NCBI RefSeq assembly: GCF_041435195.1 | Contig: NZ_CP108106.1 | Span: forward strand, 6,549,501-6,613,500 | Source: Streptomyces sp. NBC_00224 | GTDB taxonomy: Bacteria > Actinomycetota > Actinomycetes > Streptomycetales > Streptomycetaceae | Length of the DNA: 64,000 nt | Reading direction: 5' to 3' | In this document: positions 1-64,000 of the stretch, piece by piece | Position numbering within the stretch: position 1 is the first letter of the stretch | How the letters are laid out: every line of letters begins with the position of its first letter | Translations under genes and position numbers: made by a program | Notes under the pieces: model-generated | Told to the model about the DNA's origin: nothing | The model's input: the letters and a program-made list of their open reading frames with translations, nothing else | Database searches by the model: none

Positions 1-1622
1 GCGTCGCCCATGCGGTCGACCAGGGTGAGGTCGTCCGCCAGGTTGGTGATGACCGCCGCCACGTGCGGCATCTGCGACATACCGGTGAAGGTCGCGCCGC
101 CCTTGAAGTCCGCGAGGACGAAGTTCAGCGTCTCCGAGGTGTGGGTGACCGCGAGGCCGAGCACCAGGGTGCGCAGCAGCTCCGACTTGCCGGAGCCGGT
201 CGCGCCCACGCACAGGCCGTGCGGGCCCATACCTTCCTGCGCGGCCTCCTTGAGGTCCAGCATCACCGGCTGGCCGTCCTCGCCGACGCCGATCGGCACC
301 CGCAGCCGCTCGGCCGTCGAGCGCGGCCGCCAGGTGCGGGCCACGTCGATGGAGCCCGCGTCGCCGAGGTTCAGCAGGTCGGTGAAGTCCAGGTTGGCGA
401 GCAGCGGCTCGTCGTCGTCACCGCCGCCCATCTGCAGCGGCGCGAGCTGGCGGGCCAGCGCCTCGGCGGCCGGCAGCGACATCTGGTCGGGCACGCCCTC
501 GTACGCCATGCCGAAGCCCGACTCCAGGCGCAGCCGGCCCGGCCGCACGACCACCGAGAGACCGCCGCGCGGCTCGTCGAGCTCGCCCGGCACCACCTCG
601 ATGATGGTGACGCCCTGCAGCCCCTCGGCGGCCGCGAACATCGAGTCCGGCGGCACCATCCCGCCGTCGAGCACCACTACCAGGTGCGGCTGGTCCAGGA
701 CCGGCTGGTTGTCCCGGCTGAACCGGGGCCGCCCGTCCAGCCTGCTGTGCAGCAGCAGCTCCAGTTCGCCCAGGTCGTCACCGAACAGCCGCTTCGTACC
801 GGCCCCGTCGACCTGGCCGGGCACCTGGGTGTGCGGCAGCCACTTCGTCCAGTCCCAGCGCTCCACCGCGCCCGGCGCCGCCACCACGGCGACCATCAGG
901 TCGTCGGCGGAGTGCAGCGTCACCAGCTGCGCCACCAGCGCGCGCGCCGCCGACTGGGAGGCGTCCGGGTCGCCGGAGACCGTCACGTGGTAGAAGGCGC
1001 GCATCGAGACCGCCATCGGCAGCCCGTCCAGCGAGCCGTGCACCGCCAGGAACTGCTGCATCGCGCCCGCGCACAGCGGCTCCAGCTCGTCCACCGGCGC
1101 CGTCTCCGGCGCTATCAGCGGGGTGGCGAGCTGCTGGGCGCCCAGGCCGATCCGGGCCTGCCCGAAGTCGTCGTCGCCGACCCGGCGCTCCCAGACCCGC
1201 GAGCCCTCCGCGACCACCGACCACAACTGCTCGGGTGCCGGGTGCAGATACAGCTGCGCGTCGCGCTGGCGGCGCGCGGTCTTGCGCACCGTACGCCGCG
1301 TCTGGGCGAGGTACTTGAGGTAGTCGCGCCGGACATCTGCCATTTGCCCCTGCGCACCCTTGCGGAACTTCACCAGCTGCGCGATCACCATCGCCAGCGT
1401 CGACACCAGCATCAGCGCGCCCATGATCTTCATGAACGGTGCCGAGTTCGGCATGAAGAAGAACACCACCGACGAGCCCATGCCGAGCATCGGCAGGAGC
1501 TGCATCAGCATCGACTCCTGCTGTCCGCGCGGCAGCTCCGGCGGCGCCTCCAGCCGCAGCTCGTCCGAGGACACTTCGGGCGGCAAGGACCGCGGCGGGC
1601 GTTTGACGACGATCTGGCTCAC
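1..1622 (-). CDS. eccC: Type VII secretion ATPase EccC (N-terminal part; cut by window edge)
   Basis: Membrane-anchored FtsK/SpoIIIE-type ATPase that powers ESX (WXG100) secretion. About 540 codons are visible and the C-terminal ATPase domains lie beyond position 1. The protein starts VSQIVVKRPPRSLPPEV, has two membrane segments (about residues 38-58 and 62-85), a long cytoplasmic stretch, and the first Walker A motif GATGSGKS near residue 475, followed by FKGGATF. I chose the GTG at 1622 because the family begins here and an in-frame stop lies just upstream in the other reading. It overlaps the stop of a 21-codon ORF (GTGA). Divergent from eccD, as expected for an ESX locus. Family assignment is secure; substrates would be encoded outside the window. 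Confidence 0.95.
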   Translation of the reverse strand, partial: MSQIVVKRPPRSLPPEVSSDELRLEAPPELPRGQQESMLMQLLPMLGMGSSVVFFFMPNSAPFMKIMGALMLVSTLAMVIAQLVKFRKGAQGQMADVRRDYLKYLAQTRRTVRKTARRQRDAQLYLHPAPEQLWSVVAEGSRVWERRVGDDDFGQARIGLGAQQLATPLIAPETAPVDELEPLCAGAMQQFLAVHGSLDGLPMAVSMRAFYHVTVSGDPDASQSAARALVAQLVTLHSADDLMVAVVAAPGAVERWDWTKWLPHTQVPGQVDGAGTKRLFGDDLGELELLLHSRLDGRPRFSRDNQPVLDQPHLVVVLDGGMVPPDSMFAAAEGLQGVTIIEVVPGELDEPRGGLSVVVRPGRLRLESGFGMAYEGVPDQMSLPAAEALARQLAPLQMGGGDDDEPLLANLDFTDLLNLGDAGSIDVARTWRPRSTAERLRVPIGVGEDGQPVMLDLKEAAQEGMGPHGLCVGATGSGKSELLRTLVLGLAVTHTSETLNFVLADFKGGATFTGMSQMPHVAAVITNLADDLTLVDRMGD

Positions 1623-1684
1623 CGGAGCATCAATCCCTCAATACGGACGGTCACTTGCGTTCCGGCGCCCCCGTGACCGCTCAT
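1619..1684 (-). CDS. Possible 21-codon upstream ORF coupled to eccC
   Basis: ATG at 1684 opens a reading frame (MSGHGGAGTQ...GLMLR) that ends in TGA overlapping the eccC GTG start as GTGA. That geometry is typical of translational coupling. A -10-like TAGGAT lies on the minus strand at 1717-1712, so an mRNA starting near 1704 would carry this ORF. I know of no function for the peptide. It could be a coupling device, or simply unselected sequence in the eccC leader. Confidence 0.3.
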   Translation of the reverse strand: MSGHGGAGTQVTVRIEGLMLR

Positions 1685-1794
1685 TTCGGGGACTCCCTGC
1701 GCGCGACGGTGATCCTACTTGCAGCCTGTGACACCGGAGCCCGGTAGGGTGGCGCGCGCAGTGTGCGCAACCGCGAATCAGGGGGTCCGAGGAC
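1685..1794. promoter_or_regulatory. Divergent eccC/eccD promoter region
   Basis: Short intergenic stretch serving both ESX genes. Toward eccD there is a Streptomyces-like -10 TAGGGT (1745-1750) with a poor -35 candidate TTGCAG (1719-1724, 20-bp gap). Toward eccC there is TAGGAT on the minus strand (1717-1712). The boxes were assigned by eye; shared regulation of both genes from this segment is an inference. Confidence 0.4.
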
Positions 1795-3267
1795 GTGAGT
1801 ACGACCGCAGCGACAGGCTTCTGCCGGGTCACGGTGGTGGCGCCCGACAGTCGCATCGATGTGGCCCTCCCGGAGGACATCGCCGTCGCCGACGTCTATC
1901 CGGAGATCCTCCGGCTCACCGGCCAGACCCAGCCGACGGGCTCACCCACCGGCTACCACCTGGTGCGCCGCGACGGCACCGTCCTCGACGGCGCCCGCAC
2001 CCTCGCGGCCCAGCAGGTCCTCGACGGGGAGCTGCTGAGCCTGCGCCCGTTCGCCGAGTCGCTGCCGCCCGCCGTCTTCGACGACGTCTCGGACGCCGTC
2101 GCCTCGGCCGTCACCCGCGACCGCCATCTGTGGAGCGACGACCTGCTGCGCGGCGCCGGCCTGGTCGGCGGCGTCCTGCTGCTCGTCCTGATGGGCTTCG
2201 TCCTCTGGTACGCGGACCCGGTCGACCACGACATGCACGGCCTGCCCGGCATCATCGCGGGCTCCGCGGGACTGCTGCTCACCGCCTTCGCGGGGGTCAG
2301 GGCCCGGGTCTACTCCGACCGCGCCAGCGCCGTGGCCCTGGGCCTGGGCGCACTGCCGCTGCTGCTGATCGCCGGTTCCGGCATCATCGGCCCGGACAGC
2401 GGCGACGGACCCGGCAAGCTCCAGTTCCTGCTCGGCTGCGTCACCGTCCTGGTCGCCTCGGTGTCCCTGGTCGTCCTCACCCCGAGCGGCGACGCCCCGT
2501 TCGTGGCGGCCACCTTCCTGGCCGCCACCGGCACCCTCGCCACGTTCGTTGCGATCCTCACCGAGTCCACCGCCACCCGGACGGCCGCGGTGTGTGCCCC
2601 GGTCGCCATCGGCCTGGTCGCCTTCCTGCCGGGCCTCTCCGCCCGCTTCGCCCGGCTCCCCATCGGCTACGCCTCCCCGCGCAGCGCCGCCGCCGACGAC
2701 TTCGGCGCCGAGCCCAGCAGCGCCCCCGACGCCCGCCCCGTCGACGCCGAGCGCATCGCCGCCCAGGCCCGGCGCGGCCACGAGATGCTGCTCGGCCTGG
2801 TCGGCGGCTGCGCCGCGACCGTGGTCGGCTCCGCCGCCGTCCTCGGCTTCTCGCACAGCGTCTACGGCCAGCTCCTCGCGCTCACCGCCGGGCTCGCCAT
2901 GCTGCTGCGCGCGCGTCTGTTCCGCTACACCTCGCAGGTCGCCTGCGTCCTGGTGGCCGGGATCGCCGCGATCGCCCTGCTGGTCCTCGGCCTCTCCCTG
3001 AACCCGCCCGGCGACCTGCTGTACGACTTCGTCCGCTACGGCGACCGGGGCTCCCTCGACATCCGTACGATCTGGCTCTCCGCGGCCGTCGCGGCCGGCG
3101 CCGCCCTGATCACCGCCATCGGCCTGATCATCCCGAAGAAGGGCCTCTCGCCGTTCTGGGGCCGCACCCTCGACCTCGCCGAGGGCGCCGTGCTGCTCTC
3201 GCTGGTCCCGCTCTGCCTGGCCGTGCTCGACATCTTCGACCGGGCCCGCTCGCTCACCAGCGGCTGA
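1795..3267 (+). CDS. eccD: Type VII secretion integral membrane protein EccD
   Basis: EccD-family channel subunit of the ESX secretion machine. The first ~90 residues look like the ubiquitin-like EccD N-terminal domain (FCRVTVVAPDSRIDVALPED), followed by a linker and about eleven hydrophobic segments from residue ~120 to the end (GGVLLLVLMGFVLWY, SAGLLLTAFAGV, ALPLLLIAGSGIIG and so on). Length of 490 aa is usual for the family. The GTG at 1795 follows GAGGAC. Works with EccC, whose gene diverges 172 bp away. A GC hairpin closes the gene at 3282-3307. Confidence 0.93.
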   Translation: MSTTAATGFCRVTVVAPDSRIDVALPEDIAVADVYPEILRLTGQTQPTGSPTGYHLVRRDGTVLDGARTLAAQQVLDGELLSLRPFAESLPPAVFDDVSDAVASAVTRDRHLWSDDLLRGAGLVGGVLLLVLMGFVLWYADPVDHDMHGLPGIIAGSAGLLLTAFAGVRARVYSDRASAVALGLGALPLLLIAGSGIIGPDSGDGPGKLQFLLGCVTVLVASVSLVVLTPSGDAPFVAATFLAATGTLATFVAILTESTATRTAAVCAPVAIGLVAFLPGLSARFARLPIGYASPRSAAADDFGAEPSSAPDARPVDAERIAAQARRGHEMLLGLVGGCAATVVGSAAVLGFSHSVYGQLLALTAGLAMLLRARLFRYTSQVACVLVAGIAAIALLVLGLSLNPPGDLLYDFVRYGDRGSLDIRTIWLSAAVAAGAALITAIGLIIPKKGLSPFWGRTLDLAEGAVLLSLVPLCLAVLDIFDRARSLTSG

Positions 3268-3281
3268 CACTCCCGAGCGGG

Positions 3282-3307
3282 CGCCCCCCGGGACACGCCC
3301 GGGGGCG
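3282..3307 (+). terminator. Hairpin after eccD
   Basis: Imperfect GC stem: CGCCCCCCGGG, a five-base loop (ACACG), then CCCGGGGGCG, with one bulged C. It lies 15 bp after the eccD stop and has no U tract, as is common for Streptomyces terminators. Confidence 0.5.
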
Positions 3308-3490
3308 AGCGACCCCCGATCGGACGAGTCCCGGCGTACTGGTACGCTGTGTGACGGCCGTTTGTGTACGCGTCTTCGGATTCTTCTGAAGGCTGCGCCC
3401 AGCGGATCCCCGCCTCCCGAGTAACGGAAGCTCCCCTGAGACCAAGACCAGGGGCACTCGGTGGCACATTTTGACTACGAGGAGTACCGA
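3308..3490 (+). promoter_or_regulatory. rpsO promoter and leader
   Basis: Leader of the rpsO-pnp unit. It holds a weak -10-like TACGCT (3343-3348) and a small hairpin with stem CCCCT (3433-3437) / AGGGG (3450-3454) ahead of the ribosome site. In other bacteria S15 represses its own mRNA by binding the leader. Whether this hairpin takes part is unknown. Confidence 0.4.
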
Positions 3491-3781
3491 GTGTCTCTCG
3501 ACGCCGCTACGAAGAAGCAGATCATGTCCGAGTTCGGCCAGAAGGAGGGCGACACCGGCTCCCCCGAGGTTCAGGTCGCCATGCTCTCCCGCCGCATCTC
3601 GGACCTGACCGAGCACCTCAAGACCCACAAGCACGACCACCACTCCCGTCGTGGTCTGCTGATCCTGGTGGGCCAGCGCCGCCGCCTGCTGCAGTACCTG
3701 GCCAAGAAGGACATCCAGCGCTTCCGTACGCTGGTCGACCGCCTGGGCATCCGCCGCGGTGCGGCCGGCGGCGCCAAGTAA
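3491..3781 (+). CDS. rpsO: 30S ribosomal protein S15
   Basis: 96-residue S15 that binds 16S rRNA in the central domain early in 30S assembly. Clear family sequence: [36 protein letters not shown] and [11 protein letters not shown] start it at GTG 3491 (MSLDAATKK), preceded by GAGGAG (3479-3484). A GTG 30 bp upstream is in frame but would add a non-family extension. It is followed by a strong hairpin and then pnp, the usual rpsO-pnp order. Confidence 0.97.
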
Positions 3782-3790
3782 GTCGCCGTG

Positions 3791-3830
3791 AAGGGAGCGG
3801 TTCCCACCTATTAGGGGGCCGCTCCCTTTG
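3791..3830 (+). terminator. rpsO terminator / intergenic hairpin
   Basis: Perfect 10-bp stem AAGGGAGCGG (3791-3800) / CCGCTCCCTT (3819-3828), with an 18-base loop and a short T run. In S. coelicolor the rpsO-pnp intergenic hairpin is a known RNase III processing site; this is the likely equivalent. Confidence 0.8.
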
Positions 3831-3839
3831 CTGTACGTG

Positions 3840-4062
3840 CGGGACGTACCGGACGCTCAGTAGTCTGGTCGTACAACGCACCACACAATGAGCGAGAAGC
3901 CTCCTCCCGCCGCCGGTCCTCGGTAGTGGCCTCCGGGGAGACAACGCCCCCGGATGCTTCGATCGAAGACCGGCCCGCAGCCCAGGAGGGCTTCTCCGCC
4001 ACACCGTCCCCCCGCCACACGGGCCCGGGGACGAAAGACGATGAGTATCGGAGAAAACGCTA
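3840..4062 (+). promoter_or_regulatory. pnp promoter and leader
   Basis: 222-bp leader. A -10-like TAGTCT sits at 3861-3866. A 7-bp hairpin TCCGGGG (3933-3939) / CCCCGGA (3949-3955) and a palindrome CTTCGATCGAAG (3957-3968) follow. Such leader structure fits post-transcriptional self-control of PNPase, which is established in other bacteria; here it is an inference. Confidence 0.45.
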
Positions 4063-6279
4063 GTGGAGAACGAGACCCACTACGCCGAGGCCGTTATTGA
4101 CAACGGATCCTTCGGCACCCGCACCATCCGCTTCGAGACGGGCCGCCTGGCCAAGCAGGCCGCCGGCTCCGCCGTCGCGTACCTGGACGACGACACGATG
4201 GTCCTGTCGGCCACGACCGCGTCCAAGAAGCCCAAGGACCAGCTCGACTTCTTCCCCCTGACGGTGGACGTCGAGGAGCGGATGTACGCGGCCGGCAAGA
4301 TCCCCGGCTCCTTCTTCCGCCGGGAGGGCCGCCCCTCCGAGGACGCGATCCTCACCTGCCGCCTGATCGACCGCCCGCTGCGCCCGTCCTTCAAGAAGGG
4401 CCTGCGCAACGAGATCCAGGTCGTCGCCACGATCATGGCGCTCAACCCCGACCACCTGTACGACGTGGTCGCCATCAACGCCGCCTCCTGCTCCACGCAG
4501 CTGGCCGGCCTGCCCTTCTCCGGCCCGATCGGCGGCGTCCGCGTCGCGCTGATCCGCGGCCAGTGGGTGGCCTTCCCGACGCACACCGAGCTTGAGGACG
4601 CCGTCTTCGACATGGTCGTCGCGGGTCGCGCCCTTGAGGACGGCGACGTCGCGATCATGATGGTCGAGGCCGAGGCCACCGACAAGACGATCCAGCTGGT
4701 CAAGGGCGGCGCCGAGGCGCCGACCGAGGAGGTCGTCGCCGCCGGTCTGGACGCCGCGAAGCCCTTCATCAAGGTGCTCTGCAAGGCCCAGGCCGAGCTC
4801 GCCGCCAAGGCCGCGAAGCCGACCGGCGAGTTCCCGGTCTTCCTCGACTACCAGGACGACGTCCTGGAGGCGCTCACCGCCGCGGTCAAGGGCGAGCTCG
4901 CCCAGGCGCTGACCATCGCGGGCAAGCTGGACCGCGAGGCCGAGCTGGACCGCGTCAAGGAGCTGGCCGCCGAGAAGCTCCTGCCGGCCTTCGAGGGCCG
5001 CGAGAAGGAGATCTCCGCCGCGTACCGCGCGCTGACCAAGAAGCTGGTCCGCGAGCGCGTCATCAAGGACAAGGTCCGCATCGACGGCCGCGGGATCACG
5101 GACATCCGTACCCTGGCCGCCGAGGTCGAGGCCATCCCGCGCGTGCACGGCTCGGCGCTGTTCGAGCGTGGCGAGACCCAGATCCTGGGCGTCACCACCC
5201 TCAACATGCTCCGTATGGAGCAGCAGCTGGACACCCTTTCCCCGGTGACCCGCAAGCGCTACATGCACAACTACAACTTCCCGCCGTACTCGGTCGGCGA
5301 GACCGGCCGCGTGGGCTCGCCCAAGCGCCGCGAGATCGGCCACGGCGCGCTCGCCGAGCGCGCGATCGTGCCGGTCCTGCCGACGCGCGAGGAGTTCCCG
5401 TACGCGATCCGTCAGGTGTCCGAGGCCCTCGGCTCCAACGGCTCGACGTCCATGGGCTCGGTCTGCGCCTCCACCATGTCGCTGCTGAACGCCGGTGTGC
5501 CGCTCAAGGCCCCCGTCGCCGGTATCGCCATGGGTCTGATCTCCCAGGAGATCGACGGCAAGACGCACTACGTCGCCCTCACCGACATCCTCGGTGCGGA
5601 GGACGCCTTCGGCGACATGGACTTCAAGGTCGCCGGTACGAAGGAGTTCGTCACCGCCCTCCAGCTCGACACCAAGCTGGACGGCATCCCGGCCTCCGTC
5701 CTGGCCGCGGCCCTCAAGCAGGCCCGCGACGCCCGCCTCCACATCCTCGACGTGATGATGGAAGCGATCGACACGCCGGACGAGATGTCCCCGAACGCCC
5801 CGCGGATCATCACCGTCAAGATCCCGGTGGACAAGATCGGTGAGGTCATCGGCCCCAAGGGCAAGATGATCAACCAGATCCAGGAGGACACCGGCGCCGA
5901 GATCACGATCGAGGACGACGGCACCATCTACATCGGTGCCCAGGTCGGCTCGCAGGCCGAGGCCGCCCGCGCCACGATCAACGCGATCGCCAACCCGACC
6001 ATGCCGGAGGTCGGCGAGCGTTACCTGGGTACGGTCGTCAAGACCACCACCTTCGGTGCCTTCGTCTCCCTCATGCCCGGCAAGGACGGTCTGCTGCACA
6101 TCTCGCAGATCCGCAAGCTCGCCGGTGGCAAGCGCGTGGAGAACGTCGAGGACGTGCTCGCGGTCGGCTCCAAGGTCCAGGTGGAGATCGCGGAGATCGA
6201 CTCCCGCGGCAAGCTCTCGCTGATCCCGGTCGTCGAGGGTGAAGACGGCGACGAGACGAAGGACGACACCGACAAGTGA
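4063..6279 (+). CDS. pnp: Polynucleotide phosphorylase (polyribonucleotide nucleotidyltransferase)
   Basis: Phosphorolytic 3'-5' exoribonuclease. In Streptomyces it also adds heteropolymeric 3' tails and was first described as guanosine pentaphosphate synthetase I. The 738-residue protein has the full order: RNase PH domain 1 (about 10-150), helical domain, RNase PH domain 2 (about 325-560, with [10 protein letters not shown]), a KH domain (about 585-645, [11 protein letters not shown]) and an S1 domain (about 655-725, [22 protein letters not shown]). GTG start at 4063. Its stop overlaps the start of the M16 peptidase (GTGA), so the two are probably co-translated. Confidence 0.97.
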
Positions 6280-7655
6280 CGTCCCGTAGCTCCAAGGCGA
6301 CGGCCCGCATCTCTTCGGAGGCGCGGGCCGTCGCCCGTACCCAAACGCTTCTCCAGGGCACCAACGGCATCGGCACCGTCCGCCGCACGACCCTTCCCGG
6401 CGGCCTGCGCGTCGTCACCGAAACGCTGCCCTCCGTACGGTCGGCGACCTTCGGCATCTGGGTCCAGGTCGGCTCCCGCGACGAGACGCCCACGCTCAAC
6501 GGCGCCACGCACTATCTGGAGCACCTCCTCTTCAAGGGCACGCGCAAGCGCAGCGCCCTCGACATCTCCTCCGCGATCGACGCGGTCGGCGGCGAGATGA
6601 ACGCCTTCACGGCGAAGGAGTACACCTGCTACTACGCGCGCGTGCTCGACACCGATCTGCCGCTGGCGATCGACGTCGTCTGCGACATGCTGACCGGCTC
6701 CCTCATCCTCGAAGAGGACGTGGACGCCGAGCGCGGGGTCATCCTCGAAGAGATCGCGATGACCGAGGACGACCCGGGCGACTGCGTGCACGACCTGTTC
6801 GCGCACACGATGCTCGGCGACACCCCGCTGGGCCGCCCGGTCCTCGGCACGGTCGACACGATCAACGCGCTGACCCGGGCGCAGGTCGCCCGCTTCTACA
6901 AGAAGCACTACGACCCGCGCCACCTGGTCGTCGCGGCCGCCGGAAACGTCGACCACGCCACCGTCGTACGCCAGGTCCGCAAGGCGTTCGAGAAGGCCGG
7001 CGCGCTCACCCGTACGGACGCGGTCCCGGTCGCCCCGCGCGAGGGCGTCCGCACCCTGAAGACGGCGGGCCGCGTCGAGCTCCTCAACCGGCGCACCGAG
7101 CAGGCGCACGTCGTCCTCGGCATGCCGGGCCTGGCCCGCACCGACGAGCGCCGCTGGGCGCTCGGCGTGCTGAACACGGCCCTGGGCGGCGGTATGTCGT
7201 CCCGCCTCTTCCAGGAGGTACGGGAGAAGCGCGGCCTCGCCTACAGCGTGTACTCGTACACCTCGGGCTTCGCCGACTGCGGCCTCTTCGGCGTGTACGC
7301 GGGCTGCCGCCCCAGCCAGGTCCACGACGTCCTCAAGATCTGCCGGGACGAGCTGGACCGGGTCGCCTCGGACGGACTGTCGGACGAGGAGATCGGCCGC
7401 GCGGTCGGCCAGCTCTCCGGCTCGACCGTCCTGGGCCTTGAGGACACGGGCGCGCTGATGAACCGCATCGGCAAGAGCGAGCTGTGCTGGGGCACCCAGA
7501 TGTCGGTCGACGACATGCTGGCCCGGATAGCCGCGGTCACCCCGGACGACGTCCGCGAGGTGGCCCGTGATGTGCTGGGCCGGCGTCCCTCGCTGTCCGT
7601 CATCGGCCCGCTGAAGGACAAGCAGGCCGACCGCCTCCATGAAGCGGTCTCCTGA
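6276..7655 (+). CDS. M16-family zinc metallopeptidase
   Basis: Insulinase/mitochondrial-processing-peptidase family. The inverted zinc motif is intact: H79-Y-L-E82-H83 with FKGT after it, and a downstream EE in [16 protein letters not shown] supplies the third ligand. An N-terminal M16 domain (about 35-190) and a C-terminal one (about 200-370) fit the 459-aa length. GTG start overlaps the pnp stop by four bases. The pnp-M16 pairing is common in actinobacteria. Substrate unknown; no signal peptide, so probably cytoplasmic. Confidence 0.9.
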
Positions 7656-7680
7656 TCCGTACGTGTACGCAAGGACGTAA

Positions 7681-8442
<762 letters not shown>

Positions 8443-8457
8443 GCTGGACTGCCGGTC

Positions 8458-8901
8458 ATGCGCGCAAAGATCACTTACTTCGTCACGGCTGCCGTCCTGG
8501 TCTTCTACTTCCTCCTGGTCGGCAGCCGGGGCCTGATGCTCATCCAGGACGGCAAGCTGATCACCGTCACCATGGGGATCGCGGTCCTGGTGCTGCCGCT
8601 GATCGGCATCTGGTTCCTCTGGGCCAACACCCGCTTCGTGACCCGGGCCAACGCCCTCGCCGCCGAACTGGAGGCCGAGGGCGGTCTACCGGTCGACGAA
8701 CTGGTCCGCACCCCGGCCGGCCGCATCGACCGTGACTCGGCCGACGAGGTCTTCGCCCGCCGCAAGGCCGAGACGGAGGACGCGCCGAACGACTGGCGCT
8801 GCTGGTTCCGCCTGGCCGTGGCCTACCAGGACGCCCGCGACACCCCTCGCGCCCGCCAGGCGATGCAGCGAGCGATCACGCTGCGGGAGGCCGCGGAGTA
8901 G
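8458..8901 (+). CDS. Small membrane protein with TPR-like tail
   Basis: 147 residues. Two hydrophobic segments (about 7-24 and 36-56) are followed by a soluble tail. The end (WRCWFRLAVAYQDARDTPRARQAMQRAITLREAAE) has the spacing of one tetratricopeptide-like helix pair. It starts 16 bp after dapB and is probably in its operon. A conserved Streptomyces protein of unknown function; a scaffold role is only a guess. Confidence 0.75.
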   Translation: MRAKITYFVTAAVLVFYFLLVGSRGLMLIQDGKLITVTMGIAVLVLPLIGIWFLWANTRFVTRANALAAELEAEGGLPVDELVRTPAGRIDRDSADEVFARRKAETEDAPNDWRCWFRLAVAYQDARDTPRARQAMQRAITLREAAE

Positions 8902-8930
8902 TCCGTACGCCGGCGCCCCGCGGCCCCGGG

Positions 8931-9482
8931 TCAGGGGCGCCCGTACTCCGCGCCCCAGACCTCCACCGTGTCGGCCGCCCGGTCGAACGCCTCGACGCGC
9001 GACAGGAAGTCCGCGTTGTGGTCGGTGAGCAGCACCGGAAGCGTCGCCCCGCCGCGCCTGGAGGCGAGCAGCGCCTGCCCCTGCACGGTCCGGGGCAGCC
9101 CGAGCCACCGCACCGGCTGCTGCACCGTCCGTACGTCCTCGATCTGCTGCCACGGCATCGTGGAGGTGCTCAGGAAGCGGACTCGCCGCAGCCCGGCCCG
9201 GCTGACCCAGACGCCCATCCGCAGCATCCGCAGCGCCGACGCGATCACGGCGAGGGCGACCACCAGGACCGCGAGCGCCGCGGCCGGACCGCCGGTGAAC
9301 GCGATGATCACCGCGGCGAGCAGCACGAACGAGGCGAGGAGCAGCAGCACGGCGGCCGCTCCGACCCGCCAGGGGCCCGGCCGGTAGGGACGCCGCCAGC
9401 GGTCGTGGTCGTCGAAGGGCAGCGCGACGTCGTCGGCGGTCGCATCGAATGCGCGGTCGGCCGTCAGGAAGGGCAGGGGCAC
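8931..9482 (-). CDS. PH-domain-like membrane protein
   Basis: 183 residues. Two hydrophobic segments (about 38-58 and 63-85) precede a bacterial PH-like region of the bPH2/YdbT kind (about 90-165: MGVWVSRAGLRRVRF, STMPWQQIEDVRTVQ). GTG at 9482, with AGGA upstream. Convergent with the preceding gene across 29 bp. Function unknown; related proteins are membrane-associated and poorly characterised. Confidence 0.75.
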   Translation of the reverse strand: MPLPFLTADRAFDATADDVALPFDDHDRWRRPYRPGPWRVGAAAVLLLLASFVLLAAVIIAFTGGPAAALAVLVVALAVIASALRMLRMGVWVSRAGLRRVRFLSTSTMPWQQIEDVRTVQQPVRWLGLPRTVQGQALLASRRGGATLPVLLTDHNADFLSRVEAFDRAADTVEVWGAEYGRP

Positions 9483-9611
9483 GACTGATCCTCACTCACA
9501 AGCACGCTCGATTGGCTGTGCCCGGTGAGGCTACCCAGGAGGCAGTCGGACGACCACTTCCGGGGGGCCGTGGGGGTGTCTCCCACGCCATTCGGGCGAT
9601 GGGGGAGAGGG

Positions 9612-9848
9612 TCAGCGCCCGTCCGCCTGGGACTGCTGGGAGTGGCCCGGCGACTGGGCCGGTTCGAGCGCCGGCACGCCGAACAGGAGCGAGCCCGCGA
9701 GCCCGGCCACCACGGTGAGCCCGACCAGCGTACGGCCCACTATTCGGCCGGCGCCGGCACGCTCGCGCGGCGGCGGGGCGACATTGCTGCGGAAGCGGTC
9801 GGCCTCGGCGACGAACGTGAAGGGGACGGACTCCCGCCGGCGGAACAT
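9612..9848 (-). CDS. Small single-pass membrane protein, unknown function
   Basis: 78 residues starting MFRRRESVPFTFV. I prefer the ATG at 9848 because AAGGAG precedes it at the right distance, over the in-frame ATG 33 bp further upstream. One hydrophobic segment (about residues 34-54: GRTLVGLTVVAGLAGSLLFG) follows a basic N-terminus, and the tail is polar (QSQADGR). Not recognised beyond being Streptomyces-like. Confidence 0.55.
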   Translation of the reverse strand: MFRRRESVPFTFVAEADRFRSNVAPPPRERAGAGRIVGRTLVGLTVVAGLAGSLLFGVPALEPAQSPGHSQQSQADGR

Positions 9849-10031
9849 GAGGGGCTTCTCCTTGCCTCTGGGGTGGTGCACGGGCTGTGGTGGTGTGCTC
9901 GAACTGTGATGCGTCTACCGGTACAGACGTGCGGAGTTGAGGATTGGTGCCCGAATTCCCCGAATTGGCCGAAGAATTCTGTGACGGGTCGTCAGCGCGG
10001 GCCTGTCGGCGCCGGGCCACTGGAGCGGGCG

Positions 10032-10207
10032 CCGCCGTACCGGGTGGGCTGGTCGTACTACGAGGAGTCGGGCCGCTACCGGGAGCTCCAGCCGGTGTCG
10101 TACGTGCCGGGCGCCGAGGCCCAGCAGGAGCTACGGAGGAGCGCTGGGCGAAGCTCATGCCGCTCACCCGTGCCGCCTTCAACACCAACGGCCGCGTCGC
10201 CCCGTAA
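10032..10207 (+). pseudogene. thyX: Remnant of flavin-dependent thymidylate synthase ThyX
   Basis: Two blocks of unmistakable ThyX sequence survive. Block 1 (10032 to about 10130) reads YRVGWSYYEESGRYRELQPV then SYVPGAEAQQEL. Block 2 (10136-10207), in another frame, reads EERWAKLMPLTRAAFNTNGR then VAP and TAA. Intact ThyX is about 245 aa and has RHRVGWSYNEESGRYRE. Here the N-terminal ~90 residues are gone, about 20 are missing after YVPG, about 85 are missing between the blocks, and the frame shifts. The signature is also damaged: RHR has become YR and the conserved N is Y. Located directly before dapA, the normal thyX position in Streptomyces. The 180 bp upstream (9849-10031) contain no recognisable thyX sequence. 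Confidence 0.88.
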
Positions 10208-10308
10208 GTTGCCCGAATCGGCCCGTACGGGCACAGATGTGCGGATAGCCCGCGCAAAGTGTCCGTATTGCGGCGTTTCGTGAAGTTCATCTAGGCTGAT
10301 CAAACGGA

Positions 10309-10346
10309 CCCGGCACTGCTTGAACCCCCGAGCAGGCAGTGCCGGG
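10309..10346 (+). terminator. Perfect 11-bp hairpin between thyX remnant and dapA
   Basis: CCCGGCACTGC (10309-10319) pairs exactly with GCAGTGCCGGG (10336-10346) around a 16-base loop. Its place after the thyX stop suggests the old thyX terminator. It may alternatively act as a leader structure for dapA, whose start is 62 bp further on. No U tract. Confidence 0.55.
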
Positions 10347-10407
10347 CTCCCTCTGCCACGTCCCCCGAGGGGACACCGGGCGCTGAGCAGCGAGTAGCGT
10401 GTTACCC

Positions 10408-11307
10408 ATGGCTCCGATCTCCACTCCGCAGACCCCCTTCGGGCGGGTCCTCACCGCCATGGTCACGCCCTTCACGGCGGACGGCGCACTCGACCTCGAC
10501 GGCGCGCAGCGGCTCGCCGTCCACCTGGTCGACGCAGGTAACGACGGACTGATCGTCAACGGCACCACCGGCGAGTCCCCGACCACCAGCGACGCGGAGA
10601 AAGACCAGCTCGTACGGGCCGTACTGGAAGCGGTCGGAGACCGGGCCCACGTCGTAGCCGGCATCGGCACCAATGACACGCGTCACACCCTGGAGCTGGC
10701 CCGCACGGCCGAACGCTCCGGCGCACACGGCCTGCTCGCCGTCACGCCGTACTACAACAAGCCCCCTCAGGAGGGCCTGTACCGGCACTTCTCGGCCATC
10801 GCCGACGCCACCGAGCTCCCGGTGATGCTCTACGACATCCCCGGCCGCAGCGGTGTCCCGATCGACACCGAAACCCTGGTGCGCCTCGCCGAGCACCCGC
10901 GTATCGTCGCCAACAAGGACGCCAAGGGCGACCTCGGCCGTGCCAGCTGGGCCATCGCCCGCTCCGGCCTCGCCTGGTACTCCGGCGACGACATGCTCAA
11001 CCTGCCGCTGCTCTCGGTCGGCGCGGTCGGCTTCGTCTCCGTCGTCGGCCATGTGGTCACCCCCGAGCTGCGCGCGCTCCTCGACGCGTACCTCTCGGGC
11101 AACGTCCAGAAGGCCACCGAGATCCACCAGCGGCTGCTCCCGGTGTACACGGGCATGTTCCGTACCCAGGGAGTGATCACCACCAAGGCCGCGCTGGCCC
11201 TCCAGGGGCTGCCCGGCGGACCGCTGCGACTGCCGATGACGGAACTGACGGCGGAGGAAACCGCCCAGCTCAAGATCGATCTTGCGGCCGGCGGGGTACA
11301 GCTGTAG
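10408..11307 (+). CDS. dapA: 4-hydroxy-tetrahydrodipicolinate synthase
   Basis: Condenses pyruvate with aspartate semialdehyde, the entry step to diaminopimelate and lysine. 299-residue TIM barrel with the GTTGESPTT motif, the tyrosine region TPYYNKPPQEGLYRHF, and the Schiff-base lysine at about K170 in VANKDAKGD. I start at ATG 10408 (MAPISTPQTPFGRVL), the family start, rather than the in-frame GTG nine bases earlier. The gene stands alone behind the dead thyX and is followed by RNase J after 134 bp. Confidence 0.95.
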   Translation: MAPISTPQTPFGRVLTAMVTPFTADGALDLDGAQRLAVHLVDAGNDGLIVNGTTGESPTTSDAEKDQLVRAVLEAVGDRAHVVAGIGTNDTRHTLELARTAERSGAHGLLAVTPYYNKPPQEGLYRHFSAIADATELPVMLYDIPGRSGVPIDTETLVRLAEHPRIVANKDAKGDLGRASWAIARSGLAWYSGDDMLNLPLLSVGAVGFVSVVGHVVTPELRALLDAYLSGNVQKATEIHQRLLPVYTGMFRTQGVITTKAALALQGLPGGPLRLPMTELTAEETAQLKIDLAAGGVQL

Positions 11308-11441
11308 CCCCTGCGGGGTAGAGCTGTCACCACAGACTTCACAACTGAATACGAAGAACGAAACAGACAACAGCAAGTGCACGAATGTCATGCGCGCCAC
11401 GTGCCCTATAGGTACGTGGCGTGCGTGGTGAGGAGAGTCTT

Positions 11442-13127
11442 TTGAGTCATCCGCATCCCGAGCTCGGCACCCCGCCGCAGCTTCCCAAGAACGGCCTGCG
11501 CGTCACCCCGCTCGGCGGCCTCGGCGAAATCGGCCGGAACATGACGGTCTTCGAGTTCGGCGGCCGCCTGCTCATCGTCGACTGCGGCGTGCTCTTCCCC
11601 GAGGAGGAGCAGCCCGGCGTCGACCTGATCCTGCCGGACTTCAGCAGCATCAGGGACCGCCTCGACGACATCGAAGGCATCGTGCTCACGCACGGCCACG
11701 AGGACCACATCGGCGGCGTCCCGTACCTGCTCCGCGAGAAGCCGGACATCCCGCTGATCGGCTCCAAGCTGACCCTCGCGCTGATCGAGGCGAAGCTCCA
11801 GGAGCACCGCATCCGCCCGTACACGCTGGAGGTCGCCGAGGGCGACCGCGAGCGCCTGGGCCCCTTCGACTGCGAGTTCATCGCGGTCAACCACTCCATC
11901 CCGGACGCCCTCGCGGTCGCCATCCGCACCCCCGCGGGCCTGGCCGTCGCCACCGGCGACTTCAAGATGGACCAGCTCCCGCTGGACGGGCGCCTCACGG
12001 ACCTGCACGCCTTCGCCCGGCTGAGCGAGGAGGGCATCGACCTCCTCCTCTCCGACTCGACGAACGCCGAGGTCCCCGGCTTCGTACCGCCCGAGCGGGA
12101 CATCTCCAACGTCCTGCGCACGGTGTTCGCCAACGCCGACAAGCGGATCATCGTGGCCAGCTTCGCCAGCCATGTGCACCGCATCCAGCAGATCCTGGAC
12201 GCCGCCCACGAGTACGGCCGTCGGGTCGCCTTCGTCGGCCGCTCGATGGTCCGCAACATGGGCATCGCGCGCGACCTCGGCTATCTGAAGGTCCCCGCGG
12301 GCCTCGTCGTGGACGTCAAGACCCTCGACGACCTGCCGGACGACGAGGTCGTGCTGGTCTGCACCGGTTCGCAGGGCGAGCCCATGGCGGCCCTGTCCCG
12401 TATGGCCAACCGAGACCACCAGATCCGGATCGTCCAGGGCGACACCGTGATCCTGGCGTCGTCCCTGATCCCCGGCAACGAGAACGCGGTCTACCGCGTC
12501 ATCAACGGCCTGACCCGCTGGGGCGCGAACGTCGTCCACAAGGGCAACGCCAAGGTGCACGTCTCGGGCCACGCCTCGGCCGGCGAGCTGCTGTACTTCT
12601 ACAACATCTGCAAGCCGAAGAACCTGATGCCGGTCCACGGCGAATGGCGCCACCTGCGGGCGAACGCGGAGCTCGGAGCCCTCACCGGCGTCCCGAAGAA
12701 CCACATCGTCATCGCCGAGGACGGCGTGGTCGTCGACCTGGTCGACGGCGCCGCGAAGATCGTCGGCAAGGTCCAGGCGGGTTACGTGTACGTGGACGGC
12801 CTCTCGGTCGGCGACGTCACCGAGTCCTCGCTCAAGGACCGCCGCATCCTCGGGGACGAGGGCATCATCTCGGTCTTCGTGGTCGTCGACGCGTCGAGCG
12901 GAAAGATCGTCAGCGGTCCGACGATCCAGGCACGCGGCTCCGGCATCGAGGACTCGGCGTTCACGCCGGCGCTCTCGAAGGTCGAGGAGGCGCTCAACAA
13001 GTCCGCCCAGGACGGCGTAGTGGAGCCCCACCAGCTCCAGCAGCTGATCCGCCGCTCGGTCGGCAAGTGGGTCTCGGACACCTACCGTCGCCGCCCGATG
13101 ATCCTCCCGGTCGTCGTCGAGGTCTGA
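11442..13127 (+). CDS. rnj: Ribonuclease J
   Basis: Metallo-beta-lactamase/beta-CASP nuclease with 5'-3' exonuclease and endonuclease activity in RNA decay and rRNA maturation. 561 aa from a TTG start at 11442 (MSHPHPELG), chosen because GGAG sits six bases before it and the family begins here; an in-frame GTG lies 21 bp upstream. The metal-binding motif is intact: H84-G-H86-E-D88-H89. Further beta-CASP landmarks are DSTNAEVPG, CTGSQGEPMA and HVSGHASAGEL. It lies next to the rrn operon whose transcripts such enzymes process. Convergence of function is plausible but not shown here. Confidence 0.95.
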   Translation: MSHPHPELGTPPQLPKNGLRVTPLGGLGEIGRNMTVFEFGGRLLIVDCGVLFPEEEQPGVDLILPDFSSIRDRLDDIEGIVLTHGHEDHIGGVPYLLREKPDIPLIGSKLTLALIEAKLQEHRIRPYTLEVAEGDRERLGPFDCEFIAVNHSIPDALAVAIRTPAGLAVATGDFKMDQLPLDGRLTDLHAFARLSEEGIDLLLSDSTNAEVPGFVPPERDISNVLRTVFANADKRIIVASFASHVHRIQQILDAAHEYGRRVAFVGRSMVRNMGIARDLGYLKVPAGLVVDVKTLDDLPDDEVVLVCTGSQGEPMAALSRMANRDHQIRIVQGDTVILASSLIPGNENAVYRVINGLTRWGANVVHKGNAKVHVSGHASAGELLYFYNICKPKNLMPVHGEWRHLRANAELGALTGVPKNHIVIAEDGVVVDLVDGAAKIVGKVQAGYVYVDGLSVGDVTESSLKDRRILGDEGIISVFVVVDASSGKIVSGPTIQARGSGIEDSAFTPALSKVEEALNKSAQDGVVEPHQLQQLIRRSVGKWVSDTYRRRPMILPVVVEV

Positions 13128-13673
13128 CGACCCGTCTGACACCAACGGCGTACGCCCGGAGCGGGGCCCCTCGATTTGCGTCGGGGCGCCCCGCTCCAGT
13201 ACGTTTACATCTCCTCCAGACGGGAACCCGGCACCTTCGCGTGCCTCCCGCGTCATCGACGCGGGGACAGGGAAACCGAACGGGAGGGAAATTCCGACTC
13301 AGAATCTCTGATAAAGTCGGAGTCGCCGGAAAGGGAAACGCGAAAGCGAAAACCTGGAAAGCGAATCCCGCTGACTGGGAATCGGACACGAAAGAGTCTG
13401 ATAGAGTCGGAAACGAAGGAAGCGCCCGGAGGGCCCGGAAACGGGAACAAAGGAAGCGTCCGTACCTTGAGAACTCAACAGCGTGCCAAAAGTCAACGCC
13501 AGATTGACAACCCCGGCCCATCCCTTGTGGTGGGTTGGAGGTTCCTTTGAAAAGTCCTGTCGGCCCTTGTGGCGGGCAGGCAATTACACAGCGAGGACGC
13601 TGAGGACGGTCGGTCTTATTCCGACATGACTGTCCCGCTCTTTCGTGTGTGTGGACCGGATTACCGGTAAACA
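13128..13673 (+). promoter_or_regulatory. rRNA operon promoter and leader region
   Basis: 546 bp without a protein gene. It holds two copies of a 15-bp box, TCTGATA(A/G)AGTCGGA, at 13307-13321 and 13397-13411, 90 bp apart; each contains a -10-like TAAAGT or TAGAGT. This matches the known multiple tandem promoters of Streptomyces rrn operons. At 13467-13475 TTGAGAACT begins a motif found again in the 16S-23S spacer (15448-15456), probably a processing or antitermination signal. The sequence is purine-rich between about 13260 and 13460. Confidence 0.7.
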
Positions 13674-18603
<4,930 letters not shown>

Positions 18604-18606
18604 AGT

Positions 18607-18623
18607 TGCTCGCGTCCACTGTG
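18607..18623 (+). other. 23S processing stem, 3' arm
   Basis: TGCTCGCGTCCACTGTG, exact complement of 15458-15474. It starts four bases after the estimated 23S 3' end. Confidence 0.85.
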
Positions 18624-18679
18624 TTAGTTCTGAAATAACGAACAGCCGTGTTGTTGCCCGGTTTCGTTAATTTCATAGT

Positions 18680-18799
18680 GTTTCGGTGGTCATAGCGTTA
18701 GGGAAACGCCCGGTTACATTCCGAACCCGGAAGCTAAGCCTTTCAGCGCCGATGGTACTGCAGGGGGGACCCTGTGGGAGAGTAGGACGCCGCCGAACA
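18680..18799 (+). rRNA. rrf: 5S ribosomal RNA
   Basis: About 120 nt starting GTTTCGGTGGTCATAGCG and ending CGCCGAACA; the two ends pair as helix I. Internal landmarks are CATTCCGAACCCGGAAG and GGGAGAGTAGGACG. End positions were set by pairing. Confidence 0.95.
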
Positions 18800-18807
18800 A
18801 ATTTTCA

Positions 18808-18849
18808 ACGCGGGTTCCCGAGCTTCGGCTCGGGGACCCGCGTTTTTTT
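18808..18849 (+). terminator. rrn operon terminator
   Basis: 16-bp stem ACGCGGGTTCCCGAGC / GCTCGGGGACCCGCGT with a TTCG tetraloop and one G-U pair, followed by seven T. A textbook intrinsic terminator and the strongest in the window. Confidence 0.95.
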
Positions 18850-18872
18850 ATGCCCGATCACCTGCTGTTCAT

Positions 18873-19574
18873 ATGGTGCGAGCACCATGCCCAGCTATGG
18901 GGATCATCGGAAAGCTGGAGTCCGCGGGCTTCGCGGCCGGAGACGAAGTGATCGTGCCGGCGTACGACGACGGTGCGGTGGCCCGGGCCGTGGTGGCGGC
19001 CGGAGCCCTGCCGGTGTTCGCCGACATAGACCCGGAGACGTACTGCCTGGGCGTCGGGGGCATCGAGGCCGTTGTGACCTCGCGGACCGTCGGGCTCGTG
19101 CTCGTCCACCGCTTCGGGCACCCGGCCGACGCCGGGCAGTTCAGGCAACTCGCCGACCGGCTCGGGCTGCTGCTGGTGGAGAGGGACGAAGACGACGGCG
19201 CGGGCGGCGATGTCGTGCAACGCCGGGAGCGGGCCGGGTACTTGGACCGGCGGCTCATCGGCGTACGGACGCCCGTACCGGCCGCTGGGCACGGGTACCA
19301 GCGCTATGTCGTACGGGTTCCTGGGAACGGGCGGCCCGACCGGGACGCGTTCGCGCGGCTGTTGCGGCGGCGCGGGGTCGAGTGTGAGGTGCCCGTGCTC
19401 ACGCCCGTACACCGCACGCGGGAGTTCAGGCGGGTCGGCTGTGTGCTGCCGGAGACCGAGCGGGCCGTGGACGAGACGCTCGCACTGCCCCGTCTCGACG
19501 GGCTTTCCGACGCGGGCGTACGGAAGTTGGTCTCGGTCTGCAATGCCCTTGGAGGGCTGCTTCAGCCCGCGTGA
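18873..19574 (+). CDS. Shortened DegT/DnrJ/EryC1/StrS-type protein lacking the PLP lysine
   Basis: 233 residues resembling sugar aminotransferases of the DegT family, which are normally about 370-400 aa. The large-domain start (DEVIVPAYDDGAVARAVVAA, then GALPVFADIDPETY) and the C-terminal domain (GYQRYVVRV, RRRGVECEVPVLTPVHRT, PETERAVDETLALPRLDGLS) are recognisable. The central part that holds the PLP-binding lysine is missing between LLLVERDEDDGAGG and DVVQRRERAGYLDRRL. The frame stays open, so this may be a maintained non-catalytic protein rather than fresh decay. ATG at 18873; an in-frame ATG at 18897 is also possible. It sits between the rrn terminator and tRNA-Thr. Confidence 0.7.
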   Translation: MVRAPCPAMGIIGKLESAGFAAGDEVIVPAYDDGAVARAVVAAGALPVFADIDPETYCLGVGGIEAVVTSRTVGLVLVHRFGHPADAGQFRQLADRLGLLLVERDEDDGAGGDVVQRRERAGYLDRRLIGVRTPVPAAGHGYQRYVVRVPGNGRPDRDAFARLLRRRGVECEVPVLTPVHRTREFRRVGCVLPETERAVDETLALPRLDGLSDAGVRKLVSVCNALGGLLQPA

Positions 19575-19686
19575 CGGGGGTGCTGGGAAGGGCGCCGGAG
19601 GAACTGGCGAGCGCGGTTCGGACCACCGTCTGATTCGGGGTATGCTTTATCTCGTTGGTGAGGGGGAAACCCCGAAACAACAACCG

Positions 19687-19759
19687 GCCCCTATAGCTCA
19701 GTCGGTAGAGCGTCTCCATGGTAAGGAGAAGGTCTGCGGTTCGATTCCGCATGGGGGCT
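19687..19759 (+). tRNA. tRNA-Thr (GGT anticodon)
   Basis: 73-nt cloverleaf. Acceptor GCCCCTA / TGGGGGC, D arm GCTC...GAGC, anticodon stem TCTCC / GGAGA around loop ATGGTAA giving anticodon GGT, T arm TGCGG-TTCGATT-CCGCA. CCA is not encoded. A strong hairpin follows 16 bp later. Confidence 0.96.
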
Positions 19760-19774
19760 CAGGAGAAAGACGAT

Positions 19775-19806
19775 GAAAGGCCCCGCCCAATTGGGCGGGG
19801 CCTTTC
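19775..19806 (+). terminator. Terminator after tRNA-Thr (bidirectional)
   Basis: Perfect 14-bp stem GAAAGGCCCCGCCC / GGGCGGGGCCTTTC around AATT. It lies between the tRNA and the convergent 3' end of osaC and probably serves both. Confidence 0.9.
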
Positions 19807-19866
19807 GCGTTCTTACGGTCACCGGTTTCCGGTGGCCCTCGGCCCTGTCGGGCTCCCCGGCCCCGC

Positions 19867-22485
19867 TTAGCGCCGGGGCTGTTCCGGGATGCGCATCGAC
19901 AGGATCGCCATGTCGTCGGACGCGGGCTCGGCGGCGAAGCGTTCCACCGCGCGCAGGACGCGGGCCGCAACGGCGCCGGCGGTCAGGCCCGTACACGTGG
20001 CGAGGACGTCGGTCAGACCGTCGTCTCCCAGCATCCGGGTACCCTCGCGGCGCTCGGTGATGCCATCGGTCACACAGAGCAGGACGTCGCCCGGGTCCAG
20101 GGTGATCGTCTGCTCGTACAGCTCCAGGTCCTCCATGACGCCGAGCAGCGGCTGGGGTTCGGCGGCGGGTTCGACCGTGCCGTCCTGGCGCAGGCGCAGC
20201 GGGAGCGGATGGCCCGCGCACACGACCTTCAGCACCGCGCTGCCGTCCTCCTGCGGCCACAACTCGCCGTACAGGAGCGTCAGGAAGCGGCTGCGGGCGC
20301 CCTCGTCGAGGATCGCGGCGTTGAGGCGTTCCAGGACCGCAGGGCCGCCGAAACCCTCGCGGGCGAGGAGGCGCAGGGCGTGGCGGGCCAGGCCCGTGAC
20401 GGCCGCCGCCTCGGGGCCGGTGCCGCAGACGTCGCCGATGGCGAAGCCGTACGCGCCGTCGCGGATCGGGAAGAGGTCGTAGAAGTCTCCGCCCACCTCG
20501 TTGCCCTCGCCGGCCGCGCGGTAGATGACCTCGACCTCGACGCCGGGGATCTGCGGGAGGCCGGGCGGCAGGAGGCTGCGCTGGAGGGAGCGGCTGATGG
20601 CCATGCGCTCCGAGTAGAGGCGGGCGTTGTCGAGGGCGAGCGCGGCCCGGCGCGAGAGGTCTTCGGCCAGTTCCAGGATCTCCTGGCGGAAGTGGTCGTC
20701 GGAGGGCTTGCCGAGCGTGAGCATGCCGATGACGCGGTTGCGGGCGACCAGGGGCAGGACGACCGTCTCGCCGCCGACCGCGGCGGCCGTGGACAGTGTG
20801 GTGCCGAGGCCGCTGCCCAGGTGCGGGCTGGTGCCGCGGCCGAGGTCGCGCATGGAGGTGCGCAGCGCGGCCTGGTGGGCCGCTTCGCCGGGGGCGGTCC
20901 AGACGCGGGCGCCCGGGGTGGGGACCGGCTCCGGCGGGTCGATCTTGGAGAGGAGCGCCTTGAGGCCGTCGATGCGCTCCTCGTCCTCGTGGAGGACGTA
21001 CGACAGGTAGGGATCGGAGGCCTGGTCCGCGATCGTGTAGACGGCGCACCAGGTGGCGAGGGTGGGGACGGTCATCTGTGCCATCAGGGCCAACGTCTGG
21101 TCCCGGTCCAGGGTTCCCGCGAGCAGGTCCGAGGCTTCCACGAGGAAGCTCAGCGATCCCCGGCGCAGCCGTTCGAGCTCGCCCAGGCGGGCCGACTCGA
21201 CGGCGAGCGCGATGCGGTCGGCGGCGAACTGGAGGCGCAACGCTTCTTCGTTGGAGTAGCGCCCGGCCGATTCGGCGGCGACGCCGAGGGAGCCGGTGAG
21301 GCGGCCCTCGACCTTGAGGGGGACGGTGACGACCGAGCGCATGCCGGAGCCGCCCAGGATCGGGACGGCGCCGGGGAGGGCCGCGAGGTCCTCGTGGACG
21401 GCGGGCATCCTGGCCGAGCCGTAGCGGCCGGTGCCCGCTTCGACGGGCACGCGCGCGAAGCGCTGGCGGGCGGACGGGAGGCCGGTGGTGGCCCGGACCT
21501 CCAGTTCGGTCTCGTCGTCGGTGGCCAGGAGCAGGAACGCGGCGTCGCCGTCGAGCATGTCGCGGGCGCGCTCCACGGTCCGCTGGAGCAGTCCGTCGAG
21601 GTCGTCGGGGGCGGGGGAGCCGATGAAGACCTCGAACGGGTCGACGTTGCGGCTCTCGCCCATGGAGGCGGAGTCGGCGGGGGCCCGCACGGGGGTCTGG
21701 AGTACGGCTCGCTCGTCGTCGCGGACCAGCAGGCAGACGGTGGACGGCTCGCCATTGGTGTCGCGTACCCGAAGATGTGACGCGTACACGGGCAGGACGC
21801 GGCCGTCGGAGCCGCGGATGCCGTAACTGCCCTCCCAGCGCGAGAGTTGCAGGGCCTCGACGATTCCGGTGGAGGTGCCGGGGGTGTGCGGCCAGGCCGC
21901 GAACTCGGTGAGCTGCTTGCCGGTGACCTTCTCGGCGGGGTAGCCGAACAGTTCCTCGGCGTCCTCGTTCCAGGCGCGGACGGCGCCCGTGCGGTCGATC
22001 TGGATGACCGCGACGCGGACCCGGCCGTCGGTGACGGGCAGCAGCTCCACGGGCAGGGCCGGTCCGGCCGAGCGGGTGCCCACCGGGCGGGCGGGGAGGT
22101 CGAGCTGGAACCAGACGTGCTTCTGGGTGGGGGTGTACTCGACGCCCCAGCGGGAGGCGATGGCGGCGCACAGCAGGAGGCCGCGGCCGTTCTCGCGGTC
22201 GGGGCTTGCGACCTCGGCGGGGGAGGCGTGGAGCGGAACTTCCCGTTCGGGGTAATGGTCGGCGACCTCGACCCGGACGCCGTCCTCGGAGCGCAGGCAG
22301 AGTACGTCGGCGGCGGTGCCCGCGTGGACGACCGCGTTGGTGACGAGCTCACTGGTGAGGACGACGGCGTCGTCGACGACGTCCGCGTACCCCCAGCCCT
22401 GGAGGGTGTCGCGGACGAAGGCGCGGGCGGTCGCGACGGACCGCCCGACGGGTTCGAAGCTGGCTTCCGCCCGCGCGGTGATCAC
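19867..22485 (-). CDS. osaC: OsaC-type multidomain PP2C phosphatase / anti-sigma kinase-like regulator
   Basis: 872 residues from GTG 22485 (VITARAEASFEPVGRS), chosen because GAGGAG precedes it; an in-frame ATG 81 bp upstream would add a sequence-poor extension. Domain order: HATPase_c_2/RsbW-like (about 10-130, TSELVTNAVVHAG, ENGRGLLLCAA), PAS (about 155-265, AWNEDAEELFGYPAEKV), two GAF-like regions (about 305-630) and a SpoIIE-like PP2C domain (about 660-870, GGDFYDLFPIRDG, GDVCGTG, VTDGITERR). Divergent from osaA-osaB. In S. coelicolor OsaC is reported to shut down SigB after osmotic stress. The assignment rests on domain order and location. Confidence 0.9.
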   Translation of the reverse strand: MITARAEASFEPVGRSVATARAFVRDTLQGWGYADVVDDAVVLTSELVTNAVVHAGTAADVLCLRSEDGVRVEVADHYPEREVPLHASPAEVASPDRENGRGLLLCAAIASRWGVEYTPTQKHVWFQLDLPARPVGTRSAGPALPVELLPVTDGRVRVAVIQIDRTGAVRAWNEDAEELFGYPAEKVTGKQLTEFAAWPHTPGTSTGIVEALQLSRWEGSYGIRGSDGRVLPVYASHLRVRDTNGEPSTVCLLVRDDERAVLQTPVRAPADSASMGESRNVDPFEVFIGSPAPDDLDGLLQRTVERARDMLDGDAAFLLLATDDETELEVRATTGLPSARQRFARVPVEAGTGRYGSARMPAVHEDLAALPGAVPILGGSGMRSVVTVPLKVEGRLTGSLGVAAESAGRYSNEEALRLQFAADRIALAVESARLGELERLRRGSLSFLVEASDLLAGTLDRDQTLALMAQMTVPTLATWCAVYTIADQASDPYLSYVLHEDEERIDGLKALLSKIDPPEPVPTPGARVWTAPGEAAHQAALRTSMRDLGRGTSPHLGSGLGTTLSTAAAVGGETVVLPLVARNRVIGMLTLGKPSDDHFRQEILELAEDLSRRAALALDNARLYSERMAISRSLQRSLLPPGLPQIPGVEVEVIYRAAGEGNEVGGDFYDLFPIRDGAYGFAIGDVCGTGPEAAAVTGLARHALRLLAREGFGGPAVLERLNAAILDEGARSRFLTLLYGELWPQEDGSAVLKVVCAGHPLPLRLRQDGTVEPAAEPQPLLGVMEDLELYEQTITLDPGDVLLCVTDGITERREGTRMLGDDGLTDVLATCTGLTAGAVAARVLRAVERFAAEPASDDMAILSMRIPEQPRR

Positions 22486-22865
22486 AGAACTCCTCGTACG
22501 CGTCTCGACGGCCGGTTTCCCCTGCCGGGGTCCGGGAAGGTGCCCCCCGGGAATCAACACTCCCATGTGTGGCCCGCCCCCTCCGGTGTCCCGTGGTCGT
22601 CCTTGTGGCGCCCGCTGCGCCCCGGGCTCAGAGGAGCAGGGGGCGCTCCCGCCTTCGGACGGACCGGGGCGGTTGGACAGCCGGAAGCCAGGTTACTTAC
22701 CTTCGCTGTCCTAGCGGATGCCGGTCACCAGTGTTTCCGCCCTCCGAGGGCGGGGACGGTATGCGAAGCTGCCGAACTGTTATGGCCGGGTTCGGCCATG
22801 GTGAAACACTGGGAAGGCTTGAAGGAAGCCCGACGAGGGCGGTCGACCCCTGCGGGAGGGACACG
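22486..22865. promoter_or_regulatory. Divergent osaC/osaA promoter region
   Basis: 380 bp without a gene. A perfect inverted repeat ATGGCC-gggttc-GGCCAT lies at 22782-22799, 66 bp before the osaA start, and could be an operator. No convincing SigB-type promoter pair was found by eye. The rest is plain GC-rich sequence. Confidence 0.4.
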
Positions 22866-25800
22866 GTGGAGTCTGGCGTGGCGGCGCGTGGCAAGAGCAC
22901 GCGCGCGAAAGGCGGACGGACCCGCGGCAAGGGGACGACCGAGGTGGACACCGCTGCGCTGCAGCGGCTGCTCGCCGCACTGGCGTCGATGCGGGACGGC
23001 AATTTCCGCAAGCGGCTGACCGTCTCCGGGGACGGGGTGATGGCCGAGATCGCCGCCGTGTTCAACGAGGTCGCCGACCGCAACCTCCATCTGACCGGGG
23101 AGATCGCCCGGGTACGGCGGATGGTGGGGCGCGAGGGGAAGCTGAGCGAGCGGCTGGAGAACGGGGCCTGTGAGGGCTCCTGGGCGGCCGCCATCGACGC
23201 CTCGAACGCCCTGGTGGACGATCTGGCCAGGCCGGTCTCCGAGGTCGGCAGGGTGCTGTCGGCGGTCGCCGAGGGCGATCTGGAACAGCGCATGGACCTG
23301 CGCTCGCACGGTGTGGACAACGCCGAGCGGCCGTTGCGCGGTGAGTTCCTCAAAGTGGGGCGAACCGTCAACAACCTGGTCGACCAGCTGTCGGCGTTCA
23401 CCGACGAAGTGACGAGGGTCGCACTGGAGGTCGGCACCGAGGGCAAGCTCGGCGGCCAGGCGCAGGTGCGTGGAATGTCCGGTTCGTGGAAGGATCTCAC
23501 GGATTCGGTGAACACGATGGCGTACCGGCTGACCGCCCAGGTACGTGACATCGCTCTCGTGACGACGGCGGTCGCCAAGGGCGATCTGTCGCGCAAGGTG
23601 ACCGTGCACGTCGCCGGCGAGATGCTCCAGCTGAAGAACACCGTGAACACGATGGTCGACCAGCTCTCCTCGTTCTCCTCCGAGGTGACGAGGGTCGCGC
23701 GCGAGGTGGGCACCGAGGGCGAGCTCGGCGGCCAGGCGCAGGTGCCGGGCGTCGCGGGCGTGTGGAAGGACCTGACCGACTCCGTCAACCTGATGGCGGG
23801 CAATCTCACCGCCCAGGTGCGCGGGATCGCCCAGGTGACGACGGCGGTCGCCAACGGCGACCTGTCGCAGAAGGTGACCGTCAACGCGCGCGGGGAGGTC
23901 GCCCAGCTCGCCGAGACGATCAATCAGATGACCGAGACGCTGCGGACGTTCGCCGACGAGGTGACCCGGGTCGCCAACGAGGTCGGCGCCGAGGGCCTGC
24001 TGGGCGGTCAGGCGCAGGTGCCGGGCGCGGCGGGCACCTGGAAGGACCTGACCGACTCGGTCAACACGGTCTTCCGCAATCTGACGACGCAGGTGCGGGA
24101 CATCGCCCAGGTGACCACGGCGGTCGCCAACGGCGACATGACCCAGAAGGTCACGGTCGACGTCGCGGGCGAGATGCTGGAGCTGAAGAACACCGTCAAC
24201 ACGATGGTGGACCAGCTCCAGTCGTTCGGTTCCGAAGTGACCCGGGTGGCCCGGGAGGTCGGCGTCGAGGGGCGTCTGGGCGGTCAGGCCGAGGTGCCGG
24301 GCGCGGCCGGCACGTGGAAGGACCTGACGGACTCCGTCAACAACGCGTTCCGCAACCTCACCGGTCAGGTGCGCAACATCGCTCAGGTGACGACGGCGGT
24401 CGCCAACGGCGACCTGTCGCAGAAGGTCACGGTGGACGTCTCCGGCGAGATGCTGGAGTTGAAGAACACCGTCAACACGATGGTCGACCAGCTGGCGTCG
24501 TTCTCCGCCCAGTTGACGCGGATGGCGCAGGACGTGGGCACGGAGGGCCGGCTCGGCGGCCAGGCGCGGGTGGACGGCGTCCTGGGCACCTGGAAGGAAC
24601 TCACCGACTCCGTCAACTTCATGGCGGGCAACCTCACCTCCCAGGTGCGCCAGATCGCCCAGGTGACCACCGCGGTGGCGCGCGGCGACCTGTCGCAGAA
24701 GATCGACGTGGACGCCCGCGGCGAGATCCTGGAGCTCAAGAACACCATCAACAACATGGTCGACCAGCTGTCCGGCTTCGCCGAGCAGGTGACCAGGGTC
24801 GCGCGCGAGGTGGGCACCGACGGCCGCCTCGGCGGCCAGGCGCAGGTGCCGGGCGTGGCCGGTGTGTGGCGCGATCTGACCGACTCGGTGAACGGCATGG
24901 CCGGCAACCTCACCGCCCAGGTCCGCAACATCGCCCAGGTCGCCACGGCGGTGGCGCGGGGCGACCTGTCGCAGAAGATCGACGTGGACGCGCGCGGCGA
25001 GATCCTGGAGCTGAAGAACGTCCTGAACACGATGGTCGACCAGCTCTCGAACTTCGCGGAGCAGGTGACCCGGGTGGCCCGCGAGGTGGGCACCGAGGGC
25101 ATCCTGGGCGGCCAGGCCGAGGTGCAGGGCGTCTCGGGCACCTGGAAGGACCTCACCCAGTCCGTCAACTTCATGGCGAACAACCTGACGTTCCAGGTGC
25201 GCAACATCGCCGAGGTGACGACGGCGGTCGCCAAGGGCGACCTCTCGAAGAAGATCACCGTCGATGCCAAGGGCGAGATCCTGGAGCTGGTGACGACCGT
25301 CAACACGATGGTCGACCAGCTCTCCAACTTTGCGGACGAGGTGACGAGGGTCGCGCGCGAGGTGGGCACCGAGGGCATCCTCGGCGGCCAGGCCCGGGTG
25401 CGCGGGGTCACCGGCATCTGGAAGGACCTCAGCGACAACGTCAACCTGATGGCCGCGAACCTCACCTACCAGGTGCGCAACATCGCCCGTGTCTCGACGG
25501 CCGTCGCCAACGGAGACCTCACCAAGAAGGTGACGGTCGAGGCGCGCGGCGAGGTCGCGGAACTCGCCGACACCGTCAACACGATGGTGACGACCCTGTC
25601 GTCCTTCGCCGACCAGGTGACCCGCGTCGCGCGCGAGGTGGGCACCGACGGCATCCTCGGCGGCCAGGCCCGCGTCCCCGGTGTCTCCGGTACGTGGAAG
25701 GACCTCACCGAGTCGGTGAACTCCATGGCCGACAACCTCACCGGCCAGGTGCGCCAGATCGCCACCGTCACCACCGCCATCGCCAAGGGCGATCTCACCA

Positions 25801-28328
25801 AGAAGATCGACATCGACGCGCGCGGTGAGATCCAGGAGCTGAAGAACACCATCAACACGATGGTCGACCAGCTGTCGTCGTTCGCCGTGGAGGTGACCAG
25901 GGTCGCCCGCGAAGTGGGCACCGAGGGCCAGCTCGGCGGCCACGCGCGCGTACGCGACGTCGACGGCACCTGGCGCGACCTCACCGAGTCCGTGAACGAG
26001 ATGGCCGGGAACCTGACCCGGCAGGTCCGCGCCATCGCGGCCGTCGCCACCGCGGTGACCCGCGGCGACCTCAACCTCAAGATCGACGTGGACGCGGCGG
26101 GCGAGATCCAGGCCCTCCAGGACAACATCAACACGATGATCGCCAACCTTCGCGACACCACGGTCGCCAACAAGGAGCAGGACTGGCTCAAGGGCAACCT
26201 CGCCCGTATCTCCGGCCTGATGCAGGGCCGCCGGGATCTGGACGACGTCGCCTCCCTGATCATGACCGAGCTGACGCCGGTGGTCTCGGCCCAGCACGGC
26301 GCGTTCTTCCTCGCGCTGCCGACCGTCGGCTCCCCCGAGGTCGGCGGGGACGAGGACAGCCCGTACGAGCTGAAGATGCGCGGGAGTTACGGGTACTCGT
26401 CGGGCTCGATGCCCACCTCGTTCCGGCCCGGCGAGACGCTGATCGGCACGGCGGCGGAGGAGAAGCGCACGATCCTGGTGGAGAACGTGCCGCCGGGCTA
26501 TCTGAAGATCTCCTCCGGCCTCGGGGAGGCGCCGCCCGCGCATGTGATCGTGCTGCCGGTGCTCTTCGAGGGCAAGGTCCTCGGCGTGATCGAGCTGGCG
26601 TCGTTCCAGCCGTTCACCCACATCCAGAAGGACTTCCTCAACCAGATCGCGGAGATGATCGCGACCAGCGTCAACACGATCAGCGTCAACTCCAAGACCG
26701 AGGTGCTGCTCAAGCAGTCGCAGGAGCTGACCGAGCAGCTGCGCGAGCGGTCGGCGGAGCTGGAGAACCGGCAGAAGGCCCTGCAGGAGTCCAACGCGGA
26801 GCTGGAGGAGAAGGCCGAGCTGCTCGCCCAGCAGAACCGTGACATCGAGGTGAAGAACACCGAGATCGAGGAGGCCCGGCAGGTCCTGGAGGAGCGCGCC
26901 GAACAGCTCGCGGTCTCGATGCGCTACAAGTCCGAGTTCCTGGCGAACATGTCGCACGAGCTGCGCACGCCCCTCAACTCGCTGCTGATCCTGGCCAAGT
27001 TGCTCGCCGACAACGCGGAGGGCAACCTCTCGCCGAAGCAGGTCGAGTTCGCGGAAACGATCCATGGTGCGGGTTCGGACCTGCTCCAGCTCATCAACGA
27101 CATCCTCGACCTGTCGAAGGTCGAGGCGGGCAAGATGGACGTCAGCCCCACCCGGATCGCCCTGGTGCAGCTCGTCGACTACGTGGAGGCGACCTTCCGG
27201 CCGCTCACCGCGGAGAAGGGGCTCGACTTCTCCGTACGGGTCTCGCCGGAGCTCCCGGCGACGCTGCACACCGATGAGCAGCGGCTGCTGCAGGTGCTGC
27301 GCAACCTGCTGTCGAACGCGGTGAAGTTCACCGACAGCGGCGCTGTCGAGCTGGTGATCAGGCCCGCCCACGCCGACGTTCCGCACGCGATCCGCGAACA
27401 GCTCCTGGAGGCGGGCTCGCTGCGCGACGCGGACGCCGATCTGATCGCGTTCTCGGTCACCGACACCGGCATCGGCATCGCGGCCAGCAAGATGCGGGTG
27501 ATCTTCGAGGCGTTCAAGCAGGCCGACGGCACGACCAGCCGCAAGTACGGCGGCACCGGCCTCGGCCTCTCCATCAGCCGCGAGATCGCCCGGCTGCTCG
27601 GCGGTGAGATCCACGCGGCGAGCGAGCCCGGCCGCGGCTCCACCTTCACGCTCTATCTCCCGCTGCACCCCAGCGAGTTGCCGCCGCAGGGTTACCCGCA
27701 GCTGCCGCCCGGCGGCGAGGCGGCCGCCGAGGGCGCCCCGGCGGACGGCGTACGGCAGGACCTCGTCCCGCGCGAGAGCGCGGCGCCCACGCCGGGCGAG
27801 AGCCAGATGGGCGCGGCCGGGCTGTTCCGGCGCCGCCGCAAGGCGCTCGGCACGGAGCCCGCGGCGACGCTGCCCGGCCAGCAGGGAGAGGCGCAGCAGG
27901 ACTCCTGGGCCGCCCAGGAGCCGGAGCGCGCGCCGACGCGCACCTTCCACTTCGGTGGAGAGAAGGTACTGATCGTCGACGACGACGTACGGAACGTCTT
28001 CGCGCTCACCAGCGTCCTGGAGCAGCACGGCCTGTCGGTGCTGTACGCGGAGAACGGCCGCGAGGGGATCGAGGTGCTGGAACAGCACGAGGACACGGCC
28101 GTCGTGCTCATGGACATCATGATGCCGGAGATGGACGGGTACGCCACGACGTCGGCGATTCGTCGTATGCCGCAGTTCGCGGGGCTGCCCATCATCGCGC
28201 TCACCGCGAAGGCGATGAAGGGCGACCGGGAGAAGGCCATCGAGTCCGGCGCGTCCGACTACGTCACCAAGCCGGTCGACCCCGACCATCTGCTCTCGGT
28301 GATGGAGCAGTGGATGCACGGGAAGTGA
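22866..28328 (+). CDS. osaA: OsaA-type cytoplasmic hybrid histidine kinase with poly-HAMP array
   Basis: 1,820 residues from GTG 22866 ([11 protein letters not shown]), preceded by GGGAGGG. No membrane segment is visible. Order: degenerate HAMP-like units (about 30-180), ten regular 92-residue HAMP units (about 181-1100), a GAF domain (about 1118-1275), a coiled coil (about 1280-1355), HisKA with phospho-acceptor H1364 (MSHELRTP), HATPase_c ([23 protein letters not shown]), a Pro/Ala-rich linker, and a C-terminal receiver with D1750 in [13 protein letters not shown]. In S. coelicolor OsaA with OsaB is needed for osmoadaptation. The receiver could return or relay phosphate. Signal input probably runs through the HAMP/GAF part. 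Confidence 0.93.
23406..26165 (+). repeat. Ten in-frame HAMP units with exact 276-bp period
   Basis: Each unit begins near E(V/Q)(T)RVAREVGT(E/D)G, runs through LGGQA and [10 protein letters not shown], and ends in a GDLSQK(V/I) and [10 protein letters not shown] segment. The first unit starts at 23406, the second at 23682 and the tenth at 25890, so no unit has gained or lost a codon. Copies 3 and 4 are especially alike at the DNA level. This repeat also produces long antisense open frames that are artefacts. Confidence 0.9.
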
Positions 28329-28572
28329 TCGGTGGCCGCACGGTTCACCGCGAGTTGCTGACTGACTGTGGCCGAAGGCGTGTGAGACGGCGGTATTCGG
28401 GGAACCTTCTGGTCTCCCGCTACGTTTCTGCTACGTGCACAGTGACATCGCGGTGACAGGGTGTGGCGACAGGCGGGGTGCGGCTACCATGACCGGCACA
28501 AGGACGGGCGGCGCAAGGGAGTCGTCCCCTGGGGCGGCGCCCGGTGCACTGCCGGGGCGAGGAGGACGGGCC

Positions 28573-29253
28573 ATGGTGCAGAAGGCCAAGATCCTCCTGG
28601 TCGATGACCGGCCGGAGAATCTGCTGGCGCTGGAGGCCATCCTCTCTGCGCTCGATCAGACACTGGTGCGGGCATCGTCAGGGGAGGAAGCGCTCAAAGC
28701 ACTGCTGACGGACGATTTCGCAGTCATCCTGCTGGACGTCCAGATGCCGGGCATGGACGGTTTCGAGACCGCCGCGCACATCAAGCGGCGGGAGCGGACC
28801 CGGGACATCCCGATCATCTTCCTCACCGCCATCAACCACGGCCCGCACCACACGTTCCGGGGGTACGCGGCGGGAGCCGTCGACTACATCTCGAAGCCCT
28901 TCGACCCCTGGGTGCTGCGCGCCAAGGTGTCGGTGTTCGTCGAGCTCTATATGAAGAACTGTCAGCTGCGCGAGCAGGCCGCGCTGCTGCGGCTCCAGCT
29001 GGAGGGCGGCGGCCAGACGGCCGGCGACCCCAAGGAGCCGGCGGGCCTCCTCGCCGAACTGTCCGCGCGGCTCGCGGCGGTCGAGGAGCAGGCCGAGGCG
29101 CTCTCCAAGCAGCTCGACGACGAGTCGGCGGACGCGGCGGCGGTGGCCACCGCCGCCCACCTGGAGCGCAAACTGACCGGCCTGCGGCGGGCTCTTGACG
29201 CCCTGGAGCCCGGCACCGGCAGCGGCACGGCGGCCCTGCCCTCGCAGAACTGA
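28573..29253 (+). CDS. osaB: Response regulator OsaB
   Basis: 226 residues from ATG 28573 (MVQKAKILLVDDRPEN), preceded by GGAGG; longer in-frame starts lack family similarity. Receiver domain about 1-125 with acidic pair D10/D11, phospho-acceptor D55 (ILLDVQMPGMDGFE), T/S and K106-type lysine (YISKPFD). The C-terminal half (about 140-226) is a coiled coil with no DNA-binding domain, so output is probably by protein contact. It follows osaA by 244 bp. Reported as essential for osmoadaptation in S. coelicolor. Confidence 0.92.
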   Translation: MVQKAKILLVDDRPENLLALEAILSALDQTLVRASSGEEALKALLTDDFAVILLDVQMPGMDGFETAAHIKRRERTRDIPIIFLTAINHGPHHTFRGYAAGAVDYISKPFDPWVLRAKVSVFVELYMKNCQLREQAALLRLQLEGGGQTAGDPKEPAGLLAELSARLAAVEEQAEALSKQLDDESADAAAVATAAHLERKLTGLRRALDALEPGTGSGTAALPSQN

Positions 29254-29307
29254 GCGGCGCTGAGCGGCTCCGAGTGGCTGTGAGCGGCGCGGAATCGAGC
29301 GGTCCGG

Positions 29308-29342
29308 AGGGGCCTGACGCTGATGAGGCGTCAGGCCCCTTT
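29308..29342 (+). terminator. Terminator after osaB
   Basis: 13-bp perfect stem AGGGGCCTGACGC / GCGTCAGGCCCCT with a seven-base loop, followed by TT. Confidence 0.85.
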
Positions 29343-29435
29343 GTGCGTACGTGAGTATCGTCTTTCGGTACGACACGAACGGGTGAAGCACCGGCCGTCG
29401 TGTCGACCGCCGCCCGCACCGGTAACCTCAGCACC

Positions 29436-32249
29436 ATGGCCTCACGTACGTCCGGCAAGGGTTCCCAGGGCACGGCGGGCACCGCGAAGCGCGCCGGCCG
29501 TACCGCGGCACCCGCCAAGAAGGCGGCCGCGCCCGCCAAGAAAGCGCCCGCGAAGAAGGCTGCCGCGCCCGCGAAGAAAGCTCCCGCCAAAAAGGCACCC
29601 GCCAAGAAGGCGGCGGCCGCCAAGCCCGCGCCCAAGCCGGCGCCTTCGCCCACCGGGGGCGTGTACCGGCTCGCGCGCGCCGTCTGGCTGGGCGCGGCCC
29701 ACGGGGTCGGGGCGATGTTCCGCGGCATAGGGCGGGGCGCCAAGGGCCTCGACCCGGCCCACCGCAAGGACGGGCTCGCCCTGCTGCTGCTCGGTGTCGC
29801 GCTGATCGTCGCCGCGGGCACCTGGTCGAATCTGCGCGGCCCGGTCGGCGACCTTGTCGAGATGCTGGTGACCGGCGCGTTCGGACGGCTCGACCTGCTG
29901 GTGCCGCTGCTGCTCGGCGCGATCGCCGTCCGTCTGATCCTCTACCCGGAGAAGCCCGAGGCCAACGGCCGGATCGTGATCGGCCTCTCCGCACTGGTGC
30001 TCGGCGTGCTCGGCCAGGTCCACATCGCCTGCGGCTCGCCGGGCCGGGACGACGGCACCAGCGCGATGCAGGACGCGGGCGGTCTCATCGGCTGGGCCGC
30101 GTCCAAGCCGCTCGAATTCCTGATGGGCGATGTCCTGGCGGTGCCGATGCTGGTGCTGCTGACCGTCTTCGGGCTGCTAGTGGTCACCGCGACGCCCGTC
30201 AACGCCATCCCGCAGCGGCTGCGGGCCCTGGGCGCCCGGCTCGGCATCGTCGAGCCCCTGCCGGAGGAGTACGGCGAGGACGAGCTGTACGAGGACGACT
30301 GGCGTGACGAGGAGCCCGCGCCGCGCGCCCGGCGTACGCCCGGGCGCCGCGTCGCCCCGGCCGACGAGTACGCCCAGGGCGAGGCCGAGCAGGCGGCGCT
30401 CTCGCAGCGCCGCAAGCCCCGGCGCGCCTCGGTGCAACCGCCGTTCGACCTGCCGATGGACCCGGTCGACGTGGCCGCCGCCGCGGCCGCCGCGCTCGAC
30501 GGCGCCGTACTGAACGGCCTGCCGCCGTCCCCGATCGTCGCCGACCTCACCCAGGGCGTCTCCGTCGAGCGGGAGCGCGGCAGCACCACACCGGTGCCCA
30601 CGGCCCGCGGCGGGGCCGCCGCCAAGGCCGGGGCGCAGCCCGCCGCCAAGACCGACGTCACCAAGCCGGCGCCCAGGGCGACCCCGGGCGCGCCCGGCGT
30701 CGTACCGGATCTGACCAAGGCGGCGCCGGAGCACTCCGAGATGCCCTCGCGCGCCGAGCAGCTCCAGCTCGCGGGCGACATCACCTACGCGCTGCCCTCG
30801 CTGGACCTGCTGGAGCGGGGCGGCCCGGGCAAGACGCGCAGCGCCGCCAACGACGCCATAGTGGCCTCGCTGCAGAACGTCTTCGTGGAGTTCAAGGTCG
30901 ACGCGGCCGTCACCGGCTTCACCCGGGGCCCGACGGTCACGCGGTACGAGGTGGAGCTGGGCCCGGCCGTGAAGGTCGAGCGGATCACCGCGCTGACCAA
31001 GAACATCGCGTACGCGGTGGCCAGCCCGGACGTACGGATCATTTCGCCGATCCCCGGCAAGTCGGCGGTCGGCATCGAGATCCCCAACACGGACCGCGAG
31101 ATGGTCAACCTCGGCGACGTGCTGCGTCTGGCGGACGCGGCCGAGGACGACCATCCGATGCTCGTCGCGCTCGGCAAGGACGTCGAGGGCGGCTATGTGA
31201 TGGCCAACCTGGCGAAGATGCCGCACGTCCTGGTGGCCGGCGCGACCGGCTCCGGCAAGTCGTCCTGCATCAACTGCCTGATCACCTCGGTGATGGTGCG
31301 GGCGACGCCGGAGGACGTACGGATGGTGCTCGTCGACCCCAAGCGCGTCGAACTCACCGCGTACGAGGGCATTCCGCACCTGATCACGCCGATCATCACC
31401 AACCCCAAGCGGGCCGCCGAGGCTCTTCAGTGGGTCGTGCGCGAGATGGATCTTCGCTACGACGACCTGGCGGCGTTCGGTTTCCGCCATATCGACGACT
31501 TCAACGAGGCGATCCGCAACGGCAAGGTCAAGCTGCCCGAAGGCAGCGAGCGGGAGCTGACCCCGTACCCGTATCTGCTGGTGATCGTCGACGAGCTCGC
31601 GGACCTGATGATGGTGGCGCCGCGTGACGTCGAGGACGCGATCGTGCGCATCACCCAGCTGGCCCGCGCCGCCGGCATCCATCTGGTGCTCGCCACCCAG
31701 CGGCCGTCCGTGGACGTCGTGACCGGCCTGATCAAGGCGAACGTGCCGTCGAGGCTCGCCTTCGCGACCTCCTCGCTGGCCGACAGCCGCGTCATCCTCG
31801 ATCAGCCCGGCGCCGAAAAGCTCATCGGAAAGGGTGACGGACTGTTCCTGCCGATGGGCGCGAACAAGCCGACCCGCCTCCAGGGCGCGTTCGTCACCGA
31901 GGACGAGATCGCGGGGATCGTCCAGCACTGCAAGGACCAGATGGCGCCGGTCTTCCGCGAGGACGTCACCGTCGGGCAGAAGCAGAAGAAGGACATCGAC
32001 GAGGAGATCGGCGACGACCTCGATCTGCTTTGCCAGGCCGCTGAGCTGGTCGTCTCCACCCAGTTCGGGTCGACGTCCATGCTCCAGCGCAAGTTGCGGG
32101 TCGGCTTCGCCAAGGCGGGCCGGCTGATGGACCTGATGGAGTCGCGCGGGATCGTGGGCCCCAGCGAGGGCTCCAAGGCGCGTGACGTCCTGGTCAAGCC
32201 GGATGAACTCGACGGTGTGCTGGCGGTGATCCGCGGGGAGGCTCCCTAG
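29436..32249 (+). CDS. ftsK: DNA translocase FtsK
   Basis: Hexameric DNA pump that clears chromosomes from septa, important in Streptomyces sporulation. 937 residues from ATG 29436 (MASRTSGKG). The N-terminus (about 25-70) is an unusual A/P/K repeat (AAPAKKAPAKKA), then four or five membrane segments (about 105-250), a low-complexity linker (about 270-440), and the alpha/beta motor with Walker A GATGSGKSS and Walker B LLVIVDELADLM. A winged-helix gamma domain ends the protein (DLLCQAAELVV...QFGSTSMLQRKLRVGF). The lysine-rich N-terminus may contact DNA; that is an inference. Confidence 0.95.
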   Translation: MASRTSGKGSQGTAGTAKRAGRTAAPAKKAAAPAKKAPAKKAAAPAKKAPAKKAPAKKAAAAKPAPKPAPSPTGGVYRLARAVWLGAAHGVGAMFRGIGRGAKGLDPAHRKDGLALLLLGVALIVAAGTWSNLRGPVGDLVEMLVTGAFGRLDLLVPLLLGAIAVRLILYPEKPEANGRIVIGLSALVLGVLGQVHIACGSPGRDDGTSAMQDAGGLIGWAASKPLEFLMGDVLAVPMLVLLTVFGLLVVTATPVNAIPQRLRALGARLGIVEPLPEEYGEDELYEDDWRDEEPAPRARRTPGRRVAPADEYAQGEAEQAALSQRRKPRRASVQPPFDLPMDPVDVAAAAAAALDGAVLNGLPPSPIVADLTQGVSVERERGSTTPVPTARGGAAAKAGAQPAAKTDVTKPAPRATPGAPGVVPDLTKAAPEHSEMPSRAEQLQLAGDITYALPSLDLLERGGPGKTRSAANDAIVASLQNVFVEFKVDAAVTGFTRGPTVTRYEVELGPAVKVERITALTKNIAYAVASPDVRIISPIPGKSAVGIEIPNTDREMVNLGDVLRLADAAEDDHPMLVALGKDVEGGYVMANLAKMPHVLVAGATGSGKSSCINCLITSVMVRATPEDVRMVLVDPKRVELTAYEGIPHLITPIITNPKRAAEALQWVVREMDLRYDDLAAFGFRHIDDFNEAIRNGKVKLPEGSERELTPYPYLLVIVDELADLMMVAPRDVEDAIVRITQLARAAGIHLVLATQRPSVDVVTGLIKANVPSRLAFATSSLADSRVILDQPGAEKLIGKGDGLFLPMGANKPTRLQGAFVTEDEIAGIVQHCKDQMAPVFREDVTVGQKQKKDIDEEIGDDLDLLCQAAELVVSTQFGSTSMLQRKLRVGFAKAGRLMDLMESRGIVGPSEGSKARDVLVKPDELDGVLAVIRGEAP

Positions 32250-32504
32250 TGGCCCGGGGCGGGCCCGAGGGGCCGGTCCCGCGGCCGAATGGAGCACAGG
32301 GACAGGAGCGTGGGGCAACCGTTTTCCCCGGCTGTACGTCCAGTTGAGGGAAGAGCAGGAACGTGTCCCCCTCCTGACCCGTTAGGAGGAAGGGAGGAGG
32401 CCATTCCTATGGCGTACAAACTCCACCCTCCCGGTTGCCCCACCCTTTCGTACCCCCCCTAGACTGAACACCCAGCAGGTGGCTCACGCTCGAAAGGCGC
32501 CCCC
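32250..32504 (+). promoter_or_regulatory. ftsK-rodZ-like intergenic region with promoter candidate
   Basis: 255 bp. TTGCCC (32435-32440) and TAGACT (32460-32465) make a -35/-10 pair with 19-bp spacing just ahead of the HTH gene. The earlier part is GC-rich without a clear U-tailed terminator. Confidence 0.4.
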
Positions 32505-33368
32505 GTGTCCATCGGCAACTCCCCCGAAGACGACCGGCCTTCCCTCGGCGACGACGACCGGCCCTCCTTCGCTGACGACGATCGGCCGACGATCGGCCAC
32601 GCCCTCAAGCAGGCCCGTATCGCGGCAGGACTGACCGTCGACGAGGTCAGTTCGATCACGCGGGTGCGCATCCCGATCGTGCAGGGCCTGGAGGAGGACG
32701 ACTTCTCCCGGTGCGGCGGCGATGTGTACGCGCGCGGACACATCCGCACGGTCGCGCGCGCCGTGCGCCTCGATCCGGAGCCCCTGGTCGAGCGGTACGA
32801 CGCCGAGCACGGCGGCCGTCCCGCGCCCACGCCCGCGGCGCCCATGTTCGAGGCCGAGCGGATCAGGCCCGAGCGGCGCCGCCCGAACTGGACCGCGGCC
32901 ATGGTCGCCGCGATCGTGGTGGTCGTCGGCTTCGTCGGCTTCACGATGTTCAGCGGCAGTGGCGACTCCAAGGGCAAGAGCGCCCAGGTCGCCGAGGGCC
33001 CGACCCAGACGCAGCAGCAGAGCCCCAGCCCCAAGCCGGCCCCGAGCCTGCCCGCCGCGCCCAAGCCCCCCGCCCCCTCCGACAGCGCCATCGCCGCGGC
33101 CCCGCAGGACAAGGTCACCGTCAAGCTCAGCGCCATCTCCGACAAGAGCTGGATCTCCGCCAAGGCGCACAACGGCCAGGTGCTCTACGACGGCCTCCTG
33201 GAGAAGGGCGAGTCGAAGACCTTCGTGGACGGCGAGAAGATCGACCTGATCCTCGGCAACGCCGGGGCGATCGAGCTCTACGTGAACGGCAAGAAGGTCG
33301 AGGACCAGTTCGGTGACGGCCAGGTCGAGCGGCTGACCTACACCAAGGGCGACCCGGTCGTCGGCTGA
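32505..33368 (+). CDS. RodZ-like HTH membrane protein
   Basis: 287 residues. The N-terminus repeats a short acidic unit three times ([23 protein letters not shown]). An HTH_25 domain follows (about 30-100: [20 protein letters not shown], then [17 protein letters not shown]), then one membrane segment (about 128-147), a Pro/Ser/Gln linker, and a DUF4115-type beta domain (about 205-287). RodZ links MreB to the wall machinery in rods. In Streptomyces the homologue may act in spore-wall or polar processes, which is unproven here. GTG start at 32505. Confidence 0.85.
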
Positions 33369-33462
33369 CCGGAGCCGCCGCGCCCCGGCCGCGTACGGCC
33401 GCCGATTCCTTGATCAACCCTCGCGGCGGGGACGCGGGCCGGGACAAAGTAGTCTTGAGTCC

Positions 33463-34938
33463 ATGCCCGAACGCCGTACCGTCGCCCTTGTCACTCTCGG
33501 CTGCGCCCGTAACGAGGTGGACTCGGAGGAGCTTGCAGGCCGCTTGGCAGCGGACGGCTGGGAGCTCGTCGAGGACGCCTCGGACGCCGATGTCGCCGTC
33601 GTCAACACCTGTGGGTTCGTCGAAGCCGCCAAGAAGGACTCCGTCGACGCCCTCCTCGAAGCCAACGATCTCAAGGACCACGGCCGCACCCAGGCCGTGG
33701 TCGCTGTCGGCTGCATGGCCGAGCGGTACGGCAAGGAACTCGCCGACGCGCTCCCCGAGGCCGACGGCGTGCTCGGTTTCGACGACTACTCCGACATCTC
33801 CAACCGGCTCCAGACCATCCTCAACGGTGGCAGTGTGGAGGCGCACACCCCGCGCGACCGGCGCAAGCTGCTGCCGCTGAGCCCCGTCGAGCGCCAGAGC
33901 GCCGACGTGGCGCTGCCCGGCCACGCGCAGGAGGCACCGGAGAGCGCCCCCGAGGACCTGCCCGAGGGCGTCGCGCCCGCCTCCGGCCCGCGCGCCCCGC
34001 TGCGCCGCCGCCTGGACACCAGCCCGGTCGCCTCGGTGAAGCTGGCCTCCGGCTGCGACCGCCGCTGCACGTTCTGCGCCATCCCGTCCTTCCGCGGCTC
34101 CTTCATCTCGCGCCGCCCCTCGGACGTCCTCGGCGAGACGCGCTGGCTGGCCGAGCAGGGCGTCAAGGAGGTCATGCTGGTCTCCGAGAACAACACCTCG
34201 TACGGCAAGGACCTCGGCGACATCCGGCTCCTGGAGACGCTGCTGCCGGAGCTCGCGGCCGTCGACGGCATCGAGCGTGTACGCGTCAGCTACCTCCAGC
34301 CCGCCGAGATGCGGCCGGGTCTGATCGACGTGCTGACCTCGACCGACAAGGTCGTCCCGTACTTCGACCTGTCCTTCCAGCACTCCGCGCCCGGCGTGCT
34401 GCGGGCCATGCGGCGCTTCGGCGACACCGAGCGGTTCCTGGAGCTCCTGGAGACGATCCGCGCCAAGGCCCCGCTGGCCGGTGTGCGCTCCAACTTCATC
34501 GTCGGCTTCCCCGGTGAGACCGAGGCCGACTTCCAGGAGCTGGAACGCTTCCTCACCGGCGCCCGGCTCGACGCCATCGGCGTCTTCGGCTACTCCGACG
34601 AGGACGGCACCGAAGCCGTCACGTACGAGAACAAGCTGGACGCCGAGGTGATCGCCGAGCGGCTCGACCACCTGTCGCGGCTCGCCGAGGAGCTGACCGC
34701 CCAGCGTGCCGAGGAGCGCGTCGGCGACACCGTCCGGGTGCTGGTCGAGTCGGTCGACAGCGAGGACGGCGTGATCGGCCGCGCCGAGCACCAGGCGCCC
34801 GAGACCGATGGTCAAGTGCGGTTCACGGAGGGCGCGGGACTGACGCCGGGCCGTATCGTCGAGGCGAAGGTCGTCGCCGCCGAGGGCGTCGACCTGGTGG
34901 TGACGAGTCTCGACGTCCTTGAGGAGGCGGCCAGATGA
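33463..34938 (+). CDS. rimO: Ribosomal protein S12 methylthiotransferase RimO
   Basis: Radical-SAM enzyme that adds a methylthio group to the conserved aspartate of S12. 491 residues: UPF0004 domain with cysteines C14 (TLGCARNE), NTCGFVE and GCMAERY for the auxiliary cluster, a radical-SAM domain with C-x3-C-x2-C (CDRRCTFC, about residue 195), and a C-terminal TRAM domain. An insert of about 40 residues between the first two domains is acidic and Pro-rich. Its stop overlaps the pgsA start (ATGA). Confidence 0.95.
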
Positions 34939-35624
34939 CCGGAGTCCCGGCATCCGCGGCGGGCGGTACCGGCCGGACGCCGGCGCCCGGCGGCAAGCTG
35001 GGCGCGGCGGCCGTCAACCAGGCCAGCCTCTGGAACATCGCCAACATCCTCACCATGATCCGGCTCGTCCTCGTGCCGGGCTTCGTGGCGCTGATGCTGC
35101 AGGACGGCGGGTACGACCCGGCCTGGCGGGCCTGGGCGTGGGCGGCGTTCGCCGTCGCCATGATCACGGACATCTTCGACGGCCATCTGGCCCGGACGTA
35201 CAACCTGGTCACGGACTTCGGGAAGATCGCGGACCCGATCGCGGACAAGGCGATCATGGGCGCCGCGCTGGTCTGCCTCTCCTCGCTCGGCGATCTGCCG
35301 TGGTGGGTGACCGGGGCGATCCTCTTCCGGGAACTCGGGATCACGCTCATGCGTTTCTGGGTCATCAGGCACGGGGTGATTCCCGCCAGCCGGGGCGGGA
35401 AGCTGAAGACCCTGGCGCAGGGCACGGCAACGGGGATGTACGTGCTGGCGCTCACGGGTCCGCTGGCGACCCTGCGCTTCTGGGTGATGGCGGTCGCCGT
35501 GGTGCTGACGATCGTCACCGGGCTCGACTATGTGCGACAGGCGGTCGTACTGAGGCGCCAGGGGCTCGCGGCGCAGCGCGCGGCGCGCGCCGCCGAGGCC
35601 GCCGTGGAGGGACCGGGCCGGTGA
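34935..35624 (+). CDS. pgsA: CDP-diacylglycerol-glycerol-3-phosphate 3-phosphatidyltransferase
   Basis: Makes phosphatidylglycerol phosphate in the membrane, leading to phosphatidylglycerol and cardiolipin. 229 residues with the CDP-alcohol phosphotransferase signature DG-x2-AR-x8-G-x3-D-x3-D ([16 protein letters not shown], then IADPIAD). Several membrane segments follow. The N-terminal ~30 residues are Ala/Gly-rich and outside the family. Overlaps rimO upstream and cinA downstream (GTGA), so the three form a tight operon. Confidence 0.93.
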
Positions 35625-36130
35625 GCGGGGCGGCCCGGATCGTGCGGATTCTCACGGAGCGTGAGCAGACGCTTGCGGTGGCGGAGTCGCTCACGGGCGG
35701 TCTGGTGGCCGCCGAGGTGACATCCGTGGCGGGCGCCTCGCGCGTCTTCCGCGGCTCCGTCACGGCGTACGCGACCGAGCTGAAGCGGGACGTACTGGGC
35801 GTCGACGCGACCCTTCTGGGCGAGCGCGGAGCGGTGGATCCCGAGGTCGCACGGCAGATGGCGGCGGGGGTGCGGAAGGTTCTGGGCGCCGACTGGGGCA
35901 TCGCCACCACCGGCGTCGCCGGGCCCGCACCCCAGGACGGCCGGCCGGTCGGGACCGTCTACGTGGCGGTCGAGGGGCCGGACGGGAACGGGAAAACCGT
36001 CGCTTTGAGGTTGAACGGCGACAGGGCGGAAATCCGTAGAGTGAGTGTACGGAGCGTGCTCGAACTGCTCTCCGGTGAACTCGGCGCAGATGCGCGGGCA
36101 CAGGATACGGAACAGAACGGGGGGAATTGA
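35621..36130 (+). CDS. CinA C-terminal-type nicotinamide-nucleotide amidohydrolase
   Basis: 169 residues covering only the deamidase half of CinA (PncC type), which recycles NMN by removing its amide. Landmarks: LAVAESLTGGLVAAEVTSVAG (split around S/T in ESLTGG), FRGSVTAYATELKRD and IATTGVAGPAPQDGRPVGTV. The competence/damage-inducible N-terminal domain is absent, which is normal for this family member. GTG 35621 overlaps the pgsA stop. Confidence 0.9.
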   Translation: MSGAARIVRILTEREQTLAVAESLTGGLVAAEVTSVAGASRVFRGSVTAYATELKRDVLGVDATLLGERGAVDPEVARQMAAGVRKVLGADWGIATTGVAGPAPQDGRPVGTVYVAVEGPDGNGKTVALRLNGDRAEIRRVSVRSVLELLSGELGADARAQDTEQNGGN

Positions 36131-36239
36131 TGTTTGCAGCCCTGAGTGAACACGACATCGCTCCCCGCACGGCCGCAGCGCGAGGCGGTACGGTGGGGCG
36201 TGAAGGATGCGGCTACGCGGTCCGAGGAGGGAGCCACCG

Positions 36240-36623
36240 ATGATTCTGCTCCGTCGCCTGCTGGGTGACGTGCTGCGTCGGCAGCGCCAGCGCCAGGGCC
36301 GTACTCTGCGCGAAGTCTCCTCGTCCGCCCGAGTCTCACTCGGCTATCTCTCCGAGGTGGAGCGGGGGCAGAAGGAGGCATCCTCCGAGCTGCTCTCCGC
36401 GATCTGCGACGCGCTTGACGTACGGATGTCCGAGCTCATGCGGGAAGTGAGCGACGAGCTGGCACTTGCCGAGCTCGCTGCCTCGGCGGCGGCGAGCGAT
36501 CCGGTGCCCGCACCGGTACGTCCGATGCTCAATTCGATCTCCGTGACGTCGGTGACCGGTGTCCCGACCGAGCGAGTGACGATCAAGGCGCCCGCGGAAG
36601 CGGTGGACGTCGTCGCGGCCTGA
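36240..36623 (+). CDS. clgR: XRE-family activator ClgR
   Basis: 127 residues from ATG 36240 ([20 protein letters not shown]), preceded by GGAGGGAGCC. HTH_3 domain about 10-70 ([20 protein letters not shown], then [10 protein letters not shown]). The protein ends in VVAA; in S. lividans a terminal Ala-Ala lets ClpP1P2 degrade ClgR. ClgR activates clpP1P2, clpC and lon there. I did not find a confident copy of the published ClgR box ahead of the gene by eye. A strong terminator follows. Confidence 0.9.
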
Positions 36624-36648
36624 CGCTGTCGGGCTCTGTCTGTGAGTG

Positions 36649-36678
36649 GCCCCGGCCGGTCTGTTGACCGGCCGGGGC
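36649..36678 (+). terminator. Terminator after clgR
   Basis: Perfect 13-bp stem GCCCCGGCCGGTC / GACCGGCCGGGGC with a four-base loop, then a T-rich tract (TTCTTCTTTTCC). Confidence 0.9.
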
Positions 36679-36772
36679 TTCTTCTTTTCCCCGGAATGCC
36701 CCATTTGGGGCTTCCGTGTAAAGGTGGGGGAGGAGAAGCGGAGAGTCGGCGCATACGAAACGGAGTGCACGC

Positions 36773-37243
36773 ATGTCTGTCGTGAAGAGCTCGCTGTCCG
36801 AGGCCGACCTGAAGGTGGTGGGCGACGCGTTGCAGGGCGCCCTCGTCGACCTCGTGGACCTGTCGCTGGTCGCCAAGCAGGTGCACTGGAACGTGGTCGG
36901 GCCGCGCTTCAGGTCCGTCCACCTCCAGCTCGACGAGGTCGTCGACACGGCCAGGCTCCACTCCGACACGGTGGCCGAGCGGGCCGCGGCGCTCGGGGTC
37001 ACCCCGGACGGCCGGGCGGCGACCGTGGCGTCGTCGAGCGCGATCGGCAAGGTGCCCACCGGCTGGATCAAGGACGGTGACGCGGTACGGATCCTGGTCG
37101 ACGCGCTGGGCGCGGTGATCACCAGGATGCGCGAGCGGGTCGGGTCCACCGGCGATCCGGACCCGGTCAGCCAGGACGTGCTCATCGGGCTGACGGCGGA
37201 CCTGGAGAAGCATGCGTGGATGTTCCAGGCGGAGACGGCCTGA
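36773..37243 (+). CDS. dps: Dps-family ferritin-like DNA-protection protein
   Basis: 156 residues, four-helix ferritin-like fold. Ferroxidase-type residues are in the first helices: K35-Q-V-H38-W-N-V then H50-LQL-D-E55-V-V-D58. Family members form dodecamers that oxidise and store iron and may coat DNA. The short N-terminus lacks a long Lys-rich tail. ATG at 36773. Streptomyces has several Dps paralogues; which one this is cannot be settled here. Confidence 0.88.
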   Translation: MSVVKSSLSEADLKVVGDALQGALVDLVDLSLVAKQVHWNVVGPRFRSVHLQLDEVVDTARLHSDTVAERAAALGVTPDGRAATVASSSAIGKVPTGWIKDGDAVRILVDALGAVITRMRERVGSTGDPDPVSQDVLIGLTADLEKHAWMFQAETA

Positions 37244-37406
37244 GGGTCTGCGGTCCTGGGTTTTTGTGGCCTTGGGTTCTGTGGCCTTTTGGGTTCTGCG
37301 GTCTGAGGCGCTTGAGGGGTGTGTGGGGCGCGCGGGGTGGTGTGTGCGCCGGGACTGCATCCGGTGCGCCCTCCCGGTGAACGAGGGGGCGGTCTAGCGT
37401 CGGCCC
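37244..37406 (+). repeat. G/T-rich direct repeats downstream of dps
   Basis: Three slightly different copies of a short GGTTCTG(T/C)GG(C/T)CT-like unit run from about 37246 to 37310, followed by G/T-rich sequence. There is no gene and no clear hairpin. Purpose unknown. Confidence 0.5.
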
Positions 37407-37418
37407 GAGGAGGCGGCC

Positions 37419-37640
37419 ATGGCAGTGGCGGTGCGCTGGGTGCCGGCGCTCGTGGTCGGGGCGCTGTGGTGGTGGGCGGTGCTGCGCCTGCTGACGGCGC
37501 CCGACGAGGCCGGAGTTCTCGAAGGTGCGGTGGCCGCGGGCGGCTGGGGTCTGAGCCTGCTGCCGGTGCACGTCGCGAGCCCCGCGGTCACCACGGCATC
37601 GCGACGCCGCCGTTCGGACGCAGGATCTGGCCCGTCGTGA
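37419..37640 (+). CDS. Small membrane protein, unknown function
   Basis: 73 residues. ATG at 37419 has a strong GAGGAGG ribosome site. One or two hydrophobic stretches (about 7-27 and 36-52) and a basic end (SRRRRSDAG). The last 53 bp overlap the 3' end of the convergent SDR gene. Translation signals support it; similarity was not recognised. Confidence 0.5.
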   Translation: MAVAVRWVPALVVGALWWWAVLRLLTAPDEAGVLEGAVAAGGWGLSLLPVHVASPAVTTASRRRRSDAGSGPS

Positions 37641-38352
37641 ACGACGACGCGTCCGAGGCGAGATAGAGCACGGTGTGTGCGATGTCCTCGGGCTCGCCGA
37701 CCCGCCCGAGCGGGGAGAGCCGGACCATCGTCGACTCGATCTGCCGCTGGTGCTCGGCCGAGTGCCGCTCGGTCATCGGCGTGCGGACCCAGCCCGGCGC
37801 GACGGCGTTGACGCGGATGGAGTGCGGGCCGAGCTCCGTGGCGAGGGTCTTGGTCAGCTGGACGACGGCCGCCTTCGAGGCGCTGTAGCAGAAAAGGCCG
37901 GGCCCGGCGGAGTCGACGGCTCCGGACGCCATGGTGATGATGCTGCCCGCCGTACCGTTCTCGATCATGACGCGGGCCGCCTCCTGGCAGGAGTGCAGCA
38001 CGCCCTTGAAGTTGACCGCGAGAACGCGGTCGAGGTCGGCGTCTTCGGTGTCGAGGACCGTACTGGAGTGCATGATCCCGGCGACGGCGGCCAGGACGTC
38101 GACCCGGCCCGCGGCCCGCACGGCCGCGCGCAGCCGGGTGCGATCGGTCACGTCGAGCACATGCGTGTACGCGGTGCCCCCGGCCTTGGCGATCAGCTCA
38201 CGGGTGCCCTGGAGGCCCTGCTCGTCGAGGTCGGCGCAGTGCACGACCGCGCCCGCCTCCGCGAGCAGTACGGCACTGGCCCGCCCGATACCGCCGGCGG
38301 CGCCGGTCACGAAGGCGGTCCGATCGGTGAGGTCGTACGCCGAGAGGGGCAT
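37588..38352 (-). CDS. Short-chain dehydrogenase/reductase
   Basis: 254 residues, classical SDR. Cofactor motif TGAAGGIG (about 14-21) with an acidic D after the second strand suggesting NAD(H), NNAG-equivalent AAVAGIMH, catalytic S (MASGAV) and Y-x3-K (YSASK). C-terminal PxxG and GQILRPNGG. Start at ATG 38352 (MPLSAYDLTDR). Substrate cannot be told. It is next to nei with no functional link visible. Confidence 0.88.
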   Translation of the reverse strand: MPLSAYDLTDRTAFVTGAAGGIGRASAVLLAEAGAVVHCADLDEQGLQGTRELIAKAGGTAYTHVLDVTDRTRLRAAVRAAGRVDVLAAVAGIMHSSTVLDTEDADLDRVLAVNFKGVLHSCQEAARVMIENGTAGSIITMASGAVDSAGPGLFCYSASKAAVVQLTKTLATELGPHSIRVNAVAPGWVRTPMTERHSAEHQRQIESTMVRLSPLGRVGEPEDIAHTVLYLASDASSFTTGQILRPNGGVAMPW

Positions 38353-38435
38353 GCGGGGACGGTACGACTGGATCTGACGGGTCGTCAACTCTCGTGTCGT
38401 CGTAGCTGCTTCGCCGCGTCCACCGGTCGGCCGGG

Positions 38436-39230
38436 TCAGCCGCCGTTCTGCCCGGGGCGGCTGTCCGCCGGAGGGTTGGGCTGGCACCGGGGGCACCAGT
38501 AGGTGGGGCGCTCGCTGCCGGCCGGGTCGCGCAGGGTGGTGGCGCGCAGTGCCGTACCGCAGCGGGGGCAGGGCTGCCCGCCGCGCCCGTACACATACAC
38601 CTTCCGGGACGTGCGCTCCCGGTTCGCCTCCAGGAGCTTCTTGGCGGCGACGACGACCCGCGCGGGGTCGGTGAGCTCGCCCACCGGCAGCCACGGCACG
38701 GCCCGGACGACGAAGCAGATCTCCGACTTGTAGATGTTGCCGACCCCCGCCAGATTGCGCTGGTCGAGCAGCGCCTCGCCGAGCGGCCGGGCCGGGTCCT
38801 GGAGCAGATTGCGCAGGGCCAGCTCGGGGTCCCAGCCGGGCCCGAGCAGATCGGGGCCGAGGTGGCCGACGACGCGGTGTTCGTCGCGGGTGCGGAGCAG
38901 TTCGAGCACGGCCAGCCGGTACCCGACGGCCGTCCGCTCCGCCGTGCCCAGGATCGCCCGGATCTGGTCGCTCCGGCCGCCGCGCCAGCGCTCCCCGGGG
39001 GCGAACACCCGCCAGGACCCTTCCATCCGCAGATGCGAGTGGAGGGTGAGACCGCCCTCGATCCGGGTGAGCAGATGCTTCCCGCGCGGGGTGACGTCCA
39101 GCACGGTCCGCCCGGTCAGGTCGACGGTCGCGAGCCTGGGCACGCGCAGATCGGACCGGATCAGCTCACATCCGCCGAGCGCGTCATCGAGCCGCCGGGC
39201 GGCCTGCCAGACGGTGTCTCCTTCGGGCAT
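38436..39230 (-). CDS. Fpg/Nei-family DNA glycosylase (Nei type)
   Basis: Base-excision repair glycosylase/AP lyase for oxidised bases. 264 residues beginning M-P2-E3-GDTV, the Nei pattern (Fpg has PELPEV); P2 is the nucleophile after Met removal. The H2TH region (about 130-190, LLDQRNLAGVGNIYKSEI) and a C-terminal zinc finger (C-P-R-C ... C-P-R-C) are complete. The upstream sequence is strikingly G-rich on the plus strand. It lies downstream of lhr on the same strand. Confidence 0.92.
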   Translation of the reverse strand: MPEGDTVWQAARRLDDALGGCELIRSDLRVPRLATVDLTGRTVLDVTPRGKHLLTRIEGGLTLHSHLRMEGSWRVFAPGERWRGGRSDQIRAILGTAERTAVGYRLAVLELLRTRDEHRVVGHLGPDLLGPGWDPELALRNLLQDPARPLGEALLDQRNLAGVGNIYKSEICFVVRAVPWLPVGELTDPARVVVAAKKLLEANRERTSRKVYVYGRGGQPCPRCGTALRATTLRDPAGSERPTYWCPRCQPNPPADSRPGQNGG

Positions 39231-39563
39231 GGGGACATTGTGCCGGGGTGGGGGCCTGGGGGCGTACGGGGCGGTGCTGGCGCGGCCCTTGTCGGTGGGG
39301 GTGGCGGGGATCCGTGGAGGGGGTCGGTGGCGGGGTTGGGGTTCGGGGCCAGCCGCTCAGTGGGTGGCAAGGGTCGGGGCGTGCCCCGGGGGCGTGCGGG
39401 GGAGCGAGCCCTGACCGGGTGCGGGGTTCGGGGCGGAGCCCGAGGAGGTTCGGGGGCGCGGCCCCGCTTGGAGGCTCAGGGGAGGGCGAAGCCCCCGGGA
39501 AACCCACCTCATCCGCCACCGGCCGCCCGCAGGGCGTTCCGGAACGGGCGGGGTGGGGAACAT
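39231..39563. promoter_or_regulatory. G-rich nei upstream region with quadruplex-forming motifs
   Basis: 333 bp between the lhr stop and the nei start, without a gene. The plus strand holds G4-N1-G5-N3-G5-N5-G4 at 39245-39271, 15 bp before the nei start. A second set of G runs (G5, G4, G4, G4) lies at 39319-39348. Several short imperfect hairpins typical of Streptomyces intergenic DNA fill 39400-39560. Confidence 0.5.
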
Positions 39564-42500
39564 TCAAGGCCGCAGCCGCAACCCCCTCGGTGTCGGGACG
39601 AAGCCCGCCGCCTCCAGCGCCCGGGCGAGCGGCGACGTGAGCGCGGACTCGGCGTTGACCCGCTCCACGGTCACCGTCCCCAGCCGCCCCGCACGCGCCG
39701 CCCCCGCCAGCGCCTCCACCGCCGCCAGCAGCGCCGGATCGTCGGGCTCGGCGGGCCAGACCAGCAGGGACTTGCCGCCACGCTCCATGTAGAGCGCGAG
39801 CTCACCGTCCACCAGGACCACCATCGACCCGGCCTTGCGGCCCGGCTTGTGCCCGGCCCCCGTCGGCGGCTCGGGCCAGGGAAGCGCCGCCCCGTAGGCG
39901 TTGGCGGGGTCGGCAGCCGCCAGCACCACGCCACGGGTCGCGGGCCGCGCCTCCGCACGGTCGCGCGCGGTGGCCGCCGCCCGCAGCCGGTCCACCGCCC
40001 CGTCCATCGCGAACTGGGCCGCGCCCAGCCCCTCGACGACATAGCCCCGCCGCGCCTGGCCGCTGTCCTCGAACGCCGCCAGGATCCGGTACGTCGCCGA
40101 GAAGCCGCCTTCGACTCCCTCGGCCGCGACCGCGCCCCGGGTGACCACGCCGTGGCGGTCGAGGAGCGTACGGGCCAGGGCGTGCGCCCGGTGTGTGGGG
40201 TCCGGCTCGCGGGCGGGCAGCAGCGACCAGCGGCCCGAAACCGTCGGCGGCCCGGTGCGTGACGCGGGCCGCGCCGCCGCCGTCAGCGTCCCGTAACGCC
40301 CGCGTGGAACGGTCCGCCTGGCCCGGTGCGCCGTGGACCCGGCGGTGCGGCCCGACCCGAGCAGCGCCCGCAGCGGCGCCAGCGTGTCGTTGGTGAGCCG
40401 CCCCGACCACGCCAGATCCCATACGGCGTCGGCCAGTTGGGGGTCGCTCGCCTCCGGGTGCGTGGTGGAGCGGACCTGGTCGGCGATCTGGCGGAAGAAC
40501 AGCCCGTATCCCGGGGCGAGCGTTGTCAGCACCGACTCGTGCAGCGCGGTGAGCTCCAGGGGGTGCGGCGGTGGCAGCAGCAGCGGCGCCGCGTCCGCGA
40601 GGAACAGGGAGATCCAGCCGTCCTTGCCCGGCAGTGCGCCCGCCCCCGCCCACAGGACCTCGCCGGTGGTGGTGAGCTCGTCGAGCAGCCCCGGCCCGTA
40701 GTCGGAGACCCGGGACGGCAGGACCAGTTTCTCCAGGGCGGACGCGGGCACGGCGGCGCCCTGCAGCTGCTCGACGGCCCGGGCCAGCCCGTCGATGCCG
40801 CGCAGGCTGTTGCTCCCCAGGTGCTGCCACTGCGGCAGGAAGGTGGCGAGCGCCGCGGGCGGCACCGGTTCGAGCTCCTGGCGCAGCGCGGCCAGGGAGC
40901 GGCGGCGCAGCCTGCGCAGCACCGTCGCGTCGCACCACTCCTGCCCGAGCCCCGCCGGATGGAACTCGCCCTGCACCACCCGCCCGCTCGCCGCCAGCCG
41001 TTGCAGCGCGCCGTCGGTGACGGCCGTGCCGAGGCCGAACCGGGCGGCCGCCGTGGCCGAGGTGAACGGCCCGTGCGTGCGCGCGTACCGCGACAGGAGG
41101 TCGCCGAGCGGGTCCTTGACCGGCTCCATGAACGCCTCGGGCACGCCCACCGGCAGCGCCGTGCCCAGCGCGTCGCGCAACCGCCCCGCGTCCTCGATCG
41201 CCGCCCAGTGATCGGCGCCGCCGACCCGCACCCGGATGGCGCGACGGGCACCCGCGAGCTCTTGCGGCCACCCCGGGTCGGCGCCGCGCGCGACCAACTC
41301 GTCGTCGGTCAGCGGCCCCAGGACCCGCAGCAGGTCGGCGACGCCCTCCACGTCCTTGATCCGGCGGTCCTCGGTGAGCCACTGGAGCTCCTGCTCCAGC
41401 TCGGTCAGGACGTCCGCGTCCAGGAGCTCGCGCAACTCGGCCTGGCCGAGCAGCTCGGCCAGGAGGCGGGAGTCGAGCGAGAGGGCCGCGGCCCGCCGCT
41501 CGGCCAGCGGCGAGTCGCCCTCGTAGAGGAACTGGGCGACATAGCCGAAGAGCAGCGAGCGAGCGAAGGGGGACGGCTCGGGCGTGGTCACCTCGACCAG
41601 CCGGACCCGGCGCGCCTCCAGGTCACCCATCAGCTCGGTCAGCCCCGGCACGTCGAAGACGTCCTGGAGGCACTCGCGGACGGCCTCCAGGACGATCGGG
41701 AACGAGCCGAACTCGCTCGCCACCTGGAGCAGTTGGGCCGCGCGCTGGCGCTGCTGCCACAGTGGGGTGCGCTTGCCGGGGTTGCGCCGGGGCAGCAGCA
41801 ACGCGCGCGCGGCGCACTCCCGGAAGCGGGCGGCGAACAGTGCGGAGCCGCCCACCTGGTCGGTGACGATCTGCTCGATCTCGCCCTTGTCGAAGACGGC
41901 GTCCGCGGCGCCGACCGGGGCCTGCTCGCTGTCGTAGGTCGAGTCCAGGTGCCCAGGGTCCTGGTCGAGGAGGTCGAGGCCCATCAGGTCGGCGTCGGGC
42001 AGCCGCAGCACGATGCCGTCGTCCGCGTGCATGACCTGGGCGTCCATCCCGTACCGCTCGGCCAGACGGGCGCCGAGGGCCAGCGCCCAGGGCGCGTGCA
42101 CCTGGGCCCCGAAGGGGGAGTGGATGACGACCCGCCAGTCGCCCAGCTCGTCGCGGAACCGCTCGACGAGGATGGTGCGGTCGTCGGGCACGTGGCCGCA
42201 CGCGCGGCGCTGCTCGTCGAGGTAGGCCAGGACGTTGTCGGCCGCCCAGGCGTCCAGGCCCGCGCTCAGCAGCCGCAGCCGTGCGTCCTCGGGGCTGAGC
42301 GAGCCGACCTCGCGCAGGAACGCGCCCAGTGCGCGCCCCAGTTCGAGCGGGCGGCCCAGCTGGTCGCCCTTCCAGAACGGCAGCCTTCCCGGCACGCCTG
42401 GGGCGGGGGAGACCAGCACGCGGTCGCGGGTGATGTCCTCGATGCGCCAGGACGTCGTGCCCAGCGTGAACACATCGCCTACGCGCGACTCGTAGACCAT

Positions 42501-44213
42501 CTCCTCGTCGAGCTCGCCGACCCGGCCGCCGCCCTTCTTGGGGTCGGAGCCCGCCAGGAAGACCCCGAAGAGGCCGCGGTCCGGGATGGTGCCGCCGGAC
42601 GTCACCGCGAGCCGCTGCGCGCCGGGGCGGCCCGTCACCGTACCGGCCACGCGGTCCCACACCACGCGCGGGCGCAGCTCCGCGAAGGCGTCGGACGGAT
42701 AGCGGCCCGCCAGCATGTCCAGGACGGCCGTGAACGCCGACTCCGGCAGCGCCGCGAACGGCGCCGCCCGGCGGACCAGCGCCAGCAGATCGTCCGCCTG
42801 CCAGCTGTCCAGGGCCGTCATGGCGACCAGTTGCTGCGCCAGCACGTCCAGCGGATTCGACGGGATCCGCAGCGACTCGATGGCTCCCGAGCGCATCCGC
42901 TCGGTGACCACCGCCGACTGGACCAGATCGCCCCGGTACTTCGGGAAGACCACCCCCGTGGAGACCGCGCCCACCTGGTGACCCGCGCGGCCCACCCGCT
43001 GGAGGCCAGAGGCGACCGAGGGCGGCGACTCGACCTGCACCACCAGGTCCACCGCGCCCATGTCGATGCCCAGTTCAAGACTGGAGGTGGCGACGACGGC
43101 CGGCAGTCGGCCCGCCTTCAGGTCCTCCTCGACAAGGGCGCGCTGCTCCTTGGAGACCGAGCCGTGATGGGCGCGCGCGAGGACGGGCGGCGCGCCCTTG
43201 GCCGCCCCCGACTGGGCCATGACCTCGGCCGGGGAGTGGGCCTCCGCCAAGGGCACGGCGGCCTCGCCCGCCTCCAGCGCGGCCGCCGTGGCCCGCTCGT
43301 ACGCGATCTCGTTGAGCCGGTTGCACAGCCGCTCCGCGAGGCGGCGGGAGTTGGCGAAGACGATCGTCGAGCGGTGCGCCTGCACCAGGTCGACGATGCG
43401 CTCCTCGACATGCGGCCAGATGGACGGCTTCTCCGCGCCCTCGGAGGCGTCGGCCGCCGGTGAGCCGCCCAGCTCTCCCAGGTCCTCCACCGGAACGACC
43501 ACCGACAGGTCGAACTCCTTGGTGGAGCGCGGCTGGACGATCTCCACCTTGCGCTGCGGCGACAGGAAGCGCGCCACCTCGTCCACCGGACGCACCGTCG
43601 CCGAAAGGCCGATCCGGCGGGCGGGCCTGGCCAGCAGTTCGTCCAACCGCTCCAGGGACAGCGCGAGATGGGCACCTCGCTTGGTGCCCGCCACCGCGTG
43701 CACCTCGTCCAGGATCACCGTCTCCACGCCCGACAGCGCCTCGCGCGCGGAGGACGTGAGCATCAGGAACAGCGACTCGGGCGTGGTGATCAGAATGTCC
43801 GGCGGCCGGGTCGACATGGCACGGCGCTCGGCGGGCGGGGTGTCGCCGGAACGGATCCCGACCCGCACCTCCGGCTCCGGCAGCCCCAGGCGCACCGACT
43901 CCTGGCGGATACCGGTGAGCGGGGAGCGCAGATTGCGCTCGACGTCGACGGCCAGCGCCTTCAGCGGCGACACGTACAGCACCCGGCAGCGCTTCTTCGC
44001 CTCGGCGGGCGGCGGGGCGGCGGCCAGCGCGTCCAGAGCGGCCAGGAACGCGGCGAGGGTCTTGCCCGAGCCGGTCGGCGCGACCACCAGGACGTCCGAA
44101 CCCTCGGAGATCGCCTGCCAGGCGCCCTCCTGCGCGGCGGTGGGCGCGGTGAAGGCTCCCGTGAACCAGCCCCTGGTCGCGGGAGAGAAGGAGTCCAGTG
44201 CTGTCCTTGCCAT
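39564..44213 (-). CDS. lhr: Lhr-type ATP-dependent helicase
   Basis: 1,549-residue superfamily-2 helicase. Walker A APTGSGKT at 45-52, DEVH box (VILDEVHAV), motif III SAT (LSATVRP), and motifs V-VI (VATSSLELGIDMGAVD, LQRVGRAGHQ). The winged-helix, Lhr core and long C-terminal Lhr domains follow. Lhr moves 3'-5' on DNA and unwinds RNA:DNA hybrids, and is damage-inducible in mycobacteria. I start it at ATG 44213 (MARTALDSFSPAT) because a RecA-NDp-like promoter upstream would place the transcript start almost on that ATG. ATG 44222 is the alternative. Divergent from an AraC regulator. Confidence 0.94.
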   Translation of the reverse strand: MARTALDSFSPATRGWFTGAFTAPTAAQEGAWQAISEGSDVLVVAPTGSGKTLAAFLAALDALAAAPPPAEAKKRCRVLYVSPLKALAVDVERNLRSPLTGIRQESVRLGLPEPEVRVGIRSGDTPPAERRAMSTRPPDILITTPESLFLMLTSSAREALSGVETVILDEVHAVAGTKRGAHLALSLERLDELLARPARRIGLSATVRPVDEVARFLSPQRKVEIVQPRSTKEFDLSVVVPVEDLGELGGSPAADASEGAEKPSIWPHVEERIVDLVQAHRSTIVFANSRRLAERLCNRLNEIAYERATAAALEAGEAAVPLAEAHSPAEVMAQSGAAKGAPPVLARAHHGSVSKEQRALVEEDLKAGRLPAVVATSSLELGIDMGAVDLVVQVESPPSVASGLQRVGRAGHQVGAVSTGVVFPKYRGDLVQSAVVTERMRSGAIESLRIPSNPLDVLAQQLVAMTALDSWQADDLLALVRRAAPFAALPESAFTAVLDMLAGRYPSDAFAELRPRVVWDRVAGTVTGRPGAQRLAVTSGGTIPDRGLFGVFLAGSDPKKGGGRVGELDEEMVYESRVGDVFTLGTTSWRIEDITRDRVLVSPAPGVPGRLPFWKGDQLGRPLELGRALGAFLREVGSLSPEDARLRLLSAGLDAWAADNVLAYLDEQRRACGHVPDDRTILVERFRDELGDWRVVIHSPFGAQVHAPWALALGARLAERYGMDAQVMHADDGIVLRLPDADLMGLDLLDQDPGHLDSTYDSEQAPVGAADAVFDKGEIEQIVTDQVGGSALFAARFRECAARALLLPRRNPGKRTPLWQQRQRAAQLLQVASEFGSFPIVLEAVRECLQDVFDVPGLTELMGDLEARRVRLVEVTTPEPSPFARSLLFGYVAQFLYEGDSPLAERRAAALSLDSRLLAELLGQAELRELLDADVLTELEQELQWLTEDRRIKDVEGVADLLRVLGPLTDDELVARGADPGWPQELAGARRAIRVRVGGADHWAAIEDAGRLRDALGTALPVGVPEAFMEPVKDPLGDLLSRYARTHGPFTSATAAARFGLGTAVTDGALQRLAASGRVVQGEFHPAGLGQEWCDATVLRRLRRRSLAALRQELEPVPPAALATFLPQWQHLGSNSLRGIDGLARAVEQLQGAAVPASALEKLVLPSRVSDYGPGLLDELTTTGEVLWAGAGALPGKDGWISLFLADAAPLLLPPPHPLELTALHESVLTTLAPGYGLFFRQIADQVRSTTHPEASDPQLADAVWDLAWSGRLTNDTLAPLRALLGSGRTAGSTAHRARRTVPRGRYGTLTAAARPASRTGPPTVSGRWSLLPAREPDPTHRAHALARTLLDRHGVVTRGAVAAEGVEGGFSATYRILAAFEDSGQARRGYVVEGLGAAQFAMDGAVDRLRAAATARDRAEARPATRGVVLAAADPANAYGAALPWPEPPTGAGHKPGRKAGSMVVLVDGELALYMERGGKSLLVWPAEPDDPALLAAVEALAGAARAGRLGTVTVERVNAESALTSPLARALEAAGFVPTPRGLRLRP

Positions 44214-44220
44214 GGTCCCC

Positions 44221-44243
44221 ATCGTGCACCCACCCACTGACAA
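44221..44243 (-). promoter_or_regulatory. RecA-NDp-like DNA-damage promoter of lhr
   Basis: On the minus strand TTGTCAGTG (44243-44235) is followed by eight bases and CACGAT (44226-44221). The actinobacterial consensus is TTGTCRGTG-N8-TAnnnT, so the upstream half is exact and the -10 has one mismatch. Transcription would begin near 44214, giving a leaderless or nearly leaderless mRNA. Confidence 0.6.
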
Positions 44244-44269
44244 TGGCCCGGACCTGGGAGAATGGGGAT

Positions 44270-45124
44270 ATGAACGCGGCCGAGGAGTGGGCACGGCACT
44301 GGCAGTACCCGGGACTGCCGGGCCTGGAACTGCTCCACGCCCGCTACGTCAGCCACTCCTTCTCCCGGCACAGCCACGAGGGCTTCGTCTTCGGCGCGGT
44401 GCGCGGCGGGATCGAGGACGTGGTCCTGCCCGGCGAGACCATACGGGCCCGGCCCGGCACCGTCGTCATGATCAACCCCGAGGTGCCGCACTCCGCCCAC
44501 GCCGGAGTCCCCGAGGGCTGGACGTACGCCACGCTCTACCCCTCGTCGCAGCTGATCGCCGACATCGCCGCCGAGGTCACCACCCTGCGCGGTACCGCGG
44601 GATTCGCCGAGATCATCGTCGAGGACCCGGACACCTCCCTGCTCATCCAGGAGGTGCACCGGGCGGCCGAGCAGGGCAACGCGCTCGCCGCCGACACCGT
44701 GTTCCGCGTCGCCGTCGCCCGGCTGCTGCGCCGCCACGGACGCTCCCTGCCCGCGCGCACCACCGGCTCGGCGGGTGCTCGCACGGCGGCAGCCGCACGC
44801 GCCGTCCTGGAGCAGCGGCTGGCCGACCCGCCGTCCCTGGAACAGCTGGCCCACGGCCTCGGGACCAGCCCGTTCGCGCTGCTGCGGGCCTTCAAGAGCG
44901 CGTACGGGCTGCCCCCGCACACCTGGCTCACCGGCGAACGCGTCCGCCGGGCCCGGCAGCTCCTGGAGGCCGGGACCGCGCCCGCGGAGGCCGCCGTGGC
45001 CGTCGGCTTCACCGACCAGCCGCACCTCAACCGCCACTTCACCCGCATCGTGGGCGTGACGCCGGGCGTGTACCGCAGGGAGCGCGCAAGAACGTACAAG
45101 AACGCGGGAACCCCACCCACGTAA
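44270..45124 (+). CDS. AraC-family transcriptional regulator
   Basis: 284 residues. N-terminal cupin-like ligand domain (about 15-140, SHSFSRHSHEGFVFG, VPHSAHAGVPEGW) and two C-terminal HTH motifs (about 185-280, LEQLAHGLGTSPFALLRAF, AAVAVGFTDQPHLNRHFTRI). ATG at 44270 after GGGAG. It lies 10 bp before azlC, so it probably controls the amino-acid exporter and itself. Confidence 0.92.
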   Translation: MNAAEEWARHWQYPGLPGLELLHARYVSHSFSRHSHEGFVFGAVRGGIEDVVLPGETIRARPGTVVMINPEVPHSAHAGVPEGWTYATLYPSSQLIADIAAEVTTLRGTAGFAEIIVEDPDTSLLIQEVHRAAEQGNALAADTVFRVAVARLLRRHGRSLPARTTGSAGARTAAAARAVLEQRLADPPSLEQLAHGLGTSPFALLRAFKSAYGLPPHTWLTGERVRRARQLLEAGTAPAEAAVAVGFTDQPHLNRHFTRIVGVTPGVYRRERARTYKNAGTPPT

Positions 45125-45134
45125 CGTCCCGGAC

Positions 45135-45989
45135 GTGGCAACAGAACAGTCAGCACTCCCAGAAATACGCCCGGAGGGCGAAGCCCAACCGGTCGCCGCG
45201 GCGACCGGCACCGGTTCGCACCCCGCCGTCGTGCGCGAGGCCAAGCCGGACTCCGCCGTCGTCAGGGACGCCCTCGGCGTCGGCGTGGCCGTCGGGCTCT
45301 CCGGCTTCGCCTTCGGTGTGACCTCGGCGGGATCGGGGCTCACGCTCCTCCAGACCTGTGCGCTCAGCCTCCTCGTCTTCACCGGAGCCTCGCAGTTCGC
45401 CCTGGTGGGCGCGCTCGCCGCGGGCGGCAACCCGTTCACGGCGGCAGCCGGCGCCTTCTTCCTGGGCGTACGCAACGCGTTCTACGGGCTGCGGCTGTCG
45501 CAGCTGCTCGCACTCCCGCGCGCGTTGCGGCCGTTCGCCGCCCAGTGGGTGATCGACGAGACGACCGCTGTGACCCTCGCCCAGCCCACCCGGCGGGCCG
45601 CGCGGATCGGCTTCACCGTCACCGGACTCACGCTCTACGTGCTGTGGAATCTGACGACCCTGGCCGGAGCCCTGGGCGCGGAGGCGATCGGCGACACCGA
45701 CGCGTGGGGGCTGGACGCGGCGAGCCCCGCCGTCTTCCTGGCGCTGCTCGCGCCGATGCTCACCACCGCCACGGAACGGATCACCGCCGGACTCGCCGTA
45801 CTGCTCGCCCTGGGCTTTCTGCCGGTACTGCCCGCCGGAGCGCCGGTCCTGATGGCCGCGCTCGCCGCCCCCGTCGTGCTGTTCCTCAAGGGACGCGGGG
45901 ACGCGGCGAAGGGTCGCGAGAACACCAGGAAGAGCCGGGCGAAGTCCGTATCGGCCGACGGGAACTCCGGGAAGGGAGCGGGACGTTGA
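45135..45989 (+). CDS. azlC: AzlC-family branched-chain amino acid exporter, large subunit
   Basis: 284 residues, of which about the first 45 are polar. Then about eight hydrophobic segments with the AzlC core (GVAVGLSGFAFGVTSAGSGL, FTGASQFALVGALAAGG, FLGVRNAFYGL, QWVIDETTA). AzlCD pairs export branched-chain amino acids or analogues. The C-terminus is a Lys/Arg-rich tail. Its stop overlaps the azlD start (TTGA). Confidence 0.9.
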   Translation: MATEQSALPEIRPEGEAQPVAAATGTGSHPAVVREAKPDSAVVRDALGVGVAVGLSGFAFGVTSAGSGLTLLQTCALSLLVFTGASQFALVGALAAGGNPFTAAAGAFFLGVRNAFYGLRLSQLLALPRALRPFAAQWVIDETTAVTLAQPTRRAARIGFTVTGLTLYVLWNLTTLAGALGAEAIGDTDAWGLDAASPAVFLALLAPMLTTATERITAGLAVLLALGFLPVLPAGAPVLMAALAAPVVLFLKGRGDAAKGRENTRKSRAKSVSADGNSGKGAGR

Positions 45990-46294
45990 ACGTCTGGATC
46001 GCCATCGCAGCCACCGCCGTCGGCTGCTACCTGTTCAAGCTCCTCGGCCTCCTGGTCCCCGCCGGGGCGCTGGAGCGGCCACTGGTGCAACGGCTCGCCG
46101 CACTGCTGCCGGTGGCGCTGCTGGCCGCCCTCACCGCCCAGCAGACCTTCAGCAGCGGGCAGCACCTGGTGCTCGACGCCAGAGGCGCGGGCCTCGCGGC
46201 GGCAGCCGTCGCCCTGATGCTGCGCGCCCCCTTCCTGGTGATCGTCACCGCCGCCGTACTGGTGACGGCGGGGGTGCGGGCACTGGGCGGCTGA
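45986..46294 (+). CDS. azlD: AzlD-family small subunit
   Basis: 102-residue partner of AzlC with three or four hydrophobic segments (MNVWIAIAATAVGCYLFKLL, LLPVALLAALTAQ, APFLVIVTAAVLVTAGV). TTG start at 45986 overlaps the azlC stop by four bases; GGGAG upstream. Family size is usually about 105 aa. Confidence 0.88.
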   Translation: MNVWIAIAATAVGCYLFKLLGLLVPAGALERPLVQRLAALLPVALLAALTAQQTFSSGQHLVLDARGAGLAAAAVALMLRAPFLVIVTAAVLVTAGVRALGG

Positions 46295-46309
46295 GAGCTG
46301 CCCCGCACA

Positions 46310-46453
46310 GCCCATACGGAGGGCATCCGCCCACCGCCTGCACGGAAGGCAGTCCGTCCTCCGTACGAGAGAGGCGGACGGCCTTCCGTACAGGGAAGAC
46401 GGGCCGCCCTCCGTAGGGGACAGGTGGACCGCCCTCCGTAGGGGACAGGTGGA
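46310..46453 (+). repeat. Degenerate tandem repeat with two exact 25-bp copies
   Basis: Copies at 46404-46428 and 46429-46453 are identical and abut; the unit begins CCGCCCTCCGTA and ends GACAGGTGGA. Three more diverged units with a core CC(C/T)TCCGTA lie between 46340 and 46403. They fill the gap between azlD and a convergent gene. Confidence 0.75.
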
Positions 46454-46478
46454 TGCCCGGCTGTCGGGACGCCCGGCG

Positions 46479-47420
46479 TCAGTCGATCGCGCGGCCGTAC
46501 GCGCGCAGGGTCCGCAGCGCCTCGATCGTCACGATCGGCCGCCACTCCAGAGCGGTGCCCGGCGCCCACTCGCGCCAGTGGATGGGCCAGCCGCCGTCCT
46601 CCCGCTGCTCGGCCGCGAGGTGGTCGAGCGAGCGCGCCATCTCCTCGTCCGTGAACCACCGGCGGGCCAGCGATTCCGGCACGCGCGCGTAGTCGTGCGG
46701 AAAGTGATGCTCGGCCGGGGCGTACCCCGGGGCGACCGGAAAGTCCTCGATCCGGTCCGGATCGAGCACCGCGAGCCGCTGCTCGCGCACCAGCCGCCCG
46801 AGCCGGTCCGCCGCCGCCTCGGCCCGCGCGCGGTCCGGCACCCCGTCCAGAAAGGCGATTGCCGCCTCGATCTCGTACGGGTGCGACTTCTCCAGGGTGT
46901 CGACCGCCGCCCAGCAGAAGTCCGTCGCCCGGAAGAGCCAGGCGTGCCACACCTGGTTGCGGTGGAGCAGCCCGACCACCGGACCCGTGGCCAGCAGTTC
47001 GCTGGGCGGGTCGTCGACGATCTGCACGAACGGCGCCACGGGATAGCCGCGTGCCGACGGGTGCAGCGCGGGCAGGGCGCCGTCCCGCGTCGAGACCGCC
47101 GTCAGATAGCCGCAGATCCGCTCCGTCCGCCGGCCGCTCACACGGCCGACGGAGTCCAGGACGCGCAGCGCGTGCGCGGTGGGCAGGGGCTGGCTGACGG
47201 GGCCGCGCAGATCGGGCTCCAGCGCGTGCCCGTAGCCCCCGTCGTCGTTCTGGTAGGCGGCGAGTGCGGTCTCCACCGGGTCGGCGCCGCCGCCGAGGAA
47301 GTGGTGCGCGAACCGCCGCTGCTCCAGCACACGGGCCGTGAGCCAGACGAAGTGCTCGGCTCGGGCGAGCGGCGTGCGGAGCGTGGGGACAGTCGCGGGT
47401 GATGTTCCGGATCCGGCCAT
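46479..47420 (-). CDS. Alpha-toroid (prenyltransferase/squalene-cyclase-like) protein, unknown function
   Basis: 313 residues, all helical in pattern. Short repeats such as YQNDDGGYGHALEPDLR and AEQREDGGWPIHW resemble the QW motifs of alpha-alpha toroid proteins. No cyclase DxDD motif is evident, so enzymatic activity is doubtful. ATG 47420 (MAGSGTSPATVP). Found near recA in Streptomyces; role unknown. Confidence 0.75.
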   Translation of the reverse strand: MAGSGTSPATVPTLRTPLARAEHFVWLTARVLEQRRFAHHFLGGGADPVETALAAYQNDDGGYGHALEPDLRGPVSQPLPTAHALRVLDSVGRVSGRRTERICGYLTAVSTRDGALPALHPSARGYPVAPFVQIVDDPPSELLATGPVVGLLHRNQVWHAWLFRATDFCWAAVDTLEKSHPYEIEAAIAFLDGVPDRARAEAAADRLGRLVREQRLAVLDPDRIEDFPVAPGYAPAEHHFPHDYARVPESLARRWFTDEEMARSLDHLAAEQREDGGWPIHWREWAPGTALEWRPIVTIEALRTLRAYGRAID

Positions 47421-47499
47421 GGTCCGACCGTAGGGCGCGAAGCGCCGCAGACAAGCCGGACGGCCCCGGCTGCACTCTCAGGGGCGGGATACTGGGGTC

Positions 47500-47694
47500 A
47501 TGCGGTTGACGATTTTCTGGGAGCGGATGGCCGACCACTTCGGCGCCGCCTACGCCGACTCCTTCGCGCGCGACCATGTGATGGCGGAGCTCGGCGGGCG
47601 TACCGTGCACGAGGCGCTCGACGCGGGCTGGGAGACCAAGGACGTCTGGCGGGCCGTGTGCACCGCCATGGACGTGCCCGCGTACAAGCGGTGA
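47500..47694 (+). CDS. DUF3046 protein
   Basis: 64 residues (MRLTIFWERMADHFG...DVPAYKR). The family is small, actinobacterial, and often encoded just before recA. Function unknown. ATG at 47500. Confidence 0.85.
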   Translation: MRLTIFWERMADHFGAAYADSFARDHVMAELGGRTVHEALDAGWETKDVWRAVCTAMDVPAYKR

Positions 47695-47726
47695 CGATCC
47701 GGGGCTGAGGGCCCGCTGTCGCAGGC

Positions 47727-49181
47727 ATGGGCGAGACTTGCTGCGTGGCACCGACTGACGAGAGCGACACCCAGACAGACCGCCTGGCCGACCGCCCGGC
47801 CGGGAACGACCGCAGACCCGGGGACGAAGTCCGTTCCGAGGGCGAGCTCCGTTCCGACGGCGACGGGCGCCTGCCCGAGGACGGCCGCCTGTCCGCGACG
47901 GGCGGCGACCACGGGCGCGCGCTCCCGCACGCGGCCGTGGGCGAGACCCCGGCCGCGCCCGGAGCGGCTCCGGGCGCCGGGACCGCCGGGCCGCCGCCGC
48001 CCGTGCCCGGGACCGGCGGCGCCGTGCGCATGCCGCGGTGGCTGCCGCGCGCCATGGTGCTCGCGCTTGCCCTCTACGCCTGCTTCCAGCTCGGCAGCTG
48101 GGCCTTCCACCAGCTCATCGGGCTGCTGATCAACATTCTGATCTCGTTCTTCCTCGCCCTCGCGGTGGAGCCGGCCGTCGGGCGGATGTCGGCCCGCGGG
48201 ATACGCCGCGGCCTCGCCACCTTCATCGTCTTCTTCGCGGTGATCATCGCGGCGGCCGGGTTCATCGTGCTGCTCGGCTCGATGCTGGCGGGCCAGATCG
48301 TCGACATGGTCGAGCACTTCCCGAAGTACCTCGACTCGGTGATCAGCTGGATCAACGAGTCGTTCCACACCGACCTCTCACGCGTCGAGGTCCAGGACAG
48401 CCTGCTGCACTCGGACTGGCTCCAGAAGTACGTGCAGAACAGCGCGAGCGGTGTGCTCGACGTCTCGGCCACCGTCCTGGGCGGCCTCTTCCGGGTGCTG
48501 ACGATCTTCCTCTTCTCGTTCTACTTCGCGGCCGACGGGCCCCGGCTGCGGCGCACGGTCTGCTCCATGCTGCCGCCCGCCCGCCAGGCCGAGGTGCTGC
48601 GCGCCTGGGAGATCGCGGTCGACAAGACCGGCGGCTACCTCTACTCGCGCGGCCTGATGGCGCTCATCTCCGGCATCGCGCACTACATCCTGCTGCAGAT
48701 CCTGGGCGTGCCGTACGCGCCGGTGCTCGCGGTCTGGGTGGGTCTGGTCTCCCAGTTCATCCCCACCATCGGTACGTATCTGGCGGGCGCGCTGCCGATG
48801 CTGATCGCCTTCACCGTCGACCCCTGGTACGCGGTGTGGGTGCTCGGATTCGTGGTGATCTACCAGCAGTTCGAGAACTACATGCTGCAGCCCAAGCTCA
48901 CCGCCAAGACCGTCGACATCCACCCGGCGGTCGCCTTCGGCTCGGTCATCGCCGGCACCGCGCTGATGGGTGCGGTCGGCGCGCTGATCGCGATCCCCGC
49001 GGTGGCGACGCTCCAAGCGTTCCTGGGCGCCTATGTGAAGCGCTACGACGTGACGGACGACCCGCGCGTGCACGGCAGGCGCGAGCGGGTCGGAGACTCC
49101 GCCCTGGTGCGCATACGGCGTGCGCTGAGCCGGGACCGGGTGTCGGAGCCGGTCGCTCCGACGGGCGGCGACGGCGCCTGA
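47727..49181 (+). CDS. AI-2E-family (TqsA/PerM-like) transporter
   Basis: 484 residues. The first ~105 are acidic, Pro/Gly-rich and probably disordered. Then about eight hydrophobic segments with the family core (ALYACFQLGSWAFHQLIGLL, IVFFAVIIAAAGFIVLL, VSQFIPTIGTYLAGALPMLI, YQQFENYMLQPKLTAKTVDIH). Substrate cannot be inferred; members are exporters or Na+/H+ antiporters. ATG 47727 is used; GTG 47745 in the same frame is equally likely because neither has a strong ribosome site. Confidence 0.87.
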   Translation: MGETCCVAPTDESDTQTDRLADRPAGNDRRPGDEVRSEGELRSDGDGRLPEDGRLSATGGDHGRALPHAAVGETPAAPGAAPGAGTAGPPPPVPGTGGAVRMPRWLPRAMVLALALYACFQLGSWAFHQLIGLLINILISFFLALAVEPAVGRMSARGIRRGLATFIVFFAVIIAAAGFIVLLGSMLAGQIVDMVEHFPKYLDSVISWINESFHTDLSRVEVQDSLLHSDWLQKYVQNSASGVLDVSATVLGGLFRVLTIFLFSFYFAADGPRLRRTVCSMLPPARQAEVLRAWEIAVDKTGGYLYSRGLMALISGIAHYILLQILGVPYAPVLAVWVGLVSQFIPTIGTYLAGALPMLIAFTVDPWYAVWVLGFVVIYQQFENYMLQPKLTAKTVDIHPAVAFGSVIAGTALMGAVGALIAIPAVATLQAFLGAYVKRYDVTDDPRVHGRRERVGDSALVRIRRALSRDRVSEPVAPTGGDGA

Positions 49182-49233
49182 GGCGCCGGCCGGAGCCGCC
49201 CGGCAGCGCCCTCGCCCGTGCCGCGTGGTGCGC

Positions 49234-49262
49234 TTGACACCAAAATCGAACATCCATTCATA
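49234..49262 (+). promoter_or_regulatory. recA promoter with LexA-type SOS box
   Basis: -35 TTGACA (49234-49239) and a -10 candidate TTCATA (49257-49262) are 17 bp apart. Between them lies TCGAAC-atcc-ATTCAT (49246-49261), a LexA box with one perfect half (TCGAAC) and one degenerate half. Binding would block the polymerase. Confidence 0.7.
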
Positions 49263-49313
49263 TGGAAGCAGGGCCCTGTGTTCCCTTGGGTTCCGCCGGG
49301 TTTCCGGTGGGGG

Positions 49314-49322
49314 TTATCCACA
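49314..49322 (+). promoter_or_regulatory. DnaA-box-like nonamer in the recA upstream region
   Basis: TTATCCACA, an exact match to the E. coli DnaA box (Streptomyces prefers TTGTCCACA). It is a single copy between the two recA promoters, so the significance is uncertain. Confidence 0.35.
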
Positions 49323-49345
49323 GGCGGGAGGGACTCCGGGGCCCA

Positions 49346-49368
49346 TTGTCAGTGGCAGGGGTTAGCGT
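49346..49368 (+). promoter_or_regulatory. RecA-NDp promoter of recA
   Basis: TTGTCAGTG (49346-49354), eight bases, TAGCGT (49363-49368): a perfect fit to the LexA-independent damage promoter TTGTCRGTG-N8-TAnnnT described for actinobacteria. The -10 ends 43 bp before the recA ATG. PafBC is the known activator in mycobacteria; ClgR was proposed earlier. Confidence 0.8.
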
Positions 49369-49411
49369 CTTTGACGTGAAGCGATCGACTCAAGTAAACC
49401 GGGTGGAACCC

Positions 49412-50533
49412 ATGGCAGGAACCGACCGCGAGAAGGCGTTGGACGCCGCGCTCGCACAGATTGAACGGCAATTCGGCAAGGGCGCGGTGATGCGCCTGGG
49501 CGAGCGGCCGAACGAGCCCATCGAGGTCATCCCCACCGGGTCGACCGCGCTCGACGTGGCGCTCGGCGTAGGCGGTCTGCCGCGCGGCCGCGTGGTGGAG
49601 GTCTACGGACCGGAGTCCTCCGGCAAGACGACCCTGACCCTGCACGCGGTGGCGAACGCGCAGAAGGCCGGCGGCCAGGTCGCCTTCGTGGACGCCGAGC
49701 ACGCCCTGGACCCCGAGTACGCGAAGAAGCTCGGCGTCGACATCGACAACCTGATCCTGTCCCAGCCGGACAACGGCGAGCAGGCTCTGGAGATCGTCGA
49801 CATGCTGGTGCGCTCGGGCGCCCTCGACCTGATCGTCATCGACTCCGTCGCCGCCCTGGTGCCGCGCGCGGAGATCGAGGGCGAGATGGGCGACTCGCAC
49901 GTGGGCCTCCAGGCCCGTCTGATGAGCCAGGCGCTCCGGAAGATCACCAGCGCGCTGAACCAGTCCAAGACCACCGCGATCTTCATCAACCAGCTCCGCG
50001 AGAAGATCGGCGTGATGTTCGGCTCGCCGGAGACCACGACCGGTGGCCGCGCCCTGAAGTTCTACGCCTCGGTGCGCCTCGACATCCGCCGCATCGAGAC
50101 CCTGAAGGACGGCACCGACGCGGTCGGCAACCGCACCCGCGTCAAGGTCGTCAAGAACAAGGTCGCGCCGCCCTTCAAGCAGGCCGAGTTCGACATCCTC
50201 TACGGCCAGGGCATCAGCCGCGAGGGCGGTCTGATCGACATGGGCGTCGAGCACGGCTTCGTCCGCAAGGCCGGCGCCTGGTACACGTACGAGGGCGACC
50301 AGCTCGGCCAGGGCAAGGAGAACGCCCGCAACTTCCTGAAGGACAACCCCGACCTCGCCGACGAGATCGAGAAGAAGATCAAGGAGAAGCTGGGCGTCGG
50401 CGTCCGGCCCGAGGAGCCCAAGGCCGAGCCCGGCCCGGACGCGGCCGGTGCGACCACGGAGGCGGAGGCGGCATCCGTGCCCGCCCCGGCCACCAAGGCC
50501 AAGACGGCCAAGGCCACCGCCGCCAAGAGCTAG
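49412..50533 (+). CDS. recA: Recombinase RecA
   Basis: Strand-exchange and SOS co-protease protein, 373 residues. Walker [10 protein letters not shown] (about 66-74), Walker [14 protein letters not shown], and the MAW region [21 protein letters not shown] Lys/Ala-rich C-terminal tail ([12 protein letters not shown]) is typical of Streptomyces RecA. ATG 49412 ([14 protein letters not shown]) is the family start. Two separate promoters lie upstream. recX starts four bases after the stop. Confidence 0.98.
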
Positions 50534-50536
50534 ACC

Positions 50537-51193
50537 ATGACACGCAGGACCGAATGGGCCGAGCCGGACGGGACGGGTCCCGACCGGGCCCGGTCCGGGC
50601 GGCCGGGCCCGAAGCGGGCCGGCTCCCGACGGGCCGGCCCGGAGGGATTCGGCGACGGTGCCGACTCGTCGAGGGCCGAGAAGGAACCGGCGCCGCAGGA
50701 CCCGGCTGAGCGGGCGCGGGCGATCTGCCTGCGCCTGCTCACCGGGACCCCCCGGACCCGCAAGCAACTGGCCGACGCCCTCAAGAAGCGGGAGATCCCC
50801 GACGAGGTCGCCGATGAAGTCCTCTCGCGCTTCGAAGAGGTCGGGCTGATCAACGACGCGGCGTTCGCGGGGGCCTGGGTCGAATCCCGCCACCACGGGC
50901 GCGGCCTGGCCCGCCGGGCACTCGCCCGCGAGCTCCGCACCAAGGGCGTGGACTCGGCGGTCGTCGACGAGGCCGTCGGGCAGCTCGACCCCGGCCAGGA
51001 GGAGGAGACCGCGCGGGAACTGGTGGCCCGCAAGCTCCGCTCCACCCGGGGCCTGGACCGCGACCGCCGCATCCGCCGCCTCGCCGGCATGCTGGCCCGC
51101 AAGGGCTACCCGGAAGGCATGGCCCTCAGAGTCGTCCGCCAGGCCCTGGAAGCCGAGGGCGAAACCGCGGACGACCTGTACGAGACGTACTGA
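50537..51193 (+). CDS. recX: RecA regulator RecX
   Basis: Binds and restrains RecA filaments. 218 residues: an Arg/Gly/Pro-rich N-terminal extension (about 1-58) and three three-helix RecX repeats (RARAICLRLLTGTPRTRKQL, SRFEEVGLINDAAFAGAWVE, GLARRALARELRTKGVDSAV). Spaced three bases from recA, so co-transcribed. A terminator follows at 51300. Confidence 0.93.
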   Translation: MTRRTEWAEPDGTGPDRARSGRPGPKRAGSRRAGPEGFGDGADSSRAEKEPAPQDPAERARAICLRLLTGTPRTRKQLADALKKREIPDEVADEVLSRFEEVGLINDAAFAGAWVESRHHGRGLARRALARELRTKGVDSAVVDEAVGQLDPGQEEETARELVARKLRSTRGLDRDRRIRRLAGMLARKGYPEGMALRVVRQALEAEGETADDLYETY

Positions 51194-51299
51194 GGTTCTT
51201 CCCAGGGCTGGCGCACCCCCAGAGCCGACTTCCGCCGGCCCGAGGTCAAGGCCCGCAGCTCCACCCCGGAGCCCGGGCAACTCGCCGCCGCAGCCGCAC

Positions 51300-51327
51300 A
51301 CGCCCCCGGTCACCCGGCCGGGGGCGT
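51300..51327 (+). terminator. Terminator after recX
   Basis: 10-bp stem ACGCCCCCGG / CCGGGGGCGT around an eight-base loop, then TTGT. It lies 107 bp after the recX stop. Confidence 0.75.
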
Positions 51328-51450
51328 TGTCGTGCGCGGCTCCCACGCCTCTTCGTCCAACCACCACCGACCCTTCTGAGCTGCGGAAACCGTGCTTCCC
51401 CCGCACGGGGCGGGGGATATCCCCACCCCGAGGACGCCGGGGCACTCCAG

Positions 51451-51468
51451 TGCACAGGTATCTGTGCA
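51451..51468 (+). promoter_or_regulatory. Palindromic operator candidate before the ArsR-like gene
   Basis: TGCACAG-gtat-CTGTGCA, a perfect 7+4+7 inverted repeat, 18 bp before the start codon. TGCACAGG also recurs 14 bp on as a direct repeat (51465-51472). Its place fits self-repression by the HTH protein encoded next. Confidence 0.6.
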
Positions 51469-51485
51469 CAGGCGAATGTGTACGC

Positions 51486-52094
51486 ATGGCACAGCAACCC
51501 GGCGGTACCGAGATCGCGGATCTCGCCGCGCTCAAGGCGCTGGCGCAGCCGCGGCGGCAGCAGATCCTTCAGCACCTCGCCCTCCACGGCCCGGCCACCT
51601 CCGCGATCCTGGCGCGTGGCCTCGGCCTGAACACCGGCGCCACCAGTTACCACCTGCGCGAACTCGCCCGGTACGGCTTCGTCGAGGAGACCGAGGGCAA
51701 CAGCCCGCGCCGGCAACGCTGGTGGCGGGCCGTCCCCGGCGACCGGCGCTTTCCGCCCCGCAGCCGTCAGACCACGGAGATGCGGCTCGTCATGGACGAG
51801 CTGAACCACCACGCCTACGCGGCCGACGTCGAGCTCTTCGAACGGCTTCAGCGCGAGAGTTCCACCGACGACTTCGCCTACTCACGCAGTGAGATCCGGC
51901 TCACGGACGCCGAACTCCGCGAGTTCTTCGAGGAGTACATCGCTCTCCTCAACCGCTACAAGCGCGCGAAGGGGGAGACGCCGGCGGGGGCACGGGTCGT
52001 GCACACCCGGCTGATGGCCTTCCCCGCCCCCTTTCCCCTCCCCACCCCCACCCCCTCCGCCCCCGAAACTCACGCCCCCGAGGAATCCTCATGA
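51486..52094 (+). CDS. ArsR/HTH_20-type winged-helix regulator
   Basis: 202 residues. Winged helix about 8-85 (LKALAQPRRQQILQHLALHG, TGATSYHLRELARYGFVEE), then a helical domain and a Pro-rich tail (PLPTPTPSAPETHAPEESS). No metal-binding cysteine pair, so it is not a classic metal sensor. ATG 51486. The stop overlaps the permease start (ATGA), which ties the two genes together. Confidence 0.85.
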   Translation: MAQQPGGTEIADLAALKALAQPRRQQILQHLALHGPATSAILARGLGLNTGATSYHLRELARYGFVEETEGNSPRRQRWWRAVPGDRRFPPRSRQTTEMRLVMDELNHHAYAADVELFERLQRESSTDDFAYSRSEIRLTDAELREFFEEYIALLNRYKRAKGETPAGARVVHTRLMAFPAPFPLPTPTPSAPETHAPEESS

Positions 52095-54682
52095 TGTTGC
52101 GCTATGCCTTGCAGACCATCCGGGACCGCAAGGGCGGGTTCCTCGGTGCGTTTACCGCCCTGATGTGCGCGGCCGCGCTGATCACCGCATGCGGGACGCT
52201 CCTGGAGACCGGGTTGCGCGGAAAGATAGCTACCGAACGCTATGCCGCCGCGCCTCTGATCGTCTCCGCCGACCAGAACGTCCACCAGACCACGGTCAAG
52301 GAGAAGAAGGGCAAGACCAAGGTCAAGCACAAGGCCAAACCCGTCGCTGAAAGAGCCTGGCTGCCCGACCGACTGCTCCCGGCCGTACGTGCCGTGCCCG
52401 GCGTCAAGTCCGCCGTCCCTGAACTCACCTTTCTCGCCCAGCCGTTGGTGACGGGTGGGACGGTCCAGGCGACGTACGGGCACAGCTGGGAGTCCGCTCC
52501 GCTCACTCCTTTCTCGCTGGTTCAGGGACGCGCCCCGAGAGCGGCCACCGATGTGGTCATCGACCAGGGGCTCGCCTCGCGCGCCCACCTCACCCCCGGC
52601 GACAGGCTGACGGTGCAGTCGACCCAGTCCCCGCAGACGTACACCGTCACCGGGGTAGCCGCTCCCTCCTCCGGTCAGCTCAAGCGTCAGACCTCTCTCT
52701 TCTTCGCCGCCGCCGAAGCCACGCGCCTCGCCGCCCGGCCCGGGCAGCTCTCCGCCATCGGAGTCGTCCCCGAACCCGGCGTGGACGTCGGGCAGTTGAA
52801 GGCGGACATCGGCAAGGCGCTCGCCGTCGCGACGGGTGGCGGTCGGGGTGCGGCCGCCGGGGACACTCCTCGCGGCGCTGCCCGGATCTCCACCGGGGAC
52901 GCCCGGGGCGCCGTCGAGTTCCTGGATGCGGCCGGGGCCCGTACCAAGCTGGTTTCCATGGGCGGTGCCATCGGCGGCACCTCGCTGCTCGTCGCAGTCC
53001 TGGTCGTCGTCGGCACCTTCGCCCTCTCCATCCAGCAGCGACACCGTGAACTCGCCCTGCTGCGCGCCATCGCCGCCACTCCCCAGCAGGTGCGCAGGCT
53101 GATCGGCCGCGAGGCGCTGCTCGTGGGCGCGGTCGCCGGGGTGCTCGGATCCCTCGCCGGACTGCCGCTGGGGGCCTGGCTGCTCGGCCGGTTCGTCGCG
53201 ATGGGCGCCGTCCCGGTCACCCTGGAGCGAGCCGTCAGCGTCTTCCCGATGTTTGCCGCGGTCGCCGCGACCCTGCTCGGCGCCTGGGGCGCCGCCCGTA
53301 TCTCGGCCCGCCGGATCTCCCGGATCCGTCCCGCCGAAGCCATGGCCGAGTCCGCCGTGGAGCGCGCTCGCCCCGCCTGGGGCCGGGTCATCGCCGGTCT
53401 GATCCTGCTCGCGGGCGGGGTCGTCCTCGTCGTCGTACTGAGCGGACTGCGCACCGAGCCCGCCTCAACTCCGGTCACGTTCCTCGCTGTTGTGGTCCTG
53501 GCATCCTCCGTCTCGCTGCTCGGTCCGCTGCTGGTCAAGGGTGCGGCCGCACTGCTCGCCGGGCCGCTGCGGCTCGCCGGTTCCGGCGGCCGGCTCGCCA
53601 CCGCCAATCTGCGGGGGAACGCCGCTCGGATGGCCGCCGCCGTCACTCCGCTCGCCCTGCTCATCGGTATGACCTGCACGGTCCTGTTCGTCCAGCCGAC
53701 GCTCGGTGACGCGGCCCGAGCCCAGGTCCGTGACGGCCTTCGCGCCGACTGGGTGCTCGTCGCACAGGGCCCGGGTGTCCCGGCCCGCGCCGCCGAGAAG
53801 ATCCGTACGACCCACGGGGTCGCGGCCACCACCGAGATCGTCCGGACCACCGTCCGGGTCGGCCTCGACAAGTACGCCGCCCAGGGCGCCACTCCGGACG
53901 GTCTTGCGCGCACCTGGGACCCGGATGTGACCCGCGGCAGCCTCGCCCCGCTCACCCGTGACAAGAACGCCGTCGCCGTCAGCCAACTCGCCGCCGACCA
54001 GCTGGGGCTGCGCCCCGGCGGCACGCTCAAGCTCACTCTCGGCGACGGAACGCCCGCCACCCTGACCGTCGCCGCCGTATATGCCCGCGGGCTCGGCTTC
54101 GGTGACATCACCCTCCCGCACGACCTGCTCGCCCACCACATGGACAACCCCCTCGCCTCCACCGTCCTGGTCTCCGCCGCCAACACGGTTACGCAGAGTG
54201 AACTCGCGGCCGCGGTGAAGGAGTTCCCCGGCCTGTCTGTTGTCACCCGTTCGAGTGTCGACAAGCTCCAGGCCGATCAGCAGCGGGCGGGCGCCGAGGT
54301 CAACTACCTGGCCATGGGGCTGGTGCTCGCCTTCACCGCCATCGCCGTCGTCAACACGCTCGCCATGTCGGTGTCCGAGCGGTTCCGGGAGTTCGCGATG
54401 CTCCGGCTCGCGGGTGCCACGCGCCGCCAGGTGCTGCGGATGCTCCGTCTCGAAGCCGTCGCGGTGCTGTTGATCGCCGCGGTGCTCGGCTCGGCGATCT
54501 CGCTGGCCGTGCTCACCGCCTTCAGCGTGGGCATGACGGGCAGCGCCGCCCCGGCCGTCCTTCCGCTGGTGTACGTGACCGTCGTCGGGGTCGCCGGGCT
54601 GCTGGCCCTCGTCGCGACGGCCCTGCCCGGGCGGATGGCGCTCGCCGTACGCCCGGTGGAGGTGGCCACCAGCAAGCAGTAG
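52091..54682 (+). CDS. FtsX/MacB-type ABC permease without adjacent ATPase
   Basis: 863 residues, a fused two-repeat permease: membrane segment (about 17-40), extracytoplasmic MacB-like domain with a Lys-rich insert (KEKKGKTKVKHKAK, about 72-85), FtsX block 1 (about 295-410), two further segments (about 430-485), a second external domain, and FtsX block 2 (about 735-855). Such permeases export lipoproteins or peptides and usually have an ATPase gene next to them. None is present here: a regulator lies upstream and a hairpin and convergent genes lie downstream. The ATPase may be elsewhere or lost. Confidence 0.88.
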   Translation: MMLRYALQTIRDRKGGFLGAFTALMCAAALITACGTLLETGLRGKIATERYAAAPLIVSADQNVHQTTVKEKKGKTKVKHKAKPVAERAWLPDRLLPAVRAVPGVKSAVPELTFLAQPLVTGGTVQATYGHSWESAPLTPFSLVQGRAPRAATDVVIDQGLASRAHLTPGDRLTVQSTQSPQTYTVTGVAAPSSGQLKRQTSLFFAAAEATRLAARPGQLSAIGVVPEPGVDVGQLKADIGKALAVATGGGRGAAAGDTPRGAARISTGDARGAVEFLDAAGARTKLVSMGGAIGGTSLLVAVLVVVGTFALSIQQRHRELALLRAIAATPQQVRRLIGREALLVGAVAGVLGSLAGLPLGAWLLGRFVAMGAVPVTLERAVSVFPMFAAVAATLLGAWGAARISARRISRIRPAEAMAESAVERARPAWGRVIAGLILLAGGVVLVVVLSGLRTEPASTPVTFLAVVVLASSVSLLGPLLVKGAAALLAGPLRLAGSGGRLATANLRGNAARMAAAVTPLALLIGMTCTVLFVQPTLGDAARAQVRDGLRADWVLVAQGPGVPARAAEKIRTTHGVAATTEIVRTTVRVGLDKYAAQGATPDGLARTWDPDVTRGSLAPLTRDKNAVAVSQLAADQLGLRPGGTLKLTLGDGTPATLTVAAVYARGLGFGDITLPHDLLAHHMDNPLASTVLVSAANTVTQSELAAAVKEFPGLSVVTRSSVDKLQADQQRAGAEVNYLAMGLVLAFTAIAVVNTLAMSVSERFREFAMLRLAGATRRQVLRMLRLEAVAVLLIAAVLGSAISLAVLTAFSVGMTGSAAPAVLPLVYVTVVGVAGLLALVATALPGRMALAVRPVEVATSKQ

Positions 54683-54740
54683 CCCCCCTCGGCCGCCGCC
54701 CCCCGGGCTCGGCTCTCTCCTCCACCGGTCCGGGCCCGGG

Positions 54741-54776
54741 CTGGCGGTCAGCGGATGCACACCAGCTGACCGCCAG
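54741..54776. terminator. Hairpin after the permease gene
   Basis: Perfect 12-bp stem CTGGCGGTCAGC (54741-54752) / GCTGACCGCCAG (54765-54776). It lies between convergent genes. Confidence 0.7.
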
Positions 54777-54784
54777 CCCTGGCG

Positions 54785-54829
54785 CTTGCAGGCACACGGG
54801 CAAGCCCTGCCACCCCTTGTGCCTGCAAG
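54785..54829. terminator. Second hairpin between convergent genes
   Basis: Perfect 12-bp stem CTTGCAGGCACA (54785-54796) / TGTGCCTGCAAG (54818-54829) with a 21-base loop. Together with the hairpin at 54741 it forms a double transcription stop before the rhodanese 3' end. Confidence 0.6.
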
Positions 54830-54868
54830 TGCGGCCGGCCCGCTAGGCCCGCGAAGCCCGCTCGCGCG

Positions 54869-55270
54869 TCACCCGGCAGGAGCCGTCACCGGCAGTCCGT
54901 CCGCGCGCCACGCCTGGAATCCGCCGACGAGGTCCGTCGCCCGGTGCAGCCCCAACTGGCGCAGGGACGCGGCCGCCAGGGACGACGCGTAGCCCTCGTT
55001 GCAGATCACCACGACCCGCAGATCGTGGCCGGTGGCCTCCGGGGCGCGGTGGCTGCCCTGCGGGTCGAGCCGCCACTCCAGCTCGTTGCGCTCGACGACG
55101 AGTGCTCCGGGGATCAGGCCGTCGCGCTCCCGCAGCGCCGCGTACCGGATGTCGACCAGGAGCGCCTCGCCCGCCCGCGCGGCGTCGTGCGCCTCCCGCG
55201 CCTCGACCCGGTCCAGGTCCTCGCGGACCCGGTCCAGCAACTCGTCGATTCCCACCGGGCGTTCGCTCAC
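54869..55270 (-). CDS. Single-domain rhodanese-like sulfurtransferase
   Basis: 133 residues. The catalytic cysteine C90 is in the loop VVICNEGYASS, and the CDC25-like end (DLVGGFQAWRADGLPV) is normal. GTG 55270 overlaps the stop of the cupin gene (GTGA), so they are co-translated. Together they suggest cysteine or sulfide disposal: oxidation of cysteine by the dioxygenase and sulfur transfer by the rhodanese. Confidence 0.9.
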   Translation of the reverse strand: MSERPVGIDELLDRVREDLDRVEAREAHDAARAGEALLVDIRYAALRERDGLIPGALVVERNELEWRLDPQGSHRAPEATGHDLRVVVICNEGYASSLAAASLRQLGLHRATDLVGGFQAWRADGLPVTAPAG

Positions 55271-55830
55271 TGCCAGTCCTCCGGGCGTTCGACGTGCTCC
55301 AGCCGCAGCACCGCGCCCGTACGGCTGTAGCGCCGGATCAGGGGCAGTGGCGGGTAGTACGCGTGGACCGAGATCGTGTGCGCGGTCGTCGACTCGTTGC
55401 GCACCTCGTGCACGTGGTGCGGCCCGAAAGCCCGCCCCTTTCCGGCCTCCACACTCCGTGAACGGTCGAGGTCCTCGGCGAGTTCCAGCGTCTTCCACCC
55501 CTCGGACGGCAGCCTCGCTGCCAGGGAGTCCTCCTTGAGCGTCCCGGCCGCCGTCGCGAACGCGCCGTGGGAGCCACCGTGGTCGTGCCAGCCGGTGCCG
55601 GTGCCCGGTGGCCAGCCGATCAGCCAGGCCTCGCTGCCGCCGGGGCCGTCCAGCCGGATCCAGGTCCTGCCCTGCGGGTCGAGCGGCAGGGAGGCGACGA
55701 GCGAGGCGTCGGCGGCGGTGCGGCGGGCGAAGTCGAGCAGGTCCGCCTGGCTCGGCGCGGAGGGGGAAGCGGGCCCGGGCAGGGAGACACGGGTGGAATC
55801 GGGCGTAGGGGGATGCGCGGAAGGTGACAC
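55267..55830 (-). CDS. Cysteine dioxygenase-type cupin
   Basis: 187 residues. Iron-binding cupin motifs WH82-D-H84-GGSHGAF and GPHH139-VH141EV match the cysteine dioxygenase family, which oxidises cysteine to cysteine sulfinate. GTG 55830 (VSPSAHPPTPD) after AGGA; the frame is open further upstream but that part is read as leader. The coupled rhodanese and the cysteine-rich leader peptide support cysteine as the substrate. Confidence 0.85.
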   Translation of the reverse strand: MSPSAHPPTPDSTRVSLPGPASPSAPSQADLLDFARRTAADASLVASLPLDPQGRTWIRLDGPGGSEAWLIGWPPGTGTGWHDHGGSHGAFATAAGTLKEDSLAARLPSEGWKTLELAEDLDRSRSVEAGKGRAFGPHHVHEVRNESTTAHTISVHAYYPPLPLIRRYSRTGAVLRLEHVERPEDWQ

Positions 55831-55862
55831 GTGGGACCGTCCTGGGGAAGTTCGCGTGTGCG

Positions 55863-55893
55863 CGCGTACGCCGGACGGCGGCCCGGCGGCGCG
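55863..55893 (-). promoter_or_regulatory. Possible attenuator hairpin between leader peptide and cupin gene
   Basis: On the minus strand CGCCGG pairs with CCGGCG, extended by outer CGCG pairs, in a strongly GC stretch 17 bases after the leader stop. No U tract, so whether it terminates or masks translation is not clear. Confidence 0.4.
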
Positions 55894-55909
55894 AGGGGAG
55901 AGAGGCGAA

Positions 55910-55957
55910 TCAGCAGGACGGGCGACACACGCAGCCCGCATAGCGGACGAGGTCCAT
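55910..55957 (-). CDS. Cysteine-rich leader peptide MDLVRYAGCVCRPSC
   Basis: 15-codon ORF from ATG 55957 with GGAGGG five bases upstream, ending in TGA. Three of its last seven residues are cysteine, including the last. An in-frame GTG at 55996 would give a 28-residue form (VTDTDVRLWRRVHMDL...). It lies 79 bp before the cysteine dioxygenase start. Such Cys-rich leaders let ribosome stalling report cysteine supply in actinobacteria. Similar Streptomyces peptides are annotated as putative leader peptides, to my memory. Confidence 0.75.
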   Translation of the reverse strand: MDLVRYAGCVCRPSC

Positions 55958-56028
55958 ATGGACCCTCCGCCACAGGCGCACATCGGTGTCGGTCACGTTC
56001 CGGAGTACACCATGTGCGCCTGTGTCGG

Positions 56029-57633
56029 TCAATTGATGTCCGCGGTGCGGTCCTCCACGCGCGCGTGGACGACGGCCCCGCCGCGCGCCGTGTCGGCGGC
56101 CGTGTACAGCTCGCCCGGCCACACCCCGCCGAACGCGGTGACCAGGTGCCCGTCGGGGCGTACGAGCAGCACGGTGTGGGCCGCGGCTCCCGGGTACTCC
56201 TCGGCCACCAGCAGCTCGGCGTCGGCGGGCAGGGCGTTCACCGCGGCCGTCAGGCGTGGCATCACCCCGGCGGTCAGCCAGTGCCGCCGGTCCCAGACGC
56301 CCGTGCCCGGTGCGATCAGGACCACCAGGAGCCGTCCCCGGCCCAGCCGGTCCCGCAGTGCCACCGGGGATCCGTCCGGAGCTGTCACGGGGACGTCCTC
56401 GACCGGTGCGCCCGCCTCCGTGCCGACCGGCGCGTGCGCCTCGGCGGGTGGGGGTGCGAGGGGGGAGTGCGGGTAGGCGGGCGGCGCGCCGAGCGGGCCG
56501 TGCCCCAGGTGGCCGTCGGCGAGCAGCGCGTCGTGGCCGCGTGCCGCGCCCGGGATGTACGAGCGCAGCCCTCCACCGCCGCGCAGCACCGGCATCGCCT
56601 GGTCGGCGGCGCGCAGCCGGGCGGCGACACTCGCGCGCCGCTCCGTCTGATAGCTGTCGAGCAGCACCTCGGAGGCGCCGTGGTGCCAGGCCTGCGCCAG
56701 CTTCCAGGCCAGGTTCGAGGCGTCCCGCAGCCCCTCGTCAAGGCCCTGGATGCCCACCGCGCCCAGCAGATGGGCGGCGTCCCCGGCGAGGAAGGCGCGG
56801 CGCACCCGCCAGCGTCGGGCGAGACGGTGGTGGAGCGTGTAGACGCCGGTGTCCAGGAGTTCGTACGAGGGAGTCGTGCCGCACCACCCGGCCAGCGTGT
56901 CGCGCAGCCGGCCCGTCAGCGCGTCCGGGGTGACGAGTTCGGCGCGGGGCGGCAGCAGCCAGTCGATGCGCCAGGTCCCGTCGAGCAGCGGACGGGCCGT
57001 CACCTCCTCGCCGCCGGTGCGCCATGGCGGCAGCCGGTGCAGCAACGCCTCGCCGGGCCAGGGCAGTTCGGTGCGCAGGGCGACGACGGCCTGGCGCTCC
57101 ACCGCCGTACGCCCGGCGAAGCGGACGTCGAGGAGTTTGCGCACGGTGGAGCGCGCGCCGTCGCAGCCCACCAGGTAGCTGCCTCGCCACCAGGTGGCGC
57201 CCGGGCCGGTGGTGTGGGCGGAGACGCCGTTGTCGTCCTGCTCCAGGGCGTCCAGACGGCTCTGGGGTGCCAGCTTGACGAGCCGGGAGGCGGCCGCCGC
57301 TTCCCGCAGGCCGAGGGTGAGGGCGTGCTGGGGCAGGTGGACCGGCGAGGGGCCGCCGTCGAGACCGTCTCCGAAGGAGACTTGACGTTGCAGGGTGCCG
57401 CGCCGCATGCCCCGCCAGCCCACCCAGCGGGCGCCCTCGTCGCGTACCGCGGAGCAGCCCAGCCGTTCCGCGAAGGCGGCCGTGTCGGGCCGCAGGACGG
57501 CCGTACGGACCTGGCGGGGCTCCTCACCGCCGGATCCCTCGTCCAGGACGACGGAGGGCACCTTCTGGGCGGCGAGGGAGAGGGCGAGCGCGAGTCCGAC
57601 CGGACCGGCGCCGACGACGATCACCGGGTCCAC
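56029..57633 (-). CDS. FAD-dependent aromatic-type monooxygenase
   Basis: 534 residues of the PheA/TfdB/UbiH-like group A flavoprotein family. N-terminal FAD motif VVGAGPVGLAL (about 6-16), the DG motif GCDGARSTVR, and the GD motif FLAGDAAHLLGAVGIQGLDE. A C-terminal thioredoxin-like domain (about 400-534) is typical of phenol-hydroxylase relatives. GTG 57633 follows GGGAG. Substrate unknown. Its stop lies only 32 bp before the longer leader ORF, so the downstream sulfur operon may share its transcript or have a promoter inside this gene. Confidence 0.88.
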   Translation of the reverse strand: MDPVIVVGAGPVGLALALSLAAQKVPSVVLDEGSGGEEPRQVRTAVLRPDTAAFAERLGCSAVRDEGARWVGWRGMRRGTLQRQVSFGDGLDGGPSPVHLPQHALTLGLREAAAASRLVKLAPQSRLDALEQDDNGVSAHTTGPGATWWRGSYLVGCDGARSTVRKLLDVRFAGRTAVERQAVVALRTELPWPGEALLHRLPPWRTGGEEVTARPLLDGTWRIDWLLPPRAELVTPDALTGRLRDTLAGWCGTTPSYELLDTGVYTLHHRLARRWRVRRAFLAGDAAHLLGAVGIQGLDEGLRDASNLAWKLAQAWHHGASEVLLDSYQTERRASVAARLRAADQAMPVLRGGGGLRSYIPGAARGHDALLADGHLGHGPLGAPPAYPHSPLAPPPAEAHAPVGTEAGAPVEDVPVTAPDGSPVALRDRLGRGRLLVVLIAPGTGVWDRRHWLTAGVMPRLTAAVNALPADAELLVAEEYPGAAAHTVLLVRPDGHLVTAFGGVWPGELYTAADTARGGAVVHARVEDRTADIN

Positions 57634-57776
57634 GGCGTGGCTCCCTGGGCCCGGCGGGACGGCTGGCAGGTGGCGCTGAGGACCCGGTGCACGATCACAG
57701 AACGTATGCAACCCACTGCGGGTGCTTGCGTCAAGTGACGGAGGCAGTGACGCGAGCGCCACTGCCTCATACACCG

Positions 57777-58691
57777 TCAGTTTGTCGTACCGCCGGGCCC
57801 GTCGGGCACTTCGGCACCGGCTCCCACGACCGTACCGACGGGGTCGGCGCCGGTCACTGGGGCCGCTGCCGCAGCCATGGTGATGCCGGTCTTCGCGCGC
57901 CTGCCGCGCCGCTCGATCCAGGTGGCGAGCCCGGAGAGCGCCATGCACATCGCCACGTAGATGGTGCCGATGACGACGATCGTCGACACGTACGGGTACT
58001 GGCCGTTGACCTGGGTGTTGCTTGCGATCAGGCGGGCTGTCTGGAGCAGTTCGGGGTAGAGGATGATGAAGCCGAGCGAGGTGTCCTTGAGGGTCACCAC
58101 CAGCTGGCTGATGATCGTCGGCAGCATCGCCCGGACCGCCTGCGGCATCAGCACGCTGGTCATGACCTGGGTCTTGCTCATGCCGAGCGCGTACGCCGCC
58201 TCGCGCTGGCCCTTGGGCACGGAGTTGACGCCCGCGCGCAGCACCTCGGCCTGGACACAGCCGTTGTAGATCGACAGGCCGAGCGCCAGCGCCCACATCG
58301 AGTAGTCGGTCAGGAATCCGACCCAGACGGCGTAGATGGTGATCAGCAGCGGGATCGACCGGAACAGCTCGATGAAGCCCGTCGCGGCCCAGCGGACCGG
58401 CTTGTGGTCGGAGAGCCGGGCGACCGCCAGGAGCACACCGAGGACCAGCGAGCCGACCGCCGCCAGGCCGAAGGCCTTCAGGGTGGCGACGACACCGTCG
58501 GCGATGTTCTCCCGGATGCCCGAGTAGTTGAAGATGTCCCACATCTCGGGGGCGAGATGCCCCTTGTCCGACAGCCGCACGATGCTCAGGGCGAGCAGCG
58601 CGAGGATGGCGAGCGAGCCGAGGACGGCGTAGATCCGGTTGCGTACGACGGCCTTGGGGCCCGGGGCGTCGTAGAGAACGCTGGCGCTCAT
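57777..58691 (-). CDS. gluD: Glutamate ABC transporter permease GluD
   Basis: 304 residues with an HisM-type permease core: five or six membrane segments and the EAA loop EAAYALGMSKTQVMTSVLMPQ split around residue 175. The C-terminus (TGADPVGTVVGAGAEVPDG) is an extra flexible tail. ATG 58691 overlaps the gluC stop (ATGA). Final gene of the gluABCD operon. Confidence 0.92.
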   Translation of the reverse strand: MSASVLYDAPGPKAVVRNRIYAVLGSLAILALLALSIVRLSDKGHLAPEMWDIFNYSGIRENIADGVVATLKAFGLAAVGSLVLGVLLAVARLSDHKPVRWAATGFIELFRSIPLLITIYAVWVGFLTDYSMWALALGLSIYNGCVQAEVLRAGVNSVPKGQREAAYALGMSKTQVMTSVLMPQAVRAMLPTIISQLVVTLKDTSLGFIILYPELLQTARLIASNTQVNGQYPYVSTIVVIGTIYVAMCMALSGLATWIERRGRRAKTGITMAAAAAPVTGADPVGTVVGAGAEVPDGPGGTTN

Positions 58692-59335
58692 CGGGCGACC
58701 TCCATGCGGCTCTCCAGCAGGCGGAAGGCGCCGCTGATGGCGAAGGTGACGACCAGGTAGCCCAGGGCGACCCAGACGAAGACGGGGACGATGTCGTAGC
58801 CCTGGTCGCTCATCAGCTTCTGCCAGCCGAAGAGTTCGGTGACGCTGAAGGCGCCGGCGATCGCCGAGTTCTTGGTGAGCGCGATGAAGATCGAGCTCAG
58901 CGGCGGGATGACGGTCCGGGTGGCCTGCGGCAGGACGATCAGGCGCAGGGTCTGCGCGAACGTCATGCCGATCGAGCGGGCGGCCTCGGCCTGGCCCAGC
59001 GGCACGGTGTTGATGCCGGACCTGACGGTCTCGCACACGAAGGAGGCGGTGTAGAAGCCGAGGGCGAGCGAGCCGAGCAGGAAGGGGCTCATCCCGGGGA
59101 AGAAGATCTCCGGGACGACGAAGAAGAAGACGAGGAACAGCAGGGTCAGCGGGGTGTTGCGCAGCAGCGTCACCCAGGCGGTGCCGAAGAAGCGCAGCGG
59201 CGGCACCGGCGAGACGCGGAATCCGGCCAGCAGCAGCCCGAGGACCAGGGCGATGACCGAACTGACGGCGGTGATCTCCACGGTTCCTATGAAGCCGTCA
59301 CGGAATTCCGAGAAGTTGTCGAGCAGTACGTTCAT
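58688..59335 (-). CDS. gluC: Glutamate ABC transporter permease GluC
   Basis: 215 residues, HisQ/HisM family with five membrane segments and the EAA loop (EAARSIGMTFAQTLRLIVLP). ATG 59335 follows GGAGACCTC. Forms the channel with GluD. Confidence 0.92.
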   Translation of the reverse strand: MNVLLDNFSEFRDGFIGTVEITAVSSVIALVLGLLLAGFRVSPVPPLRFFGTAWVTLLRNTPLTLLFLVFFFVVPEIFFPGMSPFLLGSLALGFYTASFVCETVRSGINTVPLGQAEAARSIGMTFAQTLRLIVLPQATRTVIPPLSSIFIALTKNSAIAGAFSVTELFGWQKLMSDQGYDIVPVFVWVALGYLVVTFAISGAFRLLESRMEVAR

Positions 59336-59379
59336 GAGGTCTCCGCGTCGGCGGGCGGCTGGGCGGGCAGGGCCGGGAG

Positions 59380-59405
59380 CGCCCTCCACGCGCGCGTGGA
59401 GGGCG
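59380..59405 (-). terminator. gluB-gluC intergenic hairpin
   Basis: 11-bp perfect stem CGCCCTCCACG / CGTGGAGGGCG with a four-base loop. Between a binding-protein gene and its permeases such stems commonly stabilise the upstream mRNA or stop part of transcription. Confidence 0.65.
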
Positions 59406-59478
59406 GCTCAGTCGGCCGGATCGGTGGCGGCGCGGTCAACCGTGCCGTCTCGGTGACACCCGTAGGGGTGCGACCGGA

Positions 59479-60399
59479 TCAGTAGCGCTGGACGGCCGGC
59501 GGGTCGACGTACTTGGCGTCCGACAGACCGAGGGTCGCCTCGTAGATCTTCTTGTAGGTGCCGTCCTTGACGTGCTTCTCGATCGAGTCGTTGATGAAGT
59601 CGCGCAGCGCCTTGTCGTCCTTGCCCATGCCGACGCCGTACGGCTCCTGGGTGAAGGGGTGGCCGGTCACCTTGAGCTTGCCGTGGTTGGCGGCCGCGTA
59701 GCCCTTGAGGATCGAGTCGTCGGTGGTGACCGCGTCGACCTGCTTGGTCAGCAGCTGCTGCACGCAGTCGGAGTACTTGGCGAGCTGGACGACCTTTGCG
59801 CCGTACTCCGGCTTCTTGATCTCCTGGAGCGGGGTGGAGCCGACGATCGAGCAGACCTTCTTGCCCTTGACCGTGTCCTTGTTGGTGATCGCGGTCTCGT
59901 CCTTGCGGACCAGCAGGTCGGCGCCGGCCTTGTAGTACGGGCCCGCGAAGCCGACCAGCTTCTTGCGCTTGTCGTTGATCGTGTAGGTGCCTACGTAGTA
60001 GTCGACCTGGCCCTTGGAGATCGCGGTCTCACGGATGCCGGAGTCGACGGTCTTCCACTCGATCTGCTGGTCGGTGAAGCCCAGGTCGGCGGCGATCATC
60101 TTGGCGATCTCGACGTCGAAGCCGGAGCGCACCTTGGTCGACTGGTCCTCGAAGCCGAGGTAGGGCTGGTCGGCCTTGGAGCCGATGACCAGCTTGCCGC
60201 GGGCCTTGGCGGCCTTGAAGGCGGGGGAGTCGAGGGCGACGTCCTTGGCGACGGTGTACGTGGGCAGCTGCGGGGCGCCCGACTGGCCGGGCTTGGCGGC
60301 CTGCTTGTCGCCCGCGGAACCGGACTTGCCGCCGCAGGCGGTCGCGGTCAGCGCGAGCACAGCGATCGCCGCGAAGGCGGCGGACTGGCGGAGCTTCAT
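59479..60399 (-). CDS. gluB: Glutamate-binding lipoprotein GluB
   Basis: 306 residues. Lipoprotein signal peptide with lipobox LTATAC (Cys about 22), then a charged linker and a type 2 periplasmic-binding fold (GKLVIGSKADQPYLGFEDQS, SGFDVEIAKMIAADLGF, DYYVGTYTINDKRK). A pair of cysteines (KKVCSIVG and YSDCVQQL) may form a disulfide, as in related glutamate-binding proteins. Delivers substrate to GluC/GluD. Confidence 0.93.
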   Translation of the reverse strand: MKLRQSAAFAAIAVLALTATACGGKSGSAGDKQAAKPGQSGAPQLPTYTVAKDVALDSPAFKAAKARGKLVIGSKADQPYLGFEDQSTKVRSGFDVEIAKMIAADLGFTDQQIEWKTVDSGIRETAISKGQVDYYVGTYTINDKRKKLVGFAGPYYKAGADLLVRKDETAITNKDTVKGKKVCSIVGSTPLQEIKKPEYGAKVVQLAKYSDCVQQLLTKQVDAVTTDDSILKGYAAANHGKLKVTGHPFTQEPYGVGMGKDDKALRDFINDSIEKHVKDGTYKKIYEATLGLSDAKYVDPPAVQRY

Positions 60400-60509
60400 G
60401 TGAACATCCCTCGTATCGCTTGAATCGCTCAGATGTGGGGGCCGTCGGCCGGTGGCGCCGGTGCGGGAGGAGCCGCACTCGGGCAGCCGCTCCGGATCCG
60501 CGGGGAGCC

Positions 60510-61295
<786 letters not shown>

Positions 61296-61548
61296 CGGCT
61301 TCCAGCTCCGCTCTTCCTCGGTTGGGGAGGAACGTAGTGCGCCGCTACGACCAGCGTCATTACATCTGAGCGGAAATTGAGCATCACGATCCGGTAGCGG
61401 AGTGACACTCTCCGTTAAGGGGGCGCATGGTGCAATACCGGCTGCGTAACGGAAGCCGCGCTCCGGTGCGCGCCCTCTTGACGCACACCGGCGGCATGGG
61501 CGTGGATGCGGGAGTACATGCCTGGCGACGACTACGGAAGGGGGGACG
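61296..61548. promoter_or_regulatory. Divergent gluA / two-component promoter region
   Basis: 253 bp. It contains CGGAG-tgacact-CTCCG near 61398-61414 and a wide inverted repeat TCCGTTA (61411-61417) / TAACGGA (61447-61453). TTGACG at 61478-61483 is a -35 candidate for the response regulator, but no good -10 follows. These repeats are candidate binding sites for the adjacent regulator. Confidence 0.4.
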
Positions 61549-62253
61549 ATGAGACTGCTGCTCGTCGAGGACGACGACCATGTGGCCGCGGCCCTGTCCG
61601 CCGTGCTCGCCAAGCACGGCTTCGCCGTGGTGCACGCGCGCAACGGCGAGGAGGCGCTGCGGGCGCTGCTGCCCGACGACCGCGCCCCCAAGGAGCCCTT
61701 CGGGGTCGTCCTGCTCGACCTCGGACTGCCCGACCAGGACGGCTACGAGGTCTGCGGGAAGATCCGCAAGCGCACCGCCATCCCGGTGATCATGGTCACC
61801 GCGCGCGCGGACGTGCGCTCGCGCATCCACGGCCTCAACCTCGGCGCCGACGACTACGTGGTCAAGCCCTACGACACCGGCGAGCTGCTGGCGCGCATCC
61901 ACGCGGTCAGCCGCCGCACCACCACCGGCGAGGACAGCGGCGCGATCCCGGCGGTCGCCCTGCGGCTGGGGCGTGTCCAGATCGAGCTGCCCACCCGTCG
62001 GGTCAGCGTCGACGGCGAGTGCGTCCAGCTCACCCGCAAGGAGTTCGACCTGCTCGCCCTGCTCGCCCAGCGGCCCGGGGTGGTCTTCCGGCGCGAGCAG
62101 ATCATCAGCGAGGTGTGGCGGACCAGCTGGGAGGGGACGGGGCGCACCCTCGAAGTGCACGTCGCGTCCCTGCGCTCCAAGCTGCGGATGCCGGCCCTGA
62201 TCGAGACCGTGCGCGGCGTCGGCTACCGGCTCGTCGCCCCGGCCGCGCTGTAA
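61549..62253 (+). CDS. OmpR-family response regulator
   Basis: 234 residues. Receiver domain (about 1-120) with D8/D9-type acidic residues, phospho-acceptor D57 ([14 protein letters not shown]), T (MVTARAD) and K (YVVKPYD). A winged-helix DNA-binding domain follows (about 140-230, [26 protein letters not shown]). Start ATG 61549 after GGGGGG. Pairs with the kinase 15 bp downstream. Adjacent to gluABCD, which it may control. Confidence 0.93.
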
Positions 62254-62268
62254 GGCCCGACGCCCCCG

Positions 62269-63669
62269 GTGCGTACGCGACTCCTGCCGCTGCTGATCTT
62301 CCTGCTCGCCCTCGTCCTGATGGCGCTGGGCTTCCCGCTCGCGATCAGCGTCGCCTCCGCCCAGCAGCAGAAGGTCGTCGTCGACCGCATCGACGACACC
62401 GCACGCTTCGCGGCGCTCGCCCAGTTCGTCACCGCCGCCGACGACAAGGACACCAGCAGCAAGGAGCGCCTGGCGACCCTGGAGGAGGAACTCGCCCGCT
62501 ACCACGAGCTGTACGGGATCCGCGCGGGCGTCTTCTTCCGCAACGGCGTCGCCATGGCGAGCGCCCCCAGGGGCTGGGGCGTGCCGGACGACGGCAAGGG
62601 CGGCGACGCCTTCCAGGAGGCGCTGGCGGGCCGCAGGAGCCACGATCCGCCCCAGGTCTGGCCGTGGCAGCGCGGACGGCTCGTGGTGGCCTCTCCGGTG
62701 GTGCGCGAGGGCGATGTGATCGCCGTGGTGGTCACCGACTCGCCCACCGGGCACATGCGTTCGCGGGTGCTGCGCGGCTGGCTGCTGATCGCGGCGGGCG
62801 AGGTGGCGGCGATGCTGCTCGCGGTCGGTGCGGCCTTCCGGCTCACCAGCTGGGTGCTGCGGCCCGTACGCGTCCTGGACGCGGCCACCCACGACATAGC
62901 GACCGGGCGCATGAAGTCACGGGTCGCGGTCGCCGGCGGACCCCCGGAACTAAGAAGGCTGGCCCGGTCGTTCAACGAGATGGCGGACAACGTCGAGGAC
63001 GTGCTGGACCAGCAGCGCGCCTTCGTCGCCGACGCCTCCCACCAGTTGCGCAACCCGCTCTCCGCCCTGCTGTTGCGCATCGAACTCCTCGCGCTCGAAC
63101 TGCCCGAAGGGAACGAGGAGATCGCCTCCGTGCGCGCCGAGGGCAAGCGCCTCGCCCAGGTGCTCGACGACCTGCTGGGCCTGGCGCTGGCCGAGCACGC
63201 CGAGGCGGACCTCCATCTCACCGACATCGGCGCGCTGGCGGGCGAGCGGGTGGGGGCCTGGCGTCCGCTCGCCGAGGACAAGGGCGTGCGGCTCACCGAG
63301 CAGCGGGCCGCCGTCACCGCCTGGGTGGACCCGGTGGCGCTCTCCAGCGCCCTGGACGCCGTCATCGACAACGCACTGAAGTTCACGCCGGAGGGGGAGG
63401 AGGTCACGGTCGCCGTCGCCGCCGACGGCGATTACTCGAAGATCACCGTCACCGATCGCGGACCCGGCCTGACCGACGACGAACTGAGCCGGATCGGGGA
63501 CCGGTTCTGGCGCTCGGGCCGGCACCAGAACATCAAGGGATCGGGCCTCGGCCTGTCCATCTCGCGGATCCTGCTCGCGGCGGGCGACGGCACCATCACG
63601 TACGCCCACCACGAGCCGCACGGCCTGCGGGTGACGCTCAGGGTGCCGCGCACCTCCCCGACGGGCTGA
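62269..63669 (+). CDS. Sensor histidine kinase
   Basis: 466 residues. Membrane segments about 5-28 and 165-188 flank an extracytoplasmic sensor domain of about 135 residues. Then HAMP (about 188-242), HisKA with FVADASHQLRNPLSAL and HATPase_c (DNALKFTPEG, DRGPGL, GSGLGLSIS). GTG start at 62269. Partner of the preceding regulator. The signal is unknown; glutamate or a related envelope cue is a guess from context only. Confidence 0.93.
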   Translation: MRTRLLPLLIFLLALVLMALGFPLAISVASAQQQKVVVDRIDDTARFAALAQFVTAADDKDTSSKERLATLEEELARYHELYGIRAGVFFRNGVAMASAPRGWGVPDDGKGGDAFQEALAGRRSHDPPQVWPWQRGRLVVASPVVREGDVIAVVVTDSPTGHMRSRVLRGWLLIAAGEVAAMLLAVGAAFRLTSWVLRPVRVLDAATHDIATGRMKSRVAVAGGPPELRRLARSFNEMADNVEDVLDQQRAFVADASHQLRNPLSALLLRIELLALELPEGNEEIASVRAEGKRLAQVLDDLLGLALAEHAEADLHLTDIGALAGERVGAWRPLAEDKGVRLTEQRAAVTAWVDPVALSSALDAVIDNALKFTPEGEEVTVAVAADGDYSKITVTDRGPGLTDDELSRIGDRFWRSGRHQNIKGSGLGLSISRILLAAGDGTITYAHHEPHGLRVTLRVPRTSPTG

Positions 63670-63734
63670 AGGCGCCTGCGGCCCCGGGACGGGCCGGCTG
63701 AGGCGGGCGGCCGCCCGCCGGTGGCAGCCCCGGG

Positions 63735-64000
63735 TCAGGGCTTGGTCGAGAGGTAGTAGCGGCGCGCGCCGTCGTGCAGCGGCAGCGGCTCCGTGTAGAT
63801 CGCGGTGCGCAGATCCACCAGCTGCGCGGCGTGCACCTCGCGACCGATGGCGTCACGGCTGCGGATCACCGTATGGGTGAACTCCTCGGTCAGGCCCCGG
63901 TCCGTACGGTCCGTGGTGACCAGCAGGTTCGCCACCGCGATCGTCGGTACGGCGACGCCCCGCTGCGCCTGCGGATAGGCGTCGGCGGGCATGGTCGCCG
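63735..64000 (-). CDS. TAXI-family TRAP transporter binding protein, C-terminal end (cut by window edge)
   Basis: About 88 codons are visible up to the TGA at 63735-63737. The sequence (GVAVPTIAVANLLVTTDRTD, FTHTVIRSRD, LPLHDGARRYY) resembles the end of TAXI solute receptors, which bind small organic acids. The start lies outside the window, so family assignment is moderate. Confidence 0.7.
   Translation of the reverse strand, partial: ATMPADAYPQAQRGVAVPTIAVANLLVTTDRTDRGLTEEFTHTVIRSRDAIGREVHAAQLVDLRTAIYTEPLPLHDGARRYYLSTKP

Follow-up and report, generated by a model that had tools for sequence, protein, structure and literature searches.

A thyX remnant in Streptomyces sp. NBC_00224 and the probable displacement of ThyX by a thyA–folA pair in the genus Streptomyces

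Streptomyces sp. NBC_00224 carries, between dapB and dapA, a short stretch of DNA that is identified from its sequence as a thyX pseudogene in a preserved gene neighborhood. The remnant occupies positions 10039–10207 of the window, by which we mean the whole 64,000-nt stretch of NZ_CP108106.1 analyzed here; feature coordinates are those of the window unless another record is named, and the genome itself is labeled G000. Very probably, the pseudogene arose by deletion after a thyA–folA pair, presumably acquired by transfer, had made thyX redundant, and the same succession of gain and loss was repeated within Streptomyces. The characteristics of a displacement are present, in that the old gene is lost, an unrelated gene of the same function is present, and a close relative is still in the old state.

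Structure of the thyX remnant

The original prediction placed a relic of thyX at its usual site, with two ThyX blocks lying in different frames. Both blocks are present, and the remnant sits where the intact thyX of related genomes ends. In a tblastn search with the ThyX of genome G015 as query, residues 71–116 (48% identity, E 2.7e-8) and residues 224–246 (83% identity, E 4.5e-8) were matched just upstream of dapA. The span initially given for the relic, 10032–10207, was correct at its end, which is the original stop codon, but not at its start, since 10032–10038 belong to the upstream flank. The loss is local, as had been stated, with both dapB and dapA whole (Table 1).

Alignment to an intact thyX of a relative had been suggested as a check; carried out against genome G227, it yielded three deletions together with their break-points. 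The 298-bp deletion begins 21 bp ahead of the start codon and ends within codon 93. The start codon is removed, and the remnant contains no open frame able to encode a full ThyX. The C-terminal piece lies in another frame because of the 238-bp loss. Altogether, 572 of the 741 thyX bases, or about 190 of 246 codons, are deleted relative to G227, which bears out the earlier estimate of roughly 190 lost codons. Where G227 has RHRVGWSYNEESGRY, G000 has YRVGWSYYEESGRY.

Table 1 Features of the thyX locus in the window
Feature	Coordinates	Strand	Basis or remark
dapB, intact, 250 aa	7690..8442	+	ORF; Pfam DapB_N and DapB_C
Bacterial PH-domain protein, 183 aa, conserved at the locus	8931..9482	-	ORF; Pfam bPH_6, 22.1 bits (cut-off 22)
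Small protein, 89 aa, beside the thyX slot	9612..9881	-	Distance to dapA tells a full from an empty slot
298-bp deletion junction	10038..10039	+	Alignment to L144 (G227); ACC shared
Remnant piece 1	10039..10113	+	G227 ThyX codons 93–118, catalytic-motif region, reads YRVGWSYYEESGRYRE; 3/75 bases differ
57-bp deletion junction, in frame	10113..10114	+	Alignment to L144 (G227); CCGA shared
Remnant piece 2	10114..10132	+	About codons 137–143; 19 bases identical to G227 2285–2303
238-bp deletion junction, frame-shifting	10132..10133	+	Alignment to L144 (G227); no clear homology
Remnant piece 3	10133..10207	+	Codons 223–246 and original stop; frame differs from piece 1
thyX–dapA spacer, kept	10208..10410		198/203 bases same as G227
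dapA, intact (298 aa with the start at 10411)	10411..11307	+	ORF
RNase J gene, intact	11421..13127	+	Pfam RNase J domains; first part used with dapA in the species-proxy tree

Substitutions relative to G227 amount to 10 in 167 remnant bases, 19 in 897 dapA bases and 5 in 203 spacer bases; within the third piece of the remnant, 6 of the 72 bases from 10136 onward differ. The codon differences in dapA comprise 13 silent and 4 changing ones. Constraint in the remnant appears relaxed: its 167 compared bases include at least five codons with a changed amino acid and the 897 bases of dapA only four, although these are small numbers. An assembly or sequencing error concealing a thyX that is whole in the cell is very unlikely, because the substitutions are scattered through the remnant and the flanks are colinear. 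Such an error would also have to produce three separate deletions, and the loss of thyX accompanies thyA–folA across the genus.

Comparison with the sister genome

A DNA search with 9990–11305 of the window matched 391 of the 392 genomes surveyed in the genus, and the best match after the genome itself was G227 (assembly 95% complete, 6% contamination). Its dapA is 98% identical to that of G000, and the two genomes group together in a tree of dapA and RNase J with 99% SH-aLRT support. G227 carries a whole thyX encoding 246 aa (L144 1876–2613), and searches of it found neither ThyA nor FolA. The next genome in the tree, G362, likewise has ThyX and no match to ThyA or FolA.

Identity to G227 reaches 97% across 1366 bp from 10135 on and 96% across 701 bp from 8204, farther upstream. 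Between these, just ahead of the remnant, a 1.1-kb segment (8926–10041) aligns to L144 with gaps at only 89%, and the local history may therefore include more than simple descent. Bounded on both sides by sequence 96–97% identical to G227, this segment is perhaps a recombined stretch.

A thyA–folA pair in the same genome

Either ThyA or a second ThyX had been expected elsewhere in the genome, with replacement of the FAD-dependent enzyme as the consequence. That expectation covered neither the link with folA, nor the whole thyX in G227, nor recurrence in the genus, nor a plasmid-borne pair. A search of the 9,182,200 bases of G000 (9.18 Mb, 99.98% complete) supported replacement, returning one full ThyA and no Thy1/ThyX match of any kind; the alternative of a second ThyX was thereby rejected. 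The sole ThyA lies at C1:968650–969432 (E 2.6e-126), approximately 5.6 Mb from the relic, and its intact gene is overlapped at the end by 4 bases of folA (thyA 1498–2301 and folA 962–1501 in L001). The protein is a full-length match to Pfam PF00303, scores 483.9 bits against the NCBIfam thymidylate synthase equivalog (cut-off 327), and aligns over residues 6–267 with the thymidylate synthase 3qj7, while FolA is a full dihydrofolate reductase (DHFR) match. ThyA releases dihydrofolate and so requires a reductase, which ThyX does not. In G000, ThyA appears to make dTMP in place of ThyX.

Across 18 kb around thyA, matches in G227 reach just 66–69% identity. A segment downstream of folA (L146 5002–7505) is found in G362, G075 and G216 at 79–86%. 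In G000 the end of folA is overlapped by an ORF that contains an Imm35 immunity-protein domain (L146 7558–8334), and the true start of this ORF is probably later.

These observations suggest a sequence of events in which the thyA–folA pair would have entered the G000 lineage by transfer, ThyA would convert dUMP to dTMP, and FolA would reduce the dihydrofolate that ThyA releases. Redundant from then on, thyX would have been lost through deletions, of which two lie at short repeats, with the region upstream of dapA retained. The gain of thyA probably preceded the loss of thyX, and genomes holding both enzymes would represent intermediates of a process repeated in Streptomyces.

Distribution of ThyX, ThyA and FolA in the genus

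The survey covered 392 Streptomyces genomes, drawn evenly. A Thy1 match was found in 368 of them, that of G272 (E 9.7e-4) falling below the family cut-off; among the 24 genomes with no match, 20 were named directly and four (G379, G409, G431 and G441) were deduced by elimination. ThyA was matched at E ≤1e-60 in 36 genomes, 34 of which lie below 1e-120 and are referred to here as the main kind, and two near 3e-62. Main-kind ThyA occurs without intact ThyX in 22 genomes and with ThyX in 12, ThyX stands alone in 355, and neither was recorded in 3 (Fisher p 2e-24, relatedness ignored). When only the 380 genomes of good quality (≥90% complete, ≤5% contaminated) are considered, 20 lack ThyX, and every one of these has a ThyA, of the main kind in 19 and divergent in G282.

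FolA accompanies ThyA almost throughout. It was matched in 33 of the 34 genomes with main-kind ThyA (10/10 and 23/24), and the exception, G276, keeps ThyX. Two FolA matches look broken, in G281 (two pieces in different frames) and in G283 (an internal stop). G283 lacks ThyX despite its broken FolA match, which either counts against a strict need for FolA or reflects a sequence error. Among 137 tested genomes without main-kind ThyA (81 and 56), FolA was found in two, namely G282 and, as a fragment, G023. The G023 fragment (L202 7896–8063) has 56 residues 84% identical to G000 FolA in a genome that kept ThyX, and it is perhaps what remains of a lost thyA–folA pair.

G282, which had counted as a genome with neither enzyme at the 1e-60 threshold, was removed from that class when a divergent thyA–folA pair was found (L292 3949–5312). 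Its proteins are 31% and 34% identical to the ThyA and FolA of G000, with Pfam E-values of 3.8e-60 and 8.3e-39, and this genome, which has no ThyX, is a separate case of replacement, by a ThyA of a different lineage. ThyA matches about as strong as that of G282 occur in G252 and G351, where ThyX is retained. After this closer look at G282, only G001 (79% complete) and G431 (91% complete, 8% contaminated) have neither enzyme, and both are read as incomplete genomes. The reverse order of events, in which thyX was lost first and growth relied on salvaged thymidine until thyA–folA arrived, is improbable: both enzymes coexist in the 12 genomes noted above, and the only enzyme-less genomes are these two.

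Two further observations concern ThyX itself. According to Pfam, applied here to G032 alone, an intein with an HNH endonuclease splits the ThyX active-site motif of that genome (L079 2–1273). A G032-like pattern of two Thy1 matches, with best E-values of 1e-22 to 1e-24, occurs in 15 of the 392 genomes.

The thyX slot in other genomes

The dapA-anchored locus could be retrieved from 54 of 56 genomes (29/30 and 25/26, with a single strong dapA match each). The slot was empty in 25 of these loci, representing the 22 ThyA-only genomes together with G282, G051 and G359. By tblastn, the small protein beside the slot was found in all 25 (24 besides G000) and in all five thyX-bearing loci listed, but not in G084. 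The gap between the small protein and dapA measures 310–571 nt in 24 of the 25 empty loci, compared with 1046–1224 nt in the five that bear thyX. In G046 the slot (L072) measures 1346 nt with no thyX found, and something else may be inserted there.

Relics as well kept as that of G000 were sought by tblastn in the 22 ThyA-only genomes, and just weak C-terminal traces were recovered. Such traces were seen in G012 (E 0.1 and 0.01) and G264 (E 0.52), and another in G359 (E 0.035), which is not one of the 22; their assignment to thyX is carried by position, the E-values alone being insufficient. G051 has an empty slot and a ThyX elsewhere in the genome, and G359, whose slot holds no thyX beyond the trace, has a strong Thy1 match in its genome. 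G084 presents a different arrangement (L082, L201 and L287), with a divergent ThyX, approximately 23% identical to the usual one, in the slot beside dapA on the opposite strand, as though one ThyX had been exchanged there for another.

Recurrence was assessed on a quick tree of dapA and part of the RNase J gene with 56 rows (34 ThyA genomes and 22 others), a sample thus weighted towards ThyA. On this tree the native-thyX state changes 14 times, 9 of these changes being forced by well-supported branches, with G084 scored as having lost native thyX; ThyA presence changes 12 times, 8 of them forced. A kinship-aware test of 8 pairs gave means of 5.3 concordant, 0.1 opposed and 2.6 showing no difference, with a weak median p of 0.06. 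Statistics that respect kinship are suggestive; greater weight falls on the rule seen in good-quality genomes and on the comparison with the sister genome.

Origin and mobility of thyA–folA

In a ThyA tree of 49 rows, which included 31 of the 34 loci, the Streptomyces proteins group as a single clade with 96% SH-aLRT support. The nearest relative of G000 ThyA is that of G051, at 94% identity, whereas the DapA proteins of the two genomes are only 85% identical, as would be expected from transfer. Neighborhoods could be parsed for 28 of the 34 thyA loci: blocks of genes are common to groups of 5, 4 and 2 genomes, and 17 loci share none, although some of these 17 have one or two gene families in common. 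The variety of neighborhoods rules out a single chromosomal home for the pair. ThyA identity is correlated with DapA identity (rho 0.41); this correlation and the three groups with a common neighborhood mean that vertical inheritance is mixed in.

In Streptomyces xanthii (G162), thyA–folA resides on a 361,615-bp linear plasmid (NZ_CP061282.1, C2; also L290 and L293) beside primase genes. The thyX slot of the chromosome is empty, and the only recognized synthase is borne on the plasmid because the genome yielded neither ThyX nor another ThyA. On this gene content, the plasmid should be essential. The plasmid p1 of Streptomyces fungicidicus (926,728 bp) also carries thyA–folA. Among ThyA-matching plasmid records, 6 of 952 reach 80% identity, compared with none of 4068 phage records, and no donor was identified among the plasmid and phage records.

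The same data bear on the view that an ancestral Streptomyces possessed both thyX and thyA–folA, and that differential loss, with no recent transfer, produced the present distribution. The single ThyA clade, the neighborhoods common within three genome groups and the identity correlation all speak for it. We nevertheless regard it as unlikely, given that 17 of the 28 parsed loci share no block, that the S. xanthii pair is plasmid-borne, that the ThyA proteins of G000 and G051 are much closer than their DapA proteins, and that this ThyA is absent from 358 of the 392 genomes. Acquisition by transfer followed by loss of thyX remains the preferred reading.

The gene run ahead of thyA

Along the strand of thyA in G000, the pair is preceded, in this order, by genes for a fatty-acyl-AMP ligase-like protein, a carrier domain, a transglutaminase-like protein (a weak match, its 20.5 bits lying below the cut-off of 23), an acyl-CoA ligase, an MFS exporter, a thioesterase and a flavin enzyme, the last terminating 31 bases ahead of thyA. 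The flavin enzyme resembles the hydroxylase half of salicylyl-CoA 5-hydroxylase/oxidoreductase, and lies outside that family because its score of 242.8 bits falls below the cut-off of 1078. Farther out, on the opposite strand, are a P450 and an anthranilate-synthase-like enzyme. The run spans L146 9483–17972 and L203 718–6415 (C1, about 0.97–0.98 Mb), and one acyl ligase in it has a weak match to a diazotase family.

From its predicted gene content, the run looks like a biosynthetic cluster, which raises the idea of self-resistance. As a general explanation self-resistance was rejected, since, apart from weak MFS and ligase matches (MFS near 30% identity in G051, G264 and G376; ligase at 27% in G012), the G000 surroundings were not found around thyA at the remaining 33 loci. 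With looser clustering, the G000 MFS shares a family with a thyA neighbor in G047, G164 and G243. The position of thyA–folA at the end of this run also lends some support to the proposal that the role of G000 ThyA is confined to secondary metabolism and that dTMP comes from an unrecognized source. We consider this hardly credible, because the ThyA lies above equivalog cut-offs and aligns along its length with solved enzymes, and no other ThyX or ThyA match exists in G000.

A bolder extension of the transfer reading, which we offer tentatively and hold to be rather doubtful, is that thyA–folA acts as a mobile target-replacement module: the target of the run's product might be ThyX or the folate cycle, and bacteria that take up the pair would lose their sensitivity and afterwards shed thyX. 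Diazaquinomycin A, which is made by Streptomyces, is reported to inhibit thymidylate synthase (PMC4071591); nothing in the present data links the cluster to this compound. If target replacement were true, a plasmid bearing the pair, as in S. xanthii, would become indispensable.

Relation to known systems and significance

PMC5954106 cites Stern et al. (2010) for displacement between ThyX and ThyA, in either direction, by lateral transfer. The present case resembles that account in the takeover of dTMP synthesis by a non-homologous enzyme and in a sporadic distribution of gain and loss. It differs in that the lost gene of G000 can still be read at the syntenic site, the nearest genome found retains it intact, and the event recurs within a single genus. 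According to PMC1971073, most bacteria without a recognizable DHFR use ThyX. Streptomyces conforms, as the ThyX-only genomes tested lack a FolA match and the ThyA genomes have one, with the difference that here thyA and folA adjoin and appear to move together.

PMC5954106 also presents PolB as a second Streptomyces ThyX that functions in polyoxin synthesis; it accounts for the extra ThyX matches in some genomes. PolB is no housekeeping replacement, unlike the situation in G000, whose genome is without any ThyX. Mycobacteria that have thyA and thyX together are the subject of PMC3352284; 12 Streptomyces genomes likewise hold both enzymes, whereas G000 has lost one of the two. Within the open-access literature, as represented by titles and the beginnings of abstracts, no thyX pseudogene or ThyX-to-ThyA swap within Streptomyces was found. 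Displacement of ThyX by ThyA is thus already known, and what is new is its recurrence within one genus, the near-constant coupling to folA, and a sole synthase borne on a plasmid.

The locus offers a well-resolved case of replacement of an essential enzyme, with the intact state in a close relative, the state with both enzymes in 12 genomes, and remains or empty slots elsewhere. In Streptomyces, folA is nearly always found with thyA, and an essential function can come to reside on a plasmid. Because Streptomyces is tractable, it can be tested directly which event came first, whether FolA is required and whether the plasmid is indispensable.
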